A program made the translations under genes and the position numbers. DNA of 64,000 nt from Hypomesus transpacificus (lineage: Eukaryota; Chordata; Actinopteri; Osmeriformes; Osmeridae): assembly GCF_021917145.1 (NCBI RefSeq), contig NC_061061.1, forward strand, positions 15,515,484-15,579,483, written 5' to 3'. Below the pieces are notes generated by a model, which saw only the letters and a program-made list of their open reading frames with translations, ran no database searches and had not been told where the DNA came from. This document shows, in pieces, positions 1 to 64,000 of this stretch. Positions within the stretch are counted from its first letter, which is position 1; every line of letters begins with the position of its first letter.

Positions 1-356
1 ACCCCAGTTGGTCATGTTGACCTTGGTGTTGACGGTGCCACAGGAAGCGCTTCAGTTGACACTTTCCCCCACCTAAAGCTATAGCGTTTTCGAACCCACA
101 CACCCCTTACTCCCTTTGCGTGTGTGGTGGTGGGCTTGTCCGATTCCCCGACAGTTCAGGCCTGGTGCACCCATCTGGGCCAGCGTGTTCGTATGTGTGA
201 CGCTATGGTGACATGGGTCTTTTCTCCTAACCCCCCCCCCCCCCCCTCCCCTCCTCCTTTCTTTGTCCTGCAGGTGGAAGCAGCTCAGGATGCAAGCCCC
301 CCTCCTCCTCCCTCTGCCAGCCTGCCGCCCTGGGCTTCTCCCCCGCTGAGCCAACC
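1..356 (+). other. 5' flank and leader of dyrk1b
   Basis: This stretch is the end of an upstream intron and then untranslated leader. A polypyrimidine tract with a C run (about 232-246) and a CAG at 271-273 look like a 3' splice site, so the first coding exon probably starts at 274 with 83 bases of leader before the ATG. The true promoter and first exon lie upstream of the window. No other gene is seen here. Confidence 0.6.
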
Positions 357-6381
<6,025 letters not shown>

Positions 6382-8310
6382 TAAATGTTGAACAAATTCC
6401 AAAAGCCATACGATTTTAACGACAACAACATAACGATTACAACAAGCATACACGTCACACACACGTCACACATATTCGAGTTTAAATCACACAGCCACAC
6501 ACACACACACACACAGAGTTACAGAGACAAACTTGTGAGATATCCGAGGGTTAGTTCTGTTTTGCATGGGAGAAGGTCGAGGGAGGGAAGTGTGGGATGG
6601 ATCTGACACAATTTTTAACCTTTTTTTTTCACTGTTTTTTTTTTGTTTTTTTTTGTCGAAGGAAAGGAACAGAGTGAGCGTAGTTGGAATCGAAAGTTTC
6701 AAGACAAGTTTGTTATTATTATTATTGTTATTATTCTATTATTTGATTTCATGTGATTTGAGCAGAGGTTTGCAGCGAGATTAGTGTTGTTGTGGATTGA
6801 TGTTTGGAGATGTTGAAGGTAGATGTGGGGCTGGGAAAAAGAACGATGAATGCAAAGAAAAAAACCCTTACGCTATTTTCTAAAATATTTTTTCTTTTTG
6901 AATTTTGTTTGTTTTGATTTCCTAAAGTCTAGGTTTAATTGTAAAATTTTAATTTATTAAAAATCACTACATGAGGAGGTAAGTGGGAGATGAGAAGAGA
7001 GCTAAATTGAGGAGTGGGTTATTTTGTTCTGGAATTATTTATTCATTTTTTTTTCTTTTCATTTTATTTATTCTGGTTTGTTTTTTTATTTGCTGAGAGA
7101 CAGAGAAGACACGCAACAACAAGTAAAAAAAAAAACTGAAATTTCTTCGTTTGATTTTTAGTTTCAGTAGATCTCACCCCCCCAACACACGTGCAAGCGC
7201 ACACACACACACACCAACACACAGACATACTTTTGTTACATTGTTTATTTTTTATGTTTCCAACCTTCTCTGGCTTGACACACTGGCTTCTATATCTGAA
7301 ACTCTGAGATGGATCCTAGAGCTCAGCTCAGCTGAGGGCCAGAGCTGGGGAACACAGAGACCCTGGGGGCCGAGGCTGTGGAGCAGAGGGGGGGGGGACA
7401 CACTCAACACCCACGAAAGGAGAACAACTCAACATGTTTGCCAGAAGGAAAACCAAAATGCTTCCCTGTTGTTTGTTTAAATAGTCTGCCTTCTACTTCA
7501 CCATCTCTCACCAGACTCTTTCACCCTCCTCTTCCTCTTTTTCGCTCTTTCTCTTTTCTTACTCTCTTTTTGTTTTGGAACAGTAACCTATGGAAACGTA
7601 ACAGGACTTTTGGGTTGGATGAAGTCTGGATATGCTAAGCCAAATGTCACCCCCCCCCACACCCTCCCCCCTTTCTCTCTTTTACTCTATCCGTCTGGCT
7701 CTGTTGCTCTCTGCTCCCCCCAGTGTTCTGTTGGAGGGAAGGAGGGAGGAGGGGAGGACAGAAGGGAGTAGAACACTATTCTGAAGGGGATGCTCCCATG
7801 CCCCTCCCTCAACCCCCCAACGCCACCTTGACTGACTTCTCCTCCGTTTCTTTCTCTCCCCTGTCTTTTTTTCGACCCCCTTCTCTCCTTTCACCACACT
7901 CTGTGAGTGAACTACTACTCTCTCGGCTGCTACTCTCCACTCTCAACCATGTTCGGATTGCTGCTAAAGAAAAACAGACAGATGAATAAATAAATAAATA
8001 AAAATGAATAAACTTTTTAACCCGTACTGCTTCAGAAAAAAAAGGAAAAAATAAACCACTGCATCTCATGTATTTATTACTATTTAACAAGAAAAAAAAC
8101 TAGAAAAAATGAACCTGTTTTCTGCTGTTTTTTTTTGTTTGGTTGCCTTCTTCCTATAGGGGAGCTGGGCGCTGTCTGATGATGTAACAGAAACAGGATT
8201 GGTGGCGGTGAACTTTGACCCCTGGTCAGACTGCTACTGGGGGTGGGGGGGTGGGGAGGGGGGGTTGATGGGAGTTGGGTTCAGAATAAAGTTGGATATA
8301 TAAGAATAAA
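6382..8310 (+). other. dyrk1b 3' untranslated region and poly(A) signals
   Basis: A long AT-rich stretch without a coding signature follows the stop codon. It has CA repeats at about 6496-6515 and 7199-7213, T-rich tracts and several overlapping AATAAA hexamers at 7984-8012. Further AATAAA signals lie near 8285 and 8305. Transcripts probably end after one of these. The open frames in this stretch are short, low-complexity and without homology I recognise. Confidence 0.6.
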
Positions 8311-8626
8311 GAGTATACTTTTGCACACCAAGGTCAAATGCAAATCACAGCTTTTTGCTTTTTTCCATCTTTCATCACACAGAGCAACACAAACACACAC
8401 ACACACACAGGATCACCAAGTCAGGCAGACCATAGGACTCAGATGTCAGATTAGGCACAGAGGGAACCCTGAATCTGAGATTTGCGTTTGACCTCCAGTT
8501 ACAGAATCTCCTTCTTTGTGCCTGATTAGAGTTTATGTTTATGTAACTGTAGTGGTGTCCTGTCATTAAAAATGAGTTACACCTGTATGATCTGTACACA
8601 CCTGGACCATGTCACAGCACCTTATA

Positions 8627-8804
8627 TACATACATTTACATGTTGCAGAAGCTCTTATCCAGAGCAATTTACAGTAAGTACTTGGACATTCCCAAGTAGG
8701 GTGAAGGGCCTTGCCCAAGGACAACATTTGGCATGGCTGGGAATCAAACTGGCAACCTTCTGATCAATAGCCTGATTCCCTAACTGCTCAGCCATCTGAC
8801 TCCC
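8627..8804 (-). mobile_element. tRNA-derived SINE, copy 2
   Basis: Same order as copy 1, more diverged: the tail block reads GCAGAAGCTCTTATCCAGAG and the head, read on the minus strand, gives TGGCTGAGCAGTTAGGGAA. Intergenic, about 300 bases after the last dyrk1b poly(A) signal. The number of differences suggests an older copy than copies 6 and 7. Confidence 0.8.
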
Positions 8805-10352
8805 CTCATATCTTACCTCACATCAGGCCATTCCTTTTTTCCTTGATCTAACCTCTAATAGGACATGCCTGGATTGTGCGGACATATTGTAGGGAAGAAA
8901 AAAAGAACACTTTTGTAAGAACATTCAAACAGCCTCCTGTTCCTTAATAATTTTTTTGAACCGTTATCACTGGATTTAGTGTGGGTGACACATAATTTGT
9001 CAATTATAATTATCAATTACTTACATAAAATTGGTCATTGGTTCCCCATACAGTTACTGATTGAATAACACTAAACGTTTCTTTTGTGTGTGTTTTTTCT
9101 TTTCTATTCAACTGTGTTAATATATGGTGCAGCTGGCCTCGTGTCACATTTTATTCTCCCACCGTTATCTCACCCAACATAGCCTGGCATCGGAGACCAC
9201 ACCAATAGTTATATGGTTTCGAGAGGTTTGGGTGGGATAATTGCCGGAAAAGGAGAGGTGATCCAGATCATCATAGGTGCGGTTAAAACGGTAGTTACAT
9301 GATGAAACACTTTTTCATAGGCAACTGAAATCATCTGCAGCCTACACCTAATATATTTAAAATGTATACATTAATGTGTTCCCTAACATTGTGTAGCTGT
9401 AATTATTTCAAAGCAGGCCACAAATCGACACCTGGCTTAGCCAGGCAGGTAAGGAGCCCGTACACAAGTTCGACAGTTGTATGTTGCAGAATAAATGCTA
9501 ATGGTAAAATTGGGTGTGAACCCGTACACAAGTATTAACTGAAATAGACGTGATTGGGAGAATTACTCATACGTGACCCCTGGTGGACTAATAGGAACAT
9601 TGCACACTGAAGATAATTTGCCATTTGATTAGGTGACTAACGTTGGCCTAGGTTACCAGGTGTGTCTTGGCTAGTAACATAAACTCAAACAGCAATCCTG
9701 AACGCGCGAGTTTGGTAGCTTCAGTGTGTACTGCTCGCACTGGAGATATGATGTCAGAGTTGGACTCTACCAGCTCTATTTCCGGTTTCAATAAATCCCT
9801 AACTCTAACCCTAGAGAAAATGGGAGAGGTTGCGGGAGTAGCCAGACAGCAGGAGCATGCAGGCGCGATTCTTGGTTGTAAAACTGGGGGGTGCAAAGGG
9901 TAGTGAATAATTTTTTTTTGCTTGCAAAAACATGATCAAAATTAATAATAGATCTTAACATTTAAAATTAATCATTAGAATACAACAAACCATGATAGAA
10001 CATACAACTCTGACATCACTTAAAAATGCTCTAAAAACATTTAATAGTTTTTTGTTTTTTTTACAATAATTTGAAAATGTACATACTTTCATCCGAACAG
10101 TGGTAAAATCGCCTATGGGTGCAGGGGAAGGAGACAGCCTGGAGCTGGTGCAGAGTGTGGAAGAGGAGCACCTGCGGAGGGAGAGGCTGAGAGAAGAGTC
10201 TTTAATCGCACTCAACGCGCCAGTGCAGATAAAAGTACAATCAAAAAACACAATAACAATAAGAACAGACACTATTAAATTAAAAACCTGATTAAATAAG
10301 TAGGTTTTAAGCAGATTCAAAAAATGGTAAGGAGAAAAAGCTGAAGTGAATG

Positions 10353-10546
10353 GTGGGGAGTCAGGTGGCTGAGCGGTTAGGGAATAGCGCTATTAATCAG
10401 AAGGTTGCCGGGTCGATTTCTTGCCGTGCAAAATGACGTGTCCTTGGGCAAGGCACTTCACCCTACTTGTCTCGGGGAAATGTCCCTGTACTTACCGTAA
10501 GTCGCTCTGGATAAGAGCGTCTGCTAAATGACTAAAATGTAAATGT
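10353..10546 (+). mobile_element. tRNA-derived SINE, copy 3
   Basis: The only copy in this window oriented on the plus strand. The head starts GGTGGCTGAGCGGTTAGGG (A-box-like), then a B-box-like GGGTCGATTTC, the CTTGGGCAAGGCACTTCACC body, and the end GAGCGTCTGCTAAATGAC. Intergenic, about 850 bases upstream of the taste receptor start. Confidence 0.85.
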
Positions 10547-11397
10547 GGGGGGAAAAGTCACCTGTGGAAACCATCAGAGGTAAGCCAGGAAATGCTTGGG
10601 GGCGGGACCAAGGGCTCTGGGCTAGCTTGGAGAGAATATGGGTACAGGAAGGATATCTTTAATGACTGTGGAAAGATGAGGGTAGAAATGGAGCCTTTAG
10701 GGGCAGAGATGTCTGAGTGGAGAGATGACCGTGAAACCAGGACCTAGCCCTAACACAGGTCCAGACCATGAGTTTGGCTGAGAGAATGTCTTAAGTTATC
10801 TGATGAGACTGGAATGCCTCCGTCAATTAGACTTTTTTTGTTAACTGTCTGTCCAACTGCTTGTTAGCTGTCTCTGGTTTCAGATTGTTTCTTATATTTC
10901 ATATAAGATGAATATATTTCATATTGAATATATTTCAATATTTTATATCTATTTAATTCATATTTAAATTAGTTTATTTCAGTTGCAAATGAGCTCTGTG
11001 CAAATGTGCACCACAAATAGGTATGATCATGTTTGTAGCCTTGCTACATACTAATGGTATATCACTGATCATTTCAAACATAGAGAGGAAACATGCTGGC
11101 TCATGATTAAAAGCACCTGCTATCAATGATTAGAGTCTGAAAGTACTTTAGATAGTTTTGCAACTACATTTTTCAATGAAAATATAAGCATAATGCCAGT
11201 GTCCTCAACATAGTTTTCATAAAACCAGCGCCTGTGTGTTTTTTTTGTTAATACATGAAGGGGGGAGGGGTTTCCATGGTACCTGTTTAACCAGAAGGCC
11301 CAGGAAGTGGGCAGATATGTAAAACAGAGACTGTCTGGATAACAATCAGTATGTGCCTGGGCACAGAACAAGCAGTAGAAAAGCTCAATTGTTGGAG

Positions 11398-14300
11398 ATG
11401 ATCACAGTGCTAAGGATGATGATGTTGTTATTGTTGATGATGCTGCAGTTTAAGACTACAGTCTTGAAGGAACTCTGTCCACTGTCTGAGCTGTCCCTAG
11501 ATGGAGACTACCTGCTAGGGGGACTTTTTGAACTCTACGAAAGCAATAATGATTCTGACATTCTGGAGAGTAGCATGCTTGAGATACCCGTGTGCAACAG
11601 GTAAAGACTCTTTTTACTCTACATGTTGATTACCAACCGTAGTGACATTTATTACCAAAGATTTAATTTGATAAATAGTTGTAAATAGTACTTGTGGCAT
11701 TCACGCCATTGCTGAAATTGGTTTTGGCCTTATCCCGGATTTGGAAGGATGGCAGTTTGCACTCCAAACGTATAGTAATTTTATTTTTCAAATCCAAAAT
11801 GGAGGCATCCAAGACCAAATACATAAAAGTCACTTCATCATTGACTTTTTTAATTTTACAATATATTTAAATGTTTTCTCCCAAAACTCCAGCTGGAACC
11901 TCTCTTTAAAGGCCTACCATGAGATGGAGGTGATGCGCTTCACCATGGAGCATATTAACAACTCTTCAGATCTTCTACCGGGGATTAAGTTGGGCTACAG
12001 CATTTTTGACTTCTGTCACACCACAGTGAGCTTCTCTGCCACACTGGATCTGTTGGCACAGAAGGGAGAAGGAGGAAATGGTGTAGGAGGGGCAGTTCCA
12101 GTGTGGGATGGGTCTGTCTATAGCCCGAAAGTCATCTCTGTGATTGGTCCATTATCTAGCACTCAGACCATCAGTGTGGCTCCTTACTTTATGGCCCAGC
12201 TCATTCCCATGGTACTTAGCCTGTAGTGATATAGTTTGACCACACAGCTGTGCTATTGGAATTTTACTTGCCATCGGGTCTAAAGCAGACTTTCTCTTCT
12301 GCAGGTGAACCCTTCGTCTAGTAGTGTCCAGCTGAGCATGAAGTCTCGCTTCCCTTCCTTCTTTCGGACCATCCCCAGTGACAAATACCAGGTCCAGCCT
12401 TTCTCATACCAACACTGAGTGCAGAACTAGTGGATTTGGGGAATATTACTTAATACAAAAGAGTTTGCCCACAAAAGATAGATGCAGGCCCAACTTGGCC
12501 ACGTCTTTGTCTGTAGGTGGTAAAACAGCATTAAAAAGACTTTTTCTGTTGCAGTTTGTGAGATTCAGTCAGTTCATGTGTGGTGTTGTTCCTCAGATGA
12601 AGGCCATAGTGCGCCTGCTGCTGAATTTTGACTGGAACTGGGTGGCATTTCTAGGCGAAGACAATGACTACAGCTACGATGCTCTCGAGGTCTTTCTGGA
12701 GGAGATCAGAGTATCCAGCATTTGCCTGGCCTATCAAAGCACAATCCCTGACAAATCAGTCATGATGTCCAAACTTATCAAAATATTGTCCTTGCAGAGA
12801 ATTAAAGTTGTAGTGGTGGTTGCCACGACGAGTAAAATCGATCGTTTTCTTGAGAAAGCAGCAAAGGAACTGGGAAACGACATGGTGTGGATTGCCAGTG
12901 AAGCCTGGTCTATGGACAGTAGTCGGCTGAGAAAGCTGGCAAAGGTCAAAGTGGGGACAGTGTTGGGGGTCACACTGCAGAGCCCCAAGGGACTGGAGGG
13001 GCTAAATGACTTTATTCTCTCTGGCCGAGCTGTGTCTGACTGTACTCAGCAGGAGCTGGGCTGCAACCAGTTATGTCCTGAATGTGAAGTCATCGGGAGA
13101 GCGGAGGTGGTTAATCAGGACCAAATCTATGACTACGGCATTTATGCTGCCATCTATGCTGTGGCTCATGCCCTGCATGACACGCTCGACTGCAGTCACG
13201 GCCACTGCTCCAGCAACATCACTGTAGAGCCCTACATGGTAACAAAGTGGTTGACCCCTCTGATTTTTTTTTACTCATTTATATTAGTGTATTCTGAAGA
13301 GTCGCTTTACCTGCAGGATGTCCTGATCTATGTCTACCTATTTCTTTCTGTCTACCTACCACAGATCACTGCGGCTCTGAAGAAGGTGAAGTTCCAATTA
13401 TACAACCAGACTATTCAATTTGACCAGAACGGCAATCCTCCTGCCTTGTATAGCATTGTCTATTGGAACTGGACTACTTGCAACCCTGACATTATTGGCT
13501 CATACAATGTCAAACAAAACCCAAGTTTCCAGATTGATGAAAATCTCATCACCTGGTTTGATGGATCAAATAAGGTAACAAATTCTGCTTTGACTGCCGT
13601 TTCTTTTTTGGAATCAATACAATTCAATATCAATATAATCTATCAAACCATAAAATAAACAGTGAAACCAACTTACAGCTATAATGAATCTTAAATGTAC
13701 TATCTTTCACAGTTTCTAGCAGCATTGTGCATAATTTATTTGTATGTGTAAACTTATAAAACTGTAACTATAAACAAAACGTCAGACAAGTAAAGGAGCA
13801 TTTTCATAGCTGAAGAGGTGTGCATTGTTCCTATGTCCTTTTGTCTTCCTCTCCACTCAGGCTCCTGTATTACAGTGTTCCAGTTCTTGTCCACCGGGCA
13901 ACAAAAGGGTATCGGTTGGCTTACAGCCCTGCTGCTACCAGTGCCAGAGCTGCCCAAGTGGAACCTACATCAACAGCACTGGTAGGCCTGATGAATACTA
14001 ACCATTCTGATTTACTCTCGACTACTCAACTAGATTATCACTAATGTGCCCTCAATACTGAGCAGACCCCAGCTACAGCCATGTTAACCATAAGTGTATG
14101 TTCGTGTGTCCACTCAGGGGACCCATACACCTGTGTGGCCTGTCAAGAAAACGAGTGGGCAACAAACAGCAGCACTTCCTGTATCGAACGTTCCGAGACA
14201 TATCTGGATTTCTCCTCGCCGTTCGCCGTCACAATAATGCTACTGTCCAGCTCAGTCCTGCTCAAATCCGTCGCGATCACTGTGCTGTTCCTGTACCATG

Positions 14301-15043
14301 GCAACACGCCGGTAGTGAAGTCAGCGGGGGGCTGGCTGTGTGTGTTTATGTTGGTGTGTCTGACTCTCTCTTCCGTCAGCGCCCTGCTGAACATGGTGCG
14401 CCCGTCTCTGGTGGTCTGCTCTCTCCGCTACCCCATCTTCATAGTCTGCTTCGGCTCTGTACTCTCCTGCCTGACTGTGCGCTCCTTCCAGATCATCTTG
14501 ATCTTCAAGATGGCTGCCAGGCTGCCACGTTTGCACAACGCATGTGTGAGCCATGGGGGGCAGTGGGTTGTCGTGACAACCTGCACCTGTTCCCTCTTCT
14601 TCCTGTGTATCTTCTGGTTGTCTGTCGGCGGTCCCGAGCCCATCAAGACCCCCAAACAAAGTGAATATGTTCTGGACTGCAGCTTCGGGAACATACCAGT
14701 ATTCATCCTGGTGTGTCTGTTGTTAGTCCTACTGACAATAGTGTGTTTCTTATGTGCCTACATGGGCATTGATCTGCCCAAGAACTACAATGAGGGACGC
14801 TCCATAACTTTCAGCCTGTTGCTGTGCATTCTGATGTGGACTGCACTGTTGACAGTGTACATGATGCGTTTGCAAGAAGTCTACCATGCCATCACCACAT
14901 GCGCCATCCTAATCAGCATCTACGCCATTTTGATCGGTTACTTTCTGCCCAAGTGTTACATCATAATCCTTAAACCGGAACGCAACACAGTTGCCCATTT
15001 CCAAACTTCTATACAGAACTATACCATTCAGGGAAGACGATAG
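11398..15043 (+). CDS. T1R-type taste receptor (class C GPCR), T1R2-like
   Basis: Seven coding exons: 11398-11600, 11893-12211, 12305-12391, 12597-13238, 13365-13574, 13861-13981, 14118-15043, giving 835 aa, the usual T1R length. T1Rs are dimeric plasma-membrane receptors for sweet or amino-acid ligands in taste cells. The start is the ATG opening a hydrophobic signal peptide (MITVLRMMMLLLLMML). Then come the T1R hallmark DGDYLLGGLFEL, a Venus-flytrap domain (NFDWNWVAF, DMVWIASEAW), a Cys-rich linker (CSSSCPPG, CCYQCQSCPSG) and seven membrane segments in the last exon (about residues 545-800). The tail PKCYIIILKPERNT followed by QNYT resembles T1R2 most. T1R genes usually have six coding exons; here the usual exon 3 is split by a 205-base phase-0 intron (12392-12596). 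The exact subtype is uncertain because teleosts have several T1R2 copies. Confidence 0.88.
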
Positions 15044-15518
15044 AACAGCACCTCACATTCAGGATTAACCTTTTTAAATTCTCCAATATAGTTTTAAGCT
15101 TTAGCCTTACAACTTTTCACATGTATGGTGCTTTAAATATGTACAGTATGAGTAACGTATGCTATGAATGACACAATTGCATACTAAACAAGCCCCAGAG
15201 GGCATTGTATAACAATGTTAATTGTATTTATTATCCAAGCTCTCATTAACAAATCTGCATATAAAAATACCAGGAATCTTTAAGTGGAACACCATGTGGT
15301 GGTATATAAATGATAAAGAATCATATTCTGAAGGTTGTCTGAAGGTGGTATTGCAGAAACATTGCTGCTTAAAGTAGGACCAAAGCCATGCAGCAATAAG
15401 TACAGTTCTTCAGAAAGGAGTTAAATTGATAAATGTGACATATATTTGTTGTTGTTGTTGCTTTCTCCTTCTATTGACTTCCTGTGGTCAGTTTTCATTA
15501 GGGGGCTCATAGGATGGT
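15044..15518. other. Convergent 3' ends of the taste receptor and aldh2
   Basis: The two stop codons face each other about 475 bases apart. On the minus strand an AATAAA (plus-strand TTTATT at 15227-15232) can end aldh2 transcripts. The taste receptor's own signal is less clear. A (GTT)n run lies near 15449-15460. No other feature is seen. Confidence 0.5.
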
Positions 15519-18375
15519 TTAGGAGTTCTTCTGAGGGACTTTAATGGTAACCTGGAAGAGGAAAAACAGTAACAAGCATTAATGCAGAAACGCGCATCCT
15601 CGCATGCTCAACAGTGGGGTCATGTAGAGACTGTTACCGTTTTGACTTCAGTGTAGTTCTGCAGGCCATACTCGCCAAGCTCACGACCGTTCCCTGACAT
15701 CTTGTAACCTCCAAAAGGTGCCTGAGCTCCAAAAACGTTATAGCAGTTGATCCTAGGTGAGAGAAAACATAGGTTTGACAACCAAGATGCTAGGAGACCT
15801 GACCAGGGTAGAGCTCAGACTGTGCCAGCAAAGCCTTACCAGACTGTGCCTGTGCGGAGGCCACTGGAGATGTAATGGGCTTTGTCGATGTCCTTGGTGA
15901 AGACGGCGGAAGCCAGGCCATACATGGTGTCATTGGCACGCTCTACCACTTCCTCCAGATCCTTAAACTTCAGTATCTGCATGACTGGACCAAAGATCTA
16001 CAGGGCCCATAACACACAGATGAGAAACAAACAAACAAAATCACCTTGACCCAGATGTTTAAATGTTCCCAAACTTTCTTTTAAACGCATCTTTTAGACT
16101 TTAGCTAGACTGGCCTCAATCCCATTTAGGAGTGAAACAATGTTCATCTCACAAATAATTTATTTTGTGGGAGAAGAGAATTCAGCCTATTCCCTCAGCA
16201 CCACAAAAGGCACACAAAGTGAAGCTGGACTATGAGGTAGCTCCAAAAGTCAGCATGGCCACTCAGAACCTAGTTTTTATTTTCTTGCTGTGCTTTTTAA
16301 TAATTGTGTCATGTCCACTGTACTGTCCCGTCTGCAATGTTGAATGTATATCTGTTTTTAAGCTCTTGGTGTGGAACGAAGTAAAGTCTCTTGGTGCAGA
16401 AGTAATAAAGGTTTTCATTCATTTAATGGAGGGAATTTGAGGACCGCACCTCCTCACGGGCGATAGTCATGTTGTCCTGGACGTTTCCAAATATGGTTGG
16501 CTGGATGAAGTAACCGCGGTCAGCTGCTGCACCCCCTCCACACATGAGCTTGGCTCCCTCCTTCTTCCCACTACTGATGTAGCCCAGAATCTTCTGGAAC
16601 TGGTCCTCATCTACCTGGAATGTGTGTGTACGTGGGCACGCACAGAGAAATGTGTGTACAGATTGTGTTCATGTAAAATAAACATGGTACACAGGTCAGA
16701 ACTAGTTATGCAATGTCCAGGTGAGTCTACATCATCAAATACTCTTGTGAATGCATCGCAGACCTGGGGTCCCTGGTCAGTCTTAAGATTGAAGGGGTCT
16801 CCCACCACCCTCTTCTTGGCAAGCTCCACGCTGCGCTCCACAAACTCGTTGTAAATGGACTCCTGCACGTAGGTTCTAGAACCGGCACAGCAACACTGGC
16901 CCTGGTTGAAGAACAGGGCGAAGTGGGACTGCTCTACAGCCTCCTCCACTGCAAGCACACACACACACACACACATCAAGCACTGCATCTCTCAGGAACA
17001 GAAAGGAAATAAGGATAAGAGGAGGTATACTGACTGTTGGCATCAGACAAGATGATATTGGGACTTTTCCCTCCGAGCTCAAGAGTGACCTTTTTCAGGT
17101 TGCTGCTGGCTGATGCCTTCTGGATTAAGTGGCCCACCTGGCACACAAGCAGAGACAAAGACGGAGATATAGAAAGAGGAGAGTTGTAAAAAGATAAGAA
17201 GAACGGTGAGACAAAGAGACAGTCTAAACGCGGTGCCAGAGCGCTTCTCCTTCAGATGGATCCGGTGCTTTGAGTCAGTTCAAGTCACCTCGGTGGAGCC
17301 GGTAAAGGCTATTTTGTCAACCTCCATGTGACCAGCAATGGCGGCACCTGCTGAGGGACCCATTCCTGGCAGGATGTTGACCACACCTGGTGGGAAGCCC
17401 ACCTAAAACACACACAAGTCGATAAGACTCAATATTGGAGGGATGGGGTGTACAGTACCAGTCAATGGGAAAATGTGTCCAAACTTTTGACTGGTACTGT
17501 ACATGTATTGTGGACAGTGCGGGGGTGGCAGTGTGTGTTGAATCACTTACCTCTTTGATCAGACTGGCTATATACAAGGCAGTGAGGGGCGTCTGTTCTG
17601 CAACTTTCATCACCACGGTGTTGCCTGTTGCTAGGGCGGGGCCGAGCTTCCAGGCCTGCATTAGCAAAGGGAAGTTCCACTGGGGGGCGGTGCAGGTGCA
17701 GAGAGGGGGAAAGGTAAGAGATGAGGTAAGTCCAAACCAAGTATGGCCCCTCCCGTTAACAACAAGCTCCCTGCGATTGTCTGCATGCATGCGTGCCCAA
17801 TAAGACAGTAAATTATGTTGTTGGGCACTAATCACAAAATGATCGAAAGTGGATGAGAATAACACACAGAAATAGGTGCGCGCACACGCCTCCAGACTCT
17901 CCCTCTATTTATACAACACAGCCTTGCTTGTTGACTACAAGGTTTTCTAAGCAGTCTAGTATAGAGTGGTGTAGCCTTATATGACCCCCCTCCCTCCCTC
18001 CCTCCTAGATGGGCGAGAAGCCAAACCACGACTGCTGGACTGGAGGGACATTGCAGAAATTCCTTATCAGTTCTAGTTGTGCAACAGATCCTTCAAACTA
18101 TTTTGCGAGATGTTGTCGTTTGACTGGCATGCATGTATAAAGATTCAAAACATTTCCTAGACTGTGCCATGCAATAATATTCAATAAAATTCATATTTTG
18201 CAACCTTAAAGCCACATTCCACTAATGTATGCAAGAATGCATTACACTAATGCAGCTGCACATTGGAATACACATGGAAACTTACAGTTAAGTTTTGATA
18301 CTGGTTTGCTACCTCAAACCATTGACTTGCTGTACTTCAGGCAATTATTCCATAATGTTTTCTTGCCATAATTAT

Positions 18376-18412
<37 letters not shown>

Positions 18413-20952
18413 ATCAACTCACTGGGATAATCTGGCCACACACTCCCACTGGTTCATGACGGGTGTAGCTGAAGTAGTCTCCATCGATGGGGATGGTCTT
18501 TCCCTCACACTTATCTGCCCAGCCAGCATAGTACCTGGACAAAGGGTCAAACTGAGTTCTCGAGCAGTTTATAATTTAAATGGCAGCCCAAATGACAGTC
18601 AACACTTCTTGAGGGAAACCTGCAGCATTCCAGAGAGCAGGTTCCACATAAAGACATGATGGAGCAGTGCGTGTGTTGGGGGCTGGGAGAAAGGAAACAA
18701 CCTTGCAAAACGGGTTTACACTCAGTTCAGATATTTTTCAGACTTTTGGAAAACACTGTCCAATAAAGAAGCCATTTCCTTACCTCATACTTCTTTTCCC
18801 CCTTTTGTCCTGAGTCCCTCTCTTGTCCTCTGTCCCCATTTTATTATCTCGCTCATTCATTCCATTTCTGTCTTAATCCCATACCTGTCCCCCCATAGCT
18901 GTTGTATGATGTGATGATGACTGACCTCAGACACTTGACGACCATGGGGACATCGACACAGTAGGAGATAGCGTACGGCTTCCCGTTGTCCAACGTCTCC
19001 AATTCCTATGGCAACAACTTCAATTCAAACTGGTTTCAGAGCACTAGGAGCATTGTGAAATTCATAACAGGGCGGAAGGTGCATTACAAAATAGAGGCTG
19101 AAAACCAGAACTGAAATGTTCAAGTTGGACAGGGTGATTGACCACAAGTAGGTGACTACAGTCAATTATCTTGTCAATCGTTCCAAAGCCAAGCAACTGT
19201 GCTGCTCGAGAATGATTTTACTACAGTGGTCTCACCAAGACTCTGAGGATCACTTTAAACACACAGAGCATTGACAGACAAACATCTAGGTCACACACAC
19301 ACACAAAACCCCTTGTACAGCTTAGGCCAGACCATGTGACCAGGGCCTATAAAACCATGTGACCTCAGCAGGAGCGGCTTGGTCAGTACAGAGCCTCTGA
19401 CTCAGCAAAACCCTTCGCACACAAATCTGAATATGTTGCTACTGATAAGACAAGCTTCCTGAAAACCAAAGGAAAATGATTGACTCAGAAACACTGGCTT
19501 ACCCTTGGCTAAATAATAAAGTAATTGTTCCCAATTTATGTCAACATAGTACTTAGTATTACACAGTATCTTTTGGCAGTCGCCGTAGATATCCCTGTAC
19601 ATGTTCTTTGTCCATTGTTAGTGTTGCATAACAATGGAATCCAACTTACCGCCAGGTAGGCGGTGTCTCTCTCAATGGCATCAGCTAGGCGGTTTAGGAG
19701 CAGTCCACGGTGTGATGCATCCATCCTTCTCCATGGAGAGCCCAGCCTGAAGGCATCCTTAGCAGCTTTTACAGCCTTGTCTACATCCACCTGGTGAGAA
19801 TGGATGGTGACAGGAAACAGCAGAGTGAAAGATGAGCTCAGAATATCTCACCATGAAAATCGACAGCTCCAGAGCAACTTAACCTCTCAGATCCTAAAAA
19901 CCTGGTAGCTTAGAGTCCCTCTGACACTACAGTACTAGGACCAGAGCCCCAAGTTTCCAGCAACTACACCAGTAAACTAATCCCCATCCTCCAGCCTCAC
20001 CTTGTCAGCCTCTGCCACCTGGCAGATGACCTCTCCTGTAGAAGGGTTGATGGTGGGGAAGGCCCGTCCACTCACTGCATCCTGCCATTCATTGCTGATA
20101 AATAGCTGCACGCAAAAAAAAAAAAAAAAATCTATATTCATATACATCTGGTCACAGTCACAGACTTTATCAAGGCTACTGATAAGTCAGAGACACCAAA
20201 AGTATGTTCAGACTTTCCAATCTCAGTACAGAAACGTTTGATCTAATTCAGTTTTTTTTCAAACCTGGTCCTAAGGGACCGGCCGCCCTGCACGTTTGAA
20301 ATGTTTCCCTCTTCCTGCACACCTTATTCAAATGAAAGGGTCGTTGTCGGGCTTCTGCTGAGTTTACTAATCAATCAGGGGTATTGAGCAGGGAAACATA
20401 AAACATTCCAGGGCTGGTGGATCCCCCAGGATCAGGGTTGAGAAATGATTATGTTTATGTCTGCATGATATCTCATCTATGGAGATTCCAGTAGTCTCTG
20501 TAACAGAGAAAACTTAGTTTCACTAGTTTTTAAAGCACTCAACTAGCCTAGGGACCTGGGGTGCCTGCCAGTTGCTGTCTGAACTGGCTGGTCGCCTTAA
20601 GTTCCTGACGAGTAACGGCAGAACCCATGGATTGTATTAGGCTAACTGAATTAGACACGTTTCTGACATGTGAGACAAGTTGCAGTTAACATCGTCAAGT
20701 CAACAAGAGGGTCAGCAGTGGGCTACTCAACAAACCATTTCTAATGAATTGTTCGAATGAGTTCTGTAGAACGACCGTTTCAATAAACACTTTGCTGTAT
20801 TCAAAACCTGCTGGGTTGCACTTGCAACGGTTTACCTTATTATAATGCACTTCCGGCTGAGCGTTTGGAGCAGGGATGGCAGCAGCAGAATACCGACAAG
20901 ATGAAATCCCGGAGATCTGAGGCAAAGTTCGGGACAATGCGGCTCGCAGCAT
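15519..20952 (-). CDS. aldh2: Mitochondrial aldehyde dehydrogenase 2
   Basis: Thirteen coding exons on the minus strand: 20836-20952, 20001-20105, 19650-19790, 18926-19005, 18423-18534, 17551-17679, 17289-17402, 17035-17137, 16764-16948, 16450-16614, 15840-15997, 15638-15752, 15519-15551, giving 518 aa (human 517). It is the NAD-dependent enzyme that oxidises acetaldehyde and other aldehydes in the mitochondrial matrix. Seen: a mitochondrial presequence rich in Arg, Ser and Ala ([15 protein letters not shown]), the landmark [13 protein letters not shown], the oxyanion region [14 protein letters not shown], the nucleotide site FTGSTE, the general base in [11 protein letters not shown], and the catalytic cysteine in [13 protein letters not shown]. 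The C-terminus is VPQKNS. Its neighbour upstream on the same strand is an acad10-like gene, the same pairing as in mammals. The intron after exon 5 opens with a very long G run. Confidence 0.96.
17449..17503. mobile_element. Tc1/mariner-type inverted-repeat remnant in aldh2 intron
   Basis: A 55-base near-perfect palindrome with arms TGTACAGTACCAGTCA and TGACTGGTACTGTACA, including AAACTTTTGACTGGTAC. The motif matches the ends of Tc1-like elements common in teleosts. It has no coding content and is probably a deletion product or a minimal non-autonomous copy. Family assignment is from memory of the end sequence. Confidence 0.55.
18377..18412. repeat. 36-base C homopolymer (G on the aldh2 sense strand)
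   Basis: Uninterrupted C run on the plus strand. On the aldh2 strand it is poly(G) starting 10 bases inside the intron after the exon 5 donor at 18422. The true length may differ, since homopolymers of this size are hard to sequence. Confidence 0.9.
20258..20445. mobile_element. Degenerate inverted-repeat DNA element in aldh2 intron 1
   Basis: The left end TTTCAAACCTGGTCCTAAGG and the right end (AGGATCAGGGTTGAGAA) are imperfect reverse complements. The short interior carries CCTGCACACCTTATTCAAAT, a layout typical of non-autonomous hAT-like elements of fish. It is diverged and a target-site duplication is not clear. hAT is the best guess, not proven. Confidence 0.4.
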
Positions 20953-21843
20953 CGTGTTTTTAAGTCAAGTTGCCTACCACCAAGCTGAAACAGGACGTGA
21001 TATAAGCTGAATACTTTATGCACAGCAAAGTGCGTAGTGCCACCCGCCCCCAAGACCATGCGCAGTAGAGTCCACTGTTTGGAGTTTTGGCGAGGATTTT
21101 TACAGTAAACGAAGTTGTAAAAGGACATAAACTATATTTCATACAATAATAATTTACTTTGAAACACATCAGTCTATAGCTACAGTGCAGAAATGACATG
21201 TGCTCAAAGCTCACTTTTGCCGAGCAAAAATTCAAGTAATTCAACAACTAAATAAGCCTACTGCAAACTGTAAGAACTGAGTGAAAATTGACTTTACTGC
21301 CGAGCCAATGATATGAAATGTGTGGTGAGGGAGTTCCTATCTCATAAGTGTTACTGCAGTGTTGAACTTCAGACCGTCCGTCACATCGGTAAAGGTTTGC
21401 TGTGAATCAGACAAGAGACTGTAAAATCAATTATGCACAAATTTGGTAAGATAGAGGTGTTTATATGTTCATAATCAGCACAATGTCTTTCACCACCATC
21501 AGTTAAAAACATTTCTCTCTTTTCTAACAGACTGATTGCCTCAAAGAAAGTAAATGCAAACATGGGACAACATACTGTTAATAGCATCATTAGATGGTGC
21601 ACTAGGTCAGACCTGTTCACCTCTGCACCTATATGCACTGCAAGTTAAACTTGAAAACGTATCTACAATAAACCACTAACATTTAAGGATTTCATTTCAT
21701 GAAACCATTATGTGGTAATGTATCAGTAGAACATATACAATTATGGCAGGGGAAAAGGCAAGAAAACTAAATCACTGCTTGATTTCATAATCAACAATCT
21801 TCACTACATGTGCCCCTGAACACAAGTTCTTAAGAGGACATCC
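20953..21843. other. aldh2 promoter side and acad10-like 3' flank
   Basis: Between the aldh2 ATG and the acad10-like stop codon lie 890 bases. The aldh2-proximal part must hold its leader and promoter, and the rest the acad10-like 3' UTR. I see no reading frame resembling an acyl-CoA dehydrogenase here, which matters for the neighbouring gene. The small open frames are shadows of AT-rich sequence. Confidence 0.5.
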
Positions 21844-24822
21844 TTAAATGACAGTCTGTCCCCTTGGCATGGCATTGAAGATACGGAAGCCTTCCTTGGT
21901 AGCAAAGTCCCACCCCAGCTCTGCCAGCTGCTCTGCTTCCTGCTGACGAGAGGCCAGGCGAAACAGCTGTAGCGCCATGTAGAACTGAAGATGGGGAGGA
22001 GGGTCCATGCCCACGGTGCTGCAGTACTGACGAATCAGATCCTCCCATCTAGGGATGCCCAGCTGGTCCACCTGTAGGCCTCCCAGACCTGTAATGAGAT
22101 GAGGAAACTAGAAAATACCAATATGACAGTCATCACACACGACGAGCAAACTAATAAAATATTGGCACAAGACCATGCATGCCACACTAAGATGTGTTGT
22201 TGACAGTCTGACATTGCACCTGGGAATAAGGGGTGGTCCTGGGGTAGGTGGTGGGTGAGGGATAAGGAAGTAATGTCCAAGAGAGGGTCTCCCAAGACTG
22301 CTGAACTCCAGTCCAATACCCCCACCACCTCTGCACGCTCTGGGTGAAACACCAAGTTAGAGAGCCTAGAGACAGGAGAGGTCAAATACACAACATGGTG
22401 ACAGAAAATTTTAAGATTACACCGCAAATGTGGTGTGGTAATGTGTGGTGTGTACATGACAGACAGTGAGAGAGTGTATGCGAGTGTGTACCTGAAGTCT
22501 CCATGTACCAGCGTAGTTGAGTGGTCTTTAGGGAGGTGTAGAAGTAGCCAATCGATGAGTCGGTTAACAACTGGGATGGATTGGGTCTGAAAAGTCCTAT
22601 ACTGATGTATCCACCTCTCCACCTGCACCCCCAGTGACTCCACTTGAAATTATAGACAGATAAACAGGTTTAAATACTACTGCCGAGCATTTTAAATCAT
22701 GCTACACAGTGTTTTAACCGACTGGAATCCTTCTTCATCTGGGTTGGCCTGCCTGGTATATCCTTGCCCTCCAGGTTCAGCAAGGTGGTGTCGAGGCAGT
22801 GGAGTTGGCAGAGAGCCGAGGTCATTGCTTGGTACAGGGCAGTCCTCTCTGTGGGGGCCAGGCCTGGTAGGGATGGGTCAGTGAACCTCCGCCCTGGACA
22901 TATCTCCATCAGAAGGAAGGGACCACCAAGGCTAGGTAAAAAGACACACACAAAAATAAATAAAGGGTTCTATTTGTGTAAATGTGTGTGTCTTATGTGT
23001 CTGTATACGTGTGTTCACACCTTGGATCCTCACAGTAGTCAATGATCTTTGGAATAGGCAGGCCGGATCCACTGAGAGATTTCAGGAGTCTATGTAAAGC
23101 CATTAGATATGGAGAAGGGATAATCATAAAATACAGGCAACAACCATCCTAATAGTATCTTATTCCTGTAAACCAATCAGAGTGTGTGTGTGTATTGACC
23201 TGTGCTCTGTCCCAAGGGCCTGGGAACCAGGCAGCTGAGTTCGAAGTAGTAGATTACGCCCTCTGGAGGTTACGAAGTGTAAAGACTGACTGGGATTTAG
23301 AGTCTGGACATTAATATCTATAAACAACAGAAGACAATGGATTTTCATGGAGTTTGTAAACAAATTGTGTGTATCTATTGATGTGTTTCTCTAAGCTTAA
23401 GGGTCAGGGAAGTACTGGTGTCATCCAGTTGTAGATGTGTCCTCAGGTACTGTGTGTGTTGGTCTGTGAAGGGCTTGGAGGTTCTACGGGATGTCCCAGA
23501 GAGTGATAAGGGGAAGCCCAGCACCTCTTCTAGGTTCCTCACCGCTGCTTCTGGTTCCTCTACCTGGGAAAAACACATTTCTCACACACCTTGTACACAC
23601 CTGGAACCTATGGTGTGGTTGCATCAGAATGGTTACCTTACCTTGATGGAAGTAATTCCCAGGTCAGCAGCAGCCTGGACATTGAACTGAAGATCGTCCA
23701 GAAACACAGCTTCCTGGGCAGACACACCCAGTCTGTGCAGACAAAGCTGGAAGATCCTGGCATCAGGCTTGCTCAGCCCCTCCCTGCAGGATTCTACTAT
23801 CTGGAGAGGTAGGGGGGGGAGAGAGAGAGAGAGAGACACAGTTAAAGTTGAAGGCAACTGTGCTTGTCCATTGAAGGTATATTTACATTCAAAGGACACT
23901 ACAGTAAAATAATGGTTTTGGTGACTATGCTGAGCAATTATGATTAATGAAATGAGCAAGTAACAAGAGGCTTCTGACCACATCAAAGAGGGCAGGGTTG
24001 AGTGGCATATAGGGTTTTTTATCTAGAGTCAGGAAGTTGTTGCTAAGAACAGCGGTTTTCAGGCCTCTGGACCGCATACACTCGATGGCCTCCATCATGA
24101 CTGGCATGGGTTGTTGCATTGGCCCACTGGTCAGGGCAGATATTAATGACTCAATTGGAACCGGAAATCCTGCCTGTGGTGTAGGAAATATTAAATTAGA
24201 TGAATGATTAATCATGACTTCTGTTGGAGTACAAGTGAAAAATGCTAGTATGACGTAGGAATAGTAGAAACACATGGCAAGGATGAAATGATCTGTTTGT
24301 CAGTTGGCTTCTGACAGATTGTGTTGCATGAGATTGAGTAACTCACAATGTCACTGCATTGCTTGCTGAAGGCCTCTACAAATTCTTGTGCATCCAGCTC
24401 TCCCCTCATGTAGCTATCCCATACATTCAACTCTCCTCTTTCCCTGATGGCCCTGCCCAAAGTGCCTCGGGGAACCGCATTCTGTTGCTCAAACGCTGCA
24501 GAGAAAACCGAACGCCCACATTCAATACACAGTGTGTTATACACACCAAATACCATATCAGTGTCACACAGAACACACACACACACACGATAGTATATTT
24601 TAGGACAAAGCATAAACTGGCGTGTGTTTCTTGAGTGTCTCTGTCACCTGAGAATATCTTGACCGGCGAGGGCAGGAGAACTCCATACATGTCAAATATG
24701 ACAGCTTTGTAAAGACAGATGGGGGTGCGACTCAGTTGGCGTTTGGGTGTCTGCAAGTGCCACCTGCGGGCGCCAAACTGCACGGCAGGTCGCAATAAAC
24801 ACATAGGCTTCGTCACCATCAT
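21844..24822 (-). CDS. acad10: ACAD10-like protein with HAD and APH domains only
   Basis: Eleven exons on the minus strand: 24648-24822, 24347-24495, 23979-24173, 23642-23800, 23416-23563, 23200-23317, 23021-23089, about 22753-22931, 22492-22642, 22220-22365, 21844-22088, about 577 aa. The N-terminus is Arg-rich with no acidic residue until the HAD box, as expected for mitochondrial import. A HAD-like domain follows: YKAVIFDMYGVLLPSP, TAVLSNNF, FLDDLQFNVQAA. Then an aminoglycoside-phosphotransferase-like domain: LLMEICPGRRFTDPSLPGL, catalytic-loop LVHGDFR, metal-site VLDW. Human ACAD10 (1059 aa) continues into an acyl-CoA dehydrogenase; here a stop follows RIFNAMPRGQTVI and no dehydrogenase exon is visible before aldh2. 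The HAD second aspartate is Tyr (DMYG), and the usual GQSNPTY loop of the kinase-like half reads NPSQSL. The exon 8 donor is ambiguous: GC at 22752 or weak GT at 22722, both in frame. Role inferred from the family only. Confidence 0.85.
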
Positions 24823-26429
24823 CTTGGTTCTAATTCTGAAAAACATGCAAAAGATGTCTGAGTCTTTGCTTTGAACACAAACTGAGACCCTTGAACATGT
24901 ATACATTGGGAAACTACTTGCAGAGATTTACCGTCTTTCGCTTTCGTAACTTTCGTAACACAACAATTTTAAGTTAATGTTTGAGATTTGCTTAGCTAAT
25001 TTCTCAAGTTCAAGTTCTTTGTCATATAAACTGGCATATTCCTCTTACTTTTACGCGGAATTTATGTCAGAATGATGTCCCCATGACACTCGACCTGAAT
25101 GCATCAGTGGGCATCGCAAATATATATTTCCAGATCACCGTATTTATGAAACTATCTGGAGCCCCTGTGTCAATCTGCTTACATGACAGACATGTTGTCT
25201 TTCAGCGTCAATCACGTGATCACTACGTGGCCATGGGATGGGGGTTGGTACATTGGAACGCCCCTTATTTGGGGTTAGAAAGGATAAAGTATCTGAGAGA
25301 GCAGAAGAATGGAAAGGCTGTCTTTAACACATTAGCAAACTGTATTTTTATTTTGCCAAATGTGCTTGCAAAGGTAAAGCAAATTATAAATAAATTCCAA
25401 AAAGGATAATGCATGCATTTAACACACGATACGGTTACGAAGTTGTCTGTTTTGGGCTGACCTGCAGTGCAGATTGGGATAGCAAGCTAATGTGACAGCT
25501 AGTCATATAGCCTAGCTAGCTAATAGAGCTAGCTTGCTTCACTACTTTACGAATAGTGCACACGAGTTGACTTATTAGACAGGTTAATATATGGCAATAC
25601 ATTCGGTTCGCTGTCAAGTCTCACTTGATATTGCGTTGTAACATTACATGCAGGCTAGACAACTAGCAACATATTCATGTCTAGTTAAACTAACGTTCGA
25701 ATGCCTGTCAACTAGCTAGCTACAATGGTTAGCTATTGCTAGGTAACTCTTGCTTAGACGTTAATTCGTCTTACTTTAATTCGCTTGCGACTTTATGAAA
25801 TAACATTTAAAATGTGCCTCATATAACGTTAGCTCAGCTAACGAGACCTTTCTTAATGAGTTAAGTTAGTAAGCTAGTTCTAGCAAGCTCACTGTTCCAT
25901 TCATGATCATGTTGCTACCTCGTAACTGTAGGCTAGCTAGCTAGCTATCTTGCTGACCATTGAACGGTATTTAATTGTATTCCCTGAACCAACAAACTGT
26001 TTTAGCTATTAATGAATAGTTAGTTAGGTAGCTACTTAACGGTATCTTCTGTAACCGTTGGGCACCTCGCCAACAACGGTAGCACTATCTACCACTATCT
26101 AGCTACTCAAGCTTTCTTGTTAGCAAGCTATCAACTAGCCTAGCCTAAGCCGAGTCGGCTAGAGGGTGAATGGGCAATGGAATGTGGTTGCAAGCAAGCA
26201 GTTGGCAGCACAAGCCAAACGAAATATGAGTACTTTATCGTTGTTCAGCCTTGCTAGCTCTACTGTAGCTGTGCAGTCAGCAAGTGTTAGTACATTGACA
26301 GACTAGATCTCTGTAGGCTATATTTTGAACGCCAGGGATATTGCCACCATATAATCAGCTTACTTTCCCTGTTCCACGTGTTGTCCAACACAGACACAAA
26401 ACATTAGTCTTGGAATAGACAGTTTGAAA
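24823..26429. promoter_or_regulatory. Divergent promoter region, acad10-like (-) and phf20l1 (+)
   Basis: The two start codons point away from each other across 1.6 kb. The sequence is rich in GCTAGCTAG and TTAGCTA repeats (about 25480-26120), a composition common at teleost 5' flanks, and includes leaders of both genes. I recognise no TATA box or single strong motif. An open frame at 25083-25409 has no known domain. Confidence 0.5.
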
Positions 26430-29400
26430 ATGAGCAAGAAACCACCCAATCGTCCAGGGATCTCCTTTGAAGTTGGGTCCAGAGTTGAAGCTCAAGACTA
26501 CCTTAAGAAATGGTATGTATATGTCAGTGTGCCATTTTATTGATACAATCAAAACATCTGATTTATGTCGTATAAAAAAATTATAATCTGCATCTTTTTC
26601 TTTTTCTCGTCTAGGTACCCGTCTCGCATCGAGGAAGTGGACTTTGAGGAGGGGAAGATGCTGGTCCACTTTGACAGGTGGAGCCATCGCTACGACGAGT
26701 GGATTCCGTGGGACAGTACTCGGCTGCGTCCACTGGAAAGATCAGCAATACGAAAGGAGGGCCTTAAAGAAGATGAGGAGATGACTGTAGGTAGTCCATA
26801 CACACATATAAACACACATACACACCAACCCACACACAAATATGCCTGTCTCTAGACACACACGTCTATGTCTGTTGCACCTGTAACTAACCTGGCATGC
26901 TGGAACTACAGAGGTGTGTGTACCAGACATAGGACAGGAAAGCAGACAGGATGTGATGTTGTAGATCCAGAACCCTAGTGCTGCCTGTCATTGAGATGGG
27001 ATAAGTAATAATAGCAGTTATGGATTCATTGTTGATGCTTGTTATGAATATGTTCTACCAGGAAAGACTCAGCGAGATGACAGCATCTCGCCTCGGTGAG
27101 CTTCCTGGAAGTACAGAGAGTGCTGGGGACCAATCAGACTTACCGCCACAGAGACAAGTATATACACCCCCAGTGTTCCATCTGCTGTTATTGGCTTGTT
27201 TCATCCAGTGTTTTGGTTCCTCATGTTCCAGCTTTGGTGCATCAGATCATGGACGGTTAGGCAGAGCTGTATCAGGCCTATACACCAAACATCAGGCATT
27301 GCCAAACCGAAGCACAGTGACCTAGACACAATGTTTTGTCATTCTGGTCCTTTAAGCTTGTTTCTTAGTTTTCTGAATCACATTACTTTTGTTTGTTGTC
27401 TAATTATAGAATTTTTTCTGAAACAGCAATTTTGTTCATAATTTTTCTCAAAGAACGGGTTGGTTCATTACATTAGAGAAAGCGGTGATCAGTGTCATGA
27501 TTTTTCTTTTACCATAAAAACATATGTCTTTAACTGTTTGACATGAAAAACTATCTTTTTATTTTGACTTATATGAAAGAAACAAACAATGTTTAAAATC
27601 ATCATGTTCTCCAGGGGTTTGGTTTTTAACAATCTTATTTTAGACATTTTTGTATTCATGTCAAATAACACGTGTGTTAGTGTAGGTTCATGGATCTTAT
27701 CGTATGGCAGATGACAGATGTTTGCTCTCGGTTGTTCTGTGTTGCAGGAGTTGAGAGATGGAGAAGAGGTGCTCGCTCGATGGACAGACTGTCGATATTA
27801 CCCTGCTAAGATAGAGTCATTCAACAAGGACAGTGAGTATGACTTTGCTGGAAGTCCTTTTTGATTTTTTTTGTCTTTTAAAACCAGTACTGATACATTG
27901 GAATTCTTGGTCCGGCTATTCTCTGCAGTTTTCCATCAATCTAACCATAGTCTTACTTGGTGTTTCTAAACATCGAGGCGTTACTGGACATTAGGGGTGG
28001 GAATCGTTTAGTACCTTTCGATTCTTGGGGTCACGATTCGCTCGAAAATTCAATTTGTAATAATAATAATTTGTATTAAATATTTAAGGCCGATTTTGTT
28101 TTACATTTGTGAATCGCTTGAAAACGGAATTGCGATTCAAATGTGAATAAAACATTTTTCCCCACCCCTACTGGACATTACATTTATTGGATAGAAACCC
28201 CCCACCTCATGTTTGACCTCTGTTTCTCAGCTGGTACCTACACGGTGCAGTTCTACGACGGGGTTGTCCGCTGTGTGAAGAGGATACATATCAAGTCCAT
28301 GCCAGAGGATGCAAAAGGCCAGGTGAGAGAAAAAGACACCAGGCCTCAAACACTGTCAAGTTTTTCAAACCCAGTTTAGTGTGGCATCCCAGTTCAGATA
28401 GTAACACAAATACCCTGACGTCACAGGCCTCGTTCAATTCAACATGAGCTTCACACACAAGCTAAATAAGTCTTAAAATGGCTGCGGCTGTGAGATGCAG
28501 ACATACTTGGACTGTGTCATTAAGTGTGTGCCTCCTTTTCCCTCTCTTTGCAGAAGGTAAAAAAGACAGCAGGGCCTGGCAGGATAGAGCAGGATCTGGC
28601 ATCTGCAGGGTCCCAACCCATAGACCACACCTTAATCTTATCTACCAGCTAATGTATCTCTGTAGCTTCAGACTGGAAGGAATAGAACACTGATTGTCTA
28701 AGCTGCCAGCTATGAGTGGGAACCGGATACACTGTCAGATGCTGATTGTAAAGGGTTGAGATGATTGCTCAAATCCATTTTTGTAGCTTGAACTTATTCT
28801 GTTAGTAGTAGTTCCAATACTTGTGTGTTGAGGTCCAGTCTGTTTTTGACCACCTGCCCCATACCCACCAGCAACACATGTCTCTCTGTCAGGACTGGGT
28901 GGCGTTGGTAAAGGCCGCCTCGGCCGCCGCCAGGAACAGAGGCAATAGTAAACCTCGGACCAGCGCCAACAGTAACAAAAACCGCGATGAGGGCCGCGGA
29001 GAGCGCTCCGAGGATGAAGACGCCGAGGACGACTTCGATGACGACGAGCAGGAAGAGGAGAGCAACTCTGACAAACCTGGTACTTCAACCCTACCTCGCC
29101 TCCGCCTTACAGCGTTAGAACCGCTGTGATGCCGGATGCCTTTCCCTGTTGCTTCAACTCGTACTAGGCCCTTTCTCACTGTCTTTTCTATGTCTCTCGT
29201 CTGTTTATACTCAAGTTGTGTGTCTCTTCTGTGTGTCAATACATCTTATTTGTTTAGCTTCGTTCATTAGCCTGTGTAATCCTCTCTTTTGTCTCGCTTA
29301 TCCCTTCGAGGTGCTTGTGTTGATTCTGCAGGAGATCAGGAGGAGCAAAGGGATGAGGAGGACAGCAGACACACCCCCGTCTCCAGCCCGGCCCCTACCA

Positions 29401-29650
29401 AGGGTGGGGCCAGGCGCTCCAATCATCAGTCTGTAGAGTCCACCAGCTCCACCCCCTCCCAACCCGTCTCTGCCCCCTCGTCAGCAGGAGAGGAGACCCA
29501 GTCGGGCACCGAGCCCCCCCTCCCCTCTCTCAGCTCCTCCACTGCACCCTCACTTCCTGGTGGGTGCTCTATGTCACAGCATATCTCCGGGTAATGTTTG
29601 TCGGTGTATGTACAGTATGATTCATGTGTATGTGTCAGTAATGACCTCTT

Positions 29651-29681
<31 letters not shown>

Positions 29682-32600
29682 CACGTAGCCCCCTCCAGCC
29701 CCTCCCCCTCCTTAAGAACGTCAGAGTCTGCACAGCAGAGACGACGCTCCCAGCGACTTGCGAGCACCCCAGTCGACGCACCCGGCGACCCCACTCCCAG
29801 CCCTGCACACGCCGACAACAGCCCCTCATCCCCCGCCAAAGAGACACGCCCGACAGAGATCGATGCATCTTCTACAGAGGGTAAGCTTCTGCAGCCTACT
29901 AACCCGTCCAAAGGAGAATTCCATACAACAATCTGCCTTATTTCTTATACAAAGAGTGTACAGTAACTCAACACTGTTCACATTTGTTTATCCTCGACTT
30001 GTCAGTATTGTTCTTTAAATTTAAATATCTGGTTCTGTCACAGGTGCAGTTCTGAACTGTGTGGAGAAGTCAGATTCCAGCCTCCATAACTACTGTGCAG
30101 GAATGCCCTCCACACCCACTCCTCCAGCACCAGCCACAGGCCAGAACCAGCTGCCTGGTGGACCCCCCGCCAATCATGCTGGGGAGAAATCTTCGCCACT
30201 AGCAGCAGGTATTGTTAGGCTAGGAAGATTGGCCATTTCTTTACATGATCATGCACCTGCCGGCATCTGTTGAGAACACATCCAACATCTGTGTGTGTGT
30301 GTGTGTTTGCACACTCTCTGTCTTCCAGCTCCCGGTTTGAAGACGGCAACCATCAGGACTCCCAAAATGAACAAACACACCAGAGAGCCAAGTAAGATCA
30401 AAGCGTTAAATACGGTTATTGTTATTACAGTAAATGGCGGTAGCTTGAATTCAGCAATATGTGTAGTCCGTCACACTTTTCACCTGTCTCTCTCTCCAAT
30501 CTAACCTGTCTGACCTTCTGTTCCCCCCCCCAGTCATGAGCACCCTGCGGTCTGAGGACCCCTCATCCCCAGGTGACCTGGACAGCCAATTCCAGTGTCA
30601 GGTGGCCGGTTGCTCAAAAGCCTTCCGCAAAGCCAAGCTTTTGGAATACCACCTCAAATACTACCACAACGCCGACAGAGAGACCCATGACTTTGAGACG
30701 GGTTCCCCGGACAGGGTGGGCCGCACCCGGGCCACGTCCACCTCCCTGCCCCCATCCTCCAACCCCCAGCTGGAGGTCCCTGACAGCAAAAGACGCCGCA
30801 CTGTCTCCTCATCCTCCTGTAAGGCCCATAGCGGCATTATACCGGCACCGTAAATTACACTTGTTATAAAACAAGGGCCTCCCTTCTGTAAAACTGTTTG
30901 TCTTTGTCCCCAGCTCTGTCTCCCCAGGCACAAGCCCTCCAGCTGGACTGTGTCAGAGCCGGCCGGACGGGAAGGAAGAAGCGCTCGTCAGCCTCCATGA
31001 GCTCTGACAGCACTGAGGTGTCCCTTCCTCCCCCGCCCCGTGATAGGAGCCTGGACAACCTCCACGAGAAGATCCTAAAGAAGGTCATCGACAAGGACAA
31101 GTACCCAGAAACAGGTCAGTCTAGCTAGGTCTTTAACCTTCTCTGTCTCCTACCATATAGACACTTATACCCCCTCTCTTCTTGACCAGTATTTTTGTCA
31201 GTTGGTCTGAACCATCCTAGGGATGACATATAGACTAACTATTCTGCTATTGTTTTTTTTTCCAGGGTTCATCAAAACTGAGAAGAAGGTCAAACTGGAG
31301 GAGAAGCCGCAGCAGCTAGGTGAGTTTGTCCTCTTGGTCTGTCTGTTTGTGCCTCTAACTGTGTATCTCACTGTCTCTCAGAGTTACATTAAGTCTCATT
31401 CAGAGCGACTTAAAGTAAGTACAGGGACATTCCCCCGAGGCAAGTAGGGTAAAGTGCCTTGCCCAAGGACACAGTAACTTTGCACGGCCAAGAATCGAAC
31501 CAGCAACCTTCTGATTACTAGCCCGATTCCCTAACCGCTCAGCCACCTGACTCCCTGAGTCGAGAGTTGAGCTGATGAGAACCGATTGTGTTTTCAGGAA
31601 AGAAAAAGGAGAAGGACAGGGAGCGTAGGGACAGGAAGGACAAAGACCTGTTCAAACTCAAACAGAAGAAGAAGAAGAAGAAAAGGAAGAAATCCAAGGA
31701 ACACAGTAAGACAACACAACACTGTCCCTTCCAACACAGTAAGACAACACAACACTGTCCCTTCCAACACAGTAAGACAACACAACACTGTCCCTTCCGA
31801 CACAGTAAGACAACGCAACACTGTCCCTTCCAACACAGTAAGACAACACAACACTGTCCCTTCCAACACAGTAAGACAACACAACACTGTCCCTTCCAAC
31901 ACAGTAAGACAACACAACACTGTCCCTTCCAACACAGTAAGACAACACTGTCCCTTCCCAGTCGTTTTGCCCACATGGCTTCTGTTACATTGACGTGTGT
32001 GTGTTTCCTAGGCTACACGGACTTCGACGGGATGTCGCTCTCCTTCCTAGACAGGTCTTCATCTCCCCTGCATCGTTCTTCTGGCAGCGCGTTCACCTTC
32101 CTCACCTCCTCGTCGCCTTCCTCCTCTAAACACCACCAGTACCCACGCGCCATCCTGTCTGTCGACCTGACCGGAGAGAGTGAGTGATCAACGACAGGCC
32201 CCAAGTCCCTAACTCAACCCCCCCCCCCCCCCCCCCGTTCCATATGCTTCTCACCCTTCTACCTCTGTTCTAATTTGTGTTTGTATGTGTGTCCCCGTGT
32301 GTCCAGACCTGTCGGACGTGGACTACCTAGAGGACTCGACCACAGAGAGCCTGCTGCTGAGTGGGGACGACCTCAGCCAGGAGGACCTGGCCATGGAGGC
32401 CTTCCCTCCTGAGGAGCCGCAGGACAGCCAGGAGATAGTCCGCTGTGTCTGCCAGATGGATGAGGAGAACGGCTTCATGATCCAGGTAACGTACGACCAG
32501 CGCACACCCTGTTTACAATGTGGACACCTCACTAGTTTATACCAAGGAGGATATGTTGGGTAGCCTACATAACTCACCAGAAATAACTTGTTTTTAATTG

Positions 32601-34062
32601 ACTCGTGGTCTAGGAACCTTCAGGTTTAGCTCATAGCAAAGCAAACTCCTGTGCTGACTTGTCTTTTAGGTATTTCTGTGGTAGTTTTAAGTGATTCTAG
32701 CTCATGTTAATGCAGTTTGGACCCCCCATGTCTGTGTGCAGTGTGAGGAGTGTATGTGCTGGCAGCACAGTGTCTGTATGGGCCTCCTTGAGGACAGTAT
32801 CCCAGAACAGTACATATGTTACATCTGCAGAGACCCCCCAGGTAAGACATACACTTGTGGTCAATAAATCTCCCAAGACCTGATTATCCTGGGCTAGAAC
32901 TGTGTGCCTGACATCTCTCTGACTCCTCCCAGGCCAGAGGTGGAGTGCCAAATACCTGCATGACAGGGACTGGCTGACGAAGGGTCACATGTTCGGACTG
33001 TCCTTCCTATCAGATAACTACTCCAATCAGAACTGTCAGAAGATAGTCTCCACCCATCAGCTTCTGGCCGACGCCTACAGCCTCAAGACCCTGCTCCACG
33101 GCCTCACGCTCAAGATGGACATTCTGCAGTAAGACTCCAACATATCTTTTCTGTTATTGCCTCTGCCTCTAGTCTTGTTGGTTTTTTTCTTATTATTCTT
33201 CTCAAACTTTGATGTTTTTCCCCCCCCCAGGAACAGACACAGCCCCAGCTTGCACTTCTGGGCGCGGTCTTGGGTAAACTCAGATGAGGACCAGCCAATG
33301 GGAGGGCTTCCTGACTGCCTGCACTTTCAGGAAGTCCTGGCAGACTCTGAGGACCAGAATTGTCTCCCCGACACCTATATCACCAGCGAGCACAGCTACC
33401 AGAAGCCCCCTGGGACCCCCGGTGCAGCCACTGACCCCCCCAGGATGGCTGCAGACCTTTTGGGCTGCAGCAGGGAGGAGGGCGAGGTGGGGATGAGCCT
33501 GGAGCTCAAAACTGTCACACACTCTGTGGAACAAGGAGTAAGGATGAGCTCTGGCTACATATGTTCACTTTGAGTATGTTTGGTTTGTAGTAGTGGGTGG
33601 GCTTTTGCACTAACCACAGCATGGGTTTATTTGGTTTGTAGGAGAGGGCAGCTGTGATGTTGCCTGGTGCAGATTCAGTAGAACATGCCAGAAACTGCCT
33701 GCAGTGGCAAATGAACCTGCTGACCCATATAGAAGATGTCCAGAACCAGCTGGCCAGCAGGATGGACCTAATAGAGAAGGAGCTGGATGGTAAAAAGTTA
33801 ACCGTTTGTCTGGATACACTGCACACATGTAACAAACACCCTTTTGGAGCTCCAGCCTTGGACACAAACACACAGAATGACATCCACATTTAGAACAAAG
33901 GGAAATTAGCCAATGAGAAGCCACTGATGGACCGTTAGCTATTTATAAATAGGAATCTAATGTGACAATCAATCTTACTCACACTCTCTCTCTTTCTCAC
34001 CCTCTCTTTCTCTCTCTCACTCTTTTTCTCTCTCTCACTCTCTCTGTCTCTCTGTACTCACG

Positions 34063-34144
<82 letters not shown>

Positions 34145-34298
34145 CCCCTCCACAGTGTTGGAGAGTTGGCTCGACCTGTCAGGAGAGTTGGAACCCCCGG
34201 ACCCCCTGGCACGGCTGCCACAGCTCAAACTACGCATCAAGCAGCTGCTCTCTGACCTCGGCAAGGTTCAGCAGATGAGCGCCCTCTGTTCTGTCTGA
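26430..34298 (+). CDS. phf20l1: PHD finger protein 20-like 1 (chromatin reader)
   Basis: Twenty coding exons: 26430-26512, 26615-26786, 27748-27832, 28231-28322, 28893-29079, 29332-29559, 29689-29880, 30044-30208, 30329-30391, 30534-30818, 30914-31114, 31266-31319, 31598-31705, 32012-32179, 32307-32485, 32742-32841, 32933-33128, 33231-33537, 33642-33789, 34156-34298, giving 1051 aa. PHF20 family proteins read methyl-lysine, and PHF20 itself is part of the MOF-NSL acetyltransferase complex. Order: an MBT/Tudor-like module ([23 protein letters not shown]), a second Tudor ([19 protein letters not shown]), an acidic tract, an AT-hook-like RRRSQRLAS, a C2H2 finger ([10 protein letters not shown] ending HLKYYH), a Lys-rich block, the PHD finger ([20 protein letters not shown], then CWQHSVC and [10 protein letters not shown]), and the conserved C-terminus [30 protein letters not shown] and [10 protein letters not shown] favour PHF20L1 over PHF20. 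Exon 13 ends at the first unit of a tandem array that repeats its donor. Confidence 0.93.
27993..28169. mobile_element. 177-bp MITE with 10-bp target duplication (phf20l1 intron)
   Basis: Terminal inverted repeats AGGGGTGGG and CCCACCCCT are perfect over 9 bases. The element is flanked by a perfect direct repeat ACTGGACATT at 27983-27992 and 28170-28179. The interior has CGATTC-type repeats (GGGAATCG, CACGATTCGC, TTGCGATTC). No coding capacity. A 9-10 bp duplication points towards Mutator-like transposition, but the superfamily is inferred. Confidence 0.8.
29653..29682 (+). repeat. 30-base C run in the acceptor tract of phf20l1 exon 7
   Basis: The homopolymer ends six bases before the intron's closing AG (29688), so it is the polypyrimidine tract of that acceptor. 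A shorter C run (about 32218-32236) lies in the intron between exons 14 and 15, and 33222-33228 is C-rich before exon 18. Lengths may be affected by sequencing. Confidence 0.85.
31380..31558 (-). mobile_element. tRNA-derived SINE, copy 4 (phf20l1 intron 12)
   Basis: Tail block ATTCAGAGCGACTTAAAGTA on the left and the tRNA-like head on the right (minus-strand TGGCTGAGCGGTTAGGGAAT, then GGTTCGATTC). It ends about 40 bases before the exon 13 start, so it sits immediately upstream of that acceptor's branch-point region, antisense to the gene. Confidence 0.85.
31703..31960 (+). repeat. 33-bp tandem array duplicating the phf20l1 exon 13 splice donor
   Basis: Eight units (the last shortened) with core CACAGTAAGACAACACAAC, period exactly 33. 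The first unit begins at the end of coding exon 13, so its ACA|GTAAGA is the native donor (exon end 31705). The same donor sequence recurs at 31739, 31772, 31805, 31838, 31871, 31904 and 31937. Because 33 is a multiple of three, the array is open in the exon's frame and encodes [11 protein letters not shown] per unit. Unit differences are few (GACAC in unit 4, CGCAAC once), which implies recent expansion. Confidence 0.95.
34062..34142 (+). repeat. CT microsatellite in the last phf20l1 intron
   Basis: Uninterrupted CT from about 34073 to 34142, with interrupted CT-rich sequence back to about 33985. It runs into the acceptor of the last coding exon (AG at 34154-34155) and so forms its polypyrimidine tract. 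A length-variable tract at an acceptor could affect splicing; this is inference. Confidence 0.9.
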
Positions 34299-35420
34299 CT
34301 GTCTGTGGGCACAGGGGGCCAGGCACCTGTAGCATCACCTTCCTCTGGCCACAGGGCCCCCCAACCTTACGGCCACCACACCACCTCCACCCTACTCATC
34401 CGCAACCTTGCGTGTTTGGCCCTGGACTGATAGAGATGGCCTCTGGACTGCCACCCTCCCCCCGCTCACCCTTGACAGCCGGCTGGCCTGCTGCACTAAG
34501 ACTGAAAAAAAGTGTTTTAAAAGGGAGAGAGGAAAGACTCTTTGAAAGGATGAAAGGTACCACTTAAAGACAGTGTTATCCTGTAGAGCTCAGGACATAC
34601 CCGTCACTTTACCCACCATGCTAGCCAGCACTTGTCAGCAGACCTGTTCACTAGTGAATGGTCTGTTCTACCCAGCAGAATCCGAGAATTGCTTTTACCA
34701 GCTGTACAGTGACGGTAGACTGACAGGACAGAAGGACATACGCTTTAGCAAGCATGGTTTATAACCCAGACTTGCTGGTTGAAGATTGATGACCTGACTG
34801 AGAGTCCAGTCATCACCAGGTGGTGACTCTGTTGTGCCAAGGAAAAGCCAGGTTTACAGTGTTGTACCCCCACCCAACCTCTCCTAGGGGTAAACTAGAG
34901 GGACAAGCACCTGTGTTCACCTGTATACACCTCTTTCATTCTCTAGCCCGACCACTAAGCCCCCCTTCTTGATCTTCTTCTCTACTCTTTCTCCTCCATC
35001 TCCTGACAGCTACTCCCTTCCTCCTTACCCTCTGGCTGTTGGGTCATGTGATCTCAGCGGGGCCTCTGTATGGCTGACTGGGTCAGCCAACTGCTATGAA
35101 GTTGGGTTGTGCCCAAGTAAGCTAAAGCACATGCTTCATGTGTCACCATTTTTTGGAAATGTTTGTACAGTTTTTCATAACTGTAAAGATGAGGAAATCT
35201 AAAAAGGCATAAGAGGACAAAATATACTTGAAGATGCCTGTTTATTTAGCATTTCTATTAACATGTAAAAAATGTGTTTTAGAACCAATAGGGTTAAAAA
35301 CTTGAAGTTGATTTTCATTGACATATACAGCTGTACATTCAGAGTTTATTTAAGACTGTTCCTATGTGATTTACTACATGTACAACTTCAATAAAATGAT
35401 ATTCTGGATATTTACCATGT
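34299..35420 (+). other. phf20l1 3' untranslated region and poly(A) signal
   Basis: AT-rich sequence without coding signature follows the stop codon. The AATAAA at 35390-35395 is the clear poly(A) signal. Short open frames at 34573-34764 and 34969-35202 have no recognisable domain. Confidence 0.7.
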
Positions 35421-36229
35421 CCCTTTTATCGTTTCCCACCCAACTAGCTCTCTCAACCGCGGGGTGGAGTAAATGAGGCATTAGTCTGTCTAGGAGAAGC
35501 TGTTTTAGTACAGTGTTCCAGACTTAGCCACCACCCACCACCCACCCGTCAGCTCAGTCCAAGTAGCTGGTTAACTCTTTGTACTGAAGTCTAATAATGA
35601 TGTAACCCCTTTACATATGGCCACAGTAGATTATTTATAGTAATATAAAAGGAAAAACCACTGTAATAGGATGTTATGTGATGATAAATTACCAGCAGGA
35701 CAGCCTAATTAATAAACATTGGTTTATTACAACTGCAAGCTATGAAATAAGCTTTCCCCTCCCCAGCTCAGAAGTGTTAGTGTACTGTACACTCTACTGT
35801 ACATTTGGCAATGATTGACCATGTAAGGTTGACCTCACAACCGTATAAGTTGTCTTCCAGGTCTTTCACCCACACCTGTGCCATGACAAGCTGCGTCAAT
35901 TCTATGAGATACGCAGATAGTAATCACTGGTAAGGTTCCCTGAACCCTGGCACAGGTCATAGGTCGGCCTCTTACCCACCCACAATAGCAAAAATTAAAA
36001 ATGTTTTCAATACAGATGTGACCAGCAGCCCTCTGACTCCACAGGTCACTGAATGAGGTTACCAAAGGTTATTGAGTGAGGTAACAAGAGGTCAGAAAAG
36101 TGTCAGAAGTAACATTTAGTCATTTAGCAGACGCTCTGATCCAGAGCGAAGTTGAGTATTGTAGGTGGTGAGGAAGTGGTTTCACTTCCCAAATAAAACA
36201 CTGTTAATTGTCATACTGTTGGTTTCTGA
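35421..36229. other. Intergenic region between phf20l1 and mylip 3' ends
   Basis: AT-rich, no gene recognised. It contains the SINE tail fragment at 36111-36160. The two genes converge here. Confidence 0.6.
36111..36160 (-). mobile_element. SINE tail fragment, copy 5
   Basis: Only the tail block is present: CATTTAGTCATTTAGCAGAC followed by GCTCTGATCCAGAGCGAAG. The tRNA-like head and body are absent, so this is a truncated copy. It lies just beyond the mylip poly(A) signal. Confidence 0.75.
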
Positions 36230-36799
36230 AACAACTTTATTGATACCACTTTGACAATATGAAAGTAAATGGACCGTGTTTAGCTTGATTCAGCCATGCT
36301 CGTACTACCTTGTAACTAAAGCCCAGCTTAAACCTGAGGTAATAGCCAATCTCACACAGTTCAGGAAAGGTAGCATAGACAAAGAATACAGTGGCTGACT
36401 AGTACTAGATGACATTGTGTACAAATGATACTGTACATAGAGAACAGGACAGTTGAGTATTATGGAGTGTGACCAGCAGAATAACAAAGTCCGGATCGTT
36501 GGAATGATTCTTATCACTGCTTTGAGTCTGGTACAGAATCCTCTGGAGTTAAATGGTTAGTATTGGTTGGCAAACAAACTTGAAATGAATATTTAAGGAT
36601 GAGAGAGGATACAGTAGATATTTTTGTCTTTCAGTCTCATGGTTTGAAATGTTTGTGAAAAGTTAAATAAAAGTTGATTGTTCGTTACCACTGATATGGT
36701 TTATGGAGTTTCAGCACATACAGGCCTGGGACAGGCACTGGCTTGTCTGGTTGTGTCTCGTAGGTTTTGGGCCTCATTTTTTGTCCTGAGGAATTGTCT

Positions 36800-39700
36800 T
36801 TAGGCTGTGCAGACCTTCTCTGCAGAAGCATAGATATGATTGGCCATTCCCGTGGAGCCGTAAATGAAATTTGCTGCTGCAGATGAAGTGTTGATGTGAT
36901 TGGTCCGTTCTGTGTGAGTGCTAACTGTGGCAGGGTTGGGCAAAGCCAGGTTCAATAGGTTGGCACAGGTGGGTAGATAGACATGCTGCACCTTGTCCAC
37001 CTCTGAGCGACACACTGGGCACACCTGGGCAGAAGACACAGACTGTTAGAACTGAGCTGCTGTGTTCCAAGAACCTTTACCATGTTATGATATGCTACTA
37101 ATTTCAAACGTGGATCAGTTGTGATTTGAAGCAGCTTGCTCTGATTGACACTTTATACCCAGCAGCTATATGCTAAAAAAAGTCCTTAAAAAGAAATAAG
37201 TTGACTGAAGCCTTCCTTTCAAAGGTTAGTCGTGGAGAGTAAATTAATGTTCCGCAAAGACTACCCCTGCATGGCACTGTGTGCTCACTACATACTATAG
37301 TTCACCAGGTCACTGCAGCTTTAAACTGCCAGTGCACAGACGGCCTGTCTAACCGCCCCCTAAGCTTAAACTTCACGTAAACACCAGATAACCCCTGGGC
37401 CAGAGTCCTCACCTCCAGCTGGGCAGCACAGCTCTGGCAGCAGACCAGGTGGCCACAGGGGCAGAAGGCAGCATCGATCTCTTCCTGACAGCACACCACA
37501 CACAGTAGTGCCTCCCGCAAGCGGAGCACCACCTCCTCCAGGGCCCGGCTCTGCTTGCACCCCTCACACTCCGCGTCCCCTCCGACTTCTGGGCTGGCCG
37601 GGGAGGAGGTCGTCTGAATTCCCCTGTTGGCGTGGTAGAGGACCCGGCGCGCGTGGTCGTAGGCTTCTTTGGCGGTGCGGCTGACATCAAACAAGTACTT
37701 CCGGCCCAGCGGGATGTTGTGGTTGAAGAGGGCCGCAAAGTGGCCGGTGAAGTCACGACTGTACTGCAGCCTTACGTCCTCCCCCACCGTGTCACACCTG
37801 GGAACAAATCACACATCAGACACAAGGAAATCCAGTATGAAAGTGTTGTGCAGCAGGATTGAAGGTGTGAGTTAGCTGTATTGCTTTTATTATTGGGGGG
37901 GGGGCTAACCTGTAGAACGTGTGTGTCTCAGTCAGGGAGCGGTAGAGCCCTCCAGCTGCTCTGCTGCTGACCATCTTGAACAAGAAGATGTCACTTTCTC
38001 CGTTGTCCTTGGCAACAGTCAAATAAACATTCCTTCCTGTCTGGGTGGCTATCTGGACGAGGGAATAGTCAATCCTGGGGAGGAGAGGCAGACAAGAGAA
38101 ACAAGGAAGGAGTCAGCGTTGAACTCATGCCCAGGCAGCATCACATGATTTTTTTTTTTTATTGTTGTTAGTGGTTACCTATTAGTGACACTGAGGTCCT
38201 CTTGGCAGGTGACGATGCCCTCAGGCCCCACACCCACAGATAGCACCTGTCCCTCTGAGTCACGGGCCCGGTGCCACTCCACCCCATAGTGCTCTGCAGA
38301 CGCCACAAGCTGCAGGACAGAATACTCTGCGGAGGCTCGGTTCCTCCCCTCCAGCTGCCTGTGCTTCTCCATGATGCTGTAGGACACATGGAAGAGGAGC
38401 TGTTAAAGTCACACTCGTTCATTTCTTAGTCTCATTGTTTAGCTAGTCTGGAGGGGATGGACAGTCTAAAAAACCTGTTTATAAAACGTATCTTCTGGTC
38501 AACTGTTGGATGTATTTTATTACCTGTTGATGGTAATGTTGTCAGGCTGGTGTCTGAGGAGTTGTTGATAAAGTTGGCTGTACTGGTCTGACGGGGGGCT
38601 CAAGTCTCCGTATTCAACCTGAGCCATCAAGACACACAGCTCCACAGCCTGCTCCTTCACTACCTGCAGACTCCCTGAACACAGCTGCTCCTTCACCTGG
38701 AGGAAGAACAGGTGTCTGGAAGAAAGAGGGAGGGGAGGATGTGATGAGGAGGAGAGGCACCTTCAGACACCTGTGTTCTCTTTATAGTGAAGTGAACAGC
38801 TGTATAAACCTTATCTCTACTGCCCCAATAAGATCACTACTGACTACTAGACCTTGGTCAAGATATGTTACATACAGTTGCAGTATAATTCTATACTCCA
38901 AACGTTTGCTCAATCTTAGCAGTCTCTACAGTGGGTCTGTGAATGTGTCAGTGCAGGCTGTACGATGTTTGAAGACATGGTCACAAACTGTGATGTCAGT
39001 GCGTCAACATGCTCTAGAAGTGCAAACTCAAACTGTTAACTGTTCCTCAACTATGCAGTCCACAAAGGAATAGATGGAAAAAGCCTTCAAATCTCATATT
39101 CCCTTAATTACAAACATTAAACAAACTAAATAAATTAAGAATTAAAGTAAGTACAAAGATAGGAACTAAATTGAATATTTGTGTGTAAATCTTGTTTTGT
39201 CTGCTAGGGCTTATTACACAAAGTTGAGCAGGATACTGTAGTTTACCGTTATAGAACTCAACCACAATAGCCTATAGAATGTCTTTGTGTGCCCTCAACA
39301 ATAGTTACAATAGACCAGTGTGCTAGCCCGTCCAGGCCTCACAAACAGCTCATATCCGCGTTGAGGAGGAGTTGAGGAGAAAAAAGAAGCCCAATTCACC
39401 AAAGTTATTATGTAAGTAGTGCTTTACGTGTCTGTTCAGGCACACCACCTTTTACGTAACAGTACGGACAGAAGGCAGTGTGTCAGCCGCACAGTAGCCT
39501 AAAGCAGTAACCCCATATGCAGACAGTGTTTCAGGAATTTAATACGGACCACAAGTATATGATTTACAACACGCGTATGAACCTAGTCTGATTCTGGAGG
39601 ATCAGATGTGGATCAACCAGAAACTTGACCCGAAGCTCCAGTCGGCATTGGGACAAGCTGTCCAGCTGCTGGCAGACTGGGTTTCTCAGGTTCAGCCATA

Positions 39701-40056
39701 ACCGCTCTCCTCTACTGCCGCAGAACTGCAGGCCAAAATAGTCGACCTCGATGATGTCCAGCTGCCTACACACCTGCACATAGAAATGAAACATGTGATT
39801 CATACTTATTTATAGGCTTGTTACAATATGCTGAACCAAATAGTTTTTTCATGATTATCTCTACGGCTTTGATCAACATTCTAAATAGAAAATAATGTAT
39901 ATGGGGCAACCCCAGTTTAGGTTGGAATATTGAGTAACATTGTCTGAGAGTTTAATAAAAAAAATTTACCTTCTGTAGGCAGTCGTCTCCGTTTGCCTTG
40001 GCATCAACTTCCAACTCCATCACCACCGAGTCAGGTCGCGTTACGTAGCAAAGCAT
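36800..40056 (-). CDS. mylip: E3 ubiquitin ligase MYLIP (FERM + RING)
   Basis: Seven exons on the minus strand: 39970-40056, 39583-39773, 38524-38715, 38179-38376, 37910-38074, 37413-37797, 36800-37024, giving 480 aa (human 445). MYLIP/IDOL ubiquitinates lipoprotein receptors (LDLR, VLDLR) and myosin regulatory light chain. Seen: the N-terminal [21 protein letters not shown] lobes ([61 protein letters not shown]), and the C3HC4 RING ([20 protein letters not shown], then [10 protein letters not shown] joined to [18 protein letters not shown]). After LLNL the protein continues for about 47 residues not found in the human protein, with a thrice-repeated NHI/NFI motif. The start is the ATG matching the family; an upstream in-frame ATG at 40242 would add 62 residues and is probably leader. 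A poly(A) signal on this strand lies at 36236-36241. Confidence 0.95.
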
Positions 40057-40562
40057 GTTAAGTTCCAGTACGTGCAGTTCTGCAGCAGAGAGACTGGCGT
40101 GACCGTGTACCCCCACAGCAGCTACACCACGGACAGCACCGAAAAGACCGGGTACACTGTATTTGAACAACTGTCTTGCAGTCACCGCCCACTTTTGCAC
40201 AAAACTTCCACAGCTAAAGCCGATTAAATCTCTTCCACTCATGCTAAGGCTAACCTAGATCGGGGTGGAGAGCACCCCCTGGTGTACAACACTAAGCAGT
40301 GGCGTGATTATTTACTGCATGTTATGACAGCTGAGCAGTGACAGTGTGCAGTTAAAAAGCAGAACTGCAGTACAGTTAGCTAGCGTTATCTAAATATTTT
40401 GCTAAAAATCAAACTTTAGCTTCGCTTCTAAGAACAAACAACAACGAAAAGGACTACTGACGACTGTGTATGGCTTCTACTTTGATTAAAACACAGATAA
40501 GTTGCTAATGCGACTACACGCTACTTTTGTCCAGTTCTGATTGAACTGAACCAGGAAGAAAG
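40057..40562. promoter_or_regulatory. Shared divergent promoter of mylip and dtnbp1
   Basis: The start codons of mylip (-) and dtnbp1 (+) are 506 bases apart and point away from each other. This leaves room only for two leaders and a common promoter. No TATA box is obvious. The layout itself is the evidence. Confidence 0.6.
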
Positions 40563-43500
40563 ATGTTTGAGAATTTTAAAGAGAGGTTGCAGACCGTGCA
40601 GCAGGATTTCACAACAGGGTTTGTATTTTAAGCCTGCCAATGTGCTGTATATTTTTGTATTTTCAACTAGCTTGTGAGCTATCAGTGTTTTTCCTTAGCT
40701 TTCATTGTGTGAAAACGCCAAGCGAGCGGACAGCTACAGTTATTATACATCGGAGTAGTATATATAGGAGTTTCTAGACTTCTAGTGCACCAGATGAGTG
40801 TGATTTGTGCTCCATGACTCAAGGGTTGTGAAACACCTACGTATCTAGTACAGCGTGGGAAGGGAATCAAATCAAATGCACCCATTGACAATATAGTTAG
40901 CTAGCCACGTTGGCGTGTTAAGAACTCAGCTATTTAATGTTAGACTAGTTATTTAAATGCGACAAACTGATTGTCAAAGACAAGCAGTGACTATGTTAGT
41001 GTACGAACACATGATAAGTATATACTGAATATGGTGCTATTTTCACAGAATGCATCTATATTTAGCTAACCATAACCATTGCTGCTATTGTAGCTAAGCT
41101 AACATTAGCCCTTCATTCTTTGCTAATAACAAGCATCTGACAGTCATGTGATACAGTAGCGACTGCAAGAAACACATTCCTTACCTAAACGTTAACCGCA
41201 GACATGGAAACGATATTGCGCAGATGCTTTGCCACGTTAGAGCTGAATCAGATGACCACTGTTCGGTTTAGACAACACCTCTCAATCACAATTTCTAAAA
41301 TACTAAATCCAATCAAATCCATTTTGCACACTGGCTGTCAGTTATCTGTTAGCATACCACCGGTCCTTACCTCTGAAACGATGTTTGTTCCCTCTCTTTA
41401 GCATAAAGACGCTGGGGGAGAAATCCAAAGATTCCAAAGTAAAGAGGAAACCAAGGTTAGTCTGTCAAACTGTGTACTAAAAGATACGAAATTAGCCTTA
41501 TATAGTCAACTGCCATTAAAACTGTGGGATGTAGACTATGTGTTTTCCAATAGATCAATAGTCTATAGTGTTTTACGAAATCTCTTCGCATCTGTCATTC
41601 CTGCCTTTACAGATATGAGGAACACCTTCCCCAGTTCTCTGCTGGAGTGGAACTGCTTAGTAGGTAGGTGGTCCTGTCACACGTTGGGAGACAATAGTGC
41701 AGTGAAGCAAGAAATTAGATATTTGTCAAATATTTTCCAGGTATGAAGACACATGGGTGGCTCTTCACAGGAGATCTAAGGACTGTGCCAATGCTGGAGA
41801 GGTATGTATCATGCTATATAGCCAGTTGCATTAATGTAAACATGAATTTTTCAGTCTAATTTCCTCTCTTCTCCAACTCTCCAGAGTGTGGATGGGGAGG
41901 TGGTGATGCTGTCGGCTCACTGGGAGAAGAGGAGAGCAGCATTGGTGGACCTAGAGGAGCAGCTGCAGCAGATCCCGGCTTTCCTCTCTGACCTGGAGAG
42001 TATCACATCACGTATCGGTCAGTCTCTCCACTGTCACCTATACAGTGCATGGCTTGGTTGAACTAGTACAGAGGAAGGAAAGGTTATAGATTTTTTTTAC
42101 GAGTATCCATCGATAACTCTTACAGAGCGTGACTTCATAACATCATTGGCCGAGTTTCCCAGATTCGTTAAAAAGCTCCCAACTCTAAGAGCTTCTTAAG
42201 AACGTTCTAAGAGCGTTGTAAAGCGTTCTTAGAACGCTCCAAAGAAGCTCTGAGCGTTAAGATCTTCTGAACGAAAATGAGAAACCCGGTCATTGCCAGT
42301 TATAGATATCCTTCAGGGAAACAGCTTCACTGTGTATGTATGTCCACAGCCCACATGGAAGGGGACTTTGAGGAAATGGAGAGCCGTCTGCTCTACCTGG
42401 AAAACCTCTGTGCCCAGTGTGAGCAGCAGCGCTTCAAACAGCACCACTGCCTGCAGCTGGAGAACTACAAAAAGAAGAAGAGGTATGGGCCTCTAGGTCA
42501 ACAACTGGAACAAAGCTGTGTGTGTGTGTGTGTGTGTCTGACTTCCTCTGCTCCTGTCAAATATGATCTAGGACTTCCATTACATGACCATTCACCATGG
42601 TGTATATTAACTCAGACTGGAGGCATCAAATTTATGTCATAGAGGGTTCCACATCAACGGCCTGTATGTGATGACTTCATATTTACAAATAGAACAGTAT
42701 TTGCACGTAAATAAAAATTGTTAGGTGGTCATGTATTTTTAACAGAAAATTGACAAATAAAAGTTTGTATTACCATAACCTAATGTAACCGAGTTAAATC
42801 ACTCAATTCTCACTTGAAATACTGCCCACCTTTGCCATCGAAAAGCGGTGTTTATGAGAGGTGGTTGTTGCATGAGTAAGGAGTAACTCAAGTTCAAACT
42901 TCAGTGTGGGCGAAAGAGGACGGAATTGACGGACTGACAAATGACACAACAACAAATGTGACACTAATTCTGTCTGTGGTCTCTTCTAGGAAAGAGCTGG
43001 AGGCATTAAAAGGTAAGCCTAAACATTCAATCTATGTGATGTCTCTTGATTCAGACACATCTCTTTTGGTTTGCTGGTAACTGTGCCTCTTATCAGTATA
43101 TCAGACATTAAATTTGTATTTTTGTTGGGGGACAAACACGTTGTATTTTTTAATGAACAACATGTGCCTTGCGTTTCTGGACACCAAAATAAAGACACAA
43201 AGTAAATCATTTTGTGTCAAACTTGGATTTTCCTTCCTTTCCCTTCAGCTGACCTTAACTCTGAGCATGCTCAGAAGGTGTTGGAGATGGAGCACGCCCA
43301 GCAGCAGAAGCTAAAGGAGAGGCAGAAGTTCTTTGAAGAGGCTTTTCAACAGGACATGGAGAAATATCTTTCCTCAGGCTACCTGCAACTCAAGGAGGGA
43401 GGTGAGATCATTAGTTCTGCCACCCTACAGTGTAGCCATAGTATTTAGTTTCTACTCCCATCTAATCCCTCTTTTTGTGTTTGATTTTGTGCACAAGAAC

Positions 43501-44201
43501 CAGCAGGATGCGCCTCACCCACAAAGGTGAATGTTGAGGCGCTAGAGCAAGTGGAGCTAGCAGTCCTGTCAGACCAGGAGGCTCTGGACGTCTTCCTCAA
43601 CTCTGCAGATGACATCATCAGCACCACCTCTTCTCTGACTTCGGGTTAGACCACGCCCACTACCACCACCACCACACCCGCTCCCACCATTTAGCACCTT
43701 GATGTCACAATAGGTGTGTTCGACTTCATGCAGCGCCGGCGCCGCTTGAAGCAGCCAATGGCAGCTTCAGCTTCAATGGCTGTTGGCGTAGCCAGCGCTG
43801 CATGAAGTCGAACATGCCTATTGCTTCCTTGTAGCTCTGCCTCCAAAAACTGTTTTTTAGTTCTGTTACCTCACTTCCATATTCTCCCATTTGCCCCATG
43901 TCTGGATACTGAGAGTTCTGTTTCCCCCACAGGTCCAGATCCTGAGTCCTGGTCATCTGACTTATTCATGAGAGAGGCTGATCCGAGAGAGAGACTTGGC
44001 TCCTCCCTCTGCACCGAGCCATCTATCCAGGAATCAGAGGGGCAGGGTCTTGAGAAGGAGGCCAATGAGGAGAGTGGAGAAGAGCCAATGGTTCAATCAG
44101 ATGAGGAGGAGGTCCAGTTGGACTCTGCACTGGTAGTCCTGCCCGAGCCACTGAAGACTTGTGAAAGCTCCGACAGTGACTCCCAACTGCCACCCGGTTA
44201 A
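40563..44201 (+). CDS. dtnbp1: Dysbindin (dystrobrevin-binding protein 1)
   Basis: Ten exons: 40563-40618, 41402-41455, 41613-41663, 41741-41801, 41885-42017, 42350-42482, 42990-43012, 43249-43401, 43498-43644, 43933-44201, giving 359 aa (human 351). Dysbindin is a coiled-coil subunit of BLOC-1, which sorts cargo to lysosome-related organelles and acts in synaptic vesicle traffic. Seen: [16 protein letters not shown], a coiled-coil core with [20 protein letters not shown], then [13 protein letters not shown] and [20 protein letters not shown], followed by [20 protein letters not shown]. The dysbindin box [14 protein letters not shown] and an acidic tail with [14 protein letters not shown] complete it. 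Two small inverted-repeat elements sit in its introns. The poly(A) signal is at 44506-44511. Its position between mylip and jarid2 is conserved with mammals. Confidence 0.95.
42149..42289. mobile_element. 141-bp palindromic MITE in dtnbp1 intron 5
   Basis: The ends are imperfect inverted repeats (CCGAGTTTCCCAGATTCGTT versus CCGGGTTTCTCATTTTCGTT on the other strand). The interior alternates AAGAACGTTCTAAGAGCGTT and its complement, so the whole can fold into a hairpin. A perfect 6-bp direct repeat TCATTG flanks it (42143-42148 and 42290-42295). No coding capacity. Similar GGGTTTCCCAGATTCGTTAA sequences are, from memory, common in teleosts. Confidence 0.7.
43708..43823. mobile_element. 116-bp palindromic MITE in dtnbp1 intron 9
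   Basis: Arms of about 30 bases are nearly perfect inverted repeats: left CAATAGGTGTGTTCGACTTC then ATGCAGCGC, right GCGCTGCATGAAGTCGAACA then TGCCTATTG. The spacer includes a second nested inverted repeat around AGCCAATGGCAG and TCAATGGCTG. No coding capacity. The duplication is unclear; a 2-base TA is possible. Superfamily not assigned. Confidence 0.7.
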
Positions 44202-45352
44202 CAACAACAGTAACCCTCCAAGATCTGCCCCTGGGGGTAACTACTAACTAAACCCTGGATCTCCCTAAGTTAACAGCTGGCCTCCACAACTACCTAAAAC
44301 ACTTTTGGGGTACTACTATGGAGCCCGGCTCTGTGATTCAACTGTAGGGTTTGTCTTTAGAAGAGAGGGAGGTTAGGGCAACAATAATCACTGTGTATGA
44401 GCGCTTACGCTTTCTCTTCCTTGACAACAAATCAGTTGTTTTGTACAATCTGCAGTATTCCATGAAGAGTTGTCAAATTACTGTTGGAGATTTATAAGAG
44501 ATGTTAATAAAGTAGTTCAAGGTTAATCTGTGCTGATTTCCATTTTGGATTCCTTGCTTTTTCTTGTTTTACTACTAAAGCAATTTTTTTGCAATAAGAC
44601 TGCATTTGCGTATGTATTCTGGGACAGGGAAAATCTGCTTTGTACAACAGACAAGTTTGTAAACGTTTATTTTAACAACAGTCATTGGCCGTCAGGGAAA
44701 TGGGGAACAGAGCCAAAGCCAATGAAACAGGCAGCTATAAAAGACTATCCTATCAAAGACAACAGAACCATCTTGACCAATGAACAGTCTGCTAACTGTG
44801 TTTCATCACCAGTGTTAAGGAGCAAGAGCAAAAATGTTATTTTAATTTGCATTATCCAGCACAAGCTAGCTCTGAAGTCATCTATTCTAGTCTTACCTGG
44901 ATTTCCTACAGTCAGAGGACTTCAGTTGAATTGCTTCAAACCAGTATTTAGCTGTCTATACTCAGGTATGATAATACAAATTCTACAGTGCATACTGAAA
45001 ACACAGACCTACAAGAGTTACAGATTTTTGTTATTAAACAAAATATTAGCACCAGAAGTGAAACAGACATGTTTAACAGACCTCCATACACCAGACCACA
45101 AAAGGAATGCCTCTCGTCACCTTCATGTCCTCTCAATCGAAAGTCTGAGACAAGTACATTTTTGATTTAAGCTAGGATCCAAAAAGTTGAGCACCAAGTT
45201 GTTGAGCACCACAATAATAGGCTTGTTGACTCTCATACATAGTAGATAATATTGGAAGATATTGTAATTCAGTATCTTTACAATTAACAGTAGTCAAAAC
45301 AGTAGAAAACATCTATTTTAATGTTAGTGCAAACAGGTTCTAAGGAGCTTCT
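44202..45352. terminator. Convergent 3' ends of dtnbp1 and the jarid2-like gene
   Basis: dtnbp1 has AATAAA at 44506-44511 on the plus strand. The jarid2-like gene has AATAAA on the minus strand (plus-strand TTTATT at 44666-44671). Each gene therefore has its own poly(A) signal, and the jarid2-like transcript can end without reading into dtnbp1. I see no reading frame resembling ARID or JmjC here; the open frame at 44530-45165 on the plus strand has no domain. Confidence 0.6.
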
Positions 45353-48300
45353 TCATCCCTGGCTGGACTGTGCTTGTCGAGTCAGCGTGGACTCACCAGT
45401 TTGTCTTTGTCCGGAAGCAGGTTTGGACTGGACTGCTCCAACATGGCGACTGGTTACAACACTGTCCCGACCAACTTTTCCAACATGGTTCAGTGTCCTG
45501 CTGCGGGTCTGTGGGCCGCTTACCTGAAGTCTGACCTCCATGACCTCAGGGGCGGAGTCTGTCTCTGCTGGGAGGCCACGCCTTCTCCTGGACTGTCTTA
45601 AGCTCTCGTTGCTCTGCTGGACACCTTCCTGCACATGTAGGTGTCTGATTTTCTGCCCTCTGGCTACCTGTATGGGTACAACTACCTGTTTGGATGTCTT
45701 TGCGATGCAGCTGGGGTTCTTTCCTGAGTTGGTGTGGGGAGAACAGCGACGGGAAGCCACGTGACAATGGGTGGACTTGGGGCAACAGGGGTTTCGATGG
45801 GGGAGGCGAGAGGTGGAGTGTTTGGAGCGCCTGGAGTTTGAATGCCTTCTGCGAGGGGAGAGCTTGGTCTTTTGGACCCGTCTGGGTTTGTTTAGGTTTA
45901 GACAACTCCTGGAGGGCGGGGCTGGGCTCTTTACGGGTGGGGATGGCAAACTGGAGGAGGGTGGGACTGATGACCTGTGGGGAGGGGCTGCTGTTTTGAT
46001 GGGTGGCACTGAAGACCTGGCAGCTCTAGGTGGAAGCAAGCGGAGAGGGGAAGTCTGATTTCTTAAGGAAGTGCGAGTTGATGACGTGATCCCTGAGAGC
46101 CCAGTCACCATGGAAACCTGTTTAATACAAACACATAGCTATCACCATGGAAACCTGTCTCAGTCAAACAATTAACAGTTGTACTTTAGTGTAGCCTAAG
46201 TATTTTTTGACCTTGCAAATACCTGCTCTTACAACAAAGCCTACAAGACAGTTTCACTGTGCATTAACGTTTATTCTTGAACAAAAACGGCATAATATAT
46301 CAGCTTGGAGTAAGTTATGATATAATTTATAATAATGTTATCGCCAAACCTGAGGTGGCTGCTGGGAGACCCTGGGGTAGTGGATGTGGTTTGGGGCTGA
46401 GGCCCTGGCTGGGAGGATGGGAAGGCCCATGGTTGTGGAAGTTATCTCCATCCTGTCTGCCCCATGCACATTCTCTCCTGGCCTGGGTGATCCTCTTGGC
46501 TCTCTCCCTCTCAAACACCTGCCATGGCTGTGCAACACTGCAGGACAACACAAAGTCATTACATTACATAAATCCACAGCAATCTTTGTATCTGAAATTG
46601 GGTTAGTTTAATAAGTATATTGGATAGTGTGCATGTGCATTACCTGCACTGTTGGACATTTTCTTCCCTTGACGTCTGCTACTCTTATTTGTCACCAGAC
46701 AGGAATCAGAGTTCTGACTGACAGCAGTTCTGTCCTTGGGATCTTCCTCTTGAATATCAGAATCATCCTGGACACTCCCTAAGTTTGCCATGTTTCCAGG
46801 CAATGCTACTGTGCCTGCAAGAGGTGAGACACATGTTCAAACCGAGTGTGTGTTTGTGTGTCTGTGTGTGTGTGTGCGCACCGGTGTCCTATGAGAGGTG
46901 AGACAAACCTCGTAAGCAGAGGAAAGAGAGGAAGTCCTCAGTCTTTGGAGGCCTGTGATTTAGCATCTCAGAGGACAAGGCGACAGTAACAATGTCTGGG
47001 GGGGCGGTCTTCAGGGGGGTGGAGCTGGGAGAACTGGGCTGAGACTGGGCAAACTTCCTCTGCACCTGCACCCGGGGCCTGTCCAGGCACAACATTCAGA
47101 ATGACAAACGGACAGAGAGAGAGAATAAAGGAAGAAGACAGTTATGAACCGTGTCAGCTGTGGAGATGAGGTCATGCACAAACCAAAATCAGACACGCCA
47201 CTCCTCCACCAATAGATACACAAAGCTCTCAGCAAACACTACACACGCCCATTTTAACAGCTGTCAGAATATATGAACAATTCTTATCAAATAGACAGTT
47301 GGCAGACTGAGCAACAGATATTTGCTGAATATTTGTGTGTGCATGTGATGGTTGGCTCTGAATGCTAAAGTACTGCCAGAGAGGGCAGCCGGTGGGCAGC
47401 AGGAAGACAGAGTGTGTCCTCTCACCCACCCAACACCACCTGTCCTCTCTCTTTCCCTCCCTCCCTCTGTTTCTCTCTTCAACACACACACACACACGCA
47501 GACAAACTTCTTTTTGTATGGGTTGTCTTCCCGGGCCTCCTTGTTGCCATGCTGGTTTTGTGAGAAGCGTCGTGAACGGTTAGTTCGACTGTTCGTGGTC
47601 TGACCCCCCTTTGGTGTTGACCGGAGACCATGGCCTTTAGCGGAGGAACCTGCAGATCAGGAAATAGGTTGGTTAAGAATAGCATCTGTTACTTCAAGCT
47701 TAACTTCAAAGCTTCAAAACTATTTAATTTAATTTTCAGCATTAAAACTAAACGGTCATTCTGAGGCTTTGGGTGGTCTCCCCAAGTAATTTACTGTTGT
47801 ACAGTATTGTTATATTAATAACCAAACAATAGAATACAATCAATCATGACAATAAATCATAAACGCCCTCAAGCAAAAAGTGACCACTTACCAACACATA
47901 GCCTACATGGAAGTTCACTCACCCCTTGATACGGCCAGACTGTGGAGGCTCTGCTGACCGCTTCGGAACTCCCGCAAAGACAGGAAGAGAACCTTCCGTA
48001 CCACCCGCTCCTCACACCATGGCATCCCCTCACTGTCATCCTGCAGAGGACAGTGAGGGTTAATCACTGACACAAACACATGTGCACACACACATGCACA
48101 TTTCACAGCCAGGGTTATTGCCAATGAATTACATTATACCGTTTCTGGGGATCTGTCATGTCAAACACATTTGATGCTGAGATTTGGAAGCTGTGAAAGA
48201 TGTACAGTATTATGACGAGTAATCCATAGTACCCTACTGTAAATCATTTTTTGCCAACGATTAGGCAGACTTGACAAATATAATTGTTATTATAATAAGG

Positions 48301-48363
48301 TACCAAAGGACTACTTACGTATTTCTTTTTTATGATGTTCCTTTTGGGTCTATCTGTGCTCAT
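45353..48363 (-). CDS. jarid2: C-terminally shortened JARID2-like PRC2 adaptor
   Basis: Seven exons on the minus strand: 48319-48363, 47923-48040, 47508-47649, 46909-47078, 46644-46814, 46350-46537, 45353-46117, giving 532 aa with every splice phase consistent. JARID2 recruits and stimulates Polycomb complex PRC2. Conserved: the N-terminus [15 protein letters not shown], the ubiquitin-interacting segment ([20 protein letters not shown]), the EED-binding lysine motif [13 protein letters not shown] (human K116 region), and the SUZ12-contact segment [14 protein letters not shown]. Exons 6-7 are basic and Ser/Pro-rich and align only loosely with the large central JARID2 exon ([11 protein letters not shown]). 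The frame then stops; the JmjN, ARID, JmjC and zinc-finger parts of the roughly 1250-residue family protein are absent from here to dtnbp1. Its place beside dtnbp1 and mylip matches the mammalian jarid2 locus, so it is the orthologous position, probably a duplicate copy after the teleost genome duplication. Confidence 0.85.
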
Positions 48364-49714
48364 TGTGTAAACCTATTTGAAGGTGCTACCGACACATTTA
48401 CGTTCTGTTTTCTAGGACCATGCAAATCCTGTGGTCCAGACAACCCGCTTCTGGACTCTCCCTCCCCTGCAGAAGAAATCGACGGCAAGAAACACAGATT
48501 CTGCCACCGGTAACGACCACGACGCTGAAGCATAAATACATTAATGAACCCGTCTATATAGTAATGTTCTAAGAGTGTTGTGGCTACTCAATCGTTGATG
48601 CAGCGATCCAACCAAGACATTTGGGATCCAACACGTAAGGGCCCTGCAGCTTGTGTTAAATTATACTCGCGGAGCGGAATGTACAAATTATGTCCACCAA
48701 AGAAAAAAAGAAATGTCAATATTTCAACTGTAACATATCAGAACTCCTCGCCACGTTAGTATGCTAATAACGGCGTGGTTCTCTCCGTTGAGAGAAAACC
48801 GGGGCAAATACCCCAGCGGCCGATCGAGGTATATTGTATGTGTAAGGGACCGGGTGTAAGTACAAGTGTCGATAACAGACGTGAGCAAGGAGTTGATACG
48901 ACAGTGATAACAAAATCGGGCGCGAGGGGGTGACAGAGAGCAGAGAATGAAAAACTATATTGTGTTTAATGTGTGTCAGTGTGGTCTAGGAGGAGGGGAC
49001 ATAGCCTACCTCGTAACAGATTTATTTGTATGTTTTACTTAGATGTTTATTATGTAGAATGTAACACTATTATGCTATAATTGCAGGAAAATCATACACA
49101 ATATATGATGATGAATCCATAATATTATGAGAACTAATTATGAGAACCAAACTCCACAAGTTGATCCAAAGTTATGTGAAGACGAACGTTTGCCTTGCTC
49201 ACCGCATGTACACTCTGTTGATTATTATAGATGGGCGCGTTTTAAGACCTTGCTTGCTGGAATGGTAGTCGATTAACTGTGTCTAGATGCAAAATGTTGT
49301 TTTTGACATGCAGAGTACGGATTCAGCTACAGACACGGAAACGCTTTGTATCGCAACTGGTAAATACCATCATGTATTTATAAACGAGTAATGTATGACA
49401 TACTTACACTGCACTTCAGATAGCGAAATACAGTATGCGGGTAGGGTTTAAGAAAATCCCTTCTCCGAAGTAGGCTTGCAAGGAGTTAACAGTTGATCGT
49501 GGGCTACCCTAGTGTGTTCCTACAGCACTATTTGTTACAGAGAAGTATATATTATGTCTGTATAATTACTAGTCAAAGACTATAGACCTACAAGACAAGT
49601 GCACTTAAATATCGGCTATATGAGTTGAGCTGGACAGCCTTTCAACCACGTCGCCTTTTTTTTTTTTTACAATTAAATATCAGGCTGTGTTCCACTGTTG
49701 AAGCTTGTATTTCT
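48364..49714. promoter_or_regulatory. Divergent 5' flank, jarid2-like (-) and dehydrogenase (+)
   Basis: 1.35 kb between two start codons pointing away from each other. It holds both leaders and promoters. A polypyrimidine tract and AG at 49660-49683 look like a 3' splice site, so the dehydrogenase has an upstream non-coding exon. CG-rich patches (about 48650-48930) could be the promoter. No other gene is recognised; the open frame at 48271-48513 is on the wrong strand for jarid2. Confidence 0.5.
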
Positions 49715-50804
49715 ATGGGCCAGGTGAGAATGGAGAAACCATGTATCTTGGCCACCTCCCTAGGAGCATCAGGAGGGATATACCGCTGCTTTGCTCCCAT
49801 CATCCAGGAGCACTTCACAATCATCTCTCACGATGAGTTCCTTAAAGACCAGAAGACGTTTGCAGATAAATTGAAGGCAGTGTTTGTCTGGGGGGCAGCC
49901 TTGAAAGTGGACAAAAACCTGCTGCAGTCTCTACCAAACCTGAAGGTGGTTGTAAATGGAGGGGTGGGAGTGGATCATTTAGACATTCCTATGATCAACA
50001 GCTATGGGGTGAAAGTATGCAACACACCCCATGTGGTTGACAATGCCACTGCAGACCTGGGCATGGGCCTAATGCTTGCATCTGCAAGGAAAATCTTGGA
50101 AGGTCACCAGTTCACAATGAGCCACGAGACAGATCTTCTCCCAGAGAGCTCATTGGGGGCCGATGTAAGCGGAGCCACACTTGGTATTGTAGGAATGGGT
50201 AGAATCGGATACAAGGTGGCCAAGAGGGCTTACGGCTTTGACATGAAGATCTTCTACCACAACAGGAACCGCAGGTACACAGCTGCTACCCCCAGGGCTC
50301 TCCAGCCAGTGTTAAAGGTTTAATCTATTTCTCTTCTTCAAGTTATGTTAAGTTTCTAAGAAAAGTAACAGGATGGTGCAAGCCGTCACTCTGTTCATAA
50401 ATGTGTTAACTGTGTTTGTATTCCTATTATAAAGTTCAGAGGTTGTTACCTTGTTTAATCATTTATTTGCCCAAGCCAGAGTGGAAGTGGGTATGAGTAG
50501 GGGTTCATCTGTTAGAATCATGACACTGACAGCCTGTCTGTAATATACTGTATGTGCCTTGACTTGATGATGAAGCGGTTGTTGATATGAAGTGTGTGTT
50601 TTTGTGTTCATGTTTGAAGGCCAGAGGAGGAAGAGAGAGTGGTTGGGGCCACCTACTGCCCCATCCTGGAGGATCTGCTACGTAGGTCAGACTTTGTCAT
50701 GGTGGTGGTGAACCTGTCTCCTCAAACACGTGGTCTAATAGGAGCCAAGGAGCTGGCCATGATGAAGCCTACCAGCACATTGATCAACATCAGCAGAGGT
50801 ACCA

Positions 50805-50837
<33 letters not shown>

Positions 50838-51346
50838 AGACAGTTATTATTTCTATCAATAATTGTGTGTGTTTGGCAGGGCACGTTGTGGACCAAGAGG
50901 CCTTGGTGGAGGCCCTACAAAGAAAGGGGATCAGAGCAGCTGCGTTGGACGTCACGTACCCTGAACCCCTACCCATGTAAGATTGACCTACCTTATGCTC
51001 CGTTCACACCAAGCGCAAAGCAAATTGTTTGCGTGTATGAGGCAAATTTGCGTGTTTGCATTGACTTTACATGTAATCTCGACGCGCGAATAATTCGCTT
51101 TGCGTTTGTGTGTGAACGCGGCATTATCCTTACCTGGGCCTGTCCTGGTTGTGAGTGGATGCTGGTCTGAGTCTGTGCTGTCTCCCCTCCAGAGGCCATC
51201 CCCTGGCAGCCCTCCCCAACGTGATCATCCTGCCCCACTTGGGCACCCACACACTGGAAACCAGTGGCATCATGGTCCAGAGAATGGTGACCAACGCCCT
51301 AGCAGGACTGTCAGGGACCACACCACCTGATGAGGTCAAAGCTTAG
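49715..51346 (+). CDS. D-2-hydroxyacid dehydrogenase, glyoxylate/2-ketogluconate reductase-like
   Basis: Four exons: 49715-50274, 50620-50798, 50880-50976, 51193-51346, giving 329 aa. It belongs to the NAD(P)-dependent D-isomer 2-hydroxyacid dehydrogenases (GRHPR family), which reduce glyoxylate, hydroxypyruvate or related keto acids in the cytosol. Seen: the substrate loop VVNGGVGVDHLDIP, the dimer-arm motif NATADLGMGLMLA, the Rossmann dinucleotide site TLGIVGMGRIGYKVAKRAYG, catalytic Arg in TLINISRG, catalytic Glu in DVTYPEPLP and catalytic His in ILPHLGTHT. It differs from mammalian GRHPR in many positions and resembles the fish proteins annotated as probable 2-ketogluconate reductase, so the substrate is uncertain. 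A start at the internal ATG 49730 (MEKPCILATSLG) is equally plausible. The third intron holds an inverted-repeat element. Confidence 0.88.
50994..51126. mobile_element. Short inverted-repeat element in the dehydrogenase gene
   Basis: Left end TGCTCCGTTCACACCAAGCG and right end TGCCGCGTTCACACACAAAC (read on the minus strand) are imperfect inverted repeats of about 26 bases. The interior carries TTTGCGTGT and CGCGCGAATAATTCG. GCGTTCACACC-ended elements are, from memory, widespread in teleosts. A TTA flanks both ends and may be the target duplication. It starts 17 bases after the exon 3 donor. Confidence 0.65.
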
Positions 51347-54161
51347 GCTGTAAAGGAGTCTGATGAGGGGGCTGAGGGGCCTGCGTAGCCATGCCCTTTT
51401 TACCACAGCGAATATTGCAAAACCCTGATACCGTTCACATTAAAGAGCTAATGCCCTGACACCGTTTTAATGAAAAACACAGTACCTATCCCTATAATTG
51501 TTGTAAATGTTTTCATTGCTCTTTAGAGAGGAGTTGCGTAGGGGAGGTTAAAGCCTACTATGGTGTCTTCACCCATTTCAGAGAACTTTAGCAGGAATAT
51601 GTCTTACTGTTTTCTGTCATTAATTCATCAGAATTTATACAAAGCAAAATGTAACACAGCACTGATTATTCTCACATAAATAAAGATGAATTGGATTCAA
51701 CAATTTTTTTGCCTCAATAAATGGTTGAATAAATGGTTAAAGGCAAACTAAAATGTCTAACATGGACAGGCGCATGGAAGACGTTAAGCTGTGAAGTCAC
51801 CAACAAGAAAAAATGGATCTAAATAGTACTGTTTTTGTAATGTTATACCATATTACAAGTCTTGTCTTTAGACATTAGATAATTTTTCTTTCAATGCTAC
51901 AAATGTTGCTGTGTGCATCCCATCTTGTCTTTTAACTTGAGGTAGGCTAGGTGACAAGATTTATTATTGACATTGCTGTACAATCTCCATTAAATATTAC
52001 ATATGGGTAAAGGCTTGAGACCTGACCAAAGTTTTTGTTGGAGGGGTAGTTATTTAACTGCTTGGAAATTAAAATGTTTCACCAAGCTAAACAAATCATT
52101 GATTCCAAAGTTGTCAGGGAGGCATGTATAGGTATGGTAACTTTATCAATCTAAGAAGTATTTTCCATTAATGTTTCAAAGATACAAAGAGTGATTGCAG
52201 AGTTAGTGGTCAGGATTTGTAAAAAAAAAAAACTTTAAAATAAGATACCTTCTTGATTTGGAATTTAAAAAGAATAATAAAAAAATAAACGTATCTTTAA
52301 GTTTTCCTACACTGCTAGGGCCTACTGGAACTCGAAAATAAATAAATTGGAAACTAACTTGTAGTTTTGTGGTTAATATGCCGTCAATCAGCAGCCTAAC
52401 TTTCAAGATTAAAGCTTGTGTGTTACATACATTTAATTTACACAAGGACCCTTACTCCACGTGGAGTGGCCTGTCAGATAGTGTTGACAACCAATAGGAG
52501 CTGTTTCTGGCAGACAAGTACTAAGGTGTGTGGCAACATTAGATGGTCTACTCATGGGGTAAGGATAATACTGGTGTTGGCCAAAGGAGGAGATGTAAGG
52601 TAGCCTACATTATTGTATACTGCAACATACTTTGCAGATATGTGATAGTGAAAAGGGAGCTGGCCATGATAAACCTACCATCACAACATCAGCAAAACTA
52701 TCTAATAATGTATTTAATTTTGTGTATGACAGGCCGTACAGTGAAGGAATTAGCGGAGTTGGATGTCACAACTTGACCAGCTGTATTTGTCATTGTTTTA
52801 CTAATATTGCACCACTATTAAATCATGCAGTGATGCACACATGGACAGACTGATTGACCAGTACTGAGGTAGATGTTTACACAGATCAAAAGATTGGATA
52901 CAACTTAGTTTGGATTGTCTCACCTCCGTTCTTACCCTCTTACCTGCAACTCTAAATTTTGTTGTGAAAGTAAAGGGCTGGATTTGAAACTAAAAGAGCA
53001 TTTTGTATGCCAGGGTTAGTTTAGCATCTAAGTTCTTCAAATAGGTTGGGAATAAAGCTGTAATAGGTTTGGAGGCTTGGCAACAGGTGCTAAGTCAATG
53101 GCTGGCACACCTAAAGGTTACAGGTAAGGTCAAGGCTGAGGTCAAGTTTAACCTTAGTTCATTGTGTTCATCAGTTAACCAAGGCAGGAGTGAGGGGCAC
53201 TTTCACCTCATTGAAAAGTCTTAACCATGCAATATGTTAATCAGCCTACGTCACTTCCTCACTTCCTGTCAGCCATGTTGGTCTTTCTGAGTTAGAAGAT
53301 GCTCAGAACAGTCTAAACAAATGGTGGATCAAATATAGATGAAACTCACACTTACATGGTATATTGACTAGATTATAAACGCATGCAGACTGAATACATC
53401 GAGGAACATCTGTAATAGCTGCACTCTGCGCCTATGACGTGACGCCGAAGTAGCCCTTCTCCACCGGATTGGTGAAACCAGACGCACGGGCAGGCTATCG
53501 CTATCGGTCCAGAGCTTTCTCTCTCTACGGCCAGCCCGGTTGTCAAAGGTAGCTTGCCTTTCGAAAGTATATCCGCTACTGACATGATGGTTTGCCTCAC
53601 TTTAGGTTCACTTTGTTTTCTCTAGTTCGTCTTTCTTATCAAGTCGTTTGGATTTAAACTCTGCCGCCAAACGCGTGAGCGGTGACTAAGTTACCTTCTG
53701 GTAGTCAGTGACCTGTCTATGAACAAGTAAATCTATGCACGCTAGCTAGTCTCATAATCTAGCATCCCGCTAGTTCAGATAGCTCAACATCAACAAACAA
53801 TGTTATGCTTCAACCCCTGGGTGAGTCCGTTAAGCTAAAACCTTCAATTTTGAAGACAAAATAAAAAACGTCGTTAGCTCCCACGGCCGCTGGTTGCTCT
53901 AGCTATCTGTGTACAGTAGCTAGTCATTTTGGAACCTCCCAGTCCCACCAGAGCTGTAGACCTAGAGCCAGTGATGTTAGCTAGCCAGTTAAAGCTTAAA
54001 ATGTTACACTGTGTATTCTGCTGCGGATCTTTATATTAACGATTGTCAACTAATTATTTCGTCTCAGTGATGTGCGAAGGCATCATCATTCTCCACTGCT
54101 GTTTACTTTCTCATCCAGTTATCTCACCTGCTGCTGTGACTACTTTCTCCCCAGGCCAAAC
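51347..54161. other. Intergenic region between the dehydrogenase and adnp2
   Basis: The first part is the dehydrogenase 3' UTR with AATAAA near 51677 and 51715. The middle (51750-53350) is AT-rich with no recognisable gene; small frames at 52418-52853 lack domains. Around 53400-53700 the sequence becomes CG-richer, with CTCTCTCTACGGCC, and is the likely adnp2 promoter and first non-coding exon. An acceptor (CCCCAG at about 54150-54154) precedes the adnp2 ATG. Confidence 0.5.
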
Positions 54162-57100
54162 ATGTACCAACTACCCGTGGAGAAACTGGACAAAATACGG
54201 AAGTCGCGTAAAAGAGTGAAAAGTATACTTAGTGACATTGGACTTGAAAGTTGTAAAGAATTATTGGAGGTACGTTCAGCTGGATGTGCTGGCATGTATC
54301 CAACAATATTATTTCTAATTAACCAGAACTAGAATAGGAATTAGGTTTTCCCCCACAAATGTTTTCCTCAAATTTATTGTTGTCTCTAATTATGTCTTTA
54401 TAAAGGAGCTGAAGTGCTTTGATGCCGGTGATGACTGTTTTGAGAACACAGAGTGGGATGACTTTACAGATGGTTATAATGGCAAACGGAGAAAAAAGGT
54501 ACGTCGATAATTTATCTGGAATGTTTGCTCTCCACTCCTGTTGGGCTATTATGTTAGAGTATGTGCTAGGTTGTCTGTTGTCTTTAAAACGTATTATGTC
54601 TCCCTCTTCTACCTCCATACAGTGGGGCTACCGGACAGAGACACTGTGCTGCGCACTTTGCTGGTTCTCCACGCGGTCCTGGTACACGTTCAGAGCCCAT
54701 GTTCAGCGTTGCCATGAGGAGGAAGAGGACCTTAGCACCCTCACCACCTGTCCTAGCTGCCCTTTCGTCAGCCACCCTGACCTTATCAGCCAGCATGTCA
54801 AGTTGTTCCATGGCAATGCCGCTAAGACCTCGCAGGCGTCTGCCCCAGCCTCGGCCTCCCAGACTCTTGTTGTCTTCTCTACCGCCAACGTGGGCGACAA
54901 ATACTCGTGCCGCAACTGTGGATTCCACGACTCGCTCATCTACGTGATGAGGAAGCACGTACTCGTGAATCACTACAGACAATTACTGATGCGCTACTTC
55001 GGGCAGCGCAGCAAAGCAGAGCAAACGGCTGGGCTGGGCGGCACCAAATTGTCCCAGTTTCACTGCCGCGAGTGCAGCATGCCGGCAGAGACTTCCGAGC
55101 ACCTGCTCTACCACATCCTGAGCTCAGACAAACACCGTGAGGTGCACACTCAGATCCGGCCACTTATCATGGAGCATGTTAACAGCAGGACCGGGAAAAA
55201 CGGTAGCCAGCAGAGCCTGCCCAACCTCGCTCCCCGTAGTGTGCAGAGAGTAGTGTCCTTGGTGTCCAGGGCCAGCCAGCCAATCACAGCTAAGGGGCCG
55301 TCCTCGGGCACGGTGCTGCTGGCTCCCCCCTCCACACCCACTGCTCTGGTGTGCTCTCCAGGGGCCCGCCAGGTTCTGCTACCCCCCCAGACGTCCGCTA
55401 AGGGCCTCATACTGACAAGCTCAGCAGTGGCAGCGCTGCAGAACAACCAGACTAATACCACAATGTCTCCCTTGAAAAACACCTCAATCAGCATGCTGCT
55501 CAACAACCCTAAGCAACAGCCTATCACTGTGGGGGTATCTCAGCAGCAGCAGCCAATCACTGTGGGAATGGCCCAGCAGCAGCGACCTATTACTGTGAAG
55601 GTGGCTCAGCAACAGCCAATCACTGTTGGGGTTTCGCAGCAGCAGACTCGTCAGGTCCTCCTTCCTCCAGGGGTTCAGATCAGTGTCCAGAACAAGTTGG
55701 GTGTTGGAATGGGAGTAGGGGTGGGAGGCAATCAGTCCTTGATGCTGACCCAAAGGATGCCCATTCCTCAGCCAGCACCCCGTAGTCAGATGCTCTCCAC
55801 TCAATCTGTCAGGCTTGTTCCCACAGGCAACAAGCTTAACGGCATTCCGACCTACACCCTAGAGACAGTGCAGGTGGCAGTGCCTGTCCAGACTGCAGGC
55901 GTGGGTCAGGTGGTCAATAAAACACCTATCCTGGTGACGACTCAACCGCAGCCCAGCCAATCCGTATCAGTCCCTGTGCTGGGTAATGGCTTGGTTCGCA
56001 ATCAGAGTCCTGGCACAACCTTGCCCACTGCTTTGAGCAGCCCTTCAGATAGACCCAGAGAGCTGGTGGTCCGCACCCAGTTCCTGAGGAGGATGCGTAA
56101 CACGGTGAAGTGCACCAGATGTCAGATCTTACTCTCTGATAAGGGAATCTTCCAGCATCTTCTCCATGGTCTGCGCTGCCTGTTCTGCCCGCTTATCTTC
56201 TACTCCATCCGCCAGATAATGGAGCACTGCACCCAGGAGCACAGCCTGGTTCACAGCGCCAACAGAGACCGCCTCAAAAAAGAGTTTAAACTGACAACAG
56301 ATGAGCAGGGACACTTGGTCATCCCTTCCTTCGACATGAGTACCAGCGTGCCTCAGGACCTGCTGGGCTTCAAACACTTAAACCTGGTCCTGGTCACCGC
56401 CTCGAGAGAGAAGATCTATCTCCAGATGTCCGAGGAAGCGGGCAAGTTGTCTTGCCCTACTCTGCCTAAAGACGGCTGTCCTTTCTGTCCGGAGAAGCCT
56501 CAGAGCAGCACAGAGTACGAGCAGCATCTCAGAATTAAGCACCACATCGTCCCCACAATCCACGCCATCCTAAAGTCCCCGGCCTTCAAGTGTGTTTACT
56601 GCCTGGGAGTCTATGCAGACAAGTCTACCGCTAAGACGATCTCCATTCATGTGCAGCGCTGTCGCTGTGCCCCAAAGGCTGCTAAAGATGCAGAGAGGCT
56701 GATCAACCCTGACCCCAACAGTCAGACAGTCAATGGAATGGTTCCCCTCACTGCTGCCTTGGACCAGAGGAAAGACCTGGGCCAGGGGAAGGTTAAGACC
56801 CGGGGTCAAGTCCAAGGTAAGGAGTCCCAAACTGTTACTTTTGACCCGTCTGTGCCCATGGTGCTGGACCCCACGGGAATGGAGATGCGCTCGTTCGAGG
56901 ACAGAAAGTTGTTCCTTGGACGCTACTTCAACAAGAAGCCCTACCTATCGAGGCAGGAACAAGAGGCCCTGGCAGGTCGTCTCTGGTTCAACCGGACTGA
57001 CGTGGCGTCTTTATTCGGGGGAAAGCGGAGCAAGTGTATGAAAGCCATCCAGCGGCACAAGGCGACTATATTCTTGGGCTTCAACATGACAGAGGTGTCA

Positions 57101-57199
57101 AAGGTGAAACACAACCTGATTTTCCCTGCAGTAGAGCCGGTTAGACAGCCCCAGTCTGGAGAACTGCCTGCAGACAAAACGCCAACTGAGGGATTGTAA
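54162..57199 (+). CDS. adnp2: ADNP homeobox 2 (zinc-finger homeodomain protein)
   Basis: Three coding exons: 54162-54269, 54406-54498 and a large last exon 54623-57199, giving 925 aa (shorter than human ADNP2). ADNP family proteins are nuclear; ADNP works with CHD4 and HP1, while ADNP2 is less well understood. Seen: the family N-terminus [20 protein letters not shown] then [16 protein letters not shown]2H2-like fingers ([50 protein letters not shown]), the ADNP2 segment [33 protein letters not shown], further fingers ([23 protein letters not shown]) and an atypical homeodomain near residues 840-900 ([37 protein letters not shown]). The end [16 protein letters not shown] matches ADNP2. A Gln-rich region has four QQ-PITVGV-type repeats (55516-55640). 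The next gene is rbfa, the mammalian neighbourhood. Confidence 0.93.
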
Positions 57200-58268
57200 A
57201 GACATGGTACACTATTCTACATACTGGGAACAGAAAACACACATTTCTAACTGGTGGTGAGGGAAGACAGAGGATACCTAAATGTACTTGAGTGATGAGA
57301 GATGTATTTATACACCACGGGGTAACTGAAAAGACCGGATATATACAATATATTAACCATTTTGTTTGAATCTATTCTAGAGGATTATATGTGTGATCTA
57401 GAGGATATATTTAGGATGTATTAAACTTTGATGGTGCTGGTTATTATTTTCTTACCTTGAGTGACAATTGTAAAGTAAGCTGTCATTAAGACAGCATTGA
57501 GAGGCACTGAGAAGAGACTTGAAATGATGTAAAGTCACTTGAGAATGTGTTTAGAAAGTAACCATTTAATTGTCATTATATCCTTGAGTTTACTGAGACA
57601 TGAGTACACATTTAGATGATTACAATGTTGACTCATTTTGTATCCATGACGGTTTGGTAGAATTTTTATGTGTAAGTTTTGTACATGCTTGTCAGCAGCA
57701 TGTATATTTTAACCCATTCTATTTATTTACCTGCTGTTAATGGTACAGCCTCTCCCTGCCTGTTTACAAGCACAGCTTCAGAGATGTATACGCTTTAGTA
57801 TATAAGATGTTATACCTAGTATTGCGTACGCGCTCACACACACACACGCACACACACACACACTGTTAAGACATGGTCCATGATGAAACGCACATAGGAC
57901 AAGTGCCTCAGTTCTTCTGTTGAAGTTAATTTCTCATACTACAGTTTTCCATTGTGCGTTACGTCCAGCAAAATGTATTTTTTTCCATTTAAGTGGCATT
58001 GTTTTATATCGTCCAAAATTCATCCCCATATTTGTATAAAGCTGATTGTTTTTTATGATTGGAATGAATAAACCACATCCACTTGTTTGTAGATAGATCA
58101 ACTTGAACGACCAGTTGAACAAATCGGTAGATCCATGATCCTATTGATTACCTCTCCCTTCTTGCCGTACGTCACAAGGCATCACTAGTTGAGTGACGAA
58201 TTAACAATTCAGCGGTGTAGGTTAGCTAACTAGTCAGCGTAGTCGACAGCGTTAGCTGAGCTACTGTT
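57200..58268 (+). other. adnp2 3' UTR, poly(A) signal and rbfa promoter side
   Basis: AT-rich 3' UTR with a CA microsatellite (about 57834-57861) and a poly(A) signal AATAAA at about 58067. Only about 180 bases then separate the adnp2 end from the rbfa start codon, so the rbfa promoter lies within or just after the adnp2 3' end. Confidence 0.6.
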
Positions 58269-60463
58269 ATGTTTACTATTATTACATATGCCAGAATACG
58301 GCCATGTGTTTTCCGTCAGTATTACGTGAGCAGTGGAGGGACAACGAAAATAATGTCCGTCGTCAAAGAAGTTGGCATTAGTCGACATCACCCATGCTTG
58401 GAAAAAAACACCAGCAAGCAGCTCTATGCTTCAGATGGAACTGGGAGGAAATATGTTCATACTTCGGCTGTCAATGAAGCTAAAAACTTACTGAAAAAGT
58501 TTGCAAACCAATCCAAGTGAGTGAGTCACTAAACTGGTTTAGTTATCTAGCCTACGTATTTGTTCTGTATAGACAGGCCAGTCAGGATAGATGGCTAGCC
58601 AGCTGGCTAATGTTTAGTGTGATCTGCTAGCATTATAATGTTATTCCTGGTTATCCTCAACAGAAAGAAAGGCTGGTACGAAACGCCACCTCGGGTGAGT
58701 TCTTTAAATATGGGTGTAGCAACATCCAAGAGCCCTGTTTTTTCAGCTAATCTCTCATCTAAAGTACATTACTCTTGTAGACACAACTGTCACTTGTAAT
58801 GTAAAATAACGTATTTCTCCAAGCAAAGGAAGGTAGGAACGTTGCATTTTGAATGAATGCTTTCTGTGTCCCGTCTGAGACTAGGCTTTCTTTGTGTTGT
58901 AAGTCTGCACCTAGTCAGACAGACTTTCTGAAGATACCCAAAAAGCAGAGCCAGGAGGATACACAGCGGACCAGGATATTGAACTCGGTTCTGTATAAAG
59001 CCATCTCCGAACTGCTGACCTCCCCAGAACTCAACTCGAAGGTCATCAATTACGGCGTGGAGATCTCCAAAGTAGGATCGCTGTATATCCGCCCTACCTC
59101 CCTTAACTAATGTCCTTCACTCACTCAGGTCACATCCCCAACTGCAACCATACACGTTACTAATATCACTGTTTATTTCTTGAAAACCTTTTGTGTGCTT
59201 GGACTCTGTGTTACATATTCTAATCTAATTATTTTGGTTGTGTGTAAGGTGTCAATGTCTCCAGATTTTTCCAGTTGCCGAGTGTACTGGAAGATCAGTG
59301 GAGTATCAGAACAAGATGATGTTATTCAGATGGCTCTGGAAAGGAGCAGTCCTAGAATTAGGTCAGCTGCACCTCCCGACTCCAACCCTGTCAGCTGTAC
59401 ATTCTTGCATACATTTACATACATACATCAACATCAAGTATCAAAACTGAGTTGTGTGCAAATATGCAGTGGTAAGTTCTAACTTACCAGGCTTTGCAGT
59501 TGTATTGGCAACATTTACATTTAGTAATTTAGCAGATGCTCTTATCCAGAGCGATTTAAAGTACAGGGACATTCGCCCGAAACAAGTCAGGTGAAGTGCC
59601 TTGCCCAAGGACACAGTCATTTGGCACAGCCGGGAATCAAACTGGCAACCTTCAGATTACTAGCCTGATTCTCTAACCGCTCAGCCACCTGACTCCCTGT
59701 AAATGTAATGTGTGTGTGTTTCAAGGTACTTGATTATGTCCCACCAGACCATGGGGGGTGTGCCTCCCCTGGTATTCATCAAAGATAAACAGTATGCAGC
59801 AATGGCGAAGGTATGTGGCGTTCACTAAGTTCACACACAGTCATGAGCATGTGAGGGCAGTTGAGAGGTTGGGTGATGATGGAGCCTGTCGCCTGTAGGT
59901 AGAGATGCTCCTAAAGGAAGCAGACTTTGGACCAGAGGACCTTGACGGTTACACTGATGAAGGGTAAGAATGTTTTATTTATGACCCAGGCTGCTGTCAT
60001 GGAAGTTATACCAATACTCCAGAGAAAGGCTGATGTGTAAGAGTCATATTGTTGAGACTGATTTTTTGCCCTGTCCTCCAGACAACGATTGCATATAGCA
60101 GAGACCCACTCCCCTGTTGAGGCTGTGAAGCCGGTTCTGTTCGGTGTCGACCACGAGGCCCTTGGCCGTCAGATCCAGGACTACAAGCTCCGTATCAAGG
60201 AAGCAGGGTTGGAATCTGACATATCGTCACCAGCTTTCACAGAGGCACAGCTTGCGGCTCTGGAGGAATACAGGAAGCAGAAAATTATCGCCAAGAAGAA
60301 GAAGTCCAAACGGCCCATGGATGATGACATTACACCGAGGGAGTTTCAGCTAGCACAAATGGGACAAGGTCAGCAAGGAGAACTTGAGGAGGACCGAGCC
60401 TTCAGCCAGGAAGAAGTTCAGCTCAAAGAACTGATGGCTGATGAGGACAAGAAGTCCCAATAA
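58269..60463 (+). CDS. rbfa: Mitochondrial ribosome-binding factor A
   Basis: Seven exons: 58269-58516, 58664-58694, 58904-59071, 59249-59361, 59726-59810, 59899-59963, 60082-60463, giving 363 aa. RBFA binds the mitochondrial small ribosomal subunit and promotes maturation of its 12S rRNA. The N-terminus is basic (MFTIITYARIRPCVFRQYYV), fitting a mitochondrial presequence. Then LLKKFANQSKKKGWYETPPR, the RbfA fold (LNSVLYKAISELLTSPELNS, VSMSPDFSSCRVYWK, YLIMSHQTMGGVPPLVFIKD) and a charged C-terminal extension (GVDHEALGRQIQDYKLRIKE, KKKKSKRPMDDD) as in vertebrate RBFA. The exon 3 acceptor is the least certain border. A SINE lies in intron 4. Transcript ends probably overlap those of znf407 on the other strand. 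Confidence 0.9.
59510..59698 (-). mobile_element. tRNA-derived SINE, copy 6 (rbfa intron 4)
   Basis: Full-length layout in minus orientation: tail block TTTAGCAGATGCTCTTATCC on the left, CCTTGCCCAAGGACACAGTC body, and tRNA-like head on the right (minus-strand TGGCTGAGCGGTTAGAGAAT). The 3' edge lies about 27 bases before the exon 5 acceptor. Confidence 0.87.
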
Positions 60464-60599
60464 AATACTTTCCGTGTCGTGATATTGAGTGTACTGGATA
60501 TCTGGGGCAGTGTGAAATAAATACTTCAGTGAGGGGATGGAAGGAATATTGTAAAGAATTTGATCCTCTGCATTGATCACTGGGATATTGTGTTTAGTT

Positions 60600-60680
60600 T
60601 TGTATTTTATATAAATTCCAATAAACCTCACATCAAAAAGTATGTCATGATAGAACTTTTTATTGTTTCAGATTTGTCAC
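60600..60680. terminator. Interlocked poly(A) signals of rbfa (+) and znf407 (-)
   Basis: The plus-strand AATAAA is at 60620-60625. The minus-strand AATAAA (plus TTTATT) is at 60659-60664. With cleavage usually 10-30 bases downstream of a signal, the two 3' ends fall in the same 40 bases, so the transcripts probably overlap or abut. Confidence 0.65.
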
Positions 60681-61000
60681 TCCATCTTGTTTAAATAGAC
60701 AGTTCAGAAGGATGCAAAGTAATTCGATTCTGTGCAGAAGACAAACTGCAATAGCTACTCAGTATCACAGGTGTGTCCCAGATTGACAATCCATTGGAGA
60801 GAGAATGGAAAATGTAAATCTGTTTAAGTCTTCTCAGGAGTAAAACACTTTGTATAAAATGCAAATATGACATTTGTATAAAATTAAATGCTCAAAAATA
60901 ACGAAATGATACATTTCAAGCCATCAAAAGGGCAGTAGATGGATCAGCTGTCAGTAAGACAACATGCAGTGATTCTGATCCTCCATGATTTGTGACATAA

Positions 61001-64000
61001 CTAGTCTGTCTCCACAGTCTGTTCTTGTGTCTGCAGGGCCTCCTGGACGTACACAATGAACTGGTTGGCGTCGTCTCCCTGTGTGTAGACCGTTACTGTC
61101 TCAATGCCCTCCAGGTTGTCTGAAGCCACCACTAGGTGGTGCTGTTCCCCCAGGCCCACCGCTCGCTGGAATGCCTCCTGGATCAATACGGCCTGGTCGC
61201 TATGGTTACCCACCGACGACTCTTCCGCGACCTGGAGCAAAGCAGTTAGGTGAGTCAATGATGCGGCAGTCAGGTCCCTACACAAACATCATAACTACAC
61301 TTTTTTGTGCATCTGAGTTGATCACCCATCAAGTGCATAGTGGGTAAGACACTGATTTGTGACAGAGACAATTTATTTTGTAGACAAGGAGTAACATGGC
61401 TAGTGTGGGGTTAGAGAGGGAGTGGTGAGATACTAGTAGGGCATGACAGTTGTTTACCTGCTCCACCACAGTCACTGTGCCAGGTGCCATGGCAACCATT
61501 GAAGCCTCGTGACTCTCTGAGCCGAGCTCAATGATCTGCTGGAGGATGTTCATCGTTGAGGGCTCGAGCCCCTCGGCTGATGTTACAACTCCTACGCAAA
61601 CACACACACACACACACAAGGCCGGGTCAAAATCCATTAATGTCGGAAGTCAGATCACAGAGCATTTTAAAAATCTCAAACTGACCATTCTCTGTGAAGC
61701 GCAGGTCCTGGAGGGCCGCTGCTGCCGTCTCTGTCCTCTCGGTGGTCTGCACCTCCTGGGTGGTCTCCACCCCCTGATCTTCCTGCACCTCGTCAGCCTC
61801 AGTGACTTGAAGGTACTGAACGGTGGGCTCCTCCATACTTTCCACCACCTGACATAGCAAAGACCGAAAGGGTTAGTCGACATTGGAGCTTTAGGATGCA
61901 CAAGCGGGCTGTGATTGAGTGTATTCATTTGCATTGGGCTGTGATTGGGTTTTGTTATATAGTACAGAGGAGGGGGTGGGTACTTCACCTCCCAGTGGGT
62001 GACTCCAGCTGCATCATTCTCCACCAAGCGGAGGCCATGCTTGTTCTTTAGATGCCGATTCATCTCCCACCTGGTTCCATAGGCAAACTCGCACACTGGG
62101 CAGTTGACACCACCTGGAAAGGTGTGTGTGGAGCATAGACACAGGAGTATGCATTTTTAGGAATACAACACGGGTATAACATGAATCAAAAGTCCATACA
62201 GACAGACACCCAGACCTTGCTGTTCCACTGCTTCTGGGATGGCTGTTCCTCCAGGGCCGGCATTGTGGTACTCCTCCTCGGGGTGCTTCCTGCTGTAGTG
62301 TCTCTTCAGGGGTCCCGCAATATTACAGGAGTAGTGGCAGTGAGCACATCGGAAAGGCTGGGAACACATTTATCAAATCATAGGCATAAGATTATTTAAT
62401 TTTTTCAACGAGGTAGGGCCTTGAGTTTCCCTTGTGAAGATGACAAACTGTTTTTAGACGTTCACCTTAAACGAGGCGTGTTGCTCCATGTGCCTCAGCA
62501 GCCCTGGTTTGTACGCAGCCGTGTAGTCACACTCTGTACACTTGTACTGCTTTCCTGTGAGACAAAAATGTCCGGACGACTTAGTCAGTTACAAGGTAAA
62601 GAACATTAGCCTTTGTCAGAGTCCTCTGTTAGGCATGAGGTAACAGAAATAGTAGCACTGTTAATAATACTGTCAGTATTTGCAGTGGTAGAAGTGGTAC
62701 ACTGAATGTATTTTAGTGACTGGCGATGACAGGTGGCTCTGGACTCGCCTTCGTCTGAGTGCATCAGTCTGTGGCTGCGCAGCGTCACTTTGGACTTGAA
62801 CTTCTTGCCGCAGGTGTCACACAGGTGACTCTTCTCTGTGCTGTGTCTGTTCATGTGGGCCTTCAGGTTGCTCTTGCTGCGACTGGCGTAGTCGCACAGG
62901 GAACACTTGAAAGGCTTCACTCCTATCCAGACAACCAGTTTGACACAGTAGTTAACACAAATAGAAGTTGTATGCATTATACAGTAGTTAAAAAATAAAT
63001 AAATTATTGTATAGTTTTACATATTGAGACAGGAAGACTGTCTACTGAGTTATATATTTATCATGAGGAGCTTTGTGATTTATTCAACACTGACCTTCGT
63101 GAGCCCAGATGTGCTGTTGCAGGTCGGTGCCGTTTCTAAGGAAGTAGGAGTCGCAGTAGGGGCACTTGGAAGGCCGCGTGCCGATCTTGCCCTTCACCTG
63201 CACACGCACACCTAGAACCGCCGTCAGCGCGCTCATTGGAGTCTCTGCAATGACACCAGGTGTCAGCCCACTAGCAGCCTTTGACTGCCTCCATAGTGAT
63301 ATGGGAAATGAACCTCAAGAAGATGAACAGCTGTATAAAGAGAAGCTAAACTAATATGGGCTAGTGCTGGTTAAATTTACATTTTACATTTAGCAGACGC
63401 TCTTATCCAGAGCGACTTACAGTAAGTACAGGGACATTCCCCCCGAGGCAAGTAGGGGGAAGTGCCTTGCCCAAGGACACAACGTAATTTGGCACGGCTG
63501 GGAATCGAACCAACAACCTTCTGATTTACAGTCCGACTCCCTAACCGCTCAGCCATCTGATCCCCAGTTACGCACTGTCTCACCTGGATGGCTTGTTTTA
63601 ATGTGATAACGAAGTCTGTCCTCTGTAAACCTTTGCTCGCACGCAGGGCATGGGAAGGTTTTCTTCTCCTAAAAAAAAGATCAAAAGAGGTTATATTAAA
63701 CATGACTTTCTGTTGATTACACTGCTGACGTTGGCATCAGCTGTATATAGTCAATGTATTTTTGAATGAGTTCCAAACCTGGTCTGAGTGAGTTTTAATG
63801 TGCGCTTGTAGCTTGTACTTGTCAGGTGTGTTGTAGGTGCAGGCCACGGCAGGACAGCGCAGCAGCACATTACTGTGCCTTTGGACCATGTGGCGCTGCA
63901 GGGAGTTCTTGGTGATGGATGAGTAGTTACATTGGCTGCAGTAGTGCAGGTGCTCCTTGGTGTGCGTGCGCACGTGCATGTTGAAATGCACCTGGTACCA
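61001..64000 (-). CDS. znf407: Zinc finger protein 407, 3' part (gene continues past window)
   Basis: Ten coding exons on the minus strand: from beyond 64000 to 63779, then 63584-63668, 63095-63244, 62749-62922, 62466-62554, 62216-62357, 61989-62113, 61686-61848, 61457-61591, 61001-61231. ZNF407 is a nuclear multi-C2H2 protein implicated in transcription control. Fingers seen: YCSQCNYSSITKNSLQRHMV, CPACEQRFTEDRLRYHIKTS, KCPYCDSYFLRNGTDLQQHI, KCSLCDYASRSKSNLKAHMN, LCDTCGKKFKSKVTLRSHRL, KCTECDYTAAYKPGLLRHME, RCAHCHYSCNIAGPLKRHYS, CPVCEFAYGTRWEMNRHLKN. The acidic C-terminus carries NILQQIIELGSESHE, MAPGTVTVVEQ and NLEGIETVTVYTQG, which match the ZNF407 end and separate it from ZNF335. The exon ending at 62749 uses a GC donor (AAG|GCGAGT) with correct phase. 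The 5' exons, including the large N-terminal part, are outside the window. Confidence 0.88.
63370..63566 (-). mobile_element. tRNA-derived SINE, copy 7 (znf407 intron)
   Basis: Best-preserved copy: tail block CATTTAGCAGACGCTCTTAT then CCAGAGCGACTTACAGTAAG, body CCTTGCCCAAGGACACAACG, and head with minus-strand TGGCTGAGCGGTTAGGGAGT and B box GGTTCGATTCCC. It ends 17 bases before exon 63584-63668, beside that exon's donor, in sense orientation to znf407. Confidence 0.9.

What the first reader, a model, noticed from the sequence alone, without database searches (positions are those of the whole stretch)
45353..48363. A JARID2 paralogue cut down to its PRC2- and nucleosome-binding N-terminus
Seven exons join in frame to 532 codons, so the frame appears to be under selection rather than decaying. 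The kept parts are those known from human JARID2 to contact H2AK119-ubiquitin ([20 protein letters not shown]), EED through a methylatable lysine (QRKFAQSQP) and SUZ12 ([14 protein letters not shown]). The JmjN, ARID, JmjC and C-terminal zinc-finger parts are missing, and the gene has its own stop and poly(A) signal before dtnbp1. Such a protein could tune PRC2 activity without JARID2's own DNA-targeting domains, or act as a competitive inhibitor of full-length JARID2. The function is inference; the architecture is seen.
Basis: partly seen in the sequence, partly recalled or inferred. Interest (0 to 1): 0.75.

Follow-up and report, generated by a model that had tools for sequence, protein, structure and literature searches.

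The report
JARID2 gene reduced to PRC2-binding half
A smelt-like fish carries a JARID2 gene that keeps only the half that docks onto the gene-silencing complex PRC2, a form shared with many other bony fishes, and in this genome no complete JARID2 gene was found beside it.

Summary
Seven minus-strand exons (48363-45353) join to one 532-codon frame; residues 1-241 match human JARID2 1-254 (E 1.8e-48). UIM region, EED-site lysine and SUZ12 site are kept; JmjN, ARID, JmjC and C5HC2 are absent. It is not decay or a private truncation: Osmerus eperlanus has a 532-aa protein 93% identical end to end, and 95 such proteins were found in smelt, galaxiid, gadid and percomorph fishes. Truncated rows form one clade (99/98) and share a new SRR(R/K)RGLPPD motif (91 of 95; 0 of 143 others). 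In 17 species with both forms, PRC2-facing motifs of the truncated one are 91-97% identical, the rest 56%. Three parts of canonical JARID2 searched in this 437-Mb assembly found only this locus and kdm5-like exons: the truncated gene may be the smelt's only JARID2, though a missing stretch is not excluded. The product resembles mouse Jarid2 N-terminal fragments that restore H3K27me3. Most likely it is a working PRC2.2 cofactor, not an inhibitor. Expression and function were not tested.

The parts
48319..48363 (-). Exon 1, start codon, [15 protein letters not shown]
   Evidence: aligned to JARID2 1-15; donor GTAAGT
47923..48040 (-). Exon 2, ubiquitin-interaction motif region (mouse aa 24-40 equivalent); helix 23-48 in a low-confidence model
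   Evidence: UIM placement from PMC5133711 (passages)
47508..47649 (-). Exon 3, variable linker; donor GTTTGT weak
   Evidence: ungapped alignment with P0001
46909..47078 (-). Exon 4, EED-binding site with K110 (human K116 equivalent) and SUZ12-binding site [14 protein letters not shown] (within human 147-165 equivalent)
   Evidence: 147-165 fragment named in PMC12669776 (passages)
46644..46814 (-). Exon 5, acidic linker
46350..46537 (-). Exon 6, linker
45353..46117 (-). Exon 7, basic pre-JmjN linker with conserved [11 protein letters not shown] motif (residues 454-464) and stop codon 45355-45353
45391..45396 (-). Consensus 5' splice site GTGAGT inside exon 7; proposed ancestral donor towards the lost C-terminal exons
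   Evidence: sequence; interpretation is inference
44666..44671 (-). AATAAA polyadenylation signal
42349..44201 (+). dtnbp1 (dysbindin) 3' exons, convergent neighbour (start approximate)
   Evidence: PF04440 E 4.5e-36 on joined exon translations; frames; stop
37302..38112 (-). mylip-like exons (name by recall), syntenic marker
   Evidence: RING, zf-C3HC4_3 E 2.6e-8, in 37305-37808; no Pfam match in 37816-38112

Best explanation
The locus is a functional teleost JARID2 gene, probably the jarid2a ohnolog, in which the exons for JmjN, ARID, JmjC and the C5HC2 finger, once between exon 7 and dtnbp1, were removed in an ancestor shared by osmeriform, galaxiid, gadid and percomorph fishes; translation now stops just past the old exon-7 donor. 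The product is a largely disordered adaptor: its SUZ12 site places it in PRC2.2, its K110 site can be methylated by PRC2 and bound by EED, and its N-terminal UIM reads H2AK119ub1, so it recruits and supports PRC2 without JARID2's own DNA-binding half. In this smelt it may do so alone. Shown here: gene anatomy, missing domains, one clade of truncated proteins, constraint on the motifs, no other JARID2 locus detected in the held assembly. Inferred: expression, PRC2 binding, ubiquitin reading, activation, and the deletion event.
For: Anatomy and motifs. Second smelt: 39 of 532 residues differ, 2 of 94 in the motifs and 37 of 438 elsewhere (Fisher p 0.019). One clade of 17 truncated rows, 99/98. 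No JmjN/ARID/JmjC/C5HC2 in 55 of 55 truncated proteins. With candidates up to about 1600 aa admitted, 95 of 97 motif-defined proteins have no match to the JARID2 C-terminal half; the two that do are full-length eel proteins. Motif identity 0.906-0.974 against 0.561 elsewhere in 17 species. QRKF in 69 of 71 rows having both the N-terminal start and the SUZ12 site. Own genome: only this locus and kdm5-like exons. PMC5133711 (passages): N-terminal fragments with or without JmjN fully restored H3K27me3; fragment 542-1234 did not bind PRC2; recombinant 1-530 bound H2AK119u1 nucleosomes.
Against: No transcript or protein evidence for this species. In PMC5133711 K116A did not affect rescue, so the EED step may matter little, and the preference of 1-530 for H2AK119u1 nucleosomes is only about twofold. 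Linkers evolve fast (0.561 identity against 0.837 in full-length JARID2), which also fits relaxed constraint. In human keratinocytes the N-terminal part of cleaved JARID2 is not seen and thought unstable (PMC6356158, passages). Three of six donors are weak. The jarid2a assignment is unresolved. Two gadid models (P0087, P0091) lack the EED site, though Gadus morhua X1 (P0220) has it. The structure model is poor (mean pLDDT 48.7, pTM 0.22) and supports little beyond disorder.
Confidence: 0.6

Rival explanations
1. Competitor or buffer: the truncated protein occupies SUZ12/EED and so limits full-length JARID2 or PRC2.1 subunits, lowering targeted PRC2 activity.
For: It keeps the binding sites and lacks the DNA-binding half; at least 22 percomorph species have both a truncated and a full-length protein (names).
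Against: Comparable mouse fragments restore H3K27me3 rather than block it (PMC5133711). No full-length JARID2 found in this genome. The UIM region, not needed for occupying SUZ12, is kept at least as strongly as the SUZ12 site (0.974 against 0.943).
Confidence: 0.2
2. New role: the SRR(R/K)RGLPPD motif gives it a new partner such as RBBP4/7 (NuRD or free RBBP4), so it links PRC2 or chromatin to another complex.
For: The motif is in 91 of 95 truncated proteins and 0 of 143 others, most of which read LRNSKRRLE or similar there. It resembles, by eye, RRKQxxP NuRD motifs (PMC11602157, passages) and AEBP2 KNKRRRSLPRP (letters checked).
Against: No PDB match for two 27-aa pieces. Most members have R where ZNF512B needs K, and the internal consensus wants K/R two after P, where D stands. 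The same paper says the RBBP4 pocket is blocked inside PRC2. Basic motifs are common.
Confidence: 0.1
3. Assembly or gene-model error: the C-terminal exons exist but are misplaced, collapsed or in an unassembled gap.
For: Completeness of the held assembly is not given, and my SUZ12 control did not complete. dtnbp1 ends only about 1.1 kb downstream.
Against: A second smelt has the same protein to the last residue. 95 database proteins of other fishes lack the same half. The C-terminal query found no JARID2-like locus in 437 Mb while finding kdm5-like exons at 38-53% identity.
Confidence: 0.06
4. Decaying pseudogene.
For: Fast-changing linkers and three weak donors.
Against: Open frames in smelt, galaxiid, gadid and percomorph relatives, with motif constraint.
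Confidence: 0.03

Closest known systems
JARID2 (Jumonji), PRC2.2 subunit
   Same: UIM region, methylatable-lysine site, SUZ12 site, pre-JmjN linker; gene convergent with dysbindin
   Different: No JmjN, ARID, JmjC or C5HC2; derived residues; new [10 protein letters not shown] motif
Laboratory Jarid2 N-terminal fragments (mouse 1-530 recombinant; fragments before residue 542 in cells; PMC5133711, passages)
   Same: Nearly the same extent; sufficient for PRC2 recruitment and H3K27me3 at H2AK119ub1 chromatin in cells
   Different: Artificial constructs; here a gene is fixed in this form
Delta-N-JARID2, cleaved human form, about 554-1246 (PMC6356158, passages)
   Same: JARID2 divided at about the same boundary
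   Different: Complementary half: keeps jumonji domains, does not bind PRC2, promotes differentiation genes
PALI1, EPOP and AEBP2 (PRC2 accessory proteins; PMC8864842 and PMC12669776, passages)
   Same: PRC2 adaptors with disordered parts; PALI1 also offers a methylated EED-binding site
   Different: Not homologous as far as tested here (no such hit sought); other sites and subcomplexes
Truncated jarid2 transcripts of bearded dragon (title in the reference list of PMC9602145; paper not held)
   Same: Shortened JARID2 products are reported
   Different: Known to me only from the title; RNA-level event by recall

Membership tests
JARID2 | N-terminal ubiquitin-interaction motif | tested here: met
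   sequence only: alignment; E25, E26, S36, E39 at least 90% conserved in 55 truncated proteins; binding not tested
JARID2 | EED site around K116 | tested here: met
   sequence only: K110 in QRKFAQSQP aligned to human K116 (numbering counted by hand)
JARID2 | SUZ12-binding segment (human 147-165) | tested here: met
   sequence only: 15 of 19 residues identical to human, counted on the alignment
JARID2 | JmjN domain | tested here: not met
   0 of 55 truncated relatives
JARID2 | ARID domain | tested here: not met
   0 of 55 relatives
JARID2 | JmjC domain | tested here: not met
   0 of 55 relatives
JARID2 | C5HC2 zinc finger | tested here: not met
   0 of 55 relatives
JARID2 | Locus convergent with DTNBP1 beside MYLIP | tested here: met
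   zebrafish jarid2a-dtnbp1a-mylip-atxn1b synteny with human from PMC8583371 (passages); human orientation recalled
PRC2.2 cofactor activity | Binds PRC2 and H2AK119ub1 nucleosomes | not testable with these tools
   needs biochemistry
jarid2a ohnolog | Groups with second full-length copies of other teleosts | tested here: inconclusive
   grouping with eel and catfish second copies not rejected (p-AU 0.476) and not shown

The most novel reading that the evidence does not exclude
In smelts the full-length JARID2 has been lost and PRC2.2 runs on the N-terminal half alone: a natural experiment in which an animal lives without JARID2's JmjN, ARID, JmjC and zinc-finger domains, while many related fishes keep one complete and one half-length gene, the latter with a newly fixed partner motif.
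Probability: 0.4. Interest if true: 0.87.

Novelty: new variant of a known kind. Interest (0 to 1): 0.74.

Why it matters
The role of JARID2's C-terminal half is unsettled: its JmjC has no known demethylase activity and unknown function, and its ARID seems of minor importance (review PMC8864842, passages). A gene that keeps only the PRC2 half in several fish orders separates the two halves by evolution, and a smelt without any detectable full-length copy would test whether the other half is needed at all. It also warns that 'jarid2a' in many fishes may not be a DNA-binding jumonji protein: sea bass jarid2a is reported upregulated after heat in gonads and described as DNA-binding (PMC4560065, passages), while a truncated-type sea bass protein is on record (P0093, 660 aa). 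Which gene that assay measured was not checked.

Tried and rejected
Pseudogene: disfavoured by the Osmerus protein and the conserved clade. Hidden C-terminal exons in the window: nothing better than E 0.8. Length-filter artefact (admits only proteins up to about 931 aa): checked with a 922-aa profile; 95 of 97 motif-defined proteins still lack the C-terminal half. A TR(T/S)SPR tail of many relatives was looked for in the three frames downstream of exon 7 and not found (read by eye). JmjC sites of the own genome (30 matches): none of the 24 loci fetched around them (L001-L008, L015-L030) resembles JARID2; best 41% identity. RBBP4-motif idea: PDB searches of two 27-aa pieces empty. The 95 truncated proteins were picked by N-terminal motifs, so counts of those same motifs are circular; K110, the [10 protein letters not shown] motif and the missing domains were not used to pick them. 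Five fragments (P0221, P0222, P0223, P0227, P0243) were left out of the 95/143 split. Tree: 53 rows named, 4 dropped (three without the segment, one without QRK). Pair comparison: 17 of 22 species, 5 dropped as partial or deleted models. The Pfam scan of 55 also gave two unrelated single-member matches near E 0.009. The SUZ12 (VEFS) control for assembly completeness did not complete. dN/dS was not possible. On recheck I added the K116A and twofold-affinity results of PMC5133711 and lowered the main confidence from 0.62 to 0.60.

No description of the truncated teleost form was seen in seven paper searches (listings; open-access library only); [quoted passage not shown]

Full report
What is in the sequence. 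The protein database holds 'protein Jumonji-like' of Osmerus eperlanus (P0001), also 532 aa, 93% identical and ungapped from first to last residue. The window therefore probably comes from a smelt; its own genome is held as 437 Mb in 376 contigs, with the window on contig 2. Residues 1-237 match the best JARID2 chain (E 5.8e-50) and 1-241 match human JARID2 1-254 (E 1.8e-48). The K of QRKFAQSQP (K110) aligns with human K116, and the SUZ12 segment with human 147-165. No Pfam domain is found in the product, while five full-length fish JARID2 proteins show all four jumonji-type domains. tblastn with four canonical proteins carrying ARID and/or JmjC finds no C-terminal exon in the 64 kb.

Place and likely origin. 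dtnbp1 (Dysbindin) lies on the + strand tail to tail with the gene, and a mylip-like RING exon lies beyond it. Zebrafish jarid2a, dtnbp1a, mylip and atxn1b keep synteny with human JARID2, DTNBP1, MYLIP and ATXN1 (PMC8583371, passages). So the gene sits in the ancestral neighbourhood, and what is missing is what should lie between exon 7 and dtnbp1. Inside exon 7 a donor-like CTG|GTGAGT (45397/45396) stands 14 codons before the stop. The alignment with full-length JARID2 ends at about the same place, near QRPKRASAGK. The simplest history, an inference, is a deletion of the downstream exons with translation now ending in what was intron. I had no gene structure of a full-length fish jarid2 to check the exon boundary.

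An old shared form. Searches with the window protein and with a profile of deep-branching relatives, together with a search by a trout JARID2, fetched 243 proteins. 97 carry the derived N-terminal motifs; two of these are full-length eel proteins, and the other 95 have no match to the C-terminal half. They come from Osmeriformes, Galaxiiformes (Aplochiton), gadids and percomorphs (names; orders of the last two recalled). They are mostly filed as 'uncharacterized protein' or 'protein Jumonji-like', once as jarid2a (Clinocottus, P0058). None of 55 scanned carries JmjN, ARID, JmjC or C5HC2. In a tree of 49 rows and 134 columns the 17 truncated rows form one side of a branch with support 99/98, apart from full-length proteins of the same genera. 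Union with the second copies of eel and catfish is not rejected (p-AU 0.476), which allows but does not show the jarid2a assignment. No truncated-type protein of salmonids, pike or Umbra appeared in the listings. Because NCBI places Galaxiiformes with Protacanthopterygii, the date of the truncation depends on how that part of the fish tree is resolved.

Selection. Between the two smelts 39 of 532 residues differ, 2 of 94 in the motifs and 37 of 438 elsewhere (Fisher p 0.019; motif limits chosen by me). In 17 species that have both proteins, mean pairwise identity in the truncated form is 0.974 (N-terminus/UIM), 0.926 (EED site), 0.943 (SUZ12 site) and 0.906 ([10 protein letters not shown]), against 0.561 elsewhere. 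The full-length form gives 0.994, 1.0, 0.969 and 1.0 against 0.837 for the rest before JmjN. So the PRC2-facing segments are held while the linkers run free. QRKF is kept in 69 of 71 rows that have both the N-terminal start and the SUZ12 site; the two exceptions are gadid models, and Gadus morhua isoform X1 has it.

A new motif. Where canonical JARID2 mostly reads LRNSKRRLE or similar, the truncated clade reads SRR(R/K/M)RGLPPD or close variants: 91 of 95 against 0 of 143 others; the four without it are short models of 404-536 aa. Its partner is unknown. By eye it recalls RBBP4-binding RRKQxxP motifs (PMC11602157, passages) and AEBP2 KNKRRRSLPRP, but PDB searches gave nothing, and the same paper reports that the RBBP4 pocket is blocked within PRC2.

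Is there a full-length JARID2 in this genome? A 318-aa query covering JmjN, ARID and part of JmjC of a canonical fish JARID2 found five matches, kdm5-like by position and identity (38-53%, best 36 bits). The canonical N-terminal 200 residues plus the zinc finger found two matches, both exons of the window locus. The JmjN family gave 8 sites, which from their neighbouring JmjC sites look like four kdm5-like and four kdm4-like genes (names by inference). The Osmerus protein found only this locus, though it may be too distant to reveal a canonical N-terminus. In the protein search with trout JARID2, the best 120 of 460 hits include no named osmerid, although percomorph proteins at 52% identity are listed, and the six unnamed full-length rows compared group with carps and gobies. 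A fish JARID2 exon at 80% identity should outscore the kdm5-like hits (inference). So the half-length gene is the only JARID2 detected. Assembly completeness is not given and my SUZ12 control did not complete, so a missing stretch remains possible.

How it probably works. PMC5133711 (passages) reports that mouse Jarid2 N-terminal fragments, with or without JmjN, fully restore H3K27me3 at H2AK119u1 chromatin, that the N-terminus restores Xist-dependent PRC2 recruitment if it has the UIM, that the 542-1234 fragment does not bind PRC2, and that recombinant 1-530 binds H2AK119u1 nucleosomes at 2.8 uM, about twofold better than unmodified ones. K116A did not affect the rescue, so the EED-site step is the less certain part. 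The fish protein has nearly the extent of these fragments. The AlphaFold2 model is of low confidence (mean pLDDT 48.7, 10 residues above 70): one helix at 23-48, a short one at 153-156, disorder elsewhere. I favour a working PRC2.2 cofactor over an inhibitor, with binding and activity unproved. In human keratinocytes the opposite half survives as delta-N-JARID2 (about 554-1246; PMC6356158, passages), so the boundary seen here is one at which JARID2 is also divided in human cells.

Known or new. The entries exist in databases without description. Seven paper searches (listings) showed no account of a truncated teleost JARID2, within an open-access library only. I rate it a new variant of a known kind.

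Noticed in passing
31700-31948: A 33-base tandem repeat, 7.5 copies, 98% matching, lies within an open frame (31579-32187) that looks PHF20-like by recall, giving an 11-residue repeat. Whether it is an exon was not tested.
   Followed up: no
C-termini of P0011-P0098 and P0025: Many truncated JARID2 proteins of percomorphs, gadids and one galaxiid-like sequence contain TR(T/S)SPR (75 of 97), usually at the very end; the two smelt proteins lack it. No function known.
   Followed up: partly
P0087, P0091 against P0220: Two gadid models lack the stretch with the EED-site lysine while Gadus morhua X1 keeps it, suggesting alternative splicing or model differences at that site.
   Followed up: no
37302-63016: Genes of the human 6p22 group (mylip, dtnbp1, jarid2; recalled) lie next to an adnp-like gene (ADNP_N E 2.6e-35) and C2H2 genes recalled from human 20q: a possible synteny break directly upstream of jarid2.
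   Followed up: no
49586-50980: A D-2-hydroxyacid dehydrogenase gene (2-Hacid_dh E 1.7e-17) opens on the + strand a little over 1.2 kb upstream of the jarid2 start codon, so the two may share a bidirectional promoter.
   Followed up: no
14045-15043: A class C GPCR domain (7tm_3, E 1.6e-48), V2R-like by appearance.
   Followed up: no
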